Source of the DNA: Xenorhabdus bovienii SS-2004
GTDB lineage: Bacteria > Pseudomonadota > Gammaproteobacteria > Enterobacterales > Enterobacteriaceae
Direction of reading: 5' to 3'
Assembly (NCBI RefSeq): GCF_000027225.1
Contig: NC_013892.1
Location: 3,038,001 to 3,102,000 of the forward strand
DNA: 64,000 bases
Positions within the stretch are counted from its first letter, which is position 1, and every line of letters begins with the position of its first letter. The position numbers and the translations under genes are program-made. Of this stretch, positions 1-64,000 are shown piece after piece. The notes under the pieces are model-generated. The model did no database searches and had not been told where the DNA came from. It worked only from the letters and a program-made list of their open reading frames with translations.

Positions 1-308
1 GTGATGCTTCTGCAGAACGTCTGGTTGAAATCTTGAAAGATGCCAAAACCATTCTGTGGAATGGTCCGGTGGGTGTTTTTGAATTCCCTAATTTCCGTAA
101 AGGAACCGAAATTATTGCTCGTGCGATTGCTGAAAGTGACGCTTTCTCGATTGCAGGTGGCGGTGATACCCTAGCCGCTATCGATCTGTTCGGCATTGCT
201 GATAAGATCTCTTACATCTCAACCGGTGGTGGTGCTTTCCTTGAGTTTGTCGAAGGCAAAAAACTGCCAGCCGTTGTCATGCTGGAAGAACGTGCTAACA
301 GTAATTAA
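1..308 (+). CDS. pgk: phosphoglycerate kinase, C-terminal part
   Basis: Partial gene entering from the left edge; codons are in frame from base 3. It is the C-terminal ~100 residues of the cytosolic glycolytic enzyme that interconverts 1,3-bisphosphoglycerate + ADP and 3-phosphoglycerate + ATP. The visible part has the conserved NGPVGVFE stretch and the GGGDT motif of the nucleotide-binding lobe, and ends [14 protein letters not shown], very close to the E. coli protein. fbaA follows 57 bp downstream on the same strand, the usual enterobacterial pgk-fbaA order. Only the start lies outside the window. Confidence 0.97.
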
Positions 309-365
309 GTTGTGATAACGAGCAGCATTTGCTGCCTGTTCAATGTCAATACAGGACCACGTAAC

Positions 366-1442
366 ATGTCTAAAATTTTTGATTTCGTAAAACCGGGTGT
401 CATCACTGGTGATGATGTTCAAAAAGTCTTTGCTGTCGCAAAAGAAAACAACTTCGCTTTACCAGCTGTTAACTGCGTCGGTACTGATTCCATCAACGCA
501 GTGTTGGAAACAGCGGCAAAAGTACGTGCTCCGGTAATCATCCAGTTTTCCAATGGCGGTGCGGCATTCGTAGCAGGTAAAGGCTTGAAGGCAGAAGGCC
601 AGCAGGCGGCGATTCTGGGTTCAATTTCTGGTGCTCATCATGTTCATCAGATGGCAGAATACTACGGCGTTCCTGTTATCCTGCATACCGACCACTGTGC
701 ACGCAAACTGCTGCCGTGGATTGACGGCCTGCTGGATGCCGGTGAAAAACATTATGTGCAGACCGGCAAGCCGCTGTTCTCTTCCCATATGATTGACCTG
801 TCAGAAGAGTCTCTGGAAGAAAACATCGAGATTTGTGGCCAATATCTGGCACGCATGGCGAAAATCGACATGACACTGGAAATCGAACTGGGCTGTACTG
901 GCGGTGAAGAAGACGGCGTTGATAACAGTCATCTGGACAGCTCTTCTCTGTATACTCAGCCAGAAGACGTGGCTTACGCTTATGAAAAACTGAACGCTAT
1001 CAGCCCACGTTTCACTATCGCGGCTTCTTTCGGTAACGTTCACGGTGTCTATAAGCCAGGTAACGTCAAACTGACGCCAAAAATCCTGCGTAACTCACAA
1101 GACTACGTGTCTGAGAAGTTCAATCTGCCACACAACAGCCTGGATTTTGTTTTCCACGGCGGTTCCGGTTCTACCGCAGAAGAGATTCAGGAAGCGGTCA
1201 GCTATGGCGTAGTTAAAATGAATATCGATACCGATACCCAGTGGGCAACTTGGGAAGGTATTCTGAACTACTACAAAAAGAACGAAGGCTATCTGCAAGG
1301 CCAATTGGGTAACCCAGAAGGTGCAGACAAACCTAACAAAAAATTCTACGATCCACGCGTTTGGCTGCGGGCTGCTCAGGTTTCCATGATCGTTCGTCTG
1401 GAACAGGCTTTCAAAGAATTGAATGCGGTTGATGTGTTGTAA
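366..1442 (+). CDS. fbaA: fructose-bisphosphate aldolase, class II
   Basis: Zinc-dependent cytosolic aldolase that cleaves fructose-1,6-bisphosphate to dihydroxyacetone phosphate and glyceraldehyde-3-phosphate. From the ATG at 366 (MSKIFDFVKPGV) it is 358 residues, about the length of E. coli FbaA. An in-frame start at 312 exists, but its extra 18 residues match nothing in the family and cover the pgk-fbaA spacer, so I rejected it. Seen motifs are HTDHCARK (catalytic Asp and a zinc His), the EIELGCTGGEEDG segment and FHGGSGS near the phosphate site. Probably cotranscribed with pgk. Ordinary housekeeping gene. Confidence 0.97.
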   Translation: MSKIFDFVKPGVITGDDVQKVFAVAKENNFALPAVNCVGTDSINAVLETAAKVRAPVIIQFSNGGAAFVAGKGLKAEGQQAAILGSISGAHHVHQMAEYYGVPVILHTDHCARKLLPWIDGLLDAGEKHYVQTGKPLFSSHMIDLSEESLEENIEICGQYLARMAKIDMTLEIELGCTGGEEDGVDNSHLDSSSLYTQPEDVAYAYEKLNAISPRFTIAASFGNVHGVYKPGNVKLTPKILRNSQDYVSEKFNLPHNSLDFVFHGGSGSTAEEIQEAVSYGVVKMNIDTDTQWATWEGILNYYKKNEGYLQGQLGNPEGADKPNKKFYDPRVWLRAAQVSMIVRLEQAFKELNAVDVL

Positions 1443-1593
1443 AAATCGTTATTGTAGAAAATTACAATAATCAATATGATTATTACTAAACCTGATAATC
1501 AGATACTCAACACTGAATTTTTCAAATAGTACAAGAGCTGGCTAAACTTTTTCTGGGTTAGTCAGCTCAATATTAATGATACAAATTTAAAAT

Positions 1594-4299
1594 TCAGCTA
1601 TATCTGTGTTTAGGTTGATAGCTACTCCATTTAGCCTCAGAGAATACTTCGCTATGAGGTACGGCTTTCCCATCTCGCCAAAATTTTAAATTCTCTTTCA
1701 CTTCTTTGGTATCTTTATGGCGATATAACCAGCGTAATTCGCTAGATGTTATACTTGCACCATGACCTTGTTTTGATATCACCGTATTAATATCATCACC
1801 AATGGTATCAACCAAAAAATGAACAGGGGCTTTCCTCTCAAAGAATTGATAGCCTAAGCCAGCTTTACTTGTTTTTTGCCAAAGTGGCACTGATGTAGTT
1901 ATTGATGGATTATTAATTAGCGCAGTTATAAGTTCATTATCATTTTTAACATTGTATTTAGGATGTTCTGATAAAAACGCTCTAAATCCAATGACACGCT
2001 GGTAATCATGTACCTCTTTTTTGATACTTTTATCAGTAGCATATTCTCTGGGTTTACTGGCATCCCAAGTCGCATTTGTGATGTCATTTTGTATCAGTAT
2101 ATTTCTTTTGGTGTTATTTTTTTTTCGAAAAGATTGCCTGAGCCTAGAAAACACGTTACCTGAATTAGCTGTAGATTTACTCATACGTTTAAAGCCGACT
2201 TTTTCTAAATCTGATAAAGCAGTAGTTCTGGGATTATCTAAACCATACAAAATATCTCCTTCTTTAAATTCATGTATGAGGAGTTGTGTTTCTGTTTCTT
2301 GTGGTGGTTCAGGCGCTAGACCTTTATCATCCTTAAATGTGATAGGGTTATTTCTCACCATCCGATATAAATTCAGCCCGTCTATAGTTCCTGCCGGATC
2401 AGCACTTAACCATCTTCCCACCCGCGGCTGATAATAACGGAAGCCATAATAATACAATCCCGTCGCATCCCGCTCTTTGCCGGAATAACGAATCGTTTTG
2501 TAATGGGCTTCGGTCTCGTTTCTTGTCGCCCATACGGATGTACCGCCATAAGGATAATACTCTTCCTCAGTGATAATTTGCCCTGTGCCATTTAATTCAA
2601 GTTGGCTGCTGCTAAGAAGATTGTCATAGCTGTATCGCAGTTGATTGTTATCGATATCCTCCGGTTTACCGCTCTCCCAATGCAGAACCCTCACTTGCGC
2701 CCGACCTGCTTCACCAACGCTGATAACCTGCAAATCTTCGGTAATACTATTCCCGTTTTTGGTGGTGCGTAGTTCCAAACCTGTCAGGTAGGTAACTCGC
2801 TGCTGCTCACCGATTTTCAGCACCCGTTTGCCGCTGCTGTCATAGCGATACTCTTCAAGGTTGTCGCTGCTGCCTGTTTTGTTCACCTGATGTAACTCTC
2901 CCCGTGAATTCCATTTCAGGCTTTGTCCCGGTATCAGATTCATTTGATGACCGCCGGCATCAAACTGTGCATCGACCTGTTCCGGTTTTTCGGCCAAATC
3001 TTGGGAGACGGCGTGGTTGTTGCGATTGGAAACGGTGATATTTAAGGTGTAATTATTATTCGTCGCTGGTGAACTGTGGCGGATTTGCAGCAGGTTGCCG
3101 GCATTGTCATAGGAATAATTGCGGGTGTAGTTGGTATAGGTGCTGCTATCAATAGGTGAAACAGGAGGAGGAAGTTTATTGCTTTGCTGCCCGATATTCG
3201 CCATTTCGCGCCCTGTGGCATTGATAAGCTGATACAGCGAATCATAACTGTAGCTGTTCTCCGGCACGACTTTCTGATTACGCCAGAAGCGGGTGGCTTC
3301 GGTATCATTGCGGATATTGAGCACGTTACCGACCGGATCATAATCGTAACGTAAATCTTGCAGCACTTTGGCATCAGACGGGCGGTGGGTGGTGATGCTG
3401 ATTAACCGCTGAGTCTCTGGTTCGTAGGTATAATCGGTGATCACGCCATTGCCATGCACTTCTTGCAGTTTTTGTCCGGCAGCGGAGTAAGTGAGTGATT
3501 TGAGAATGATTTGTTCATTCTGGTCTTTCAACGTCAGCCAGCTTCCTTTCAGTTGACCGGCAATATCGTAATCCAAACGCTGTAGATTACCTTTGGTATC
3601 AGTCTGAGTGAGAAGGGCGCTTGTGGCATCTACTGTGCTCTGGGTTGTGTGAAGAGTATTGTCCAGTGCACCAAGATTGTTATCTGTCCAATTGACTTTC
3701 TGGTCATCAAGGATAAATTGCCGGGATTGCCTGAGCATGGCACCTGTCAGTGAACCGCTTTGCAGTTGACTCAATCCGGCGGGATCATAATGTTTGACGC
3801 ACTGCCCGACAAGGTTATTGTCTTTGGCTTGCTGATTATTGTCAGACCAGAACAAGCGTTCCGTGATACGGGGTGAAACATTGACGGCCTGCTCGCTGAC
3901 ACTCAATAACCGCCCCGGCAGGGAAGGTGCTTCATACTGCCATTTCTGTGTGACCTCCGTTGCTGTGACAGCCATTATTGGGCGCCCTTCAATATCATTC
4001 AATGTGACGGTTCGTCCTGCATCAACACTGTCTGTATGTAAAATCTGGCCGTTTAAATCATACTGCCAGATAAAATTGGGCTTGATAGTACTGTCATTCT
4101 GCTGGCTGGCATGCAGCCGAGGATCAATACTCTGGCTCAAATAACCTTGGGTATTATATTGGTGGCGGGTAATACGGGTATCGGTTGCACTGCCCACTTC
4201 GGCACGGTGATAACCCATATCTCTAACGTTTAAACCCCGATTATCAAGAACACTCACGCCCGGGGTTTTGTTATAAAGTGCGGGATTAAAACGGCTCAT
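1594..4299 (-). CDS. tccC: TccC-type insecticidal toxin complex protein (Rhs core plus unrecognised C-terminal domain)
   Basis: 901-residue C subunit of a Tc toxin. In this family the Rhs/YD-repeat part forms a shell with the B subunit, cuts itself, and releases a variable C-terminal toxin that is delivered through the TcA channel. Start MSRFNPALYNKTPGV follows an AGGAGG ribosome site. YD repeats such as YDxxGN and YDSLYQLINATGRE fill residues ~1-600. The Rhs-core end signature (SGKERDATGLYYYGFRYY, then GRWLSADPAGTIDGLNLYRMVRNNP) lies at ~600-655. The last ~241 residues are the variable domain; I recognise no ADP-ribosyltransferase or other known effector motif there. A conspicuous segment is ITSSELRWLYRHKD near the end. 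No TcA or TcB gene is nearby, so partners must be elsewhere. The tail is visibly more AT-rich than the core, a sign of domain exchange. Confidence 0.93.
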   Translation of the reverse strand: MSRFNPALYNKTPGVSVLDNRGLNVRDMGYHRAEVGSATDTRITRHQYNTQGYLSQSIDPRLHASQQNDSTIKPNFIWQYDLNGQILHTDSVDAGRTVTLNDIEGRPIMAVTATEVTQKWQYEAPSLPGRLLSVSEQAVNVSPRITERLFWSDNNQQAKDNNLVGQCVKHYDPAGLSQLQSGSLTGAMLRQSRQFILDDQKVNWTDNNLGALDNTLHTTQSTVDATSALLTQTDTKGNLQRLDYDIAGQLKGSWLTLKDQNEQIILKSLTYSAAGQKLQEVHGNGVITDYTYEPETQRLISITTHRPSDAKVLQDLRYDYDPVGNVLNIRNDTEATRFWRNQKVVPENSYSYDSLYQLINATGREMANIGQQSNKLPPPVSPIDSSTYTNYTRNYSYDNAGNLLQIRHSSPATNNNYTLNITVSNRNNHAVSQDLAEKPEQVDAQFDAGGHQMNLIPGQSLKWNSRGELHQVNKTGSSDNLEEYRYDSSGKRVLKIGEQQRVTYLTGLELRTTKNGNSITEDLQVISVGEAGRAQVRVLHWESGKPEDIDNNQLRYSYDNLLSSSQLELNGTGQIITEEEYYPYGGTSVWATRNETEAHYKTIRYSGKERDATGLYYYGFRYYQPRVGRWLSADPAGTIDGLNLYRMVRNNPITFKDDKGLAPEPPQETETQLLIHEFKEGDILYGLDNPRTTALSDLEKVGFKRMSKSTANSGNVFSRLRQSFRKKNNTKRNILIQNDITNATWDASKPREYATDKSIKKEVHDYQRVIGFRAFLSEHPKYNVKNDNELITALINNPSITTSVPLWQKTSKAGLGYQFFERKAPVHFLVDTIGDDINTVISKQGHGASITSSELRWLYRHKDTKEVKENLKFWRDGKAVPHSEVFSEAKWSSYQPKHRYS

Positions 4300-4406
4300 T
4301 TACGACCTCCTCTAAATGTAATTTGAGAGAACTACCCTAGCATGATACAGCGAATAGGCAGGATGATATTTATTAGATTTTGATTAGGTATATCAGGCGA
4401 AAAAAA

Positions 4407-4447
4407 TATACCCTTCATCTTTTAATTTGAAATCTATTGGGTATATA
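4407..4447. repeat. ATACCC...GGGTAT palindromic intergenic repeat, copy 1
   Basis: Starts with ATATACCCTTCATCTTTTAA and ends with TTGAAATCTATTGGGTATAT, giving outer inverted ends ATATACCC/GGGTATAT. The same right end and a near-identical left end recur at about 27556-27618 beside ligA, with a longer centre. It lies between the divergent tccC and serine hydrolase genes. Dispersed repeats of this appearance are familiar to me from Xenorhabdus/Photorhabdus intergenic regions; that part is recollection, not shown here. Confidence 0.6.
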
Positions 4448-4495
4448 TTTGTTGCATCTGTACGGAAAATATAAATTTTAGGTTGCTTAATAACA

Positions 4496-5554
4496 ATGAT
4501 TGATACAGTTGCTTTACAGCGGGCACTTGATAATTGGCTGCTTTTCTCTCCCTGTCTGGGGGTTAATGTCACTCTGTCTGATTCCCTTGGTAATAATTGG
4601 CATAGTGCTAGCGGGTTTGAACAGTTTGAAAATAAAACGGAAATGAAAGCATTACAGCAATGTTATATCTATAGCATTACCAAAACATTTACGGCGATCC
4701 GAATACTGCAATTAGTTGAACAAGAAAAACTGGCATTGGATTCACGATTGACGGAAATCCTTGGTCATTGTGGGCTCGATCCGGCTATCACGATCAGACA
4801 GCTTTTGAATCATACCGCGGGAGTCCCTAATTACACCGAGTTCGATGGATATGATGCGGCAACGAAAGCGAGTCCGGGGACTCCTTGGAGCTATGACTAT
4901 ACGCTGGCGTTGAGTGGTGAAAAAGGCATGAAATTCTCTCCGGGGGAAGGGTGGGATTACAGTAATACCGGGTACATGCTATTAGTTAAAGTGATTAAGG
5001 TGGTGACGGGAGAATCATTTCAAAAAAATATTAATGACGGCATCATCTTGCCGTTAGAACTGACTAAGACATATGTCGCCAGTGATATTGATCGTGGCAC
5101 CGTTATTCCGGGTTTTAGCCGTTGGCTTAATAATAATGATGTGATGGAAAATATAACGGGAATATATCATCCTCACTGGTGCAAGACAGAGTTGATGGTT
5201 TCAACGACCAAAGAGATATGTCAGGTGTATCAAGCACTGTTTCAAGGGAAAATCCTCAGCCCTGCTTTATTAGCGGAAATGTGTAAACCCATTTCGATTG
5301 GCAGAAGTGCTGGCCTTTTTTATCGTAAGCCAAGTTATGGAATGGGGTTAATGATCGATCCTGAATGGGGACACGGAGGGTTGTTCGGTCACGGTGGTGA
5401 AGGGCCGGGATTTAACACATGGGCACTTTATCTGCCGGATTATCAGGGGCGCGCCCTGGCAATATGCATTTTTTGCAATACCAGTATGGCAGGACAGCCT
5501 GTTTATTTAGTGAAAGATTTTTTGCGCGTACTCGGCGCACCATTCGCTGAATAA
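4496..5554 (+). CDS. serine hydrolase, beta-lactamase / penicillin-binding protein-like family
   Basis: 352-residue protein of the class C beta-lactamase/D-alanyl-D-alanine carboxypeptidase/esterase EstB superfamily. The catalytic S-x-x-K box is seen as S60-I-T-K63, the Y-x-N box as Y155-S-N157, and a third glycine-rich motif HGGEGPGF lies near residue 298. Together these define an acyl-serine hydrolase fold. No signal peptide is evident, so it is probably cytoplasmic, which argues against a classical secreted beta-lactamase. Substrate unknown; esterase, peptidase or a modification enzyme for a secondary metabolite are all possible. It stands alone, divergent from tccC, with no operon partner. 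Confidence 0.85.
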   Translation: MIDTVALQRALDNWLLFSPCLGVNVTLSDSLGNNWHSASGFEQFENKTEMKALQQCYIYSITKTFTAIRILQLVEQEKLALDSRLTEILGHCGLDPAITIRQLLNHTAGVPNYTEFDGYDAATKASPGTPWSYDYTLALSGEKGMKFSPGEGWDYSNTGYMLLVKVIKVVTGESFQKNINDGIILPLELTKTYVASDIDRGTVIPGFSRWLNNNDVMENITGIYHPHWCKTELMVSTTKEICQVYQALFQGKILSPALLAEMCKPISIGRSAGLFYRKPSYGMGLMIDPEWGHGGLFGHGGEGPGFNTWALYLPDYQGRALAICIFCNTSMAGQPVYLVKDFLRVLGAPFAE

Positions 5555-5886
5555 CAAAATATTCCGATTTCTTTTGAAGGGGTGGCAAGGAAAAATGAGA
5601 TTTGTTTTTCCTACGGTGGGTTTATACCGTTTAAAATAACCGAATTTCAGGTTCAGTATACAGAAATTGTGACCCCTATCACGCTTTATAACCGATAAGA
5701 GTAAAATTAGGAAAAATTCCTAATTCAACCAAGACAGTAGCTCAAGCCAATCTTTCTCCACTTTTTTAAACTCCCGGGTAATGACAATACCGACGAAAAC
5801 TCTCGCTTTTCTGCGATCTTCCTTTTTTGCTTCCTCTTGCATCAACAAAAAAGGTTTTCCTTATCGTGATTATCTGAGGATTTCAC
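5555..5886. other. uhpT upstream region
   Basis: 332 bp without a gene. Holds a CRP-like site at 5668-5683 (listed separately) and an AT-rich stretch leading to the uhpT ribosome site. UhpA binding sites would be expected upstream of uhpT from E. coli knowledge, but I could not define one by eye. Confidence 0.5.
5668..5683. promoter_or_regulatory. CRP-like binding site upstream of uhpT
   Basis: TGTGA-CCCCTA-TCACG, one mismatch from the TGTGA-N6-TCACA consensus, about 210 bp before the uhpT start. E. coli uhpT is known to need both UhpA and CRP-cAMP, so a site here fits. Placement relative to a transcription start is unknown. Confidence 0.6.
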
Positions 5887-7266
5887 ATGTTTAAAATTCT
5901 AGATCAAATTCGCAAGCCGACGCTGGATCTTCCGGTCGAAGAGCGCCGCAAAATGTGGTTTAAGCCCTTCATACAGTCCTACTTGGTAGTTTTTATTGGC
6001 TATATGGCCATGTATCTGGTGCGTAAAAACTTTAACATCGCCCAAAACGACATGATCTCCACTTATGGACTGTCGATGACGGAGCTGGGCTTGATCGGGC
6101 TGGGGTTCTCTATCACTTACGGGGTCGGCAAAACCGTAGTGTCTTATTATGCCGATAGCAAAAATACCAAACAATTCCTTCCCTTTATGCTGATCTTGTC
6201 TGGCCTTGCCATGATCGGTTTCAGTATGAGTATGGGCAGTTCCAACATCAGCGTTTTCCTGATGGTGGCGTGTTATGCCCTCAGTGGCTTTTTCCAAAGT
6301 ATTGGCGGGCCTGCCAGCTATTCCACCATTACTAAATGGACTCCCCGTAATAAACGCGGAACCTACCTTGGCCTCTGGAATATGTCACACAACGTAGGAG
6401 GGGCAGGGGCTGCCGGGGTCGCACTATTTGGTGCTAATTACCTGTTTGATGGCCATGTGATAGGGATGTTTGTTTTTCCTTCTATTATTGCCCTAATTAT
6501 TGGTTTTATTGGTTTACGCTACGGCAGTGATTCGCCAGAAAGCTATGGCTTGGGCAAAGTCGAAGAATTATTTGATGAAGCCGTCAGCGAAGAAGATATC
6601 GCGGCAGAAGAAAATCAAATGACCAAACGCGAGATCTTTGTTGAATACGTACTGAAAAACAAAGTGATTTGGTTACTCTGCTTCGCCAATATTTTCCTTT
6701 ATGTCGTACGCATCGGTATTGACCAATGGTCAACCGTGTATGCGTATCAGGAATTGGGTCATTCAAAAGAAACCGCGATTTCCGGTTTTACTTTGTTTGA
6801 AGTTGGGGCGCTGGTAGGTACGTTGATGTGGGGATACCTGTCAGACTTAGCCAATGGTCGTCGTGCGCTGGTTGCCTGTGTTTCTCTGGGCTTAATTATT
6901 GTCTGTCTTGAATTCTACCAACATGCCACCAGTGAGTTCATGTATTTGTCCTCTCTGTTCGTACTCGGTTTCTTGGTATTTGGCCCACAATTGCTGATCG
7001 GCGTGGCTGCTGTTGGTTTTGTACCGAAAAAAGCGATCAGTGTGGCCGATGGGGTTAAGGGGACTTTTGCTTACTTAATCGGTGATAGCTTTGCCAAACT
7101 TGGCTTGGGCATGATTGCTGATGGCGTTCCCATCTTTGGTTTAACCGGCTGGAAAGGTACCTTTGTTGCACTGGATGCTTCGGCATTTATCTGTATCGGC
7201 TTGCTTGCTTTTGTTGTCATTGCGGAAGAGAAAAAAATCCGAAAAGCAAAAAAAAGCAGTCGATAA
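5887..7266 (+). CDS. uhpT: hexose-6-phosphate:phosphate antiporter UhpT
   Basis: 459-residue inner-membrane major facilitator of the organophosphate:phosphate antiporter family that imports glucose-6-phosphate and related sugar phosphates in exchange for phosphate. It is near-identical to E. coli UhpT over long stretches (RKPTLDLP at the N-terminus, [17 protein letters not shown], the VPKKAI segment, WKGTF near the end), with about 12 hydrophobic segments and the early Arg (in LVRKNF) used for substrate binding in this family. It also takes up fosfomycin in E. coli. uhpA follows after a terminator-like hairpin; no uhpB or uhpC lies between them, unlike the E. coli uhpABCT order. Confidence 0.95.
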
Positions 7267-7284
7267 CCCTGAAGAAATACATTG

Positions 7285-7314
7285 ACGCCATTGCCTGAAC
7301 GCAGTGGCGTTTTC
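7285..7314 (+). terminator. rho-independent terminator after uhpT
   Basis: Nine-pair stem ACGCCATTG / CAGTGGCGT with a short loop and a TTTTCT tail, 18 bp after the uhpT stop. It separates uhpT from uhpA, suggesting uhpA has its own promoter in the following ~90 bp. Confidence 0.7.
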
Positions 7315-7405
7315 TGCTTATCTTTTATCTCAATGTTCAGTCTATTGCGAAGCGACATCGATAACGGTAGTTTATGTTGATTCCCACATCCGGTAATAAA
7401 TAACA

Positions 7406-8035
7406 ATGATTAAAGTAGCATTGGTCGATGATCATGTTGTGGTACGTTCTGGTTTCGCCCAATTAATGAGTTTAGAATCCGATATCGAAATCGTCGGCGA
7501 ATTCAGTTCATGTGCTGAAGCCAGACATGGGCTGCCAGGCTCAGGAGCAACGGTTTGTATTCTTGATATTTCGATGCCAGATGAGAGCGGACTTTCATTG
7601 CTGCAAGATCTCCCTTCCGGTATTCACTGCATTATGCTCAGTGTTCATGATTCTGTCACTATGGTAGAAAATGCATTGAAAGCGGGGGCTCGTGGTTATC
7701 TCAGCAAACGCTGTAGTCCGGATGAGCTGCTTCAGGCAGTGCGTACGACGGCAAATAATGGCTGTTATCTCACGCCGGATATTGCGCTGAAACTGGCGTC
7801 ATCAAAAAATAGTCAGACTTCATTAGATCACTTGACCAAGCGAGAGCGACAAGTGGGTGAAATGCTTGCCAGAGGCATGGATGTCAAGGTTGTAGCGGCC
7901 GAGTTGGGATTGAGTCATAAGACAGTGCATGTTCATCGCGCTAATGTGATGAGTAAATTGGGGGTAACAAATAACGTGGGTTTAGTGAATTATTTTACGA
8001 CTAGTGATCTCGACCCTGTTCACCATTTTGTGTAA
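7406..8035 (+). CDS. uhpA: response regulator UhpA
   Basis: 209-residue NarL/FixJ-type response regulator. The receiver domain (~1-120) has the acidic pair DD at 8-9, phosphoacceptor D54 in CILDISMPD, and K in the [11 protein letters not shown] segment. A LuxR-type helix-turn-helix follows at ~145-200 ([16 protein letters not shown], then [19 protein letters not shown]). Sequence matches E. coli UhpA, activator of uhpT. In E. coli it is phosphorylated by UhpB when UhpC senses external glucose-6-phosphate; neither gene is here, and transposase debris begins right after the stop. It may rely on a remote UhpBC, on another phosphodonor, or be constitutive. The C-terminus diverges from E. coli after MSKLGV. 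Confidence 0.92.
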
Positions 8036-8059
8036 ATGCCATTTCTTAGTAATGACCGT

Positions 8060-8562
8060 CAAGGCGGTTAAATTAGCCCAGTTAGCCCGCCAACTACGAC
8101 TTATCTGGGGATAGCGGTGATCTCAGGTTTCACTGAACGCGTCCAAGGCTTGAAGCGCTGCGTCTTCTGTCGGAACCTGATAAATCGTTTTCAGATCGCG
8201 TGTGACCGCTTTGTTATCTTTCCCGGCCACGAACCGCAGATTATTACGGAGCATGTGGACAATAGACAACTGGATGCGCGTTTCTGAATAAACGGCATTT
8301 ATTGCGTCCGGGAAACCTTTCAGCCCATCAACGCAAGCGATGAGGATATCATTCAGCCCGCGATTTTTAAGCTCTGTAAGCCGATCATTTCCCCGACCGC
8401 GACAGTGACATTGTTGTGCCCGGTATTGATGCCGTCGTCGCCAGTCTGACCAATGTAAAATCTGTTCGATTGTCTTTCCCGCTTTTTCCATCAGCTTTGA
8501 CAGCAGCTTGCGCAGTTCCGCTACATTGAGCGGAATCCGGCCTACCGATGTTTTTTTTCTCC
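8060..8562 (-). pseudogene. mosaic transposase debris (IS256 family plus another element)
   Basis: On the minus strand the stretch from [19 protein letters not shown] through [11 protein letters not shown] and [11 protein letters not shown] is the middle of an IS256/Mutator-family transposase. After FSET a stop codon replaces the usual Trp, and the frame resumes with YPQISRSWRANWANLTA, still IS256. Upstream, residues reading [16 protein letters not shown] look like the C-terminus of a different transposase, joined out of context. Both ends are missing, so this is inactive. It sits directly downstream of uhpA, where uhpB would be in E. coli. Confidence 0.8.
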
Positions 8563-8835
8563 TACCCCCGCAATATCAATCATAACAATAATGCAGATAA
8601 TTTATCGTATTATCTTAAACTCCAGAACAAATAAAATAGAAACCCCGGAAAATAAGAAATCAGAAATAAATACCACAACAATATTAAACTGGAAAAAATA
8701 ATAGATTCATCCGGTTTTATTCTCAGGAAATGTGATACAAGCGATATCCTGATAAATAATCAACATTACAATGTGTGGCTTTTCTAACAAGTTGCTATAC
8801 TGAGAAGCTCACGTACAACTGAAAAGGCGTTGATT
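8563..8835. other. AT-rich spacer before a small ORF
   Basis: Low-GC stretch with no gene I can support. It must contain the promoter of the small gene at 8836 if that gene is real. Confidence 0.4.
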
Positions 8836-9072
8836 ATGTTAAGTAATAGAGCTGCAAGACGGTTGTTGGGTATGCCTCATAAATTGAGTAATTCCAAGCG
8901 TAAGGTAATAATTTCTCTTCTTAATCTCACTTCCAGTGATAGTAAACATCAAATCCCAGAACAACTGAGACATTCTTCTTTTGTCTGTATGAAAAAAGAT
9001 GCTTATTCAGGAAAAATAACCTATCACCCAGGAAATACATTTTATCCTGAACATTTGAATACCAGTCGATAA
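8836..9072 (+). CDS. small hypothetical protein
   Basis: 78-residue ORF from the ATG at 8836, with a GAAAAGG ribosome site 8 bp upstream. It is basic at the N-terminus (MLSNRAARRLLGMPHKLSNSK), mixed afterwards, and has no membrane segment or recognised motif. A TTG two codons earlier is an unlikely start. It stands alone between transposase debris and cysS (opposite strand). I do not recognise it; a genus-specific small protein or a non-genic ORF are both possible, but the ribosome site and codon use favour a gene. Confidence 0.45.
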   Translation: MLSNRAARRLLGMPHKLSNSKRKVIISLLNLTSSDSKHQIPEQLRHSSFVCMKKDAYSGKITYHPGNTFYPEHLNTSR

Positions 9073-9151
9073 AATTGCCTGCTTTTATTCTAAAAAATTT
9101 ATTGCGGCAGAATTCATTATCACTAAAATGATTATCGTGATAAAAAAGCGC

Positions 9152-9184
9152 TAAAAACGAACCGCCCACTGATGGGGCGGTTTA
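9152..9184 (-). terminator. terminator between the small ORF and cysS
   Basis: Stem ACCGCCC / GGGCGGT around a loop containing ACTGAT, followed on the minus strand by GTTTTT. It lies ~40 bp past the cysS stop and could serve both convergent genes. Confidence 0.75.
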
Positions 9185-9221
9185 TAGTTATTTTATGAAT
9201 CAGTAATCAATCAAAAATTGA

Positions 9222-10604
9222 TTATTTGCGACGCCATGTCGTTCCCTGTGGGCCATCTTCCAACTCAATTCTCATCGCGTTCAACTGATCACGCGCAGCA
9301 TCTGCCAACGCCCACTCTTTGTTTGTTCGGGCATCGTTACGCTGCTTGATTAATGCTTCGATTTGGGCAACGTCATCATCCACATGAGCCCCTCCTTGTA
9401 AGAACTGTTCAGGTTCCTGTTCCAACAGCCCCAGTATCCCCGCCAGTTTACGCAGTTCAGCAGCCAGGCCGTTCGCCGCTGCCAGATTTTCAGTTTTCAG
9501 GCAGTTGATCTCACGAGCTATGTCAAATAATACAGAATAGGCTTCCGGTGTGTTGAAATCATCGTTCATTGCTTCAGTGAAACGGGCTTCAAATGCTTCG
9601 CTACCCGTAGGCTGAGCCGATTTATCCGTGCCACGCAATGCAGTGTACAGGCGCTCAAGAGCGGTACGTGCCTGTTTCAGATTTTCTTCCGTATAGTTCA
9701 ACTGGCTGCGATAGTGGCCGGACAGCAGGAAGTAGCGCACGGTTTCAGCATCGTAATATCCCAGTACATCTCGGATGGTAAAGAAGTTGCTCAATGACTT
9801 GGACATCTTTTCTTTATCGACCATTACCATGCCGGAATGCATCCAGTAATTCACGTAAGGGCCACCATGAGCACAGGTAGACTGTGCAATTTCATTTTCA
9901 TGATGTGGAAACATCAGATCAGAACCACCGCCGTGAATATCAAAATGCTGACCCAGTTGTTTGCCGTTCATGGCAGAACACTCAATATGCCAGCCCGGAC
10001 GACCAACACCCCACGGCGACTCCCAGCTAGGCTCACCCGGCTTAGACATTTTCCACAGCACAAAATCCATTGGGTTACGTTTCACATCAGCAATTTCGAC
10101 TCGCGCTCCCGCCTGTAACTGCTCCAGATCCTGACGTGAAAGCAGACCATAATCAGGATTAGTATCAATGGAGAACATCACATCGCCGTTATCCGCAACA
10201 TAAGCGTGTCCACGGTTGATCAGCTCTTCAGTGATCTGAATGATTTCAGATATATGCTGAGTGGCACGAGGCTCCGAGTCTGGACGCTGAATATTCAGCG
10301 CATCAAAATCGCTGTGCATCTCGGACAACATACGTGTGGTAAGTGCATCACAACTTTCATTATTTTCAGTGGCACGTTTGATGATTTTGTCATCCACGTC
10401 AGTGACATTACGGACATAGGTTAAATCATAGCCCAGATAGCGCAGGTAACGGGCAATGACATCAAATGCAACAAAAGTTCTACCGTGGCCGATATGACAC
10501 AAATCATAAATCGTGATGCCACACACGTACATGCCCACTTTTCCTTCATGGATCGGCTTAAATTCTTCTTTTTGGCGACTGAGAGTATTGAAAATTTTTA
10601 GCAT
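9222..10604 (-). CDS. cysS: cysteinyl-tRNA synthetase
   Basis: 460-residue class I aminoacyl-tRNA synthetase that charges tRNA-Cys in the cytosol. Seen signatures are the zinc cysteine and HIGH motif in [18 protein letters not shown], further zinc ligands in WHIECSAM and HHENEIAQS, and KMSKS in [11 protein letters not shown]. Length agrees with E. coli (461). It is divergent from ppiB across ~270 bp, the conserved enterobacterial arrangement. Ordinary essential gene. Confidence 0.97.
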
Positions 10605-10743
10605 CGGTGGGTTTTCCGTAAAAAGTGACGTACGTGTAATAAAAACGAACGAATCTGCTGATTATAGACTTCTTTATCAGCGATATAAATAAACTAGAAT
10701 ATGAAAAGCCAGATGAGATATTTCACCTTGATATGAAACGCTT

Positions 10744-10782
10744 TGCAAGCGCCGCGAGCGACCTTGTTCACAGACGCTTGCA
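10744..10782. repeat. inverted repeat in the cysS-ppiB divergent spacer
   Basis: Arms TGCAAGCG (10744-10751) and CGCTTGCA (10775-10782) flank a GC-rich 23-base centre, in an otherwise AT-rich divergent promoter region. No T-tract follows, so it is not a terminator. Could be an operator or the remains of a small repeat. Confidence 0.35.
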
Positions 10783-10878
10783 GAGTACTGACTCAAGATC
10801 ACAGATATGATATAACAGCGGATGTTCCGAACACCCTAGAAAATAGGGTCAATCAAAACTATTATTAGGATTTCTATT

Positions 10879-11373
10879 ATGGTGACTTTTCATACCAACT
10901 TTGGCGATGTTGTGATTAACACTTTCACTGATAAAGCGCCTGTAACTGTTGAAAACTTCTTGAATTACTGCCGTGAAGGTTTCTATGACAATACAATTTT
11001 CCACCGTGTTATCAATGGCTTCATGATTCAGGGTGGTGGTTTTGAACCCGGTATGAAGCAGAAAACGGTTAAATCACCTATCCAAAACGAAGCCAATAAC
11101 GGCCTGAAAAACACCCGTGGCACTCTCGCAATGGCACGTACCAATGATCCACACTCTGCAACTGCCCAGTTCTTCATCAATGTTGTTGATAACGATTTTC
11201 TGAATTTCCGTTCAGAACGTCCAGACGGATGGGGTTACTGCGTATTTGCCGAAGTGGTAGAAGGTATGGATGTGGTTGATAAAATCAAGGGCGTTTCCAC
11301 TGGCCGCAGCGGTATGCACCAAGATGTACCAAACGAAGATGTGATCGTTGAACGTGTCACTATCAGCGAGTAA
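10879..11373 (+). CDS. ppiB: peptidyl-prolyl cis-trans isomerase B (cyclophilin)
   Basis: 164-residue cytosolic cyclophilin that isomerises prolyl peptide bonds. It shows the cyclophilin core [14 protein letters not shown] (catalytic Arg), [18 protein letters not shown], and the [16 protein letters not shown] end. No signal peptide, consistent with PpiB rather than periplasmic PpiA. lpxH begins 11 bp after its stop, suggesting one transcript. Confidence 0.96.
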
Positions 11374-11384
11374 TTAATCGTTAC

Positions 11385-12107
11385 ATGTGTACGCTGTTTA
11401 TTGCAGATCTTCATCTCAATGAGCAAGAACCGGCAATTACTGCCGGTTTTCTGCGTTTTTTGCGTGAAGATGTTATTTATGCCGAGAGTTTATATATCCT
11501 CGGTGATTTTTTTGATTACTGGATTGGCGATGATGACCCCAATTCCCTGCACAGTGAAATTGCCCAAGCACTCAACGAGCTGAAACAAAAAGGTATTTCC
11601 TGCTATTTCATTCATGGTAATCGTGATTTCCTGCTTGGCTCCCGATTTGCCAGAGAGAGCGGTCTGATCCTGTTGCCACAGGAAAAGGTGCTGGAATTAT
11701 ACGGTAAGCGTATTCTGATCCTGCATGGCGACACGCTGTGTACAGATGATACAGGTTACCAGCAGTATCGTAAGCGGGTACACACGCCGTGGATACAACG
11801 GCTGTTTTTACTTCTTCCTTTGTTTATCCGACTGAAAATCGCAGCCAAAATGCGTGCAGGAAGCCAATACGCCAACAGCCAGAAATCTGAATCGATCATG
11901 GACGTCAATCAACAGGCGGTGATTGAGCATTTTGAAAAGTATCAGGTTGATTGGATGATCCACGGCCATACTCACCGTCCTGCAATACATGATATTCAAA
12001 TCACGGATAAAACCGTACATCGCGGTGTTCTGGGCGCATGGCATCATCAAGGTTCAATGTTCAAAGTGACGAAAACGTCGATTGAACTGATGTTTTTCCC
12101 CTTCTGA
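11385..12107 (+). CDS. lpxH: UDP-2,3-diacylglucosamine pyrophosphohydrolase
   Basis: 240-residue metallophosphoesterase acting at the inner-membrane surface in lipid A synthesis; it converts UDP-2,3-diacylglucosamine to lipid X and UMP. Metal-binding motifs are ADLHL (D and H at 8-10), [18 protein letters not shown] and GHTHRP, in canonical order. Length equals the E. coli enzyme. Follows ppiB closely. Confidence 0.96.
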
Positions 12108-12147
12108 TCCCTGTTGAGAATTTCTGTAAAAATCGATAAATCAAACA

Positions 12148-12163
12148 ACGCAAACGTTTTCCT
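12148..12163. promoter_or_regulatory. PurR operator of purEK
   Basis: ACGCAAACGTTTTCCT matches the purine repressor consensus (ACGCAAACGTTTTCNT) that represses E. coli purEK when hypoxanthine or guanine is present. A -10 box TATGAT lies at 12180-12185, so the operator overlaps the expected -35 region, the classic repressing position. Confidence 0.9.
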
Positions 12164-12241
12164 TGTACCATTCTCATGATATGATCCGCCTCCTCATATA
12201 TATTCGTTCTGCTGGACACCCAATACAGGAGCATCTGAGTT

Positions 12242-12787
12242 ATGACGGCCCGCCCTGATCCCGCAACCGCTATTTCTGCAACTTCAATGCAACACCACGC
12301 CAAAATCGCCATTGTCATGGGTTCAAAAAGTGACTGGGCGACAATGCAACATGCCGCTGATATTTTGACGTCACTCGATATTCCCTTTCACGTTGAGATC
12401 GTTTCGGCACACCGAACTCCGGATAAACTTTTTCATTTTGCCGAGAAAGCCAAAGAAAACGGTTATGACGTGATTATCGCAGGTGCAGGCGGGGCAGCGC
12501 ATCTGCCAGGTATGCTGGCAGCCAAAACATTGGTTCCGGTCTTTGGTGTCCCTGTGCAAAGTGCTGCACTCAGCGGAGTCGATAGTCTCTACTCCATCGT
12601 ACAGATGCCAAAAGGCATCCCCGTTGGTACGCTGGCTATCGGAAAAGCCGGGGCAGCAAATGCGGCGTTACTGGCAGCGCAAGTGCTGGCATTACATGAT
12701 GGTATGCTGTTTCAGCGTTTGTCAGACTGGCGTTCAGCACAAACACAAGATGTTTTGAATAATCCTGATCCACGGGAGGACGCATGA
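12242..12787 (+). CDS. purE: N5-carboxyaminoimidazole ribonucleotide mutase
   Basis: 181-residue class I PurE that converts N5-CAIR to CAIR in purine synthesis. Seen are [11 protein letters not shown], the catalytic-site SAHRTPD and [10 protein letters not shown], then [20 protein letters not shown]. Start at 12242 has AGGAG ten bases upstream; the first ~15 residues are not conserved, and 12287 ([13 protein letters not shown]) is a possible alternative start. It overlaps purK by ATGA (12784-12787), implying translational coupling. Confidence 0.96.
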
Positions 12788-13851
12788 AACCAGTCTGCGT
12801 ATTGGGTAATGGTCAGTTGGGTCGGATGCTCCGTCAGGCAGGCGAGCCATTGGGGATCGCTGTCTATCCGATTGGGCTGGATGCCGAGCCTGAATCAGTA
12901 CCATACCAAAGCAGCGTCATCACCGCAGAAATTGAACGCTGGCCCGAAACCGCATTAACCCGCGAACTCGCCCATCATAAGGCTTTCATCAACCGTGATA
13001 TTTTTCCTCTGTTGGCGGATCGCCTGCCACAAAAACAGCTCATGGATAGTTTGGGTTTGGCAACGGCACCGTGGCGATTACTTTCCGACCCCAGCCAATG
13101 GCCGCAACTGTTTGCGGAGTTAGGTGATTTTGTTATCGTCAAGCGCCGTACCGGCGGCTACGATGGACGTGGTCAATGGCGCATTCGACCGGGTGATGAA
13201 GCGGAATTACCTGCCGAAATTTACGGTGAATGTATTGTGGAACAAGGCATTCCGTTTTCAGGCGAAGTTTCACTGGTTGGTGCCCGCAATGTGCAAGGCC
13301 AATCCGTGTTTTATACACTGACCCATAATCTGCATCAGGAAGGTATTCTACGCACCAGCGTTGCCTTACCAAATGCGGGTAATCAGTTGCAGCAACAGGC
13401 AGAGAAGATGCTGTCTGCCCTCATGGATCACCTGAATTATGTCGGTGTCATGGCGATGGAATGTTTTATTGTTGGCGATAACTTATTAATCAACGAACTG
13501 GCGCCCCGGGTACACAATAGCGGTCACTGGACACAAAATGGCGCTTCCATCAGCCAATTTGAACTGCATCTTCGTGCAATCCTTGATCTCCCGATGCCTC
13601 AGCCAGAAATAATGGCGCTATCGGTGATGGTTAATCTGATCGGTACGGAACTCAATCCAGAATGGCTCGGTTTGCCTCTGGTACATTTGCATTGGTATGA
13701 AAAGGAAGTCCGCCCAGTGCGCAAAGTTGGGCACCTAAACCTGACTCACGCAGACAAACACGCATTGCAAACAACGTTACAGGCGTTGATCCTTCTACTA
13801 CCTGCGGAGTACCAAAGCGGTTTGGAATGGGCAAAAATTAAATTGAATTGA
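12784..13851 (+). CDS. purK: N5-carboxyaminoimidazole ribonucleotide synthase
   Basis: 355-residue ATP-grasp enzyme that makes N5-CAIR from AIR, ATP and bicarbonate, feeding PurE encoded just upstream. Seen are the N-terminal [15 protein letters not shown] dinucleotide-like motif, the ATP-grasp segment [17 protein letters not shown], and the metal-binding [15 protein letters not shown]. Start overlaps the purE stop. Ordinary second gene of the purEK operon. Confidence 0.96.
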
Positions 13852-13938
13852 TGAGTGGTATTTGACTTTATGAATTCAAGGAAGTGGTAATATTTGAAAA
13901 TAACTTACCACTTCCTATTCTAGCTCCAGCAATTATTT

Positions 13939-14167
13939 TTATTTCTTCAATAACGTTCTGGATAGTGTATCTACAGTGGTTCTTGTCATTTGGTCGATTT
14001 CATTATTGAGGAGATCACCCGCTTTGATCTTGTTGAAATTGGTCATTCTTAATGTTTCTGGAATCAGGTTCAAGGCTACGGTTTTATTCTCTTCATCAAT
14101 GCCATTAATAGTTAAACTACAACCATCAAGACCAATAAAACCTTTCAGGAAGAAATACTTAATATAG
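13939..14167 (-). pseudogene. riboflavin synthase-like C-terminal fragment
   Basis: The minus-strand reading FFLKGFIGLDGCSLTINGID, LNLIPETLRMTNF, EIDQMTRTTVDTL resembles the second lumazine-binding repeat and C-terminus of riboflavin synthase alpha chain or a related lumazine protein. Only ~75 residues exist; the N-terminal repeat and catalytic residues are absent, and upstream sequence in another frame belongs to something else. Treated as a remnant. A functional riboflavin synthase must be elsewhere in the genome. Confidence 0.6.
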
Positions 14168-14345
14168 TTGATAAATATCGTTAACCGCATTTTCTTGTTC
14201 AGCCTTGGAAAATTGCTGATATATGACAGAACCACTTCCTAAGTACAAATTCCTGAAATCATCAGGGCTCGAAAAATCAATAGCTTCTTCAATTCTATAG
14301 CTTTTAAGTATTTGAAAAAAACAATATCTTGCGAGTCAGTCTTGC
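14163..14345 (-). pseudogene. possible methyltransferase C-terminal fragment
   Basis: In a different minus-strand frame from the adjoining fragment, ~50 residues read well as protein (EEAIDFSSPDDFRNLYLGS, SVIYQQFSKAEQENAVN, ending IYQLY and stop). The style resembles the tail of a SAM-dependent methyltransferase, but this is a weak resemblance. No start and no upstream domain is present. The two fragments abut, suggesting a deletion joined parts of a lost gene cluster. Confidence 0.35.
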
Positions 14346-14533
14346 CAAATGCTGCCGCAAAAGATGGGGAGAAGTGGCGTGTTCTTCGCCTGCTGGACGG
14401 TAACGGAGAAACGATATCTTTATTCCAATTTTATTGTGAAAGAGACTACACTTTTTAATATTGATTGGTTTTTACTCATTAATGGAATTGGACTAACACG
14501 GCAAAAAACAAACAACCTGATGGGAGAGACCTT
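14346..14533. other. spacer before the alcohol dehydrogenase
   Basis: No supported gene. A plus-strand stretch (about 14345-14455) reads as ~35 plausible residues including AAKDGEKWRVLRLLDGNGE and may be another gene fragment. The dehydrogenase ribosome site GGGAGAG lies at 14522-14528. Confidence 0.3.
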
Positions 14534-15574
14534 ATGAAAGCACTTGTTTATCATGGCACAGGCAAAAAGCAGTGGGAAACAAAATCCCCTCCTCAACTTA
14601 TTGAGTCAACCGATGCAATCGTCCGCATTATCAAAACCACCATTTGCGGAACAGATCTACATATCCTCAAAGGGGATGTTCCAACTGTGGATGCAGGGCG
14701 AACATTGGGTCATGAAGGGATTGGGATAGTCGAATCCGTTGGAGAATCTGTCCGTAATATCAAAGTGGGTGATAAAGTAATTATTTCCTGCATCACCGTT
14801 TGTGGTCGTTGTCGTTATTGTAAACGCCAGCTTTATTCCCATTGTGAAGATGGCGGTTGGATACTTGGACATAAGATCGATGGCACGCAGAGTGAAAAAG
14901 TGCGTATTCCCCATGCAGATAACAGCCTACATCGTCTGCCGGAAGGCATTGATGAAGAGGCGGCATTAATGCTCAGTGACATCCTGCCTACGGGTCTTGA
15001 GATTGGTGTCATCAATGGCAAGGTTCAACCGGGCAATACCATCGCCTTGATCGGCGCAGGCCCTGTAGGGCTTTCTGCGTTACTGGCATCCCAGTTCTAT
15101 TCACCCGCCCATATCATCATGATTGATACCGATGATAACCGCCTTCATGTTGCACAACAGTTTGGTGCTGACACAGTCATCAACCCCACACATCAAAATG
15201 TGGTGGAAGTCATCCAAAAGCTGACTGATGGGATTGGTGTCGATGTCGCAATTGAGTGCGTTGGTATCCCTGCAACATTCAAGATCTGCCAAGATATCAT
15301 TACTGCTGGTGGATATATCGCTAACGTTGGTGTTCATGGAAAATCAGTTGAATTGCACTTAGAAGATCTTTGGATCAAGAACATCACTATCACGACAGGA
15401 TTAGTGAACACAAGCAGCACACCGATGCTGTTGAAAAGCCTCCAATCCGGCAAAATTTCACCCGAAAAGCTGGTCACTCATCGCTATTCGCTAAGTGAAA
15501 TTAAAACCGCCTATGAAGTTTTTGGTAACGCTGAGAAGGAAAAAGCACTGAAAATTGTTCTTACCGCAGAGTAA
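14534..15574 (+). CDS. zinc-dependent alcohol dehydrogenase (MDR superfamily)
   Basis: 346-residue medium-chain dehydrogenase/reductase. Catalytic zinc ligands are seen in TTICGTDLH and GHEGIG. Structural zinc cysteines are in CITVCGRCRYCKRQLYSHC. The Rossmann glycine motif is GAGPVG (~172), followed by an acidic residue at the end of the second strand (IMIDTD), which favours NAD over NADP. Likely oxidises a secondary or short-chain alcohol; the substrate cannot be read from sequence. A good ribosome site (GGGAGAG) precedes the ATG. It is isolated within gene fragments and IS remnants, so probably acquired or stranded. Confidence 0.88.
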   Translation: MKALVYHGTGKKQWETKSPPQLIESTDAIVRIIKTTICGTDLHILKGDVPTVDAGRTLGHEGIGIVESVGESVRNIKVGDKVIISCITVCGRCRYCKRQLYSHCEDGGWILGHKIDGTQSEKVRIPHADNSLHRLPEGIDEEAALMLSDILPTGLEIGVINGKVQPGNTIALIGAGPVGLSALLASQFYSPAHIIMIDTDDNRLHVAQQFGADTVINPTHQNVVEVIQKLTDGIGVDVAIECVGIPATFKICQDIITAGGYIANVGVHGKSVELHLEDLWIKNITITTGLVNTSSTPMLLKSLQSGKISPEKLVTHRYSLSEIKTAYEVFGNAEKEKALKIVLTAE

Positions 15575-15836
15575 ATAAAGGGATGATAAGGTATAACGCA
15601 ATTTGGACATAAAAGTTGTATTCATAAGTAAAACGATCACCGACATCAAATTCAAAGTCATCAGGCGTGATTTTGTAAGGATTATACGGAAAGGCAATCC
15701 CGCCAGAATAGGAGATTCCGTAATTTTTGCCATAAATATGGAATTGATGAAGGTGATCATCCGGTTCTGTTGCATTAAGGGAAGAACAGGTCATATGCGA
15801 TCTTTTACAGAATGAGTTGCCCGTGTCTTTAATTCA
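15561..15836 (-). pseudogene. pRiA4b ORF-3-like protein fragment
   Basis: Minus-strand reading DDHLHQFHIYGKNYGI, then ITPDDFEFDVGDRFTYEYNFY, matches the core of the plasmid pRiA4b ORF-3 family, whose members have HLHxF and YxYDFGDxW-like motifs. The family is transposon- and plasmid-associated with no settled function. The N-terminal strand region and the C-terminal half are missing, and the end runs into unrelated residues, so this is a remnant. It overlaps the 3' end of the dehydrogenase by 14 bases. Confidence 0.6.
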
Positions 15837-16027
15837 AAAACCTTCAAGCGGTTACATTATCCTATCGGGATCACTGCTCAGTGTATTCGCGGGTACCTCG
15901 CTTATACTTTGAGCCTGGGCAATCTCGAAGAGATGATGGCAGAGCAAATACCTCAATAATCTTATTGAGCAAGATCATCGGAACATTAAACGTCGGATAT
16001 GGCCGATGTTAGGCTTTATTAAAAAAG
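15824..16027 (+). pseudogene. IS6-family transposase remnant
   Basis: Plus strand reads FKRLHYPIGITAQCIRGYLA and SLGNLEEMMAEQ, the N-terminal helix-turn-helix region of IS6/IS26-type transposases, then jumps to YLNNLIEQDHRNIKRRI and MLGF, which is their C-terminus. The DDE catalytic core between them is deleted. Non-functional. Confidence 0.75.
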
Positions 16028-16440
16028 GCGAGTGCCTTCTTTGCGAAAGAACTGCTGTAAGATGTGGGTTCATTAAAGAACAGGCAGAGCCATTTCCCAT
16101 TCACCAATTATGTCGATTTATGCCTGGCAGGCAAAATCCATTCGGTTACTTTCTGATGAACAACGAGAATGACACCGAAAGGCAACCGCGCTATTTAAAG
16201 ACCCCTGAGGGTTGGTCATATCTGGCGATAGTGATGGATTTGTATTCTCGCCGGCTAGTGGGATGGGATATGTCAACGGAGACAGATACGACACTGATTA
16301 GTCAGGCGTTGATGAAAGCGTATCACTGACGCCAGCCGTTAAAAGGTTGTGTTTTTCATAGTGATAGAAGGAGCCAATACACCAGCCAACAATACAGGGA
16401 TCTACTCAGCAGTTATGACATGAGAGCGAGCCAGGGGGAT
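16028..16440 (+). pseudogene. IS3-family OrfB transposase remnant
   Basis: Runs on directly from the IS6 fragment. FIKEQAEPFPIHQLCRFM resembles the OrfB N-terminus. GWSYLAIVMDLYSRRLVGWDM contains the integrase-type catalytic Asp in its usual context. After a stop, FHSDRRSQYTSQQYRDLL corresponds to the second catalytic Asp (HSDRGSQYTS in active elements). Internal deletions and a stop make it inactive. Confidence 0.75.
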
Positions 16441-16589
16441 GCAGGGCCTGTTGTTTAAACTCTCGCTGTTACTGTTGTTGATTTGATGTGCCTGCTTTTC
16501 ACCATATCAGGCGAGGTGGTTCTGCTACTCCCCAGCAACAAAATCGATTAGAATAAATTTCCTACTATAATGAGAAGAAATTTTAATAT

Positions 16590-16841
16590 ATGGATAGAAA
16601 TAAATGGAAAAAGGTTGTTGGTTGGTTTCGTGAAAAGATCCAGAATAATTTCTGGGCAAAATGGGGCTACATTCCGATAATTATGTTTTATCCTAATTCA
16701 CTCAAATTCTGGTTCCGTGAATATGCCCCGGAATTTTTGCCGAACTTTGTAACTGATATTATTTTCTCAATCCCTATTGTTTTTGCTGTAATTTATATCC
16801 CACTGTTATTAATTGATTATCTGGAAAAAACAAGAAAGTGA
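16590..16841 (+). CDS. small hypothetical membrane protein
   Basis: 83 residues from MDRNKWKKVVGWF, with a tryptophan- and lysine-rich N-terminus, a first hydrophobic patch (WGYIPIIMFYP) and a clear transmembrane segment near the C-terminus (IIFSIPIVFAVIYIPLLLI) followed by a charged tail. No family recognised. It lies between IS3 debris and CDI fragments on the opposite strand. Small membrane proteins of this sort are sometimes immunity or toxin-associated genes, but nothing here proves that. Confidence 0.45.
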   Translation: MDRNKWKKVVGWFREKIQNNFWAKWGYIPIIMFYPNSLKFWFREYAPEFLPNFVTDIIFSIPIVFAVIYIPLLLIDYLEKTRK

Positions 16842-16844
16842 ATC

Positions 16845-17069
16845 TCACCTCGTGGTAACTCCGCCTGATCCCAGTATCCGATTGCCAGCTCTCTGCTTGG
16901 TTGAGTAAAGAGCTATGTCACTCATGCAGCAAGATCTGCCGTTGTCGTCCTTGATATCTTTCTTCAATCCAATCATCAGTTGCGTCAGTACGTCAATTTC
17001 GTCTACTGATTTAATGATTGAGTCCCAGATTTCCTCGGTCGTTCTGGGAGCAGCAGCCCGAGCTTCCAT
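16845..17069 (-). CDS. uncertain short ORF in the CDI remnant region
   Basis: 74-residue minus-strand ORF overlapping the end of the CdiA VENN fragment in another frame. The stretch TTEEIWDSIIKSVDEIDVLTQ reads like a real amphipathic helix, whereas the last 25 residues look random. It could be a displaced piece of a toxin or transposon gene. I do not recognise it and doubt that it is expressed. Confidence 0.2.
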   Translation of the reverse strand: MEARAAAPRTTEEIWDSIIKSVDEIDVLTQLMIGLKKDIKDDNGRSCCMSDIALYSTKQRAGNRILGSGGVTTR

Positions 17070-17500
17070 CTCAACTTATAACGTTGTCGTGAGTTCATAT
17101 GTCCTCCGCAAATAATTGTCACTCCGTTTACTGATCCCCTGCGAGGTCGACTTACCACACCTTCGGCTTCAATCTGCTGAGCCAACAGGGAAGACATGTC
17201 ATTTTTCATCCGTGAAGGCACATCATCACCCAGTACACGATCGATGGCTTGACGTACCAGAATACCGTTAGCCGGGATATCGCCGTATTTTTCCTTGCAG
17301 ACCGCCGGGTTTGCGGCACAGACCGCAATCAGCTCTTGCTGCTGTTTGAGGCTCAGATCTTCCATTTCTTTCACGATTTGCTTGCAGTCGCCACGCGCCT
17401 CACACTCTTTGGCTTTCGCTGCAAAGTCATCGATTTGCTTCGCAGTCAAAAAGTTATTCTCAACAGCATCCCAGTTGGCATTTAAAGGGTAACTGGCTGG
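17003..17500 (-). pseudogene. CdiA fragment with VENN motif
   Basis: Minus-strand reading NANWDAVENNFLTAKQIDD carries the VENN motif that marks the border between the conserved filamentous-haemagglutinin part of CdiA and its variable toxin region. It is followed by the Cys-rich pretoxin region typical of these proteins (KECEARGDCKQIVKEMEDL, AVCAANPAVCKEKYG). Upstream an in-frame stop (at about 17505) ends homology, so the giant N-terminal part is missing. After ~110 residues the frame drifts into unlikely sequence, so the toxin tip of this copy is missing too. Confidence 0.75.
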
Positions 17501-17586
17501 AAGCAGCCGGGTTTACCACTGGGCAACCGATGCAAGTCTGCATTGAGCATGGGCAGTTGATTATCCGGCTGGTTGAGGACAACTGA
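17460..17586 (+). pseudogene. SymE-like toxin C-terminal fragment
   Basis: On the plus strand, HLKGNWLEAAGFTTGQPMQV followed by CIEHGQLIIRLVEDN and a stop matches the C-terminal SpoVT/AbrB-like half of SymE, the SOS-induced toxin of a type I toxin-antitoxin system in E. coli. The N-terminal half is absent. It overlaps the 5' end of the minus-strand VENN fragment by ~40 bp in an opposite reading direction. Confidence 0.65.
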
Positions 17587-17631
17587 CGGTTAAAAGGAAG
17601 ATCCCAGCTCTTGTGGGCTGGGATCTTGATG

Positions 17632-17997
17632 TTAACAGGGCAGTTGATCTAGTAAGATACTTAGCTTGTCTTTATCTTCCGGGTGTAGTTGAAGATACTT
17701 TTCACAGGCTAATCTGACGTAATGGTAACAAGTTTCTTCAGTCACAATGACCCTCTCTTCTTCTGTTGGAGGATACCCAATAGCAAATTCAACACCTTCA
17801 AAATGCTCAGTTTCATCATAACTGTCCATGTCCGGAAAATTACAATAAGCCCCATCAACACTTAATGTCCATTTTTTTGATAGTAGCTCTATAGCATCTA
17901 AAAATTTACCATCCTCATACATTCGTTCAAAATATGACACGATAATTAAATCTAAGCCTAAACCCATATCAAACTGACTAAATAATTCTTTTTTCAT
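17632..17997 (-). CDS. cdiI: CdiI-type immunity protein
   Basis: 121 residues from [12 protein letters not shown]; a TTG four codons upstream at 18009 is the alternative start. Acidic, small and cytosolic. The pattern [31 protein letters not shown] and [19 protein letters not shown] resembles the family annotated as ribonuclease toxin immunity protein CdiI. It starts 9 bp after the stop of the toxin tip on the same strand, the standard CdiA-CT/CdiI order. It would neutralise the neighbouring toxin. Appears intact. Confidence 0.72.
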
Positions 17998-18005
17998 ATC
18001 AAATC

Positions 18006-18317
18006 TCAATTAGGATGAAAATTTTTTACTCTTCCTGTTGTTTTATCGACATATATTCTGAAACTAACCCCATCAACAACAGCAGTAGCTTGCCCATTAC
18101 TACTAGCCATAGCATCTTTATAACCTTTTGTAGAAGCTTGCTGACCCAATTCTAAAATTTTTTGATCAGTAAAAACTTTAGGGTCATAAACAGTTTTTGT
18201 TTGAATTGCTGGCTTATATTCCCCAGTAAGATTTCCTGCTCGATCTTTTGTGGGTACTTGATATTTGATTTCTGTAATTCCTGGTACTTTAGTGGGAGCC
18301 TCACTCAATATCTTCAC
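18006..18317 (-). CDS. orphan CdiA C-terminal toxin domain, 5'-truncated
   Basis: 103-residue ORF with only a GTG as possible start and no ribosome site, so it looks like the detached tip of a larger cdiA gene. The sequence [16 protein letters not shown], then [20 protein letters not shown] and [20 protein letters not shown], is the compact basic domain type seen at CdiA ends; together with the adjacent immunity family I infer an RNase activity, not proven. Upstream the open frame ends near an IS66 remnant at ~18370. Without secretion sequence it cannot be exported, but could recombine into a full cdiA. Confidence 0.6.
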
Positions 18318-18374
18318 ATTATATTGAGTTACCGCACTATAAAAGTAAGCGACTCATTTGAACCGTATTGACGA

Positions 18375-18947
18375 TTAGATGTTGGTAAGGCTGAATTTCC
18401 AGGGAAGCAGCTCGTGTACCTTGTTTGATGGCCAGTCAGCTATATGGCTGATGGTGTACCGCAACCACGCCTCCGGTTCTACACCATTAAGACGACAGGA
18501 GCCGATTAATGAGTACAGGATGGCCGCCCGCTCACCCCGGATGCGCAATATTCCGGAGGGAAGCGCCAGTTCACAACAGGGCTCCTTGGCTGCGGGTTGC
18601 TGCATGGCGGGGACCGGCTGCTCAACAGGCACAGTGATTTCAGCCAGCGTAACCGGCAGGAGCCATGAACTGTCATTCCGGGAGCTCAGAAGTCCGCGTT
18701 TATAAAGGTTACGCCAGTTAAACAACAGGTTGTCGTTGATGCCATGTTCACGCGCCAGTTGTGCTACATTGGCGCCAGGTTGCAGTGATTTTTCAGCCAG
18801 AGAGATTTTAAACGCGAGCGGAAAATTCGGGCGGCGTGACCGCTTGCGTACAACGGGCTCACCCGCTAAAACCGGCTCAGGGATATCCGTCATGACGGGA
18901 TTGGTACGCGCGGGGTAAAGTTGCGATTCGAGCTTATCGGAGGTCAT
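18375..18947 (-). pseudogene. IS66 remnant: TnpA N-terminus fused in frame to TnpC C-terminus
   Basis: From MTSDKLESQLYPARTNP the first ~130 residues are IS66 TnpA-like (PNFPLAFKISLAEKSLQPGA, VAQLAREHGINDNLLFNWRN), ending at the usual LALPSGILRIRG. The next residues jump to the C-terminal end of the IS66 TnpC transposase (YSLIGSCRLNGVEPEAWLRY, HIADWPSNKVHELLPWK). An internal deletion of ~2 kb removed TnpB and most of TnpC yet left the frame open, producing a hybrid of ~190 residues. The DDE core is absent, so no transposase activity is expected. Confidence 0.82.
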
Positions 18948-19792
18948 ATTATCAGGCAACGGCCAGCTAATTCCCTGCCTTCTGAAGCGAACAAAGAGAT
19001 GGTCGGCCACCTTTCCGCTATATCAGGGGTAAATTGCGGCTTGAGTTGAAACACATAACGTTCTTCCCGGCGACCATGCGCTTCTTGTTTAATTTCAGTG
19101 ATAATTTTTTCTTTTCCTGCATCAAACACACACTGAAACTGAAACTGAGACTGAACGGCATCCCACAGACGGGGCTGGTTTTTCTTCACCTGAACAACGA
19201 CGTGGGCTTTCTTTTCACTGATTTTTTGCAGGGTTTCACGCTGACAATGCAGGGCATCAAGTGTCACAATACTGCCTTTCAGATTGAGGATATCCAACAT
19301 TTGACGGACGACACTGATTTCACCATTTTTTGTGGCCGTGGCTTTCTGGCTCAGCACTAATCCCCGTTCGGTATCATACGCGGTGACCAGCTGGACAGCG
19401 TTTTTCTTTTCATTCCGGTAAGCCCGTCGCAGGACTTTTCCGTCAAAGGCGATAACCGATTTACCATCCTGCTCACGCTGTTCATTAACCCAGTTCAGTA
19501 AAGCTTCCAGTAAAGAATCCAGCTCGATAGCTTGCAGTATTCTTGCAATGGTATGTCGACGGGGTATCCCATGGAGAAAGGTACGGTATTCTCTCAGCCA
19601 CTTAATTTTGGCTCGGCCATAAGTCTCAATGTCTTGCCAGCCCTCGGCACCAGCCATAATGGCACTGACAACGAGGAAAATAACATCAACCAGATCATAC
19701 TGACGGTTGATATCAGAGCGGGTTTCTTTCACAACGGATAAATGTTCAATCAGGGTCATAGGGGGCGTGTATTCAACCTGTTGATTGGCCAT
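18944..19792 (-). pseudogene. ISAs1-family transposase, C-terminally truncated
   Basis: About 282 residues starting MANQQVEYTPPMTLIEHL. The first catalytic Asp is in VIAFDGKVLRRAYRN, the second in IVTLDALHCQRET. The family usually reaches ~370 residues; here the frame ends at the IS66 boundary and the last ~25 residues (ASEGRELAGRCLII) are not transposase-like, so the Glu-containing C-terminus is lost. The ATG at 19792 overlaps the stop of IS1 InsB. Confidence 0.8.
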
Positions 19793-20510
19793 CAATAATA
19801 GAACTCACGTTCGATGAATGTGCCAATGATCTTGTCATGCATTTCAACTGACTTAGAATAACCCAGCGTCTTGCGATTGAGTCGCTTTAGCCTGTTACGC
19901 AGGTTCAGATTTTCTCGTTCAATACGTTGAGTATAAAGTTTACCGGTGATATGTTTCTCATCAGCCAATATGTCATATGCCCCGAAATTATCGGTGCACC
20001 AGAATGCCACATCAAAAGCGGATAACTTTTCCAGCAACGTCCTGAGTGTCTGTTTGCTACGAGCGCCAAAAGCGTGAGCGACAATACGTTTCAAGCGAGG
20101 CTCCCACGCGTACCACAGCCAGCGTTGCCGTTTTTTGTTACTGATGAATGACCCCATTTCATCGACTTCACAGATAAGCTGAAGCTCAGGGGTATCCAGC
20201 GGCAGCGTGGTTACACATCGCAGCGCGAGTTTTTTAAAGTGCGTACAACAGCGTTAATGCTGACATGAAGTGCCCGTGCCGTATCACGAATACCGGCGTT
20301 ATTCATGGCAAGCTCGACGATTTGCTCTTTCATACCCGAATGGCAAGCCCGGTAAGTGTATTCGAGCTGGAAGGTTCTACGACAGGACTGGCAATAATAT
20401 CGTTGATGCCCACCTTCTCCTTTACCGTGTTTTTTAACAGGCGTGGTTTGGCCACAAAACCGACACTTCACTTCAACTAATGCCATCACTATCCCTCACG
20501 TATTTACCCT
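19792..20510 (-). mobile_element. IS1-family element (InsA and InsB)
   Basis: Two overlapping minus-strand frames of an IS1 relative. InsA (20211-20486, MALVEVKCRFCGQTTPVKKHG) has a zinc-ribbon CxxC pair, CQSC, and a helix-turn-helix (GIRDTARALHVSINAVVRTL). InsB follows in a shifted frame from ~20210 (VTTLPLDTPELQLICEVDEMG) and runs through WLWYAWEPRLKRIVAHAFG to FIEREFYY, holding the catalytic residues. Active IS1 makes InsAB' by -1 frameshifting, as this arrangement would allow. The distal end adjoins ISAs1 with no spacer, so the terminal repeat there seems lost; probably immobile. Confidence 0.82.
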
Positions 20511-20783
20511 CATTATACGTGAGAAACAACGGGATGAATACGTGACCAAATTATGAAGCCATGCTTCATTTGGCTTGTAGTTTAATTGTCTAGAATATAA
20601 TCCTATTGGGATAGGATCTTAATTATTCTTATAAAATTTTCACCACTTCAATTCGCTGTAGAACAGAATATATCTTTAGATACGGATAATTAATTTTCGA
20701 CATAAAATTTATAATAAAATAATTTATAGTCGTTAAAATTAAAAACCATATAATTACCAAATCATTATAACTTAGATACGCAA
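20511..20783. other. AT-rich spacer between IS1 and IS630
   Basis: No gene. Contains two palindromes: CCAAAT..GAAGC / GCTTCATTTGG at about 20546-20573 and ATCCTAT-TGGG-ATAGGAT at 20600-20617. Neither has a T-run; they may be element ends or chance. Confidence 0.4.
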
Positions 20784-21867
20784 TTAACTTGAAGATGCGG
20801 GTTTTAAAATCTGGAAGTTATCAGTCAACCGAGTGGTGAGTTCTTTCGCTTTTTCTGGCAATGTGACATGAAAAAAGTGGCGCAGCGTTTCACGGAATGT
20901 TTTGGTATCCGGAAAATAGACATTGTTTCGTACCTGCTCATTCACATACTTCCATAATCGCTCAATCGGGTTGAGATTAGGGCTGTAAGGCGGCAGGTAG
21001 TGCAACTCAATATTCAAAACCTCGGCAAAAAATTGGACGACTCCGGAACGGTGATAACCCGCACCATCCAGAATAATGTGGATTTTTTGCGAAAGTGGAT
21101 AGGTTTCCCGGATTGAGCCGAAAAAAAGGACGACATTTTTCGCGTTAATCGTCGGATATTCACGAACAATAGTCTCTTCAATCCGTTGTAAATTAAGGGC
21201 ACCCATGATGTTGAGTCGAGTACGACTGCCTGTGGTTTCAACCACTTTGACGTGCTTCCGCCCGCTCTTCATCCAGCCATAACTTAATTTTGTGGACAGG
21301 GTCGGGTGAACCGCATCAATAAATAAAATAGGCGCATTCTGGCCACATTCTTCTTTCAGCGCGTTGTAGGTTTCAATAAACTGTTGCTGTTTATCCGCAT
21401 CAAATTTATGCGGAGCACCCATTGGCTTCTTGTAGCTGAAACCTTGACGGTGAAGCCATTTCGTCATTCCTGCGACAGTGAAAGTCACCTGCCATCGTGC
21501 CCGAACATAGGCCACAATTTGTGCGGTAGTGTGCATCAAATTTGCCATCAGATACTCAACTAATTCTGTTGTTTGTTCGGCAGACAAACGGCTTTCAGAG
21601 CCCCCATTTTCAGGGGCGAGTTTTTCCTCAGAGAAGTAATCTTTCAGATGGCGGCTCACCGTACTTTCATGGATCCGCAAAGCCTGAGCAATCATCTGGG
21701 CAGTCCAGCCTTCTGAGGCCAAAAGCACGGCCTTGATGCGGTCACGTACTCGTCCATCGCGAGTCGTATCATGCATCAATTCGAGGGCGTCTTTTTGGGC
21801 ACCTGTTAGATTAATTTTCATGGGCGCAATCATGATCTGATACAAATGAAAAATCAAGCATCTTCAA
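20784..21867 (-). mobile_element. IS630-family insertion sequence, apparently intact transposase
   Basis: Encodes a ~345-residue transposase from MKINLTGAQKDALEL (start 21821; further upstream starts possible). N-terminal helix-turn-helix (GWTAQMIAQALRIHESTVSRH), then DDE motifs LFIDAVHP, IILDGAGYHRS and the Glu in PPYSPNLNPIERLWKY. Ten-base perfect inverted ends TTGAAGATGC (20789-20798) and GCATCTTCAA (21858-21867) bracket it; the left end overlaps the stop codon at 20784-20786. IS630 elements insert at TA; I could not confirm a clean TA duplication. It is the only complete-looking transposase in the window. Confidence 0.85.
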
Positions 21868-22133
21868 TGACGACGGGTAGATATCTCCTTCATAAAAAAG
21901 AATAAGAATATTGATAATAAGGATATTTTTACAAAAAAATAATCCTGGTAATTAATTACATTTTAGAAATTTAATTTAAAATTATTTTTTATTGATCTAC
22001 ATATTGACTGTATAAAAAACCAGTGTAATGATAAGCTAGATATTCATCATAAAGTATGAATATCAACATATTAATTACATCGATAGCAGTCGAAAAATAT
22101 TCGACAAAAAATAAATCACCTCGAGAAACCAAT
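21868..22133. other. AT-rich promoter region
   Basis: Very AT-rich spacer between the IS630 end and the PEP-mutase-like gene. No further gene seen; it presumably carries that gene's promoter, which I cannot place with confidence. Confidence 0.4.
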
Positions 22134-22958
22134 ATGCAAACAGTAAGCCTAAATGAAAAAATTCAAATTTTCCGTCAACTCCATGAGGAAGGTCGCCTAA
22201 TATTAGCCAATTCTTGGGACGTCATGAGTAGTCGTTTAGCTGAACAAAGTGGTGCCAAAGCGATAGCCACAACAAGTTCTGGGATATCTTGGAGCTTGGG
22301 GTACCCTGATAATCAATTAGCCGATCGGAAACTGGTGATAAAAGCGCTAGGTTTAATTACAGACTGCACCAACCTTCCAGTTTCTGCTGACATTGAAGAT
22401 GGTCTGCTGAGTATTGATGAAAATATGGATCATCTTGTACAAGACTTATATTCTGTCGAATGTGTCGGTATTAATATCGAAGATGCTCAAAATGGTAAGT
22501 CAATGTCTATAGAGGATGGTGCCGAACGCATAGCTGCTGTACGTACTTCCGCGAATAAATTGAATTACAATTTATTTATCAATGCTCGTATTGATTCATG
22601 GCTTCGTGGTGAAAATACCGAACCAGCTCACTTGATTTCCCGTGCTAATGCTTACCTTGCCGCTGGCGCAGATTGTATCTTTATCCCCGGTCTAACCGAT
22701 TTAGCTATCTGCCAAACGATCAGTACTCATATTAACGGACCGTTAAATGTAATGGCACACTCTGGGGCCCCCAGCGCAGAAGAATTTTTTGCGGCTGGAG
22801 TGAAAAGGATTTCTGGCGGTTCTTTCTTTGCTGAACAAGCATACGGAATCACTTTGGCAAGTATGGAGAATTTTGTACGAAATGGTATGTTACAGCCAAA
22901 TGATAAGGCAAAACTGAATTATATGGAGCTAAATGCTCTATTGGATCAGAAAGTATAA
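22134..22958 (+). CDS. isocitrate lyase / phosphoenolpyruvate mutase family protein
   Basis: 274 residues from MQTVSLNEKIQIFRQLH (an ATG at 22056 would add 26 unconserved residues). A TIM-barrel of the PEP mutase/isocitrate lyase superfamily: the VSADIEDGL segment supplies metal-binding Asp/Glu, NIEDAQNGK is the second acidic site, and INARIDSW the barrel strand after it. Members include oxaloacetate decarboxylases, carboxyphosphonoenolpyruvate synthases and 2-methylisocitrate lyases. The PEP-mutase EDKxxxKxNS signature is not present, so phosphonate synthesis is unlikely. It has no operon partners, and the reaction cannot be fixed from sequence. Confidence 0.85.
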   Translation: MQTVSLNEKIQIFRQLHEEGRLILANSWDVMSSRLAEQSGAKAIATTSSGISWSLGYPDNQLADRKLVIKALGLITDCTNLPVSADIEDGLLSIDENMDHLVQDLYSVECVGINIEDAQNGKSMSIEDGAERIAAVRTSANKLNYNLFINARIDSWLRGENTEPAHLISRANAYLAAGADCIFIPGLTDLAICQTISTHINGPLNVMAHSGAPSAEEFFAAGVKRISGGSFFAEQAYGITLASMENFVRNGMLQPNDKAKLNYMELNALLDQKV

Positions 22959-23271
22959 TCAATACGTTGCAGGAAATATGGCATTCTATCCTGCAACATT
23001 AAACAAAAATCTAAAATACTGAGAATATAGTTCCTTATGTTACAATTTAAATATGAAATTAAAATAACAATTTTACTCTATTAATAACTAATTAAGAAAA
23101 CAATACAGTATTAAAATAATTTCAATTAGATAAAAACAAAATAAATTTTCTCTTGAAAATTCACACAGCTTAGAAACATAATCTGTTTTCAAAGAAGTCA
23201 TCTTTTCACAAAAGACAGACTTTTGAGGGTTAGGTATTTTATACCTGAGTGTATGTCTTAAACATCAGATA
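22959..23271. other. spacer without a gene
   Basis: 313 bp, very AT-rich. I see no gene, no clear terminator and no repeat. Confidence 0.5.
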
Positions 23272-23649
23272 ATGGCGTCTGGTATGAGTCAAACGTTAAC
23301 TTCTCAATCTAATTTACAAGATAATCCCTGTATAAGCTGTGGTGCTTGCTGTGCATATTTTCGTGTTTCATTTTACTGGGCAGAAGCCGAAGATGGCGGA
23401 GGTACTGTTCCTATCTTTATGACCGAAAAATTAAACGCTTTCATGAGTTGTATGAAAGGTACAAATGAACCTAATCCCCGCTGTATAAATTTACGTGGTG
23501 AAATTGGTCAATCAGTCTCTTGTACCATTTATGATAAAAGACCTTCTCCTTGTAGGGAATTTACTCAAGCTTGGGAAACCGACGATTACAATGAAGCCTG
23601 TGATCGTGCCAGAGCCGCTTATGGACTTCCGCCACTGCCAAAATTGTAG
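23272..23649 (+). CDS. YkgJ-type cysteine-cluster protein
   Basis: 125 residues (or 121 from the ATG at 23284). A zinc/iron-chelating cysteine cluster opens as [21 protein letters not shown], with further cysteines in [14 protein letters not shown]. The layout CxxCxxCC...C...C fits the YkgJ/UPF0153 family, close to E. coli YkgJ. Its molecular role is unknown, with metal binding suggested by the family. It stands alone upstream of a convergent tRNA operon. Neither start has a strong ribosome site. Confidence 0.85.
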
Positions 23650-23776
23650 GCCTAATCCACCATATTTCCGTTACCTGTCATGAATTATAATGACAACTGA
23701 TTCATTAATATTGTTATGGATAAATATTACTATGAGGAAATATTACGATGAGAAGAGTTAAGACATTTAGATGAAG

Positions 23777-23852
23777 TGGTGGGCGATACCAGATTCGAAC
23801 TGATGACCCCCTCCTTGTAAGGGAGATGCTCTACCAACTGAGCTAATCGCCC
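23777..23852 (-). tRNA. tRNA-Val (TAC)
   Basis: 76 nt including encoded CCA; gene starts GGGCGATTAGCTCAGT and carries anticodon TAC. Last gene of the seven-gene minus-strand operon (order Val, Val, Val, Lys, Lys, Lys, Val). Identical to the other three Val copies. Confidence 0.97.
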
Positions 23853-23858
23853 ACTTCA

Positions 23859-23934
23859 TGGTGGGTCGTGCAGGATTCGAACCTGCGACCAATTGATTAA
23901 AAGTCAACTGCTCTACCGACTGAGCTAACGACCC
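23859..23934 (-). tRNA. tRNA-Lys (TTT)
   Basis: 76 nt including CCA, starts GGGTCGTTAGCTCAGT, anticodon TTT within GACTTTTAATC. Sixth gene of the operon, only 6 bp from the last Val gene. Confidence 0.97.
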
Positions 23935-23963
23935 GATTAGGTAATTCTGATTTTATATCTAAA

Positions 23964-24039
23964 TGGTGGGTCGTGCAGGATTCGAACCTGCGACCAATTG
24001 ATTAAAAGTCAACTGCTCTACCGACTGAGCTAACGACCC
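23964..24039 (-). tRNA. tRNA-Lys (TTT)
   Basis: Second identical tRNA-Lys copy, CCA encoded, separated from its neighbours by ~30 bp spacers that differ in sequence. Confidence 0.97.
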
Positions 24040-24069
24040 AATTAGATAATTTTGATTTGATATTTAAAA

Positions 24070-24145
24070 TGGTGGGTCGTGCAGGATTCGAACCTGCGAC
24101 CAATTGATTAAAAGTCAACTGCTCTACCGACTGAGCTAACGACCC
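24070..24145 (-). tRNA. tRNA-Lys (TTT)
   Basis: Third identical tRNA-Lys copy, first of the Lys block in transcription order. Confidence 0.97.
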
Positions 24146-24187
24146 ATTTTAAATATCAATGTGATACTGCGAAACAATCTGATGAAG

Positions 24188-24263
24188 TGGTGGGCGATAC
24201 CAGATTCGAACTGATGACCCCCTCCTTGTAAGGGAGATGCTCTACCAACTGAGCTAATCGCCC
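24188..24263 (-). tRNA. tRNA-Val (TAC)
   Basis: 76-nt tRNA-Val with CCA; third gene in transcription order. Corresponds in position to valY next to gltX in E. coli. Confidence 0.97.
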
Positions 24264-24305
24264 ACTTCAATGACTATAACGACATCAATACCACTGATTT
24301 ATGAT

Positions 24306-24381
24306 TGGTGGGCGATACCAGATTCGAACTGATGACCCCCTCCTTGTAAGGGAGATGCTCTACCAACTGAGCTAATCGCCC
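24306..24381 (-). tRNA. tRNA-Val (TAC)
   Basis: Second gene of the operon, identical to the other Val copies; corresponds to valX of the E. coli valUXY-lysV operon. Confidence 0.97.
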
Positions 24382-24416
24382 AATCATAAAATCATTTTTT
24401 ATCACTACGAGAGAGA

Positions 24417-24492
24417 TGGTGGGCGATACCAGATTCGAACTGATGACCCCCTCCTTGTAAGGGAGATGCTCTACCAACTGAGCTAATCGCCC
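24417..24492 (-). tRNA. tRNA-Val (TAC)
   Basis: First gene of the operon, ~18 bp downstream of the -10 box; corresponds to valU. E. coli has three Val and one Lys here, so this operon has extra copies. Confidence 0.97.
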
Positions 24493-24509
24493 CGTCGTGA
24501 TGGAGTCGC

Positions 24510-24537
24510 ATTATAGGGATAGTTCGAGGTGAGTCAA
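24510..24537 (-). promoter_or_regulatory. sigma-70 promoter of the Val/Lys tRNA operon
   Basis: On the minus strand TTGACT (24532-24537), a 16-bp spacer, then TATAAT (24510-24515). A GC-rich discriminator (GCGACTCC) follows, as in stringently controlled stable-RNA promoters. Confidence 0.9.
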
Positions 24538-24761
24538 CGGTTTTTATTATTAAAATCTTCGTTCGTCGTAAAATTAAACAGAATGAAACAATTATAATCA
24601 CGTTAGGGTATCATTTAAGGCAATAGATATTGGCTTTTCTCAATAACTACTGTTAACGCCATTGAGGAATTGAAGTGCAGTGATAAAATACCTCCCACTA
24701 TTGTTACTTTGACCATCCAAAACGTTCTCTAAAAAATGAAACGTAATTAAGGCAATTCCCG

Positions 24762-26177
24762 ATGAGTAAAATGAAAACCCGTTTTGCACCAAGTCCTACT
24801 GGCTATCTCCACGTTGGTGGTGCGCGTACTGCTCTTTATTCCTGGTTATACAGTCGCCACAACAAAGGTGAATTTGTACTGCGCATTGAAGACACCGATC
24901 TGGAGCGTTCCACTCAAGAAGCCATCGATGCAATTATGGACGGAATGAACTGGTTAAATCTGAATTGGGATGAAGGCCCTTATTATCAGACCAAACGTTT
25001 TGACCGTTATAACCACGTTATTGATGAAATGCTGGAGCAAGGTACTGCTTACCGCTGCTACTGTTCCAAAGAGCATTTGGAACAACTGCGCGAAACCCAG
25101 ATGGCGAATGGCGAAAAGCCACGTTATGATGGCTGCTGCCGTGATAGCGAATGCCAGCACAGCCATGATGAGCCACACGTTGTGCGTTTCCGCAATCCTC
25201 AGGAAGGTTCCGTCATTTTTAATGACAGCATCCGTGGCCCAATCGAGTTCAGCAACCAGGAGCTGGACGATTTGATCATTCGCCGTACCGACGGAGCGCC
25301 AACTTATAATTTCTGTGTTGTAATTGATGACTGGGATATGGAGATTACGCACGTTGTACGTGGTGAAGACCACATCAATAACACGCCACGCCAGATTAAT
25401 ATTCTGAAAGCCCTCGGTGCTCCTGTTCCAGAATATGCCCACGTTTCCATGATCCTGGGTGATGATGGTAAAAAACTGTCCAAGCGTCATGGCGCAGTCA
25501 GTGTGATGCAATACCGTGATGATGGCTATCTGCCGGAAGCGCTGTTGAACTATCTGGTTCGTCTGGGTTGGTCACATGGCGATCAGGAAATTTTCAGCGT
25601 TGAAGAAATGGTCAATCTGTTCAGCCTTGATGCCATCAGCAAATCAGCCAGTGCATTCAATACTGAAAAGCTGCAATGGTTGAACCATCACTACATCAAT
25701 ACCCTGCCAGCTGAACAAGTCGCGGTGCATTTGGCATGGCACATTGAGCAGCAGGGTATCGATACCCGTACTGGCCCAGAACTGGTTGCTCTGATCAAAC
25801 TACTGGGTGAACGCTGCAAGACACTAAAAGAAATGGCAGGTTCCTGCCGCTACTTCTACGAAGAATTTGCAGAATTTGATGCTGATGCCGCGAAGAAACA
25901 TCTGCGCCCTGTTGCCCGTCAACCACTGGAAGTTGCTCGAGCGAAACTGGCTGCTGTCACTGAATGGACACCAGAAAATATCCATCATGCCATTCAGGCG
26001 ACTGCTGATGAACTGGAAGTTGGTATGGGTAAAGTCGGTATGCCACTGCGTGTTGCAGTCACCGGTGCCGGCCAATCTCCAAGTGTTGATGTCACTATTC
26101 ATGCCATCAATCAAGCACGTTCATTGTCTCGCATTGATAAAGCACTGGCCTATATTACCCAGCGTGAAGTGCAATAA
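24762..26177 (+). CDS. gltX: glutamyl-tRNA synthetase
   Basis: 471-residue class I synthetase charging tRNA-Glu, also the source of Glu-tRNA for haem synthesis. Signatures are the HIGH-type motif in [19 protein letters not shown], zinc-site cysteines ([13 protein letters not shown] and [12 protein letters not shown]), and the KMSKS-type KKLSKRHGA. Divergent from the tRNA-Val/Lys operon and followed by two tRNA-Ala genes, as in E. coli. A terminator follows. Ordinary. Confidence 0.97.
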
Positions 26178-26219
26178 ATCGCACCGTAAATCGTCATTTA
26201 TCTAAATGACACAAAATAG

Positions 26220-26255
26220 TAAAGGCACTCAACTTATTGCAGTGCCTTTATTGTT
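26220..26255 (+). terminator. terminator after gltX
   Basis: Ten-base perfect stem TAAAGGCACT / AGTGCCTTTA with an 11-base loop, then TTGTTA; 42 bp past the gltX stop. Confidence 0.75.
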
Positions 26256-26317
26256 ACTATCGCAGGCGAATATTGATGACTTTTTCAGCGCTTACACAGA
26301 GAATATTAATGAATCCA

Positions 26318-26346
26318 TTGACAGAATTCTCTGGGTTTCATATTAT
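26318..26346 (+). promoter_or_regulatory. sigma-70 promoter of the tRNA-Ala pair
   Basis: TTGACA (26318-26323), 17-bp spacer, TATTAT (26341-26346), followed by the GC-rich discriminator GCGCCCCG, typical of rRNA/tRNA promoters under stringent control. Confidence 0.88.
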
Positions 26347-26373
26347 GCGCCCCGTTCCACAGGATTTTGATTT

Positions 26374-26449
<76 letters not shown>

Positions 26450-26519
26450 AATACTTATCCTTTTTCGTAATGAAAAACGATAATCGATACTTGGAATTCA
26501 AAACTTGAACCACATTTGT

Positions 26520-26595
<76 letters not shown>

Positions 26596-26603
26596 AAATT
26601 CTG

Positions 26604-26637
26604 AATCCCTGAAGACGCAAGTTTTCAGGGATTTTTC
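26604..26637 (+). terminator. terminator of the tRNA-Ala operon
   Basis: Stem AATCCCTGAA / TTCAGGGATT followed by TTTTC, 9 bp after the second tRNA. Confidence 0.88.
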
Positions 26638-26723
26638 TTATATGCCTATCTCTGGTGTGTTTAGCTCTGTATGTTATTGTACTGTATGTTTGAGAAGGAC
26701 AAATGCCGGAAACAAAGAGTGTT

Positions 26724-26942
26724 TTAGTCACGATTTTTTAATGGCTTGACCAACGAATCCAACCCTTCAATTTTGATAGCAAGAGTTATCTCCATTAATG
26801 CCCCAAGTTTGCCTTGTGGAAACTCTCCCTTACGGGCAAACCAGAGTAAATATTCTTCTGGGAGGTCTATCAGCATCCGCCCCTTATATTTGCCGAACGG
26901 CATGGCCGTGTTGGCAATCTCCAGTAGATTTTCTTTATTCAT
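26724..26942 (-). CDS. ypeB: DUF3820 family protein YpeB
   Basis: 72 residues from MNKENLLEIANTAMPFGKYK, with the family signature MPFGKYKGRMLIDLPEEYLL and a conserved C-terminus (GLDSLVKPLK). The function is unknown; E. coli YpeB is also uncharacterised and lies next to ligA. I chose the ATG at 26942 (alternative 26945) because the open frame upstream is left-over nupC coding sequence (NNLHEWQSL), not ypeB. Confidence 0.88.
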   Translation of the reverse strand: MNKENLLEIANTAMPFGKYKGRMLIDLPEEYLLWFARKGEFPQGKLGALMEITLAIKIEGLDSLVKPLKNRD

Positions 26943-26969
26943 CATGTCAGCCTTTTTAATTTGAATGCG

Positions 26970-27295
26970 AATCAAACTTTGCCATTCGTGCAGATTGTTC
27001 ATTTGGATATCCCCTTAGCTCTCGACAGAGTAAGGGTTGATCAGTGACAGAACGATAAAGCTACTGAACATGTTAAGTACCAGTGCAGCGACTACGATAA
27101 ACATAGAGACCGTAGACATTGCCGCCGCCATCGTGTACATACGACACTCAGACATTCTATCCAGCACATTTTTATAAGCAACGAAGTTTTCTGACTGCCC
27201 CAGAATCAACGAGCCAACCGCATTGAAAGACTCCAGTTTACCCATGCCATTCACTTTGGACAACACAGTACCAATCGCACGAATGATAATTGATA
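26970..27295 (-). pseudogene. nupC: nucleoside permease nupC remnant
   Basis: Minus-strand reading [35 protein letters not shown] and [20 protein letters not shown] is the middle of the concentrative H+/nucleoside symporter NupC. It lacks about 11 residues (GAYMTMLEPKY in E. coli) between STVSM and VVAALVL. It meets a TAA after NPYSVES, and the frame then continues as GDIQMNNLHEWQSL, still NupC. The first ~90 and last ~190 residues are gone. E. coli has nupC near alaWX, so this is a decayed orthologue in place. Confidence 0.85.
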
Positions 27296-27555
27296 GTACT
27301 TATATGAGACATAAAGAGAATCCCAGACATGGCGAAGCACAAATTTATAATTACATTTTATGTAACGCATAATAGTGAATTATTGTGATAACAATAATTC
27401 ACTATTATGCGGAAACAAATTCCCATTTAGCAAACTCGTTCACACTTTAGTCAGGAACGTGTTGGCTGGGTATGCAAAAAGAAACATCAAGTATAGGGTG
27501 CTATCAAGATCTATTCTCAGTAGCCCCCCTTATTTTTATTTAATAAATCATTTTT
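27296..27555. other. spacer without a gene
   Basis: About 260 bp, AT-rich. An imperfect AATTCACTATTATG duplication in inverted form lies near 27365-27420 (CATAATAGTGAATT...AATTCACTATTATG). No coding sequence supported. Confidence 0.45.
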
Positions 27556-27617
27556 ATCCCCTTCATCTTTCAAGTCACCCGCTTTATTGGCTGCAACTTG
27601 AAATCTATTGGGTATAT

Positions 27618-27618
<1 letters not shown>
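27556..27618. repeat. ATACCC...GGGTAT palindromic intergenic repeat, copy 2
   Basis: Begins TATCCCCTTCATCTTTCAAG and ends CAACTTGAAATCTATTGGGT, sharing both ends with the copy at 4407-4447. The arms CTTTCAAGT / ACTTGAAAT could form a stem around a GC-richer centre. It ends just past the ligA stop. Confidence 0.65.
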
Positions 27619-29642
<2,024 letters not shown>

Positions 29643-29654
29643 TCACCAGACATG

Positions 29655-29676
29655 AAAAACCCCCGGCTAGCGGGGG
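29655..29676 (-). terminator. terminator between zipA and ligA
   Basis: Minus-strand stem CCCCCG / CGGGGG with a five-base loop, then TTTTT. It lies 21 bp past the zipA stop and immediately before ligA; some read-through presumably feeds ligA. Confidence 0.85.
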
Positions 29677-29697
29677 CTTGGTACTAAAAAAGAAGAT

Positions 29698-30627
29698 TTA
29701 TTCGCAGGCATTGAGCGTATTGCGAATACGCGCCTTATAGTGTTCGATCATTTGTGGCGTGAGCATTTTTCGCTCACCATCCAACACAACGCCACCCACA
29801 TCAGAAGCAATCCGCTGTGCTGCCTGCAACATCAGTTTAAAGTTCTGATTAGCATCACCATATGATGGCACAAGCATAAACATGGAAACTCCAGGGGTGC
29901 TGAAATCGTCCATGAGTTCTGGATTAAACGAGCCTGGTTTTACCATATTAGCCAGACTGAACAACACCGCTCCACTGCCCGCCGGGTTCAAATGACGATG
30001 AAAGATATTCATATCACCAAACCGGAAGCCAGATTGCAAAATACTTTGAAGCAGTGCTTCGCCATCAAGCTCCTGACCATGATGGGCAGAGACATGTAAT
30101 ACCAGCACTGTTTCTTTTTTGACTTGCTCAACTTCACCCACAGCTTCATTTTCCAATACGTTCAGTTGTTCTTCCACAACTGCTGTATTGACAACCGATT
30201 CTGCTGCCTCAGCACTCTGCTCAGTAGACTCAAATAAGCCAAGCTGTGGCTCTTCCTGATATTCCTCAGCGGTTTTTACTTTTGCCGCTGATGCTTCAGA
30301 TTGCTGATTTGAAAGCAAAGGATCAAAAGCCTCATCAGGCGCTTCCGCTGATAACTCAGGTACAGAGCGTTTAATAACAGGCTCTTCACGATGTTCATTA
30401 CGAGGCTTGACTGACTCTTGAACATGCGACTTTGACGAATTATCAAACAGTTTATCGCCATCATTATCGTCGAGCTCTTCCTGACGCTCCTGTTTATGAC
30501 GTTTAACTGGGCGATCACGAAAGAGTGACGAACGCTCTTTGCGGCTGGTCCACAACCCATGTAATAGCAAAGCTATTATGGCTATCGCACCAACAACGAT
30601 TAATATCAGACGCAAATCCTGCATCAT
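29698..30627 (-). CDS. zipA: cell division protein ZipA
   Basis: 309 residues. A single N-terminal membrane anchor ([20 protein letters not shown]) is followed by a charged segment ([20 protein letters not shown]), a long acidic Pro/Gln/Glu-rich linker (~40-165), and the C-terminal FtsZ-binding domain ([20 protein letters not shown] to the end). It tethers FtsZ to the inner membrane in the divisome. Linker length and sequence vary between species; the ends match E. coli well. Divergent from cysZ. Confidence 0.96.
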
Positions 30628-30846
30628 TGCTATCTCTGTTGTTTAAATTAATTGCCACCACGGCAGAATATTCTTTAGATAAGAGTATTTGTCAAATAGC
30701 ACAAGTGCAAGTCTCTACATACTTTTCTTACCATAAAGGAGATATACCCTGTTTTTTCGGATATTTTTTACGCACAAAACTACTGGTCAGTAGAAAATCC
30801 TGCCTATATCATACCGTCTCAATCATCTAGGAGAGAATAAGAAAAT

Positions 30847-31623
30847 ATGACGAATTCGACAAAACTGCCAAAACATTTGAGCGGGTTTCATTATATTGTA
30901 CAAGGTTGGCATCTGATAACCCGCTCTGGCATCAAGAGATTCGTTTTATTACCCTTACTGGCCAATATTTTATTGCTGGGTGGTTCATTCTGGTGGTTGT
31001 ACCATAAACTGGATGGTTGGATACTATGGGCGCTCGATAAAATACCAGATTGGATGCAATGGCTAAGTTATTTGCTGTGGCCATTGGCTGTCGTCTCAAT
31101 TTTGCTGATCTTTACCTATTTTTTCAGCATACTGGCTAATTTTATTGCCTCACCATTCAATGGATTACTGGCCGAAAAATTGGAAGCGGAATTAACTGGC
31201 ATTCCAGCGCCGGACACTGGCATGGTCGATTTGATAAAAGATACACCCCGTATTTTGAAACGTGAGATAGTAAAAATCCTCTACTATATTCCGCGTGCGC
31301 TCGTACTGCTGTTGCTATATTTCATTCCGGGTATTGGTCAAACTGTCGCTCCTGTCCTCTGGCTTATTTTCAGTGCCTGGATGTTGACTATCCAATACTG
31401 CGATTATCCGTTTGATAATCACAAAATCAGTTTTTCTACTATGCGCAGTACCCTGCGACAAAACAAAATTGACAATCTTCAATTTGGTGCAGCCGTTAGT
31501 GTATTGACCATGATCCCGGTAGTAAACCTGTTCATTATGCCCGTTGCAGTCTGTGGAGCTACAGCCATGTGGGTTGATCGCTATCGCGCTCAACACGCCT
31601 TACACCATAACCCATCCCATTAA
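30847..31623 (+). CDS. cysZ: sulfate transporter CysZ
   Basis: 258-residue inner-membrane protein that forms a sulfate channel for cysteine synthesis. Four to six hydrophobic segments are seen ([19 protein letters not shown], then [20 protein letters not shown]), with family motifs [17 protein letters not shown] and [12 protein letters not shown]. It precedes cysK on the same strand, as in E. coli, with ~290 bp between. Confidence 0.95.
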
Positions 31624-31910
31624 ACCACTTTTTCCTTTTTAAATAACACCATGCCCTGATGTATCAAGAATACACCAGGGTTTTGTATTAGCCATTACCT
31701 TTAATTAACTGTAACCATCACGGCGCAGAAATAACTATATAAAATCATAAATGGAGGAATAGTTATTCTTATAATAAACAACGTAAATAATATAAAAAAT
31801 CAACGAATATTCTTTTATATAATAAGAATAGACTTAAACTCTATTTCCATAAATAAGATGTTAGCGTATGGTTATCTGATGTTTAAAGGTATTTAAGGGG
31901 CAATCGAATA
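31624..31910. other. cysZ-cysK spacer
   Basis: Very AT-rich 287 bp that must hold the cysK promoter. CysB activates cysK in E. coli, but CysB sites are degenerate and I do not claim one here. Confidence 0.4.
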
Positions 31911-32864
31911 ATGAGCAAAATTTATGAAGACAATTCGTTGACTATTGGTCACACTCCACTCGTACGTTTAAAACATTTTGGTAATGGCCGCATTCTAGCA
32001 AAGATAGAATCCCGCAATCCAAGTTTCAGCGTAAAGTGCCGAATTGGTGCCAACATGATTTGGGACGCTGAAAAACGTGGCATCCTGACCAAAGATAAAG
32101 AACTTATTGAACCAACCAGTGGCAACACCGGTATTGCTCTTGCTTACGTTGCGGCTGCCCGTGGCTATAAGCTGACCCTTACTATGCCTGAAACCATGAG
32201 TCTTGAGCGCCGCAAGCTGCTGAAAGCGCTGGGAGCCAGTCTGGTGCTGACCGAAGGCGCGAAAGGCATGAAAGGTGCCATTGATAAAGCTGACGAAATC
32301 CGTGATAGCGATCCAGACCATTATATTCTCCTGCAACAATTCAGTAATCCGGCGAACCCTGAAATTCATGAAAAAACCACAGGCCCAGAAATCTGGGAAG
32401 CTACCGATGGCAATATCGGTGCTTTCGTTGCAGGTGTAGGGACTGGAGGCACAATCACAGGGGTTGCTCGTTACCTGAAAAATACACAAGCCGCACAAGT
32501 CACTATCGTTGCTGTAGAACCAGAAGATTCTCCTGTAATCAGCCAGAAACTTGCTGGTGAAGAACTTAAGCCTGGCCCACACAAGATTCAGGGAATTGGA
32601 GCTGGTTTCATCCCTGATAACCTAGATTTAACATTAGTTGACCGTGTGTTTAAAGTCAGTAATGAAGAAGCCATTAAAATAGCGAGAGAAGTCACTGAAA
32701 AAGAAGGAATTCTTGCTGGAATTTCCTCAGGAGCCGCTGTCGCTGCCGCCGTCAGGTTATCTCAGGAAGACGAATATAAAGATAAAAATATCGTGGTTAT
32801 TTTGCCTTCTTCGGCTGAACGTTATCTCAGTACCGCCCTGTTTGCCGACTTAGCCAATGATTAA
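31911..32864 (+). CDS. cysK: cysteine synthase A (O-acetylserine sulfhydrylase A)
   Basis: 317-residue PLP enzyme forming cysteine from O-acetylserine and sulfide. The PLP lysine is in [14 protein letters not shown]; the substrate loop is [11 protein letters not shown]; the phosphate loop is [10 protein letters not shown]. The C-terminus (FADLAND) is about six residues shorter than E. coli. CysK can also act as the activating partner of some CdiA toxins in E. coli, noted only as background. A terminator follows. Confidence 0.97.
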
Positions 32865-32898
32865 AAATCACTCTGAGTTTTTGCAATTTCATTGACAA

Positions 32899-32924
32899 AA
32901 AAGCACCTTAAGGGTGCTTTTTTG
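32899..32924 (+). terminator. terminator after cysK
   Basis: AAAAGCACC-TTAA-GGGTGCTTTTTT: a 7-8 bp stem, tight loop and long T-run, 35 bp after the stop. Confidence 0.92.
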
Positions 32925-33246
32925 TGCATCAGATCAAAGTTTAAAACTTTCCTAGATGATTTATTCAAGTAGCTTTAGTATTTAACCAGTAATTATTTTG
33001 ATGCACGAAATTAATCGCTGAGCCAGAATGAAAAGCACCATCCAATTCAACAAATACTCGGATAGTGTTTATTAACATAAAATCAACAATTGAATGCATC
33101 GAGTATGTTAATTTTTTGATAATGCCTAAATACACCTTATTTCATTATCAATTTAACGGTTGTACAAGCCAGAACGGGTTCAGCTACACTAGTTTTAGAA
33201 TTTTCTAGGGCTTATCAACGAATATTTAAGTTATTGAGGAAATACT
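32925..33246. other. ptsH upstream region
   Basis: 322 bp without a gene. It must carry the pts operon promoters; in E. coli these answer to CRP and Mlc. I see AT-rich promoter-like sequence but no site I can define. A TTGAGGAAA ribosome site precedes ptsH. Confidence 0.4.
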
Positions 33247-33504
33247 ATGTTCCAGCAAGAAGTCACGATTACTGCACCAAATGGCCTCCATACTCGCCCT
33301 GCTGCGCAGTTCGTCAAAGAAGCAAAAGGTTTCTCTTCTGACATCACTCTTACTTCTGGTGGCAAATCTGCCAGTGCGAAAAGCCTGTTTAAGCTGCAAA
33401 CGCTGGGACTGACTCAAGGTACTGCTGTAACAATTTCCGCTGAAGGCGAAGATGAACAGCATGCTGTTGAACATTTAGTTAAGCTGATGGGTGAATTGGA
33501 ATAA
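33247..33504 (+). CDS. ptsH: phosphocarrier protein HPr
   Basis: 85-residue cytosolic phosphocarrier of the sugar phosphotransferase system. It accepts phosphate from enzyme I on His15 (in [16 protein letters not shown]) and passes it to sugar-specific EIIA domains. The Ser46 region ([13 protein letters not shown]) is normal. First gene of ptsH-ptsI-crr; 133 bp with two small hairpins separate it from ptsI. Confidence 0.98.
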
Positions 33505-33548
33505 TCGCCCGCTTAATAAAGCCAATTTGTTTCATTTCACCGAGTTCC

Positions 33549-33600
33549 ATCCCCAGATAAATAAAATTTGGGGATATTTATAGCCTCCCCCCTGAAGGCT
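33549..33600 (+). other. two hairpins in the ptsH-ptsI spacer
   Basis: ATCCCCA / TGGGGAT (33549-33575) and AGCCT / AGGCT around a C-rich loop (33582-33600). Neither has a U-run. They may stabilise the abundant ptsH message or attenuate ptsI; this is inference from position. Confidence 0.5.
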
Positions 33601-33637
33601 TAATGGAAGGTAATCACCCGCAGTAAGGTCATATAGT

Positions 33638-35365
33638 ATGATTTCAGGCATCTTAGTATCACCAGGCATTGCTTTCGGCAAGGCATTATTGCTGAAAGAA
33701 GACCCCATCATTATCAATCAGAAAAAAATTACTACAGAACAAACCGAACAAGAAATTTCCCGTTTTAAACAAGGTCGAGACAAGTCTTCCGTACAGTTAG
33801 AAATAATTAGAAAAACAGCCGAAAAAAATTTAGGTGCAGAAAAGGCTGAGATCTTCGAAGGCCATATTATGTTGCTGGAAGACGAAGAGCTGGAACAGGA
33901 AATTGTTACCCTGATTAAGAAAAATCTGGCAACAGCAGATGCCGCTGTTTATTCCGTTATTGAAGATCAGGCTAAGGCACTGGAAGAACTAGACGATGAA
34001 TATTTGAAAGAACGTGCGGCCGATGTTCGCGATATTGGTAAACGCCTGCTGAAAAATATTCTGGGTATGCCGATTATCGATTTAGGCACTATTGAAGAAG
34101 AAGCTATCCTCATTGCCAATGATTTAACTCCATCGGAAACCGCACAACTCAATCTGGACAAAGTGCTAGGTTTCATCACTGATTTGGGTGGCCGAACATC
34201 CCATACCTCGATTATGGCCCGCTCTCTCGAATTACCCGCAATAGTCGGTACTACCAATGCAACAACTCAAATCAAAAATGGCAGTTACCTGATTCTGGAT
34301 GCAGTTAATAACCAGATTTATGTGAACCCGTCTAATGCTGAAATCGATCAACTGAAAAAGGCAAAACACGAGTATCTGTCAGAAAAAACAGAACTGGCAA
34401 AACTGAAAGATTTACCTGCTATTACACTGGATGGCCATCAAGTTGAAGTTTGTGCCAATATCGGTACAGTTCGTGATGTCATGGGTGCAGAGCGCAATGG
34501 TGCCGAAGGTGTAGGACTATACCGCACCGAATTCCTGTTTATGGATCGCGATACGCTGCCTACTGAAGACGAGCAGTTTGAGGCATATAAAGCGGTTGCA
34601 GAAGCCGTTGGCAACCAAGCCATCATTATCCGTACCATGGATATCGGCGGTGATAAAGATTTGCCTTACATGAACCTGCCAAAAGAAGAGAACCCATTCC
34701 TTGGCTGGCGTGCAATTCGGATTTGCCTTGATCGTAAAGAAATCTTACATTCTCAATTGCGTGCTATCCTGCGAGCCTCTGCATTTGGTAAACTCCGCAT
34801 TATGTTCCCAATGATTATTTCAGTTGAGGAAATTAGGGAGCTGAAAGCAGAACTGGCGTTGCTCAAAAACCAGTTACGTGATGAAGACAAAGCATTTGAT
34901 GAATCTATTGAAGTCGGCATCATGGTGGAAACACCCGCTGCTGCAACCATTGCTCATCATCTTGCAAAAGAAGTTGACTTTTTTAGTATTGGGACAAACG
35001 ATCTAACTCAGTATACTCTTGCGGTAGACCGTGGTAATGAGCTGATTTCTCATCTTTATAACCCAATGTCACCCGCAGTGTTGAGCCTCATCAAGCAGGT
35101 TATTGATGCCTCACACGCAGAAGGTAAATGGACGGGAATGTGTGGAGAGCTAGCTGGTGATGAACGTGCCGCGCTGTTACTCTTAGGCATGGGATTGGAT
35201 GAGTTCAGCATGAGTGCGATATCAATTCCACGCATCAAGAAAATCATTCGTAATGCCAATTACGATGATGCGAAAGCGCTGGCAGAGCAAGCCTTATCTC
35301 AGCCGACTGCAAAGGAATTGATGGATTTGGTTGACACCTTTACCAGAGAAAAAACACTCTGCTAG
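33638..35365 (+). CDS. ptsI: PTS enzyme I (phosphoenolpyruvate-protein phosphotransferase)
   Basis: 575-residue cytosolic enzyme that takes phosphate from phosphoenolpyruvate and gives it to HPr. The phosphorylated His lies in [17 protein letters not shown] (~189). PEP-binding motifs YRTEFLFMD and [14 protein letters not shown], and the active-site Cys in [10 protein letters not shown] (~502), are all present. Length equals E. coli. crr follows 48 bp downstream. Confidence 0.98.
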
Positions 35366-35413
35366 CTACATCAGCCAAAACACGGTCCCATTAAAACAAT
35401 TAGGAGAAGATTC

Positions 35414-35923
35414 ATGGGTCTGCTTGATAAACTGAAATCTCTGGTTTCAGACGATAAAAAAAACAGCGGCAGTATTGAAATTATCGCCCCATTGTCAGGT
35501 GAAATAGTCAATATCGAAGATGTTCCAGATGTTGTTTTTGCCGAAAAAATCGTTGGGGATGGTATCGCGATTAAACCTGCCGGCAACAAAATTGTCGCTC
35601 CTGTTGATGGCACCATTGGTAAAATCTTCGAAACTAACCATGCTTTTTCTATCGAATCGGATAGCGGAGTTGAACTGTTCGTTCATTTTGGTATTGATAC
35701 CGTTGAGCTGAAAGGTGCGGGCTTTAAACGCATTGCCGAAGAAGGTCAACGAGTACAGAAAGGCGATCTGGTTTTAGAGTTTGATCTGGCATTTCTGGAA
35801 GAAAGGGCTAAATCAACATTAACTCCTGTTGTTATTTCTAACATGGACGAAATTAAAGAATTGTCTAAAGTGAGTGGATCTGTAGTTGTAGGTGAATCTG
35901 TCATCATGCGTATCAAAAGATAA
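35414..35923 (+). CDS. crr: PTS glucose-specific enzyme IIA
   Basis: 169-residue cytosolic EIIA-Glc. It phosphorylates glucose via EIICB and, by phosphorylation state, controls adenylate cyclase and inducer exclusion. The phosphorylated His is in [14 protein letters not shown] (~90), the partner His in ETNHAFS (~75). Links to the CRP-like site at uhpT through cAMP. Last gene of the operon, closed by a strong hairpin. Confidence 0.97.
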
Positions 35924-35999
35924 CAGAAAAATCATCGGGAACACGTTTTCCGCTCTTTTCCTGTTTACAGATCCTTCTTATTTTTCAGATGGTTGATTA

Positions 36000-36063
36000 A
36001 TCGCCCCTGTATTATCAGGCATTTTACCGGATTAAGCCTGATAATACAGGGGCGATTTTTTTG
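36000..36063 (+). terminator. terminator of the pts operon
   Basis: Perfect 21-base arms (ATCGCCCCTGTATTATCAGG and one more base, repeated in inverse at 36036-36056) around a 14-base loop, followed by seven T. Unusually long stem for a terminator; lies between convergent crr and cysM. Confidence 0.92.
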
Positions 36064-36130
36064 TGGTTTGCTGCTCAGTCAAAAAGCGACGTTTAATGCC
36101 AAATAACATATACCCAAAGGGGATAGGCGT

Positions 36131-37012
36131 TTAATTAAATACCCCAGTAGACAAATACCTGTCACCACGATCACAGACAATCGCTACAATGACTGCCCCT
36201 GGATTTTTAGCCGCAATGCGCAGTGCCCCTGAAACAGCACCGCCAGAACTGACACCACAAAAAATGCCTTCTTTCTGCGCCAATAGCCGCATTGTCGTTT
36301 CAGCTTCCATTTGTGTGATATCCAAGAGCTGATCCACTAACTCTTTTTTGTAAATACCAGGCATATAAGCGGGAGACCAACGGCGAATACCGGGGATCTG
36401 GCTATTTTCTGCAGGCTGCAATCCCGTAGTGTGCACTTTATCTGATTGAGATTTCAGGTAGCGGCTCACTCCTGTAATTGTCCCCGTCGTTCCCATACTG
36501 GAAACAAAATGCGTTATGCGCCCCTGCGTTTGCTGCCAGATTTCCGGACCAGTTGTATTGAAGTGCGCCAGTGCATTATCCATATTATTAAATTGGTCAA
36601 GAACCTTCCCTTCTCCCTCTTGTTCCATTTTCTGCGCTAAGTCCCGAGCACCTTCCATGCCTGATTCTTTACTGACCAGAATCAATTCTGCACCGTAAGC
36701 CCGCATTGACGCCTGCCGTTCAAGACTCATATTTTCAGGCATTAATAATTTCAATTTATAATTTTTAACTGCCGCAATCATAGCCAGTGCAATGCCAGTA
36801 TTGCCACTCGTTGCTTCTATGAGCACATCTCCCGGCGCAATTTCTCCTCGTAATTCAGCCTGCTGGATCATTGAAAATGCAGCCCTGTCTTTCACGGAAC
36901 CAGCAGGATTGTTACCTTCCAGTTTTACCCAAATTTCCGCATCAACACTTTCGGTGAGTCGTTGTAATTTAACCAGCGGAGTATTGCCTATAAAATCTTC
37001 CAAGCTTGCCAC
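36131..37012 (-). CDS. cysM: cysteine synthase B (O-acetylserine sulfhydrylase B)
   Basis: 293-residue PLP enzyme using sulfide or thiosulfate to make cysteine or S-sulfocysteine. The PLP Lys is in [27 protein letters not shown] and SMGTTGTITGVSRY are the substrate and phosphate loops. The CysM-type RRWSPAYMPGIY segment distinguishes it from CysK. Final gene of the thiosulfate/sulfate operon cysP-cysT-cysW-cysA-cysM, ~130 bp after cysA. Confidence 0.96.
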   Translation of the reverse strand: MASLEDFIGNTPLVKLQRLTESVDAEIWVKLEGNNPAGSVKDRAAFSMIQQAELRGEIAPGDVLIEATSGNTGIALAMIAAVKNYKLKLLMPENMSLERQASMRAYGAELILVSKESGMEGARDLAQKMEQEGEGKVLDQFNNMDNALAHFNTTGPEIWQQTQGRITHFVSSMGTTGTITGVSRYLKSQSDKVHTTGLQPAENSQIPGIRRWSPAYMPGIYKKELVDQLLDITQMEAETTMRLLAQKEGIFCGVSSGGAVSGALRIAAKNPGAVIVAIVCDRGDRYLSTGVFN

Positions 37013-37145
37013 AGCATTACCTAATTCATATGAGAGTGGACAACAAAATAATCATATTCAGAAAACTGTAGCAAGATCTTAAACAAAAAATACCCGCTCC
37101 CCCAAATGACGAGAGACGGGTTGACGGTAATAAAATATAGCTAAA

Positions 37146-38234
37146 TCAAGCTGATTCAGCGAGTCTGAGCACTTTTAATGGCAGGTCACCTGCATACAGT
37201 CTAGCTCCAGTGCCTCCCATAAAATACTGGTTTCCCCTAACAGGAACAGGTGAATCACCCTGCCAGATAACCGATAAGAGGTCTTTTCCCCACCCTACTG
37301 GCAAGACAGACAACAAAGAAAAATGGCCGCGTGGGCTGATTTCCACAATTTGAACAGGTAAAGGACAAGATGCAGTTTGTTGGGTACTAAGAGTCATTTC
37401 CCATGGGCGGAGAAACACGTCAACATTTCCCTGATGTAATGGTGTCACATTCAATGGGAAAATTTTCCCCCCAACCCATAATTGGGAACCTTTTATTTCA
37501 CCGTGTAATTGATTGACCTCTCCCATAAATTCGAGCACAAAACGGCTTTCTGGCTCTCTCCACACCTGTTGCGGCGTACCAACTTGCTCAATACACCCTT
37601 GATTCATCACCACCACTCTATCCGCTACTTCCATCGCTTCTTCCTGATCATGGGTAACGAATACACTGGTAAATTTCAGTTCTTCATGAAGTTGCCGTAA
37701 CCAGCGGCGCAATTCCATACGTACCTGTGCATCCAAAGCACCAAACGGCTCATCCAGCAACAGGATTTGCGGTTCCACTGCCAATGCCCTTGCTAATGCC
37801 ACACGCTGTTTCTGCCCACCAGAAAGTTGTGACGGGTAACGATCAGCAAGGTGGGATAACTGAACCATATCAAGCAATACCATCACCTTACTGCGGAGCG
37901 CCTCACCACTGAGGCGTTGACGACGCGGAAGCACAGTCAAACCAAAAGCGACGTTATCAAAGACGTTCATATGGCGAAATAGGGCGTAATGCTGGAATAC
38001 AAAGCCAACTCGCCGATCTTTCGCATGCACTCGACTGACATCCTGACCATTAAACTTCAATTGCCCTGCACTTTGCTGCTCAAGCCCTGCAATGATCCTC
38101 AGGAGAGTCGTTTTACCAGAACCGGACGGGCCAAGTAGCGCAACCATTTCACCAGATTCAATACCTAATGAAATCTCACTCAGTATCTGGACCCGGCCAA
38201 AAGACTTGCTGATTTTACTGATTTCAATACTCAT
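37146..38234 (-). CDS. cysA: sulfate/thiosulfate ABC transporter ATP-binding protein
   Basis: 362 residues from [18 protein letters not shown], where AGGAGC supplies the ribosome site; the longer frame to 38276 overlaps cysW and is not conserved. Walker [11 protein letters not shown]-loop QHYALF, ABC signature LSGGQKQR, Walker [13 protein letters not shown] and switch His in VTHDQEEA are all intact. A C-terminal TOBE-type regulatory region follows ~240. Energises the CysT-CysW channel. Confidence 0.97.
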
Positions 38235-38254
38235 ATCTTGCTCCTGATCTCCCG

Positions 38255-39097
38255 TTACTGGTGGCTTAATCGCCACTGCACAGCACTTTTGACCATCAGA
38301 GTGATAATCGCCATCACTGCCAATAAAGCCGCAGCCGTAAATGCACCCACAGTGTTGTAATCTTGGTACAGCAGCTCAACCTGCAAAGGCAGCGTATAGG
38401 TTTCACCCCGAATCGCCCCTGATACCACAGAAACTGCGCCAAATTCCCCAATCGCCCGAGCATTGGTCAAAACGATGCCATATAGCAATGCCCAGCGAAT
38501 ATTCGGTAATGTCACACGCCAGAACATCTTCCAGCCAGAAGCGCCCAGCAATATTGCTGCCTCATCTTCCTGACTACCCTGACTTAACATCACCGGCACC
38601 AACTCACGGACAACAAATGGGCATGTCACAAATACCGTCACCAGTACCATACCCGGCCATGAAAACATTAATTGCATATCATAAGAACCCAGCCAGCCTC
38701 CCATCCAACCATTGACACCGTAAAACAGCAGATAAAGCAGCCCTGCCACAACAGGTGAAACAGCAAACGGAATATCGATCAATGTCAGCAATAACTGCCT
38801 ACCGGGAAATTGGAATCGAGTAACTAGCCAAGCAGTCATCACACCAAAAATCAGATTGATAGGGACTGTGATAAGCGCAATCATCACGGTCAACCAGATA
38901 GCATGCAGCATATCGGGATCAAGAAGATTCTGTTTAACGAGATCGAAACCTTTCGAAAAAGCGGTCAAAAAAATCCACATTATCGGGATTACCAGCAGCA
39001 GAGTAGAAACGAGTATACCCGTACCAATCAGTACCCATTTTCCCCAGTTGATAGGAGAGCGCTGTGCCACTGTGTATGCAGATAACTCAGTCATCAA
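38255..39097 (-). CDS. cysW: sulfate/thiosulfate ABC transporter permease CysW
   Basis: 280-residue inner-membrane permease with about six membrane segments and the ABC-permease EAA loop ([22 protein letters not shown]). Contains [18 protein letters not shown], typical of CysW. Its start overlaps the cysT stop by 4 bp (39094-39097). Forms the channel with CysT. Confidence 0.96.
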
Positions 39098-39930
39098 TGC
39101 CCCCCGATCCGTTTACCAAACCGACTCTGCAATATATTGACGCTAAACAGCAGTAACAACGATGCCGCAAGGATCACAGAAGCAATCGCACTAGCAGCCG
39201 GATAATCAAATTCTTGCAAACGGACAAAGATCATCAGGGAAACCACTTCTGTTTGCCATGCAATATTGCCTGCAATAAAAATTACTGCCCCAAACTCCCC
39301 CAAGCTGCGAGTGAAAGAGAGTACGGTTCCGGCCATCAATGCGGGTGAAACTTCAGGCAGAATAACTCGCCGGAAAGTCTGCCAGCGGCTAGCGCCCAAT
39401 GTCTGCGCCGCTTCCTCATATTCAGGGCCAAGTTCTTCAAGAACGGGCTGCACTGTGCGGACGACAAACGGCAGGCTTGTAAATGCCATCGCAACTGCAA
39501 TTCCCAGCCAAGTATTCACTACCTTGATGTCAAAATTGCCCAGCCAAGCGCCATACCATCCTGTTGCAGAGAACAGGGTCGCCAAAGTTAAGCCTGCCAC
39601 GGCAGTCGGCAAAGCAAAGGGCAAGTCCATCAACCCGTCAAGCAAACTGCGACCAGGAAAGTGATAACGCGTCAGTATCCACGCCATCAACATTCCGAAA
39701 ACCATGTTGAAGAAACTGGCGGCCGCAGCAGCCAGCAATGTCACCTGATAAGCGGCAACAACCTGCGGATTTACAATCACCTGCCAATATTGAGTCCATG
39801 TCATACTCGAAAGCTGTATAGCCAGAGCGCTTAATGGCAATAACAAGATCAGACAGGTATAAAACAAGCTACTGCCCAAACTCAGCCCAAATCCGGGCAG
39901 GACGCGTTTACCGGATGCCACTAACATCAT
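39094..39930 (-). CDS. cysT: sulfate/thiosulfate ABC transporter permease CysT (CysU)
   Basis: 278-residue permease partner of CysW. The EAA loop is [22 protein letters not shown], followed by [15 protein letters not shown]. About six hydrophobic segments. It overlaps both neighbours by ATGA-type junctions (cysP at 39927-39930), so the operon is tightly coupled. Confidence 0.96.
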
Positions 39931-40964
39931 TTATGTCCTTCCGCCAATAACTGATCCAACATACCGCCCGTGTTGAAATGTGTTTTCATCACCAGCGGCC
40001 AGTTACCGAATTGTTCTTCCAGACGAAACAGTCTGGTTTCAGGAAAACGAGGTTTCTGTGCTTTCATGACATTTTTATCATTCACTCGATAATTGAAGCT
40101 CGCAATAATCTGCTGCGCTGCGGGGCTATAAAGGTAATTCAAATAGGCTTTAGCCACTGCTTCAGTTCCATTTCTGCGGACATTTTTATCAATCCAAGTC
40201 ACAGGGAACTCAGCCAAAATATCTACCGGAGGCACAATAACTTCATAATTGTCAGTACCATACTGTTTACGAATGTTATTGACTTCAGATTCAAAACTAA
40301 TCAAAACATCACCCAGACTCCGCTCAATAAATGAAGTCGTTGCACCCCGCCCCCCAGTATCAAATACCACAACGTTTTGCAAAAGACGCCGCATCAGTTG
40401 GCGAACTTTCACCGGGTCATGCTCATTTTGCTGTTGGAAAGCGCCCCATGCCGCCAGATAGGTATAACGCCCATTACCCGACGTTTTCGGGTTTGGAAAA
40501 ACCAACTTCACATCATGACGTACCAAATCATCCCAAGTATGGATCTGTTTGGGATTACCTTTGCGAACCAGAAAAGCCATAGTGGAATAGTAAGGTGAAC
40601 TGTTATTTGGCAAACGTTGCTGCCAGTCGGCAGGAATAAGATTGCCGCGATCATGCAGGATCTGGACATCCGTAACCTGATTGTACGTCACGACATCAGC
40701 CCGTAACCCCTGTAGAATACTCAATGCCTGTTTGGATGAACCTGCATGGGATTGCTTAATAATTAATTTATCTTGCGGATGCTGTGCATTCCATTGTTTT
40801 TCAAATTGAGGGTTCAAGGTAGAAAATAACTCTCGCGAAATATCGTAAGAACTATTCAATAATCCGACGGCATAAGCGTTGGCACTGTATGCGTTGATAA
40901 GACCCAAAAATGCTAAGGCAACCAACCCGCCCAATAATTTATTGTTTATTGCCACTATTTTCAT
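39927..40964 (-). CDS. cysP: thiosulfate-binding protein CysP
   Basis: 345-residue periplasmic solute-binding protein. N-terminal signal peptide is seen ([24 protein letters not shown], cleavage near AYA). The mature part opens [20 protein letters not shown], with ligand region [11 protein letters not shown] and the family segment [20 protein letters not shown]. First gene of the cys transport operon. CysB activation is expected from E. coli; the upstream AT-rich region shows no site I can define. Confidence 0.95.
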
Positions 40965-41190
40965 CCAACACCTTACCCGTCACGCCTATTCGACAACGAT
41001 TTCTTCATACTGTATCCAGAATATTTATAACAGGGTAGTTTACTATCCCCTGTTTTATATACCGAGTTTTTATGAGAAATGATGAAACGCGATAAGCTAT
41101 AGGAAATGTAGGAATTATCAATTCAAAAGATAATATATAAACAGATGAAAAGAGAGCTCTGCTTCAGCGCAAACTCTCTTTAAGGCTTTG

Positions 41191-41811
41191 TCAGGATTTC
41201 CAAATGATCCGCGAAATTTTCCAATTTTTCAGGGCATCATCAGAAGGCATTAACCCTTCTGGGCCATCCCACTGCCCGGTAAACACATAGCTGATATGCT
41301 GGCTTTGCGGTGCAATACAAATCACGGTTGGCTGCATAATGAAATCACTGGAACGATGACATACACCAAACGCTTTGCCATACAGCTCGGAGAAAGGTGT
41401 GCCTATTCTTGTTCCCCATACGGTTTTCACCCTATCATCCAACACATCAATACGATTAACTTTCCCCTTAGCCAAACCAGACAATTCGATTTTTACCTGA
41501 TCACCCTCCATTCCCTGAATGATGCTGACGAATTTGCCATTTTGAGTTTCCATCCCACTGCGCAGGCGGTATTTGCCTTTCAAGCCTTGTTCAATCGCAG
41601 ATTGATCCATGTCTGTCTGTTTATTCACTTCCCCAACACCTTGTTCAGAGACACGTAAGGCACTGCCAAACCACTCCCAAGGTGATAACGAAGACCATGA
41701 AAATTCTGGTATTCCAGCACAGGCACTTAGTAACAGCGAACTTCCCAATAAACTACTAACGGCTACAACTCGCTGTTTGGACAATAAATTAAATACAAAA
41801 AATTTACCCAT
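41191..41811 (-). CDS. yfeY: YfeY-like lipoprotein (RpoE-regulated family)
   Basis: 206 residues from MGKFFVFNLLSKQRVVAV; a start at 41850 would add 13 unlikely residues. A lipobox LLLSACAG follows a hydrophobic signal, so it is an outer-membrane or periplasmic lipoprotein. WSSLSPWEWFGSALRVSEQG, KYRLRSGM, IGTPFSELYGKAFG and GPEGLMPSDDALKNWKISRI match E. coli YfeY, reported as a sigma-E-regulated lipoprotein of unknown role. It sits alone, upstream of the divergent hypothetical gene at 42001. Confidence 0.85.
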   Translation of the reverse strand: MGKFFVFNLLSKQRVVAVSSLLGSSLLLSACAGIPEFSWSSLSPWEWFGSALRVSEQGVGEVNKQTDMDQSAIEQGLKGKYRLRSGMETQNGKFVSIIQGMEGDQVKIELSGLAKGKVNRIDVLDDRVKTVWGTRIGTPFSELYGKAFGVCHRSSDFIMQPTVICIAPQSQHISYVFTGQWDGPEGLMPSDDALKNWKISRIIWKS

Positions 41812-42000
41812 TACTGTTTTTACCTTTATATCTATTGACGGGTTATGCAAAACACACTCTTAAAAAAACATTCATTTGTAAATACGAAAAATTTCATCAA
41901 CAAAAATGCAAAAAAAACAAGAACAATACAACATTGATGATAGATTGACACAATGACCGATAACATCACTTTCATCTAAAGAATGATGTTACGGTAGAAT

Positions 42001-42426
42001 ATGATGAATGAAAAGGTGATTATTGCGGTATTTATTATCTCTTTAAGCGTATCTGTCATGGCGAGAGCCTCAGATCAAAAATCGGTTTTGCCTTCTAATA
42101 TTCATGACAAGTTGAATCACATTACAAATCAGGAAAAGCATCAGGAAAAAACCACGATATTTCAGGAGAGAAAATTTCATATTCAATCTCCTTGTAGCTT
42201 TATTATATTAGAAGGGAAATCAGAATCTCCCATCCATGATCATTATCAACTATATAGAAATAACGAAGGAAAAATTCAAGTTAGAATTGTCTCTAGTATC
42301 GGAGATAATATCCCCATTGCGTCAAAAAAATTATTTATTTTACAAAATAAACATCAGATATTCTTGAGTCATCTTATTATAAAGATAATTAATTTAGTAC
42401 TGTATAATTCAATAATGGCTGAATAA
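42001..42426 (+). CDS. hypothetical exported protein
   Basis: 141 residues (alternative start two codons in). A signal peptide is clear (EKVIIAVFIISLSVSVMARA, cleavage after ARA). The mature part is hydrophilic and Lys/His/Gln-rich, then has FHIQSPCSFIILEGK and a hydrophobic C-terminus (FLSHLIIKIINLVLYN). One cysteine. Base composition is strongly AT-rich compared with neighbours. No family recognised; looks like a recent or genus-specific gene between core genes yfeY and ypeA. Confidence 0.5.
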   Translation: MMNEKVIIAVFIISLSVSVMARASDQKSVLPSNIHDKLNHITNQEKHQEKTTIFQERKFHIQSPCSFIILEGKSESPIHDHYQLYRNNEGKIQVRIVSSIGDNIPIASKKLFILQNKHQIFLSHLIIKIINLVLYNSIMAE

Positions 42427-42452
42427 AATAATACTGTTCAGCCATTTTATAT

Positions 42453-42875
42453 TTAATCAATAATCAGGCGCTTACTAAAAATAGTATTTTCTTGCCCCAA
42501 ATAATCATATTCCATTTTTTCACACATACAAATCGTTGCATCATTTTCTTCTGAAACCAAAATCAAAATACTCGGACAACCTCTCGCCAATAATTTTTTT
42601 TCCAAGCGGGATATCAAAGCATTAGCAATTCCCCTGCCCCTGAATTCAGGGTGAACACTCAGATAATAAGCATGTCCACGATGCCCATCATAGCCGCCCA
42701 TAACTGTACCAACTACCTCTCCCGCAACTTCAGCAACTAGAAATAAATCAGCATCATGGGTTAACTTACGCTCAATATCTACTTCTGGATCATCACCGGG
42801 ATTAATCAAATCACAGCGTTCCCAAAGTGTGGTGACGGCCTCAAAATCATTTTGCCGAAATACCCGAATTTCCAT
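42453..42875 (-). CDS. ypeA: GNAT family N-acetyltransferase YpeA
   Basis: 140 residues. GNAT fold with acetyl-CoA-binding segment [19 protein letters not shown] and the N-terminal [20 protein letters not shown] identical in style to E. coli YpeA. Substrate unknown; possibly an amino group of a protein or metabolite. Three residues around the C-terminus differ from the E. coli pattern but the fold is complete. Confidence 0.9.
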
Positions 42876-43274
42876 AGTTAGTCAGCCTATTTAATAAACG
42901 GTTGAATCAACGTTAATTATCACTACTTTTATTTTGGAATCAATATGAAAATGCGTTTACTGAGACTAAAAGGTATACTGTCTATCGCCATAAACTAACC
43001 CAAATGAAAGCAGAAATGAATACACCTAACATATATTAGTTTCATGTTTCGGTATTTGTCGATGTTTATTATTTTTATATAAAAATCAAATAATTAAAAA
43101 TCCAATCAACTGTATATTGTTCCAGTGCTTATTGACGTTTTCCTACTCTTGCAGCGCACTACGTATAAACTCGTCATTCCACATCCAAATTCAAGAATAA
43201 ACCGTTTGATATTGTGAGCCTAATAAACTTAAAAGTTCATTGTGGTAAGACTGTATTCCAGTTATCATTTTATG
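42876..43274. other. spacer without a gene
   Basis: About 400 bp, AT-rich, between ypeA and IS debris. I see no gene, tRNA or structured repeat. Confidence 0.5.
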
Positions 43275-43511
43275 TTATTGAAATTCAAAGGAGTTTATCC
43301 CTTCTATAATCAGAAAGACCTCACGCGCGGCTGGCGATTGTGTCCGTTTGTTCCTCATATCAGGGAAAAACGGGACGCTTTTTTTCAGTTCGCGGCGGAT
43401 CTTATGCTCCAGCGCTGCATAGACCATCAGACAACAGGTCATCACCATTAATAGCGCTTCTATCCGATCCGGTTTTTGTTGTGCCTTATAATTAGCCAAT
43501 AAAGTCGCCAT
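43275..43511 (-). pseudogene. IS1634-like transposase C-terminal fragment
   Basis: The minus-strand frame reads RIEALLMVMTCCLMVYAALE, HKIRRELKK and REVFLIIEGINSFEF, resembling the C-terminal end of IS1634-type (IS4-like) transposases that close with ALEYRIR and a FxxxEGI motif. Nothing upstream remains. Confidence 0.55.
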
Positions 43512-43546
43512 ATCAAGCTATTCTTCACCCCGTTCATTGGCCGCTA

Positions 43547-43586
43547 AACTCCACAACCACCGACTAAAGTCGGTGGTTGTGGAGTT
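43547..43586. repeat. perfect 19-bp inverted repeat with a 2-base loop
   Basis: AACTCCACAACCACCGACT, then AA, then AGTCGGTGGTTGTGGAGTT: a perfect 40-base hairpin. No T-run on the plus strand; on the minus strand the next bases are TAGCGG, so it is not an obvious terminator. Resembles the subterminal hairpins of IS200/IS605-type elements, without a transposase nearby. Confidence 0.85.
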
Positions 43587-43608
43587 ATTATTCAAGTAAT
43601 TATATAAA

Positions 43609-43862
43609 GACTCTGATACGGAATGGTGGTTCATTGATAGCAGTATTGGCCGCGCTTATCAACACAGTTCAGGCGCAACATAAAAGAAAGATGAAGCGAT
43701 TGGGAAAAGCCGAGGAGGACGCTCAACTAAAATCCATTTAGCCGTAGACAGTGATGGACTACCAATGGGTTTTGAATTGTCCGGGGGGCAATTTCACAAT
43801 ATTGTTCATGCGGAAAGTTTGGTGGTGCAGTCACCGCCTTCGGACGTTGTGATATAGCAGAA
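43609..43862 (+). pseudogene. IS5-family transposase fragment
   Basis: Plus-strand DTEWWFIDSSIGRAYQHSSG, an in-frame TAA, then IGKSRGGRSTKIHLAVDSDG and GFELSGGQFHNIVHAESLV. This is the core of IS5/IS1182-like transposases (DDE Asp residues in IDSS and AVDS). Both ends are missing. Confidence 0.75.
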
Positions 43863-43877
43863 TTAACATAACCTGAC

Positions 43878-44703
43878 CTATTCAATATGCTCCGTAAACA
43901 ACTCATCAACTGAACATCTTTTTTGCCTCCTTATCGCTTTTGCTCCGCCCCATTTGTGTTTTATAGGGTTTAAATCCGGACTATAAGCGGGAAGCCATTC
44001 CAGTTGACATCGGCTGTCTGCTATTGCTTGTGTCGTGTCATTCCGTTTATGGAAAGGCGCATTATCCATCACTATCACGGCTCCGTGTGGAAGCTTTGGC
44101 AGCAAATCTTGCGTCACCCACGCATAAAAAACATCGGCATTAATATTCCCGGTAAATAAGCTTAAGGTGACGAAGGTCTTTTCGAGAATGGCGCCAATGA
44201 CGTTGATACGGCCTTTTGCGTGCCAGTCATGCGTACCAAAACAGCGTAACCCTTTTTCCTAATATCCCTGTTTACGTGGCATCGATTGAGCAAAACCACT
44301 TTCATCCAAATAAACAAGGGGTCTGCCAGTCTGTTCATCATCGCTGATGTGCTCGATAAATGCCTGACGAGCTTGAGGATCAGCGCGAGGGGGTTGGAGC
44401 GTTTTTTTTCGGGGTGATATTCAGCCGTTTCAAGGCGTAATGAATAGCCGATTGTGAAACACTTAAACGTTTTGCTCTTTCCCATTGGTAGTCATCAGGA
44501 AAATTTTGGACATCCGCAATGAGTACCTCATCAGGGATTTTTGTGGCGGGTTTATCGCGGGTCATGCAAGGTTCTATTTTATTGCACCACCGGAACAAGG
44601 TACGCATGGAGATCTCAAAATGGGCACTCGTTTGTTCGAAAGTCAACGAATGCTTGTCTTTGTATGCCAGTACTCGCTTTCGAAAATCTAAGCTGTAGCC
44701 CAT
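43878..44703 (-). pseudogene. IS630-family transposase, frameshifted, with mutated catalytic Glu
   Basis: N-terminal part 44380-44703 (MGYSLDFRKRVLAYKDKH, helix-turn-helix) is intact, then a frameshift, then VYLDESGFAQSMPRKQGY (first Asp), a TAG stop, FGTHDWHAKGRINVIGAI and VIVMDNAPFHKRND (second Asp). The third catalytic position reads SPDLNPIKHKW, where active relatives have NPIEHKW. So there is one frameshift, one nonsense codon and a Glu-to-Lys change. It differs from the IS630 element at 20784. Confidence 0.8.
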
Positions 44704-44766
44704 CTCATTTTATGCCTTGTTATCTTAGATTTAGATATTATGTCATATTAATATGATTTAGCTATA

Positions 44767-45057
44767 TTTACCAACGTCAATGGATTCATTACTGCGATAA
44801 ACCAAGACTTCAATGATGCTTTGGGAGCGGTTGTGACACGCCACCAAGTGCCGGAAATTTATCTTGATGCGGTCAATTTTCCCAATGGCAATCCACAGGC
44901 AGACCCAACCAGAGAAGCCGTGAGTAAGTACCTGATAGAGCAGAAGCAGGATTCAAACGCTGATTTTGTTACCTATGTGCTGGCGTTACCCAGTGAAACC
45001 GATGGTGCCTTGATTCCGGCGAGAGTGATTCAAGCGGATATTTGTTGTTGGCAATAA
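44767..45057 (+). CDS. unrecognised ORF fragment
   Basis: Open frame without an evident start that reads naturally (NVNGFITAINQDFNDALGAV, EIYLDAVNFPNGNPQADPT, NADFVTYVLALPSETDGAL). A start at 44821 is possible but unsupported. I do not recognise the family; a loose likeness of VTYVLALPSE to part of aminopeptidase N is too short to use. It lies directly after the IS630 remnant, so it may be the 3' end of a gene cut by that element. Confidence 0.35.
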   Translation, partial: FTNVNGFITAINQDFNDALGAVVTRHQVPEIYLDAVNFPNGNPQADPTREAVSKYLIEQKQDSNADFVTYVLALPSETDGALIPARVIQADICCWQ

Positions 45058-45361
45058 AGGGGTTTGCATGACTCCCAACTAGCTAGAGCGCTTAAATATT
45101 CGTCATTTTGATGAGATTTGGGTAAATGTGTTACTGCATTTTTCATTAAGAACTCCGTAATATCATTACGTTGATATAATAGCTCACACATTACTATATT
45201 TTAGGCATCAGAAATAAGTATGTGTTGCGGTTTTGTGTTACGGTATACGGTTTTTCAATGTAAACCATACTGTATAAAAACACAAGAACCGGACAAACGT
45301 AACGAATACGGAAGTGATTTAATTATATGATTTTAAATGATAATTTATATAAGAGACTGAA
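45058..45361. other. yfhL upstream region
   Basis: About 304 bp without a gene, AT-rich. Presumably holds the yfhL promoter. No clear box or repeat found. Confidence 0.45.
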
Positions 45362-45622
45362 ATGGCGCTATTAATTACTAAACGCTGCATCAATTGCGAT
45401 ATGTGTGAACCTGAATGTCCCAATCAGGCCATCACAATGGGCGCAGAAATTTATGAAATTGACTCAGAACGCTGTACTGAATGCGTCGGACACTATGAAA
45501 AACCAACCTGCCAGTCCGTCTGCCCGATCACCAATACTATTATCCTTAACCCTGACTATCAGGAAAGTGAAGAGCAACTGTGGGATAAGTTCGTGCTCTT
45601 ACATCACGCAGATAAGATATAA
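45362..45622 (+). CDS. yfhL: YfhL family 2x[4Fe-4S] ferredoxin
   Basis: 86 residues. Two cluster motifs: CINCDMCEPECP (CxxCxxCxxxCP) and CTECVGHYEKPTCQSVCP, the second with the longer inter-cysteine insert typical of YfhL-type ferredoxins. Cytosolic electron carrier; partner unknown. It is convergent with the acpS pseudogene, as yfhL and acpS are neighbours in E. coli. Confidence 0.95.
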   Translation: MALLITKRCINCDMCEPECPNQAITMGAEIYEIDSERCTECVGHYEKPTCQSVCPITNTIILNPDYQESEEQLWDKFVLLHHADKI

Positions 45623-45624
45623 AA

Positions 45625-45991
45625 TCAACTTTCCAATATCACCGTCGCACAGGCATAACGCCGTTCATCCGGCAGGGATCTTACATTCAGTTTGTCAGCC
45701 AGAGTTTCTGCTTTACTATGAAGTTTTAATGTAGTTTTTCCCAAGGAATCATTAATAACTTCAAACTGATTGAAAAACAGACCATTTCGAATACCTGTTC
45801 CCGGCGCTTTGCGGCGGCTTCCTTAACAGCAAATCGTTTTGCAAGGAAACAAATCGGTTAGTTATGATGCTGATATTATTGCCATTCTCTGTCACTTAAA
45901 ACACGTTTGCCAAGCGTTCACCAGAACGCTCGACAATTTTTTTAATGCGGAAAATTTCAACTATATCTGTGCCTAATCCAACAATAGCCAT
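45625..45991 (-). pseudogene. acpS: holo-[acyl-carrier-protein] synthase acpS, multiply disrupted
   Basis: Position and sequence are those of acpS, directly after pdxJ (ATG overlaps the pdxJ TAA). It begins [20 protein letters not shown], clearly AcpS, but loses a base in the AAA of LAK and stops at codon 33. In the restored frame come RVLSDREWQ, a TAA, YQHHN, a second TAA, then [16 protein letters not shown] second one-base loss leads to [20 protein letters not shown] and [14 protein letters not shown] with the normal stop; about four residues are also missing before DERRY. Five separate lesions rule out one sequencing error. AcpS loads phosphopantetheine on acyl carrier protein and is essential in E. 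coli. Confidence 0.93.
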
Positions 45992-46722
45992 TAACTGCGC
46001 GCTTCCCGCAACAACGTTTTCATATCGGCCACAGCAGCAGACAAACCACTAAATACGGCACGGCCAATGATGGCATGACCGATATTTAATTCATAAATCT
46101 CAGGTAAGGCAGCAATACGCTGTACATTGTGATACGTCAAACCATGACCCGCATTTACTTTGATGCCTTTACCCGCGGCGTAAGTCACCGCTTCTTTAAT
46201 ACGCAAAAATTCTTGTTCCTGCTGGATATCATTTTCTGCATCTGCATACGCACCTGTGTGGATCTCAATAAATGGCGCTCCCACTTCAGCCGCAGCGGCA
46301 ATTTGCTGGTGATCTGCATCGATAAACAGGGAAACAAAAATACCTGCTTCCGATAAACGCTTAACGGCAGCAGCAATATGCACTTTTTGCCCTAATACAT
46401 CCAAGCCACCTTCCGTTGTCACTTCTTGGCGCTTTTCAGGAACCAAACAACAGAAAACGGGTTTAATTTGGCAAGCAATATCAATCATTTCATCGGTTAC
46501 TGCCATTTCAAGGTTCATACGGGTTTGAATCGTTTTTGCTAATAGTTGAACATCTCTATCAGTAATATGGCGGCGATCTTCACGCAGGTGAACAGTGATC
46601 CCATCAGCTCCTGCTTGCTCTGCAACAAATGCAGCCTGTACCGGATCAGGATACTGTGTCCCACGGGCATTACGTACCGTTGCAATATGATCAATGTTAA
46701 TACCTAATAATACCTCAGCCAT
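45991..46722 (-). CDS. pdxJ: pyridoxine 5'-phosphate synthase
   Basis: 243 residues from [20 protein letters not shown], where AGGAG supplies the ribosome site; the frame to 46764 is an unconserved extension. TIM-barrel enzyme joining 1-deoxyxylulose-5-phosphate and 3-amino-2-oxopropyl phosphate in vitamin B6 synthesis. Seen are [16 protein letters not shown], the catalytic EIHTGAYAD stretch and [11 protein letters not shown]. Its stop overlaps the acpS start, so the two were coupled. Confidence 0.96.
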
Positions 46723-46790
46723 TTTTAACTCCTGTAATAACATAAGATTCAAGAAAGTATACACTTGCCATCATAAAGAAAAATCACATT

Positions 46791-47528
46791 TCAATTTTCA
46801 TTTTTCTTATTAGGAATATCAGTTTTTTTACGTACGAATTGGCGAAATAACTCACGACTTTTTAAGGGCTTCCCCCCCAAATAAGGCTTCAGCGCAATGC
46901 GAGTAAAACGTTTAGCTGCTTTCAAAGTAAGCGAATCAGTAAATTCACCGGTTGCCAACGCTTTTAGTTCATTACCAGTAAAACTGAAGTGATCAACAAC
47001 CAGGCTAGCAATAAAGCCTTTTTCTTCACGGTAACGATAATTCATTGTATCTGACACAGGTTCACCACTACCTGCACAATGAAGATAGTCTACTCCATAC
47101 CCCATATTAGTTAGCAAGGCGAGTTCAAAACGACGTAAAGCATATTCAGGCGTGTATTCACTCGCCGCAAGAATTTGTAAACATTGAAGATAATCAAAGA
47201 AAAGCGCAGGATATGCCGCGCCTTGTTCAAGAACTCTGGATAATAGCTCATTGACGTATAAACCGCTGTATAGCACACTTCCTGTCAAGGGAAGCGCTAA
47301 TGAGATAGGTTCAGCATCCCGTAATATTTTGATTTCACCCCGTCCACTCCAACGAACAAGCAACGGGGTGAAAGGTTGTAGACAACCTTTCAGATGGGAG
47401 CGACGACGGCGTACACCTTTCGCTAAAACACGTACCCGCCCTTCATTTTCAGTAAAGAAATCCAGTAGTAAACTAGTCTCGCTGTAAGGGCGCCCATGAA
47501 GTACGAAAGCTCTCTGCCAGCCGTCCAC
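46791..47528 (-). CDS. recO: DNA repair protein RecO
   Basis: 245-residue recombination mediator of the RecFOR pathway that binds SSB and loads RecA. OB-fold N-terminus ([40 protein letters not shown]) and the helical C-terminal part are intact. Short distance to era upstream (10 bp) implies cotranscription. Ordinary. Confidence 0.95.
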
Positions 47529-47537
47529 AAATCAACC

Positions 47538-48443
47538 TTATAAGTCGTCGATGTAACCGAGGCTGCGCAGCGCTCGCTCATCATCAGCCCAACCCGCTTT
47601 CACTTTTACCCACAGTTCTAAATGAACTTTATTATCAAACAGCTTTTCCATATCCTGACGGGCTTCTATGCCAATCGTCTTGATTTTGCTGCCTTTATTA
47701 CCAATAACCATTTTTTTCTGGCCTTCACGCTCTACCAAAATTAAACCGTGAATGGTATAACCACCGCGTTCATTAGTAACGAATTGTTCAATTTCCACTG
47801 TCACAGAATAAGGCAGTTCATCACCCAGAAAACGCATCAGTTTTTCACGGATGATTTCTGATGCCATAAAACGCTGTGAGCGATCAGTAATGTAATCATC
47901 TGGGAAATGGTGTCCAGCTTCCGGGATATGAGCACGCACAATTTTGGCAATAGTATCAACATTCATGCCTTTTTCTGCACTAATCGGCACAACATCAAGG
48001 AAATTCATCTGTTTGCTGAGAAAACCGATATGGGGCAGAAGGATGGCTTTATCCGTGACATTGTCCACTTTATTAATGGCCAATATCACTGGGCAATGCA
48101 AATTACGCAGTTTATTAACAACCATTTCGTCATCTGCAGTCCAGTGTGTACCTTCGACAACGAAAATAACCAGTTCCACATCACCAATTGAGCTGCTCGC
48201 CGCACGGTTCATCAAACGGTTAATAGCACGTTTTTCTTCTATGTGAAGCCCCGGTGTATCAACATAAATGGCTTGATAAACTCCTTCCGTATGGATACCC
48301 ATAATACGATGCCGCGTCGTCTGGGGTTTACGGGAAGTGATGGATATCTTCTGGCCCAGTAACTGATTCAATAAAGTCGATTTACCGACATTAGGCCGCC
48401 CGACTATTGCCACAAATCCGCAATAGTTTTTTTCTTCGCTCAT
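47538..48443 (-). CDS. era: GTPase Era
   Basis: 301-residue essential GTPase in 16S rRNA maturation and 30S assembly, membrane-associated. G1 [10 protein letters not shown]3 DTPGLH, G4 NKVD, and a C-terminal KH domain with [16 protein letters not shown]. Start overlaps the rnc stop by 4 bp (48440-48443), the conserved rnc-era junction. Confidence 0.97.
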
Positions 48444-49120
48444 TCAAGCTCCAGTTGTTTTAATGCTTGTTCCGCAGCCGCCTGTTCTGCCTTGCGACGG
48501 CTGGAACCTACTCCTCTAACAGGTTGTTCAAATCCACTGATTTGACAGTGGATTGTAAATTCCTGATCGTGTGCTTCCCCACGAACCTGAACAACCAGAT
48601 ATGATGGCAACGGCAAATGACGCCCTTGCAGATATTCCTGTAAACGTGTTTTGGGATCTTTTTGCTTGTCGCCCGGGCTAATTTCATTCAAACGAGTTTC
48701 ATACCAACTCAATATAATTCTTTCAATTGTCTGAATATCGCTATCCAGAAAAATGGCCCCAATCAAAGCTTCAATGCTATCTGCTAAAATAGATTCGCGG
48801 CGATGCCCACCGCTTTTTAACTCACCTGGCCCCAAACGCAGACATTCACCTAGCTCAAATTCTCTGGCCAATTCAGCCAGCGTATTGCCTCGCACCAGTG
48901 TTGCCCGCATACGGCTCATATCCCCTTCATCAACACGGGGAAAACGGTGATAAAGTGCATTGGCAATAACAAAACTCAGGATTGAGTCGCCAAGAAATTC
49001 CAGACGCTCATTATGCTTACTGTTGGCACTACGATGAGTGAGCGCCTGAAGTAACAAATCATGCTGTATAAAGGTATATCCCAGCTTACGCTGTAACCTA
49101 TTAATTATTATGGAGTTCAT
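48440..49120 (-). CDS. rnc: ribonuclease III
   Basis: 226-residue endonuclease that cuts double-stranded RNA in rRNA and mRNA maturation. The catalytic signature is [14 protein letters not shown]; the C-terminal dsRNA-binding domain runs from [20 protein letters not shown] to the end. Upstream ~190 bp separate it from lepB; in E. coli rnc destroys its own leader, which could hold here. Confidence 0.97.
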
Positions 49121-49306
49121 GTGCTACCAATTCAGTCAGAATTCATCAAAAAAGCACACGCAACAGACCTGTGGGGATAGATCCTACAAAACTGTTGCGT
49201 TTGCACTGGCTTCCTAAAATGTCCATCATTCTAAAAAGCCAATCATCTCGTTTGGCAGAATATTCTACACTGTGAGATGAATTAATGCTTCGCTAATATA
49301 TAAATA

Positions 49307-50275
49307 TTAGTGAATTCTTCCAATTCGACTCAGGCGTACGCCAGTAGGCCACTCGCCTTCCTGTTTTTCAAAACTTATCCAGATGGCTGTTGCTCGCCCT
49401 ACCAGATTTTTCTCCGGCACAAACCCCCATATCCGGCTATCCGAACTATTGTCACGGTTATCGCCCATCATGAAATAATGGCCTTCAGGGACAACCCAAG
49501 TTCCAAGTGGCAATCCTGGCTGACTGAAAAACGGGATATTTGATGCTCCAGGGACAATCAAAATGTGGTGTGACACATTACCTAAATGCTCAACCCGTTC
49601 CCCCTGGCGAATACTGTTTGACCCCAGTTGTTCTTCGATAGGAATTGGATAAACTCCTCTCACACGTGCGCCTTCAGGAGTAATATCCTCTTTGATAGTC
49701 CATTCACTTGGGAACATATCTCGATAAGTAACAGGTAAATTCTTACACACCGTATTCCAACCACAACCAGGAAAAACCTGAAGTTCTTTATTTATGTCAT
49801 CGTAAACAATTTTATCTCCAGGCAAGCCAATGACACGCTTTACAAAATCCAGACTCGGATTAACAGGATATTTAAAAACTGCAATATCTCCACGCTTAGG
49901 CTTACCTGTTTTAATCAAAGTTGTCTGTGTAATTGGATCTTTCAGACCATAGGCGAATTTTTCAACTAGGATGAAATCCCCAATCAGCAGCGTTGGCATC
50001 ATTGAACCTGAAGGGATCTGGAAAGGTTCATAAACAAAAGAACGCAGAAGCAAAACAATGGCTAACACAGGAAAGACAGATGCAAATGTCTCAACCCATG
50101 AAGGTTTGTTAATCTCTGTAGCCAAAGCTTCCTGAGATTCCGCACCTGCTGTTTGTTCCTGAATCTGAGCAAGTTTTTTCCTGCGTTCAGGGGCGAATTT
50201 AAACCGATCTATACACCAGATAATACCAGTGATTAACGTTGCTAACGTTAAGATCAAGGCAAAAGTGTTAGCCAT
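49307..50275 (-). CDS. lepB: signal peptidase I
   Basis: 322-residue inner-membrane leader peptidase cleaving signal peptides of exported proteins. Two N-terminal membrane segments, catalytic Ser in PSGSMMPTL and Lys in KRGDIAVFKYP, then GDNRDNSSDSR. C-terminus GVRLSRIGRIH as in E. coli. Between lepA and rnc, canonical order. Confidence 0.97.
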   Translation of the reverse strand: MANTFALILTLATLITGIIWCIDRFKFAPERRKKLAQIQEQTAGAESQEALATEINKPSWVETFASVFPVLAIVLLLRSFVYEPFQIPSGSMMPTLLIGDFILVEKFAYGLKDPITQTTLIKTGKPKRGDIAVFKYPVNPSLDFVKRVIGLPGDKIVYDDINKELQVFPGCGWNTVCKNLPVTYRDMFPSEWTIKEDITPEGARVRGVYPIPIEEQLGSNSIRQGERVEHLGNVSHHILIVPGASNIPFFSQPGLPLGTWVVPEGHYFMMGDNRDNSSDSRIWGFVPEKNLVGRATAIWISFEKQEGEWPTGVRLSRIGRIH

Positions 50276-50295
50276 TTAGACTCCTTACAACCTTG

Positions 50296-52092
50296 TTAGT
50301 TATCTTTTCCAACATGCAAAATTGCTAAAAACGCTTCTTGCGGTAGTTCAACGTTTCCTACCTGCTTCATACGTTTTTTACCATCTTTCTGTTTCTGCAA
50401 TAATTTTTTCTTACGGCTAACATCACCGCCATAACATTTCGCAAGTACGTTTTTACGTAACTGTTTAACAGTAGCACGCGCAATAATGTGAGCACCGATG
50501 GCAGCCTGAATCGCAATGTCAAATTGCTGACGCGGGATCAACTCTTTCATTTTATCCACCAGTTCACGACCACGATATTGTGAGTTCTCACGATGAGTAA
50601 TTAATGCCAATGCATCAACACGTTCACCGTTAATCAAAACATCTACTCGTACCATGTCTGAGTGTTGAAAACGGATGAAATTATAATCCAGAGACGCATA
50701 ACCACGAGAAGTAGATTTCAGACGGTCAAAGAAATCCAGCACAACTTCAGCCATAGGTATTTCGTAAGTCAGTGCAACCTGATTACCGTGATAAACCATA
50801 TTAGTCTGTACACCACGCTTTTCCACACACAGTGTTATAACATTACCGAGGTATTCCTGCGGTAACAGCATGTTACATTCCGCAACCGGTTCACGCAGTT
50901 CTTTAATATTGTTTAATGGCGGTAATTTGGACGGACTGTCCACGTAAATAATATCATCACTGACTGTCTCAACTTCATAAACAACTGTTGGTGCAGTAGT
51001 AATCAGATCAAGATCATATTCACGTTCCAGGCGTTCCTGAATGATTTCCATATGCAGTAAGCCCAAGAAGCCACAGCGGAAACCAAAGCCCAATGCAGTA
51101 GAACTTTCTGGCTCGTAAAATAATGAAGCATCGTTTAGGCTCAATTTACCCAAAGCGTCGCGAAAGGCTTCATAGTCTTCAGAACTGATAGGAAACAGAC
51201 CTGCATAAACCTGTGGTTTAACCTTTTGGAAACCTGGCAGCGCTTTGTCCGCTGGCTGGCGCGCAGTTGTCAGAGTATCCCCGACTGGCGCGCCCAAAAT
51301 GTCTTTGATCGCACAGACCAACCAACCTACTTCACCACAGTTCAATATATCACGGTCGATACGTTTCGGTGTAAAGATCCCCAGACGGTCAGCGTTATAT
51401 ACCTGTCCCGTGCTCATCACTTTAATTTTATCGCCTTTACGCAATACACCGTTTTTAACACGGACAAGCGAAACAACACCAAGGTAATTGTCAAACCATG
51501 AGTCAATAATCAAGGCCTGCAATGGTGCATCGGAATCCCCCTCTGGTGACGGGATCTCTTTAACCAGACGTTCAATGACATCCTGCACACCCACACCTGT
51601 TTTCGCAGAGCAGCGGACAGCATCTGTCGCATCAATGCCAACAATGTCTTCGATTTCCTCAGCTACACGCTCTGGTTCAGCGGCGGGCAAGTCAATTTTG
51701 TTCAGGACAGGAACGACTTGCAGATCCATTTCGATGGCGGTATAGCAGTTAGCCAGTGTCTGAGCTTCAACACCCTGCCCCGCATCAACAACGAGTAAAG
51801 CCCCTTCACAGGCAGCCAGAGAGCGGGAAACTTCGTAAGAGAAGTCAACATGGCCTGGCGTGTCGATAAAATTTAGTTGATAGACTTGTCCGTCAATTGA
51901 CTGGTAATCAAGAGTGACGCTTTGTGCCTTGATGGTGATACCGCGTTCACGCTCAAGATCCATTGAGTCGAGTACTTGTGCTGCCATTTCGCGATCGGAC
52001 AGCCCCCCACAGATTTGAATAATCCGATCAGAGAGTGTGGATTTACCGTGGTCGATGTGGGCGATAATGGAGAAATTTCTTATTTGCTTCAT
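50296..52092 (-). CDS. lepA: elongation factor 4
   Basis: 598-residue ribosomal GTPase (EF4) affecting ribosome assembly or back-translocation. G1 [10 protein letters not shown]2 RERGITI, G3 DTPGHVDF, G4 NKIDLP; the LepA-specific C-terminal domain ends [15 protein letters not shown]. Downstream of the rseC gene and upstream of lepB, as in E. coli. Confidence 0.97.
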
Positions 52093-52282
52093 TATTAAAC
52101 TTTTTTGCCTTAATATTTCTGAATCATTCGCCTATGGACACACAGATGGACATAAAGCGACAGTTTATAGGTTTGGCCACAGGCCAAAGAGGCGTATTCT
52201 ACATGCCAAACCTGTGAAAACCTAGTCATGCCTGTGGTTTTCGGTATGACCAAAAAGTGAGAGCTGTTAATGGTAAAGCAGA

Positions 52283-52747
52283 TTATTCCTGCTGTAGAAC
52301 CTTAATCGTATCAGGAGGTAAACCAATTTGTAACACAACGGGTTGGTACACTTGCTGATCATCCCAATACTTAGCTATCTTGCGGGCAAAGAAGAAACCA
52401 GTAACCCCGCCGATAACGCCTCCCATAACTACCCATAACTGGTCAGTTACCCAATATTGGAAGAGCCCCCCCCCTAAGAACAACCCTAATAATGGGGTCA
52501 AATAAACTAACATTGCTGAACGCAGTAAGCTACTTTCAGGTATACCTACCTCTACTTTTTGACCGGGTTGAAGAGGTTGGTAAATTTCTAGTTCCAACTG
52601 ATGAATATTCTCTGGCCCCAGTTTTTCCAATAAATAAGAGCCACAGACGGCGTTGGCCTGACAACTGCCACAACCTGAAGATGAGCCATAACGCAATAGT
52701 GCACGACCTTTTTGCCAACGGACAACCGTCGCCCATTCTTTAACCAT
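52283..52747 (-). CDS. rseC: sigma-E operon protein RseC
   Basis: 154-residue inner-membrane protein with an N-terminal four-cysteine cluster (GCGSCQANAVCG) and two membrane segments (LVYLTPLLGLFLGGGLFQYW, VVMGGVIGGVTGFFFA). Homologous to RseC/RsxA-pathway proteins; in E. coli it acts in SoxR reduction and weakly on sigma-E. ATG at 52747 overlaps the rseB stop. Complete. Confidence 0.93.
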   Translation of the reverse strand: MVKEWATVVRWQKGRALLRYGSSSGCGSCQANAVCGSYLLEKLGPENIHQLELEIYQPLQPGQKVEVGIPESSLLRSAMLVYLTPLLGLFLGGGLFQYWVTDQLWVVMGGVIGGVTGFFFARKIAKYWDDQQVYQPVVLQIGLPPDTIKVLQQE

Positions 52748-53706
52748 CAATGATCTCCCGTAAACGTCACACTTGCTACAATCTGCTTGGCGGTTGCGAA
52801 AGGCAGTTCGCCAACGATTGCAATGGTATTTTTACCTCTGACCAAAGTATAAACCGTTCGCCGACCTTGTCTAAATGGTTGTTTATTGACCGTTCCTTTA
52901 TCAGCATGGGTCACATTTACAGAAAATTGAAACAGTCCATCACTATACATGATGGATTCCAACGATTCTGTTTCTGATAGTTTGAGTCTATTACGGGAGA
53001 TTTCTTTGAAACCTTCAGGTATTTTTTCCACCTGCCAATCGAATTTCACTTTTTCAGACGGCGAAATAGCCAGCATTGGCGGTAATTTCAAATCGACAAT
53101 AGCAATCAGATCTTTTTTTATACTGTCATTCACTGTTGATGACACTACGCGGAATTGCTCAATAACAATATTATGATCCTTGTCCAACAGATCAATCAGC
53201 AAGGGAAGATGACTTTTTGCATCAATCAACAGGTTATAATTATAACGAGTTTCATCTTTCGATATGATACGAACAAAGTACACAGGGTGATCACCAACGT
53301 GGGTACTGCCCGCATCAATGAAGCGATAATACTTCTGTAATCGCGAGAAATCCGCAAAAATAATCGGTGGGAAATAATCCACAATGTGGTTGCCACGTAG
53401 ACTAAAAGAATCCAAGCCTGGCTCGTAATAGCTGATTTGGTTACCGCGTTGGATAATTTCGCGACGCGATCCATCCATCTGTATGATTTGAGCAATGGGT
53501 TGACCATCAATAATAGCATGGCGGTAACGCAGGGGGATCAGAAGTTCTCGCCCTAGATTAATGAAAGCGAGCTCATAATTCAGAGTGTGTACGGCATTTC
53601 CCATATCCTGTAACAAAGCCTCGGTGTCGCTTTGCTGCGCCGAGGCTTTCAAAGGATTGAACAGGCTACCTGCCAACAAGAAGATGAAAAAACAAATATG
53701 TTTCAT
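52747..53706 (-). CDS. rseB: sigma-E regulatory protein RseB
   Basis: 319-residue periplasmic anti-sigma cofactor. Signal peptide (FFIFLLAGSLFNPLKASAQQ), then the lipoprotein-fold domain (ALLQDMGNAVHTLNYELAF, YEPGLDSFSLRG). It binds RseA and blocks DegS cleavage until lipopolysaccharide is sensed. Third gene of the rpoE operon. Confidence 0.95.
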   Translation of the reverse strand: MKHICFFIFLLAGSLFNPLKASAQQSDTEALLQDMGNAVHTLNYELAFINLGRELLIPLRYRHAIIDGQPIAQIIQMDGSRREIIQRGNQISYYEPGLDSFSLRGNHIVDYFPPIIFADFSRLQKYYRFIDAGSTHVGDHPVYFVRIISKDETRYNYNLLIDAKSHLPLLIDLLDKDHNIVIEQFRVVSSTVNDSIKKDLIAIVDLKLPPMLAISPSEKVKFDWQVEKIPEGFKEISRNRLKLSETESLESIMYSDGLFQFSVNVTHADKGTVNKQPFRQGRRTVYTLVRGKNTIAIVGELPFATAKQIVASVTFTGDH

Positions 53707-53727
53707 TAACTTCTCAGATACGTTTCA

Positions 53728-54378
53728 TTATTGCTGTGGAGCCTGTTGTATTTTTGCTGCTACAGGTTGAGTATTATCAACCGGTGGCAACCTCTGGTTT
53801 TGTTCTGAATAAATGCGCCGGGAAAGTTCATACTGTTGCAGCATAGCATCAATGCGTTTATTGCTTTCCCTCACTTGCATGTTCAAATCACTGCCTAAAG
53901 CTTCATCATCTACAGGCGCAGCTAAACCGACAGGTGAAGCGGAACCCATAACAGGTAATGTATTGAAGACTGGCGTATCGGATTGTGTATCCACATCAAC
54001 ACTGCCATCGCTGTTATATTGCTGGACTCCAACAATCACCGCCAGTGACACACACGCAGCAATGCCGACTTGCGTCATCTGGCTCGCCCACGGGCGAATT
54101 TTGTTCCAGAACGGCATTTTCTGCCATGTTTCAGGCTTTGGCTGAGATTCTGGAATAGCGGCTGGATTGATATGAGCCGGCTCTTTTTCAAGTGCCAATG
54201 CGACTCGGCTCGCGATATCCAAATGTAATACATCACCTACATCACCACGCAATGTGTCACGGATGAGGTGATATCTTTCCCACTGTTTCTGCATCACAGT
54301 GTCTTCAGCGATCAAACGAACGACTTCACTATCAAGAGCTTCGCCATCCATTAATGCGAAAAGTTTCTCTCTTTGCAT
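53728..54378 (-). CDS. rseA: anti-sigma-E factor RseA
   Basis: 216 residues from MQREKLFALMDGEALDSEVV, matching the E. coli start; a GTG at 54411 extends it without support. The cytoplasmic part binds RpoE. One membrane segment (VGIAACVSLAVIVGVQQ) at ~115 precedes the periplasmic part with PVFNTLP, near the DegS cut. Followed by rseB 21 bp later. Normal. Confidence 0.95.
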   Translation of the reverse strand: MQREKLFALMDGEALDSEVVRLIAEDTVMQKQWERYHLIRDTLRGDVGDVLHLDIASRVALALEKEPAHINPAAIPESQPKPETWQKMPFWNKIRPWASQMTQVGIAACVSLAVIVGVQQYNSDGSVDVDTQSDTPVFNTLPVMGSASPVGLAAPVDDEALGSDLNMQVRESNKRIDAMLQQYELSRRIYSEQNQRLPPVDNTQPVAAKIQQAPQQ

Positions 54379-54410
54379 GCCAAAGTACCCTTCAATATTG
54401 TTTTGTCCCA

Positions 54411-54986
54411 CTACTGTTGGATCAGTGGTTTGACTTTATTATCAATGGCTTCCCTTGCCCGGAAGATTCGTGAACGGACAGTCCCGACAGGACACTCCAT
54501 GATCTCAGCTATTTCTTCATAGCTCAACCCATCCAACTCCCTGAGCGTAATCGCTACCCGCAAATCATCTGGGAGCGATTCGATGGTACGGAAAACCACT
54601 TCCTTTAGTTCTTCAGACAACATTAAGTTCTCAGGGTTCGAAATTTCTTTTAATGAACTTGACGCATCATAATTTTCTGCATCGTTGGCATCCAAGTCAT
54701 TGGATGGTGGGCGACGTCCCTGAGCAACTAAATAGTTTTTCGCAGTATTAACGGCAATACGGTACAACCACGTATAAAAAGCACTATCACCCCGGAAAGA
54801 ATAAAGCGCACGATAAGTCTTAATAAACACCTCTTGAGCGACATCAGGAACGTCGCCTTGAGGTACGTAACGAGCAACCAGGCTCGCCACTTTGTGCTGA
54901 TATTTTATAACCAGCAAATTAAATGCTTTCTGGTCGCCCTTTTGTACCCGTTCGACCAGCATTTGATCCGTTAACTGCTCGCTCAT
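54411..54986 (-). CDS. rpoE: RNA polymerase sigma-E factor
   Basis: 191-residue extracytoplasmic-function sigma factor for envelope stress. Start MSEQLTDQMLVERVQKGDQK has the E. coli length and follows a GGAGAG ribosome site. Region 2 (YKTYRALYSFRGDSAFYTWLY) and region 4 (ITLRELDGLSYEEIAEIMEC) are intact. The frame is open for 54 codons upstream, to 55148, with an internal ATG at 55043; that extension probably reflects a leader ORF or chance. A sigma-E promoter lies inside it. Confidence 0.97.
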   Translation of the reverse strand: MSEQLTDQMLVERVQKGDQKAFNLLVIKYQHKVASLVARYVPQGDVPDVAQEVFIKTYRALYSFRGDSAFYTWLYRIAVNTAKNYLVAQGRRPPSNDLDANDAENYDASSSLKEISNPENLMLSEELKEVVFRTIESLPDDLRVAITLRELDGLSYEEIAEIMECPVGTVRSRIFRAREAIDNKVKPLIQQ

Positions 54987-55071
54987 CCGAGGCTCACTCT
55001 CCTGAGGTAAAACTCCACATTTATACTTAATTACGCCAGTCATGATGCCTTTCTTCCCAAACAAGCATGAC

Positions 55072-55098
55072 TTCGAGTTTCTATTTCGTGTGAAGTTC
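55072..55098 (-). promoter_or_regulatory. sigma-E autoregulatory promoter of rpoE
   Basis: Minus strand GAACTT (55093-55098), 16-bp spacer, TCGAA (55072-55076). E. coli rpoE has GAACTT-N16-TCTAA in the same place, and the spacers even resemble each other. Transcription would start near 55065, ~80 bp before the rpoE ATG. Confidence 0.8.
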
Positions 55099-55274
55099 AA
55101 CTTTGATCGTAATTTTATCTTACAACCACCTGTTATTTCGTATCTCACCTTTTATGTATAGTACAAATCATAGTCTCTATTTCCCAGGAAATACGATTTT
55201 AAAACAAGAAAAAAGAACGATTCATTTCATTGAGTAATAAAACCCATATCATTACTCCATTGATAGTAACCTTA

Positions 55275-56015
55275 TCAATAATAAAGATAAAAATCTGTTA
55301 CTAACTGACGAAATTCGGTTGAATATACGCCATTTGAGACACGAATGGTCAATTCACTCACCTGAGTCTCCTGCCCTTGTCGAGAAAATGCCAGCAACAA
55401 ACGATGCAGCGGTTTATCCTGCCTATCACGAATATTGACACGATGATGAGTAAACCACCCCCGTTCTGCCGCCATTTGCTCAAATGTCTCGCCGATGTTA
55501 TAGGGTAATACAACACAAAATAGCCCTGTGGGCTTAATCAAATGTTCAGCACAATCCAATAATCCACGATGCGTCAATGATCCCGTGTAGCGCGCCTGAC
55601 TACGTGCTTCATTTCTACACGCGTTGGCAGGTTCAAAATAGGGCGGATTACTCACGATCAAATCATATTGCAAATGGTTTTGCTGAGTAAAATCATGAAT
55701 ATCCTGCTGATATACTTTAACACGATCAGCCCATGGGGATTCCTGCACATTCTCGATTGCCTGTCTCGCAGCATGAGTATCCAGCTCCACGGCATCAATA
55801 ACCGAATGATCGTCAGTACGCTGTGCTATCATCAAGGCAACCAAACCGCTGCCACAACCGATATCCAGACATTTTTTCCGATTACCCACCGGAGCCCAGG
55901 CGCCTAATAACACGCCATCTGTCCCAACTTTCATTGCACATTTATCATGTCCAACAAAAAACTGTTTAAATGTAAAACCACCGCAGCGAAAAGCGGGTTT
56001 ATGTATCAATCCCAT
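55275..56015 (-). CDS. trmN: tRNA1(Val) (adenine(37)-N6)-methyltransferase
   Basis: 246-residue SAM-dependent methyltransferase (E. coli YfiC/TrmN6) that methylates A37 of tRNA-Val. SAM site CLDIGCGSGLVALMIAQ, catalytic IVSNPPYFEP. N-terminus FRCGGFTFKQFFVGHDKCAMKV as in E. coli. It is placed beside srmB as in E. coli. Acts, by family, on the tRNA-Val class encoded by the operon at 23777-24492. Confidence 0.93.
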   Translation of the reverse strand: MGLIHKPAFRCGGFTFKQFFVGHDKCAMKVGTDGVLLGAWAPVGNRKKCLDIGCGSGLVALMIAQRTDDHSVIDAVELDTHAARQAIENVQESPWADRVKVYQQDIHDFTQQNHLQYDLIVSNPPYFEPANACRNEARSQARYTGSLTHRGLLDCAEHLIKPTGLFCVVLPYNIGETFEQMAAERGWFTHHRVNIRDRQDKPLHRLLLAFSRQGQETQVSELTIRVSNGVYSTEFRQLVTDFYLYY

Positions 56016-56158
56016 GAATCATGTCTATTGAAATTAAAATGGGTCATAGCATAAATCTTATAGCCCACGGATAAAAGCGACCTGCCCACAGGATATTTTT
56101 ATAGGATGAAGAATACGACCAACCTGTTTATAATCGGCGACCCAAATAGAGGTATATG

Positions 56159-57502
56159 ATGACTGCGACAAACTTTTCCGAATTCGAACTTGATGAATGC
56201 CTGCTTAATGCACTGAACGAAAAAGGCTACGAACGCCCGACAGCAATCCAGGCTGAAGCCATTCCTGCTGCCATGGATGGCCGTGATGTACTTGGCTCCG
56301 CGCCGACTGGCACAGGCAAAACCGCTGCGTACCTGCTACCAGTTCTACAGCATTTACTGGATTTTCCACGTAAAAAATCCGGCCCGCCACGTATCTTGAT
56401 TTTGACCCCTACCCGCGAACTGGCAATGCAAGTTGCAGAACAGGCACAATCATTTGCGGCTCATACTAATCTGGATGTCGCCACAATCACTGGCGGTGTT
56501 GCTTACATGAATCACGCAGAAGTGTTCAGTGAGAATCAGGATATTGTTGTCGCAACTACAGGACGCCTACTGCAATACATCAAAGAAGAAAATTTTGATT
56601 GCCGTGCGGTGGAAACGCTGATCCTTGATGAAGCAGACCGCATGCTGGACATGGGGTTTGCCAATGATGTCGAGACCATTGCCGGTGAGACACGCTGGCG
56701 CAAACAAACGTTGCTATTTTCCGCAACGTTAGAAGGTGAAACCATCCGTGATTTTGCAGAGCGTCTGTTAACCGATCCTGTTGAAATCGATGCAGAACCT
56801 TCTCGCCGTGAACGCAAAAAAATTCAGCAATTCTATTATCGTGCCGATAATCTGGAGCATAAAACAGCTTTACTGTGTCACCTTCTTCAGCAACCTGATG
56901 TAACAAAATCGATTGTTTTTGTGCGCAAACGTGAGCGTGTGCGTGAAATTGTTGATTATCTACATAAGGCAGGCATTCAGGCCTGTTTTCTTGAAGGTGA
57001 AATGGTGCAGACCAAACGTACAGATGCCGTCAAGCGACTGAATGATGGCAGAGTCAACGTTATGGTTGCAACTGATGTTGCGTCCCGTGGGTTGGATATT
57101 GAAAATATCAGCCATGTCTTTAACTTTGATTTACCACGTACTGCCGATGTTTATCTGCATCGGATTGGCCGTACTGCCCGTGCAGGCCGTAAGGGAACCG
57201 CTATTGCACTGGTTGAGTCTCACGATCATCCACTGCTTGGTAAAGTCACCCGTTATCTCAACGAACCATTGAAAGTACGGGTTGTCGATGAATTGCGCCC
57301 ACAAACTAAAGCACCCAGTGAGAAAAAGAGCTATAAGCCTTCTAAGAAAGTTCTGGAGAAACGTAAAGAGAAGAAAAAGGTAGAAGAAGAAGCGAAGAAA
57401 ACACGAGTGAAAGTTCGTCATCGCGATAGTAAAAACATTGGAAAACGCCGCACTCCTTCCGGTGATCCCAAACCAGAAACGTCAGAACCAACCAACGATT
57501 AA
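56159..57502 (+). CDS. srmB: DEAD-box RNA helicase SrmB
   Basis: 447 residues from MTATNFSEFELDECLLNALN; the ATG one codon earlier is too near AGAGG. Motifs Q (RPTAIQAEAIP), I (APTGTGKTAA), II (DEAD in ILDEADRMLD), III (SAT) and VI (HRIGRTARAGR) are all present, plus a Lys-rich tail. Assists early 50S ribosome assembly with bound 23S rRNA. Ordinary. Confidence 0.96.
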   Translation: MTATNFSEFELDECLLNALNEKGYERPTAIQAEAIPAAMDGRDVLGSAPTGTGKTAAYLLPVLQHLLDFPRKKSGPPRILILTPTRELAMQVAEQAQSFAAHTNLDVATITGGVAYMNHAEVFSENQDIVVATTGRLLQYIKEENFDCRAVETLILDEADRMLDMGFANDVETIAGETRWRKQTLLFSATLEGETIRDFAERLLTDPVEIDAEPSRRERKKIQQFYYRADNLEHKTALLCHLLQQPDVTKSIVFVRKRERVREIVDYLHKAGIQACFLEGEMVQTKRTDAVKRLNDGRVNVMVATDVASRGLDIENISHVFNFDLPRTADVYLHRIGRTARAGRKGTAIALVESHDHPLLGKVTRYLNEPLKVRVVDELRPQTKAPSEKKSYKPSKKVLEKRKEKKKVEEEAKKTRVKVRHRDSKNIGKRRTPSGDPKPETSEPTND

Positions 57503-57598
57503 TCTCACTGGCAAAAGCGGGCAAACAGCCCGCTTTATTATATCCGACAAACAGAAACAATGGATTCAGCCTTACTCATTATTCCATTTGTACGAATA

Positions 57599-58750
57599 TT
57601 ATACTGAATAATACTTCTCAAGCTGTTGTGAAACCAATTGATGACGCTCTTCCCTTAGCTGGTCGCTGATTTCGGCCTCATTCATATTCATTCCCCATGT
57701 ATTCAAAGCCTGTTTTTGCATAGAAATAGCCTTATTTTGCATACTGTCCTCAGTAGCAGCTATCATTTCACCTGCTTTATTCAACCAAGGTTTATGGACG
57801 GTCAGCAATTCCTGCACGGCTTCCATAAAATGCGCCTTGAATGAGTGAAAAGCATACCGATAGGCAAAAATGGAATCTAATATCCCTTCCGGTTCGTACT
57901 CATATTCAAGCAAAATTTTATTTCCCATGGGCTGGGGAATTGGCAAAGTTTTTTGCAGGTTATCAAGCCAGTCATGTTCAACAATATAATTTCGGATTAA
58001 CCCATTTTCTGCCACTTCACGACTTGCTTCCGGTGATAACCCCATACTTCTCAATGTCGAATCTGACACACCTGCAGCATTAAAAATAACTGCGGGTTTT
58101 CCTGTTGTCAGCGCTGCCACAGATGCCAATCCTCCCCCCATTGAGTGACCTGTGAAAATGACATTTTCACCAAATGCTTTTAACGCTGCTTGTGCCAACG
58201 TTACAGCCTGACCATATTGCTCTTCTTTAAATCCAAGCCCTTGACGAATACTTGCCATGAAATCCTGTATTTCGTTCGAGCCAGTAAATGACACTATATA
58301 TAAACCCTTATTTCGATAAACGCCTGCCTGAAATCCTGTTGAACTATCCTCCAAGATAGCAGGATCAATGCCCGCTTTTGATATTTCATCTTTCGTAAGA
58401 CGCACATAATCACCAATTCCCATGCTATTCATACGGTAAACATCACGGGTGACCAGAGACAGATCATAATCGATGCGTTTAGAATGTTTTCCTGCAATAT
58501 CATTGGCATGTAATTCAGGTAATGCCATGGCACTTAGATGACGATCGCGAATCAATGATTGATAAAGATTATTATTTTGCTGGGTATTTTCTGAAAGCGG
58601 AGCTGTTGTGGGTTGTGTTGTGGAGTGAGTCACATCAGCCTTGTCAGATGATGATTTGGCCGGAGAACTCGATTGAAGTTGTAGTGGACTTCCCTGTAAT
58701 GAATAAATCCCTAATTCGCTGAAAAAACTGCCATTTATTGATAAAGTCAT
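57599..58750 (-). CDS. lipase / phospholipase-like serine hydrolase
   Basis: 383-residue alpha/beta hydrolase. Nucleophile elbow GHSMGGG with Ser203, preceded by VSFTGSNEIQDFMASIRQG (oxyanion and lid region of DUF2974/class 3 lipase types). Residues ~25-60 are low-complexity Ser/Thr/Gln, a probable disordered or secretion-linker segment. There is no Sec signal, so if exported it would use a dedicated or flagellar-type system, as for other phospholipases in this genus. Substrate unknown. A downstream helical region (~290-383, Gln/Glu/Met-rich) is of unclear use. Likely a virulence-associated accessory gene between srmB and ung. Confidence 0.75.
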   Translation of the reverse strand: MTLSINGSFFSELGIYSLQGSPLQLQSSSPAKSSSDKADVTHSTTQPTTAPLSENTQQNNNLYQSLIRDRHLSAMALPELHANDIAGKHSKRIDYDLSLVTRDVYRMNSMGIGDYVRLTKDEISKAGIDPAILEDSSTGFQAGVYRNKGLYIVSFTGSNEIQDFMASIRQGLGFKEEQYGQAVTLAQAALKAFGENVIFTGHSMGGGLASVAALTTGKPAVIFNAAGVSDSTLRSMGLSPEASREVAENGLIRNYIVEHDWLDNLQKTLPIPQPMGNKILLEYEYEPEGILDSIFAYRYAFHSFKAHFMEAVQELLTVHKPWLNKAGEMIAATEDSMQNKAISMQKQALNTWGMNMNEAEISDQLREERHQLVSQQLEKYYSV

Positions 58751-59068
58751 AAAACTCTCCTACAGATTATTCAGGTTAGGCATAATTAACAAACCTAAAC
58801 TCTCTATCGGCAAAAAATCGTAACACATTAACAACAAATTTAATTTTTATTTAACAAAATTAATACCCATATATAATGAAAGGAATATCAGTAAATGAAT
58901 TTTTATAAAAGAAAAACACGAAATTATTTTTATAAATTTTCAAAATAATTTATAAAATCAGAATTTCACCCTATCAATTAGCTTCAGATGAAGATCAGAG
59001 GGTTTCCCTATACGAAGGGAATCGGTAAGCTTAAGCCTATCTGACAATCATATAGAAAGGGATTCGCG
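58751..59068. other. lipase-ung divergent spacer
   Basis: About 318 bp, strongly AT-rich. It holds promoters of the divergent lipase and ung genes; a GGGTTTCCCTATACGAAGGGAATCGG-like near-palindrome lies around 59000-59025. No gene. Confidence 0.4.
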
Positions 59069-59749
59069 ATGTCCGCATCTCTCACATGGCACGAAGTCAT
59101 CGGCCATGAAAAGACACAGCCCTATTTCGTTGACACATTGACCTATGTTGCCAATGAACGTAAGGCCGGAAAGACGATTTATCCGCTACAGCAGGATGTT
59201 TTCAATGCATTCCGCTATACCGAACTGTCCGATGTAAGAGTCGTGATTTTGGGGCAAGACCCTTACCACGGCCCAAATCAGGCACACGGTCTGGCTTTCT
59301 CAGTACAGCCTGGTATTCCTGCACCACCTTCTCTTGTCAACATGTATAAGGAGCTGGAATCGGATATTACTGGGTTTAGCCGCCCTAATCATGGCTGCTT
59401 GGTCAGTTGGGCAAAGCAGGGCGTATTGCTGCTCAATACGGTGCTGACCGTTGAACGTGGCAATGCGCATTCACATGCGAATTTAGGCTGGGAAACCTTC
59501 ACTGACAAAGTCATTGCGGCAATCAATGAACATCGTCACGGCGTCATTTTCCTACTTTGGGGTTCCCATGCCCAGAAAAAAGGACACTTCATCAATACCC
59601 AACAGCACTATGTTCTAAAAGCACCACACCCTTCTCCTTTGTCAGCTCATCGCGGTTTTCTGGGATGCAAGCATTTTTCACAGGCAAACAGTCTACTGGA
59701 AGCTCAAGGATTGACGCCAATTGATTGGTATCCCACACTGCCTGAGTGA
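59069..59749 (+). CDS. ung: uracil-DNA glycosylase
   Basis: 226-residue base-excision repair enzyme removing uracil from DNA. Catalytic Asp in [16 protein letters not shown], substrate-binding segment [10 protein letters not shown], and catalytic His in [11 protein letters not shown]. Length matches the family (~229). Start has AAAGGG upstream. Convergent with grpE through a shared hairpin. Confidence 0.97.
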
Positions 59750-59763
59750 CAATAGAATAACCA

Positions 59764-59793
59764 CAAAAATGCCGCCCTGTGTATGGCGGCATT
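59764..59793 (-). terminator. terminator of grpE, shared with ung
   Basis: Arms AATGCCGCC / GGCGGCATT with an eight-base loop. On the minus strand the right arm is followed by TTTTTGTGG. It lies between convergent ung and grpE and may stop both. Confidence 0.78.
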
Positions 59794-59816
59794 GTAATCA
59801 CGGGATAGCGTAATTT

Positions 59817-60398
59817 TTATTTAGAAACAGCAACCATTGCAGGGCGCAATAAACGACCATTCAAGGTATAACCTTTCTGCATCACTAACATAACGTGATT
59901 GGGTTCATGCTGATCGGATTCCATCATGGTCATCGCCTGATGTACTTCAGGATTGAAAGGAACATTAGTGTCACCCACCACTTCAATGCCGAATTTACCT
60001 ACAGCATTAGTGAATGATTTTAATGTTAACTCAACGCCTTCAATCATTGGCAACAGCGCGTCATTAGAGCGATCAACCGCTTCCAGTGCGCGTTCCAGAT
60101 TGTCGATCACGGGCAGAAGCTCATTCGCAAAACGTTCCAGTGCGAATTTATGTGCTTTTTCTATATCCAGTTCTGTGCGACGACGGATATTTTCCACTTC
60201 AGCACGAGCACGCAGCATTGCATCGCGTTCGCCAATTTGAGCCTGTTTTAGCTGTTCTTCCAACTCGGCAACACGCGGGTCAACAATGCTCTCAGTCTCT
60301 GGCGTGTCTGCCTTTTCTGCATCCATTTGTTGCTCAAATACATTTTCTGTATTTTCTGAGACTTGCTCGTCAGGTACTTTTTGGTCTTTACTACTCAT
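59817..60398 (-). CDS. grpE: nucleotide exchange factor GrpE
   Basis: 193 residues from [20 protein letters not shown]; the open frame runs 83 codons further, but this is leader sequence containing the heat-shock promoter. Acidic N-terminus, long coiled coil ([20 protein letters not shown]), then the beta-domain [12 protein letters not shown]. Releases ADP from DnaK. Heat-shock gene with a sigma-32 promoter (60442-60470). Confidence 0.96.
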
Positions 60399-60441
60399 GA
60401 ATATCTCCGCGTATTTTGTATTATTTGCGCTACTCCCGCTT

Positions 60442-60470
60442 ATTATGGGGATCAAAACGAGGGATTCAAG
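60442..60470 (-). promoter_or_regulatory. sigma-32 heat-shock promoter of grpE
   Basis: Minus strand CTTGAA (60465-60470), 14-bp spacer, CCCCATAAT (60442-60450): an almost perfect heat-shock promoter, ~45 bp before the grpE ATG. Confidence 0.92.
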
Positions 60471-60521
60471 GGAACAATCATATTGTGAGGGCAAAACCAT
60501 ATGCTGAAGGAAACAACAGCA

Positions 60522-61400
60522 ATGAATAACGAATTCAAATGCATCGGTATTGTCGGCCGTCCACGTCACCCTGAAGCGCTGGCCACCCATGAAATGCTTT
60601 ATCACTGGCTGGTATCCAAAGGATACTACGTCATCATGGATAGACAAGTTGCTAGAGACATTGGTTTAAAAGGTGTTCAGACTGGAGGATTGACCGAAAT
60701 CGGCAAAATAGCTGATCTGGTGATTGTTGTTGGCGGCGATGGCAACATGCTGGGAGCAGCCAGAGTATTGTCACGCTATGACATCAAAGTAATTGGCATT
60801 AACCGTGGTAATTTAGGCTTTCTGACGGATTTAGATCCCGATAATGCCTTGCAGCAGCTTTCCGAGGTACTCAATGGAGAATATCGAGACGAAAAACGTT
60901 TCCTATTAGAAGCTCAAGTCACGAAAAAAGGACAGAAATCACGGCGCAGTACGGCGCTGAATGAAGTCGTGCTACATCCGGGCAAAGTCGCTCACATGAT
61001 TGACTTCGAAGTTTATATTGATGAGCGTTTTGCGTTTTCCCAACGCTCCGATGGCTTAATCATTGCGACTCCTACAGGCTCAACAGCCTACTCGTTGTCT
61101 GCTGGTGGGCCAATATTGACACCAAACTTGAACGCCATTGTGCTGGTACCGATGTTTCCACACACGCTTTCAGCGCGCCCTCTTGTTATCAGCAGTGAAA
61201 GCAGCATCCGTCTGAAATTCTCCCGGAACAGCAATGACTATGAAGTAAGCTGTGATAGCCAGATAGTGTTACCGATCCAGGACAGTGAAGAAGTCATTAT
61301 CAAACGCAGTGAATATAACCTGCATTTGATACACCCGAAAGATTACAATTATTTCAATACATTGAGTACGAAGCTGGGTTGGTCGAAAAAAATGTTCTAA
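60522..61400 (+). CDS. nadK: NAD kinase
   Basis: 292 residues from [20 protein letters not shown], the E. coli start and length; an ATG at 60501 adds seven residues. Makes NADP from NAD and ATP in the cytosol. GGDGN motif in [14 protein letters not shown]; nucleotide site [23 protein letters not shown]. Divergent from grpE, before recN, as in E. coli. Confidence 0.96.
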
Positions 61401-61419
61401 AAACGTAAGCCTCCCACTT

Positions 61420-61461
61420 TACTGTATAAAGAACCAGTTTATACTGTGTGAAAGTACAGAC
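61420..61461 (+). promoter_or_regulatory. two LexA boxes and promoter of recN
   Basis: Box 1 61420-61439 (CTGT-N8-CCAG, one mismatch from CTGT-N8-ACAG) and box 2 61442-61461 (CTGT-N8-ACAG, perfect). The promoter TTTACT (61418-61423), 16 bp, TATACT (61440-61445) is covered by them. E. coli recN has the same paired arrangement, giving tight SOS repression. Confidence 0.93.
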
Positions 61462-61496
61462 ATGTTTTTATATACAGGAAAGGTAGGAGGAACGCG

Positions 61497-63170
61497 ATGC
61501 TGACTCAGTTAACCATCAGTAATTTTGCTATCGTTCGCGAACTGGAAATTGATTTCCGCTCAGGAATGACTGCAATCACAGGGGAAACCGGCGCAGGTAA
61601 ATCCATCGCCATTGATGCTCTGGGCTTATGCCTTGGCAATCGAGGCGAAGCCAATATGGTTCGTGCTGGTGCTACCCGTACTGACATCTGTGCCCGTTTT
61701 TCACTGGCGGATGCACCTTCTGCCCGTAAATGGCTTGAAGCCCACCAACTTGATGAAAGTCGTGATGACGACAATGAGTGCCTGTTGCGGCGCACAATTA
61801 CCGCAGATGGGCGCTCCCGTGGTTTTATCAATGGCACGGCTGTCCCCCTTTCCCAGCTACGTGAATTAGGTTCACACCTGATCCAAATCCATGGGCAACA
61901 TGCCCACCAGTTACTTTTAGAAAACCGTCACCAAAGGCGTTTACTGGACATTTACGCTGGCGAATTTGAACGGCAACATGAAATGAAGCAGGCTTACCAA
62001 CAATGGCGGCAAAGCTGTCAGGCACTCGCCCGATTTCAACAGCAGGCTCTTGAACGCCGCTCTCGCCAGCAATTACTCGAATATCATTTGAAAGAACTAA
62101 ACGAACTGGCACCACAAGTGGGTGAGTACCAAGAACAGGATAGCGAATATAAGCGGCTGGCAAATTGCGGGCAGTTTCTATCTGTCAGTCAGAACGTTCT
62201 CCAGATCTTAAATGATAATGATGAACAGAACATTGTCAGCCTTCTGAATTACGCACGAAACGAACTGACTGAACTGGCCAGCATGGATCACAAATTCAAC
62301 GAACTGCTTAACATGCTGGAAGAAGCAGCCATTCAAATTAATGAAGTCAGTGATGAATTACGCCATTACAGTGATCTACTGGAATTAGACCCTAACCGCC
62401 TGTTTGAATTGGAACAGAAAATTTCACAACAGATCAGCATGGCTCGTAAACATCACGTTGCTCCAGAAGAACTACCTGCCCTGCACCAACAACTTTTGGA
62501 AGAGCAGCATCAGCTCTCCCAACAGGAAGATGATTGCGCCCATCTCAGTGAACTTGTCAGCCTGCATTATCAACAAGCGCTCAATGTGGCAGAAAAACTG
62601 CATCAGGTTCGCCAACAATATGCTGCGGAATTAAGCCAACTGATTACCAACAGCATGCATCAACTCTCCATGCCTCATGGTCGTTTTACCATTGACCTCA
62701 CATTTGAACCCGAACATTTGAATATTGATGGTGCCAGCAAAGTTGAATTTAACGTAACAACTAACCCGGGCCAGCCTCATCAGTCACTGGCAAAAGTTGC
62801 TTCTGGTGGTGAACTTTCCCGTATCGCACTAGCTATTCAGGTCATTACAGCCAAAAAAATGGAAACGCCTGCATTAATCTTTGACGAAGTTGATGTCGGT
62901 ATCAGTGGCCCAACCGCGGCAATCGTTGGCCGATTGCTACGCGAATTGGGAGAGTCGACCCAAGTTATGTGCGTAACGCACTTACCGCAAGTCGCAGGAT
63001 GTGGGCATCAACATTTTTATGTCAACAAACAAACCGACGGGGAAGAAACAGAAACCCATATGCAATTATTGGACAAAAAAGCCCGACTTCAAGAACTGGC
63101 GCGACTTCTGGCGGGTAATGAAGTTACAAAAAACACACTGGCCAACGCAAAAGAGCTATTAGCGGCATAA
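61497..63170 (+). CDS. recN: DNA repair protein RecN
   Basis: 557-residue SMC-like ATPase for double-strand-break repair. Walker [13 protein letters not shown] at the N-terminus, long coiled-coil arms with hinge (~150-380), ABC-type signature [13 protein letters not shown] and Walker [13 protein letters not shown] at the C-terminus. Strong SOS control by the paired LexA boxes upstream. Confidence 0.97.
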
Positions 63171-63283
63171 ATTAATACAACTTTTTTGTATACTTGAAGT
63201 CATAGGTAAAACGCTGAGAGGTTTTCAATCTCTTCAATGTTTATTATCATCGACAGCCTCACTCCTAAAGGAATGTAATTACT

Positions 63284-63628
63284 ATGCGCTGTAAATTGTT
63301 GACTGCCGCTACCGTATCACTTGTTATGCTGACTGCGGGTTGCTCCATGTTTGAGCGAGTTGTTTATCGTCCTGATATTAATCAAGGGAATTACCTGACA
63401 CCGGCTGCGGTATCAAAAATCCACAAAGGAATGACTCAACAACAAGTCGCTTACACTTTGGGAACACCAATGCTGACTGATCCGTTTGGAAGTCAAATTT
63501 GGTACTACATATTCCGTGATCAGCCAGGCCATAAGAAGGCCACACAAGAAACATTGACGCTCACCTTTGATAGTAATGGTGTGTTGACTGATATCAAGAA
63601 TGAAAAAGCTTTTCCAGAGGATCAGTAA
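63284..63628 (+). CDS. bamE: outer membrane assembly factor BamE
   Basis: 114-residue outer-membrane lipoprotein of the BAM complex. Signal and lipobox in [16 protein letters not shown]; the mature fold has [20 protein letters not shown] and [16 protein letters not shown], ending with an Asn/Lys/Glu-rich tail. Follows recN as in E. coli. Confidence 0.96.
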
Positions 63629-63692
63629 GACGCGGAATTTTATTTATTCGCCAGTAATGCATCTGGCGAATAAATAGATATCGGAATAGATG

Positions 63693-63986
63693 TTATTGAG
63701 TGCTATTTTTAGCTCGTTCAGCCCGTTTACGACGCATTTCTTTTGGATCGGCAAGAAGGGGACGATAAATTTCTACACGATCCCCTTCTACCATCGTATC
63801 GGTCAATTTAACCGGACGACTATAAATGCCGATTTTATTCTTAATCAAATCGATATCACTACGTAATGTCAAAAGACCAGATGCGACAATCGCCTGTTCG
63901 ACAGTCGATCCCTGAGGTACTTTCACATTACACAGATATTGACGTTCAGGCAGAGCATAAACGACTTCGACATTGATATCAGACAC
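63693..63986 (-). CDS. rnfH: RnfH family protein
   Basis: 97 residues from the GTG giving [20 protein letters not shown]; an in-frame GTG at 63998 near the window edge is an alternative. Ubiquitin-like fold family linked to RnfABCDGE, function unknown. [20 protein letters not shown] and [20 protein letters not shown] are characteristic. In E. coli ratA lies upstream, which here would fall beyond the edge. Confidence 0.9.
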
Positions 63987-64000
63987 TGTAAACCTCACGC

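Follow-up and report, generated by a model that had tools for sequence, protein, structure and literature searches.

Decay of acpS in Xenorhabdus bovienii SS-2004 and the probable loading of AcpP by NgrA, the only phosphopantetheinyl transferase found in the genome

In Xenorhabdus bovienii SS-2004, acpS has decayed to a pseudogene, and the only phosphopantetheinyl transferase (PPTase) found in the genome, within reach of the profiles used and of its single contig, is NgrA. acpS counts as essential in Escherichia coli and as a drug target. We consider it very likely that acpS decayed by drift, here and in further Xenorhabdus lineages (at least three in all), after it had become redundant, and that NgrA, as the sole PPTase, would also load AcpP. 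The remnant lies in the window, by which we mean the whole 64,000-nucleotide stretch of DNA analyzed. Features are given in window positions except for ngrA, which lies outside it.

45991..45625, minus strand: acpS pseudogene (holo-ACP synthase remnant), recognized from its frames, an alignment with X. bovienii T228 and TIGR00516 fragments
45991..46722, minus strand: pdxJ, intact, upstream neighbor; an open frame, matched over its full length in the named loci used for comparison
45362..45622, plus strand: ferredoxin gene, which we take to be of the yfhL type, intact, convergent neighbor; an open frame with a cysteine-rich 4Fe-4S pattern
46791..47528, minus strand: recO, intact, an open frame
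47538..49120, minus strand: era and rnc, intact, open frames
About 3,417,371-3,418,117 of the contig: ngrA, 248 codons counted from the first start, 254 between stops

About 1 kb beyond the ferredoxin gene, the minus strand carries broken, overlapping transposase pieces (43878-44703), presumably IS630-like.

The remnant reads on the minus strand from an ATG at 45991 to a TGA at 45627-45625, and its start is overlapped by one base of the pdxJ stop. The order pdxJ-acpS, with pdxJ named from its recognizable product, is presumably that of E. coli. Frame translations revealed that successive parts of AcpS are spread over all three minus-strand frames, one per frame. We aligned the remnant with acpS of X. 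bovienii T228, an intact copy at the same pdxJ-adjacent place, and found 345 of 367 aligned bases (94%) to be identical. Relative to T228, two single bases and a stretch of 12 bases (four residues) are deleted, and TAA occurs twice in frame. A preliminary description of this DNA had reported precisely these lesions, between exactly these coordinates. The locus descends from acpS at its pdxJ-linked place. TIGR00516 matched it only as three fragments (46.6, 34.6 and 25.7 bits, one of them with two TAA codons), so that no full-length open AcpS frame over the curated cut-off of 59.8 bits is present there, and PF01648 gave no match at the locus at E<=0.001.

The 22 substitutions between the remnant and T228 acpS were polarized with 17 further intact Xenorhabdus copies (intact named copies number 20 with T228; L039 and L044 were left out). 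Fourteen fall on the SS-2004 side, one on the T228 side, and seven are ambiguous. Over codon positions 1, 2 and 3, the 14 changes on the SS-2004 side are distributed 10/2/2, a spread not expected of a constrained gene, and the remnant decays like neutral DNA. The remnant has diverged by 14 to 21 changes over 367 sites, and the pairwise dS of the flanking genes between SS-2004 and T228 is 0.062-0.119. As a rough estimate, SS-2004 has probably been without AcpS for most of the time since it split from T228, because the divergence of the remnant approaches the neutral expectation for one side of that split.

A comparison of acpS across Xenorhabdus had been proposed in the preliminary description. 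Carried out on 30 genomes of the genus, it revealed AcpS over the TIGR00516 cut-off in 27, the exceptions being SS-2004, X. stockiae DSM 17904 (G004) and the metagenome-assembled genome (MAG) Fux382_bin38 (G025, identified by a 100% match to L049 over 1,233 bases). The acpS of X. stockiae (L050) measures 206 bases from start to stop, against 381, and has lost its middle to an out-of-frame internal deletion. In the MAG, a near-complete deletion has left only 25-34 bases of acpS likeness between the pdxJ stop and the ferredoxin gene. The X. stockiae assembly is a draft in about 180 contigs and the MAG has a completeness of 82%, so acpS could lie elsewhere in both. Among the loci fetched through RecO, 78 of 80 had a full-length AcpS match (20 of 22 in Xenorhabdus including the MAG, 12 of 12 in Photorhabdus and 46 of 46 in others).

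A species tree built from pdxJ, recO, era and rnc joins SS-2004 to T228 and X. stockiae to X. innexi, and both partners have an intact acpS. The MAG falls beside the X. stockiae/X. innexi pair (support 0.82). A single loss shared by X. stockiae and the MAG was considered and rejected, since the two lesions differ and X. innexi, which falls within that group with support 0.82, has an intact acpS. Given three different lesions and intact sisters, we infer that acpS was lost at least three times independently within Xenorhabdus.

We searched the SS-2004 chromosome (one contig, 4,225,498 bp) with the profiles PF01648, PF17837 and TIGR00516. PF17837 (4PPT_N, E=2.8e-21) and PF01648 (ACPS, E=3.8e-15) each matched once in the genome, both times in the ngrA frame, which sits between what we take from their sequences to be galE and a mog-like gene. 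The product has the size and domains of an Sfp/EntD-type enzyme (about 220-250 residues, 4PPT_N plus ACPS). Its catalytic Asp-x-Glu (DxE) and Lys-Glu (KE) motifs are kept in the NgrAs of all 30 genomes of the genus. The meaning of such motifs is described in PMC4103896.

The name ngrA was anchored with the X. szentirmaii primer sequences given in PMC11936946. Both published primers map within the orthologue from X. szentirmaii genome G001, which matches X. szentirmaii L037 at 100% over 3,351 bases, and by this sequence evidence the lone PPTase of SS-2004 corresponds to the published NgrA. Among solved structures (11 sequences matched), the best match of NgrA was 7BCZ (E=1.1e-26; the next, 8.8e-13), an entry that PMC8433221 describes as PcpS-CoA; PcpS is reported to turn Pseudomonas aeruginosa AcpP1 into its holo form (PMC5686131). 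Over trimmed columns, the identity of SS-2004 NgrA is about 31% with PcpS and 27% with E. coli EntD. EntD is also its best NCBIfam match, at 101 bits under a curated cut-off of 169 bits, so NgrA falls short of the EntD equivalog. With a score below that cut-off and about 31% identity to PcpS, likeness is a loose guide to what NgrA may do. In one Xenorhabdus genome (G019:C71, L179), NgrA and AcpS are joined by a further Sfp-type PPTase, about 233 codons long and roughly 14% identical to NgrA.

SS-2004 has many carrier proteins to activate: of its 59 PP-binding matches, 54 lie in frames longer than 1,000 codons. By gene names read from the sequences, an AcpP with an intact DSL motif is encoded inside an open plsX-fabH-fabD-fabG-acpP-fabF run. 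AcpP is required for lipid A and lipoate synthesis. AcpP must be loaded, and since the search turned up no candidate other than NgrA, NgrA activity on AcpP is predicted by exclusion. The preliminary description had guessed at a substitute of the NgrA type and had named a second intact acpS as a finding that would speak against it. Profile searches of the one-contig chromosome with PF01648 and TIGR00516 found no second acpS (TIGR00516 matched the remnant only), and the guess gains support from NgrA being the single PPTase found, with its putative role in AcpP loading following by exclusion.

We interpret these observations as a sequence in which redundancy came first. NgrA would have been active enough on AcpP before the loss, and this prior activity would have made acpS redundant. 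acpS would then have been lost to drift in three or more Xenorhabdus lineages independently. From apo-AcpP, NgrA would now make the holo-AcpP on which the synthesis of fatty acids, lipid A and lipoate depends, and would go on serving the carrier domains of nonribosomal peptide synthetases (NRPS) and polyketide synthases (PKS), the task it is known for. NgrA was probably competent beforehand, because no residue of NgrA tracks the loss of acpS. We also favor, with less assurance, a wider reading: that NgrA loads AcpP throughout the genus, that AcpS is redundant and has been shed repeatedly, and that membrane and antibiotic synthesis are coupled, and ngrA essential, in strains that lack acpS.

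Two observations sit less easily with this. E. coli has EntD and AcpT yet still requires AcpS, and an EntD-like enzyme may therefore not suffice. In line with this, acpS appears in PMC3423039 among the genes for which a model wrongly relied on acpT. In addition, ngrA transcripts of X. szentirmaii are reported to increase in stationary phase (PMC11936946), which is awkward for a growth-essential role.

The strongest alternative is that NgrA was retuned, in sequence or in expression, in the lineages without acpS, making the takeover adaptive and lineage-specific and not a matter of prior redundancy. We regard this as unlikely. The ngrA dN/dS of the SS-2004/T228 pair (0.076) is the lowest among 14 pairs and is compatible with tighter constraint after the loss. 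However, the values of the other three pairs that include an acpS-less genome (0.111-0.122) overlap the range of the ten remaining pairs (0.107-0.279), and the pairs share genomes and are not independent. The NgrAs of the three acpS-less genomes share no residue that the other 27 lack, and every residue of SS-2004 NgrA also occurs in acpS-carrying species. The 350 bases upstream of ngrA differ between SS-2004 and T228 at seven positions.

It is far less probable that another PPTase was missed, either on a plasmid or outside PF01648. Our genome search covered the chromosome contig, where a plasmid gene would not be seen. However, Table 3 of PMC4079199 gives only a chromosome for SS-2004, while listing plasmids for two of the three other strains, and in a plasmid collection with 54 records matching AcpS, the 20 matches listed include no Xenorhabdus. 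PF01648 itself responds to both AcpS-type and Sfp-type enzymes, as seen in 60 of 60 relatives.

A sequencing or assembly error in a strain with an intact acpS is very improbable. Single-base indels are a common type of error, and one SS-2004 assembly lies behind the call. Against this stand the 12-base deletion, the two in-frame TAA codons and the 14 substitutions split 10/2/2. The flanking genes are open and differ from T228 mostly by synonymous changes (synonymous/non-synonymous: pdxJ 11/3, recO 19/9, era 12/0 and rnc 9/0; RecO is 96% identical to that of X. bovienii T228), and two other Xenorhabdus assemblies have larger acpS lesions of their own. We rejected base-calling error on the kind and number of the lesions and on the substitution pattern. 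Equally implausible is a strain that lives on host lipids and needs no holo-AcpP, since acpP and the surrounding fab genes are open and apparently intact, and lipid A and lipoate also require AcpP. SS-2004 is indeed described as a nematode and insect symbiont, but it has been grown in the laboratory (PMC4079199, mortality table).

The loss of acpS balanced by NgrA thus stays our preferred reading, and it raises a testable question: can a broad secondary-metabolism PPTase make the housekeeping acpS dispensable? SS-2004 offers an unusually clean natural experiment. If the model is true, ngrA is essential in SS-2004 and its removal lethal, in contrast to the X. nematophila ngrA mutant. Knockout of ngrA, a usual route to an NRPS-null Xenorhabdus, should then fail in acpS-less strains. 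Our search of the open-licence literature found no report of this acpS loss and no X. bovienii ngrA mutant; PMC4630870 yielded nothing about the locus, and in PMC13280938 and PMC10945363 ngrA turned up only among the references. The preliminary description had called such a takeover notable; the takeover itself is supported by exclusion, but it has precedents, and the loss recurred at least three times in the genus. A lone Sfp-type PPTase running primary metabolism is already known from Pseudomonas, and Legionella has only one PPTase. What is new is that there are several origins inside a genus studied for its PPTase in antibiotic production, and that the old gene can still be read in SS-2004.

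We also surveyed AcpS across the family in 391 genomes, drawn evenly with a completeness of >=95% asked for. AcpS was over the cut-off in 378. The 13 genomes without it are SS-2004, nine full-size genomes from four genera, one of 1.6 Mb and two of 300 kb. The two genomes of about 300 kb (G149 and G254, genus g121) have no PF01648 or TIGR00516 match and apparently no PPTase. From the 24 genomes of other families of the order, a subset of eight was given to TIGR00516, and seven lacked AcpS over the cut-off (the completeness of two of these is 89% and 92%). Loss of AcpS in itself is therefore not rare; unusual are three differing lesions inside one genus.

The survey also turned up two oddities among genomes that have AcpS. 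G417 had been suspected of lacking acpS from a weak PF01648 score and was rejected, as its AcpS is over the cut-off. In this one-contig genome, the acpS match is split (G417:C1:3424857-3425232, L194), with the first 16 positions as a separate weak match, from a frameshift or an error. Another family member encodes, beside its standard acpS, an additional AcpS-type enzyme that passes the TIGR00516 cut-off (G031:C6:37215-37568, L132).

The four other Enterobacteriaceae genera without AcpS (g4, g69, g81 and g160) provide a further comparison within the family. In each of the nine genomes sampled, PF01648 matches once and no AcpS exceeds the cut-off. Their Sfp-type enzymes group in a single clade apart from NgrA, to which they are 14-18% identical, and their takeover is unrelated to that of NgrA and probably single and older. 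In the sole PPTase of these nine genomes (L141, L143 and L145-L151), an arginine replaces the lysine of the KE motif (WTLRES-type). As far as the profile matches go, this arginine-bearing enzyme must serve all carriers.

Within Xenorhabdus, the NgrAs of X. nematophila and X. szentirmaii are orthologous to that of SS-2004 and are reported to be required for NRPS products (PMC12542672, PMC11936946). Unlike SS-2004, X. nematophila (ATCC 19061, G013) and X. szentirmaii (G001) retain acpS. The ngrA mutant of X. nematophila F1 is described as growing in LB like the wild type (PMC12542672), which shows that AcpS is sufficient there and is not proof for NgrA. E. coli EntD belongs by sequence to the same subgroup as NgrA, at the 27% identity given above, and works beside AcpS, which is described as loading the fatty acid ACP of E. 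coli (PMC4103896).

Legionella resembles SS-2004 in having one Sfp-like PPTase, no AcpS and several NRPS/PKS clusters (PMC5126622). It differs in that this holds for the whole genus; in the account given by the relevant parts of PMC5126622, no acpS remnant is reported and the loading of the fatty acid ACP is unsettled. Another close comparison is PcpS of P. aeruginosa, like NgrA an EntD/Sfp-type enzyme, and described as the one broad PPTase on which both primary and secondary metabolism of that species rely (PMC5126622). The role of PcpS is fixed in its species and has been shown experimentally; that of NgrA in SS-2004 is deduced, in a genome where the dead acpS is still visible.
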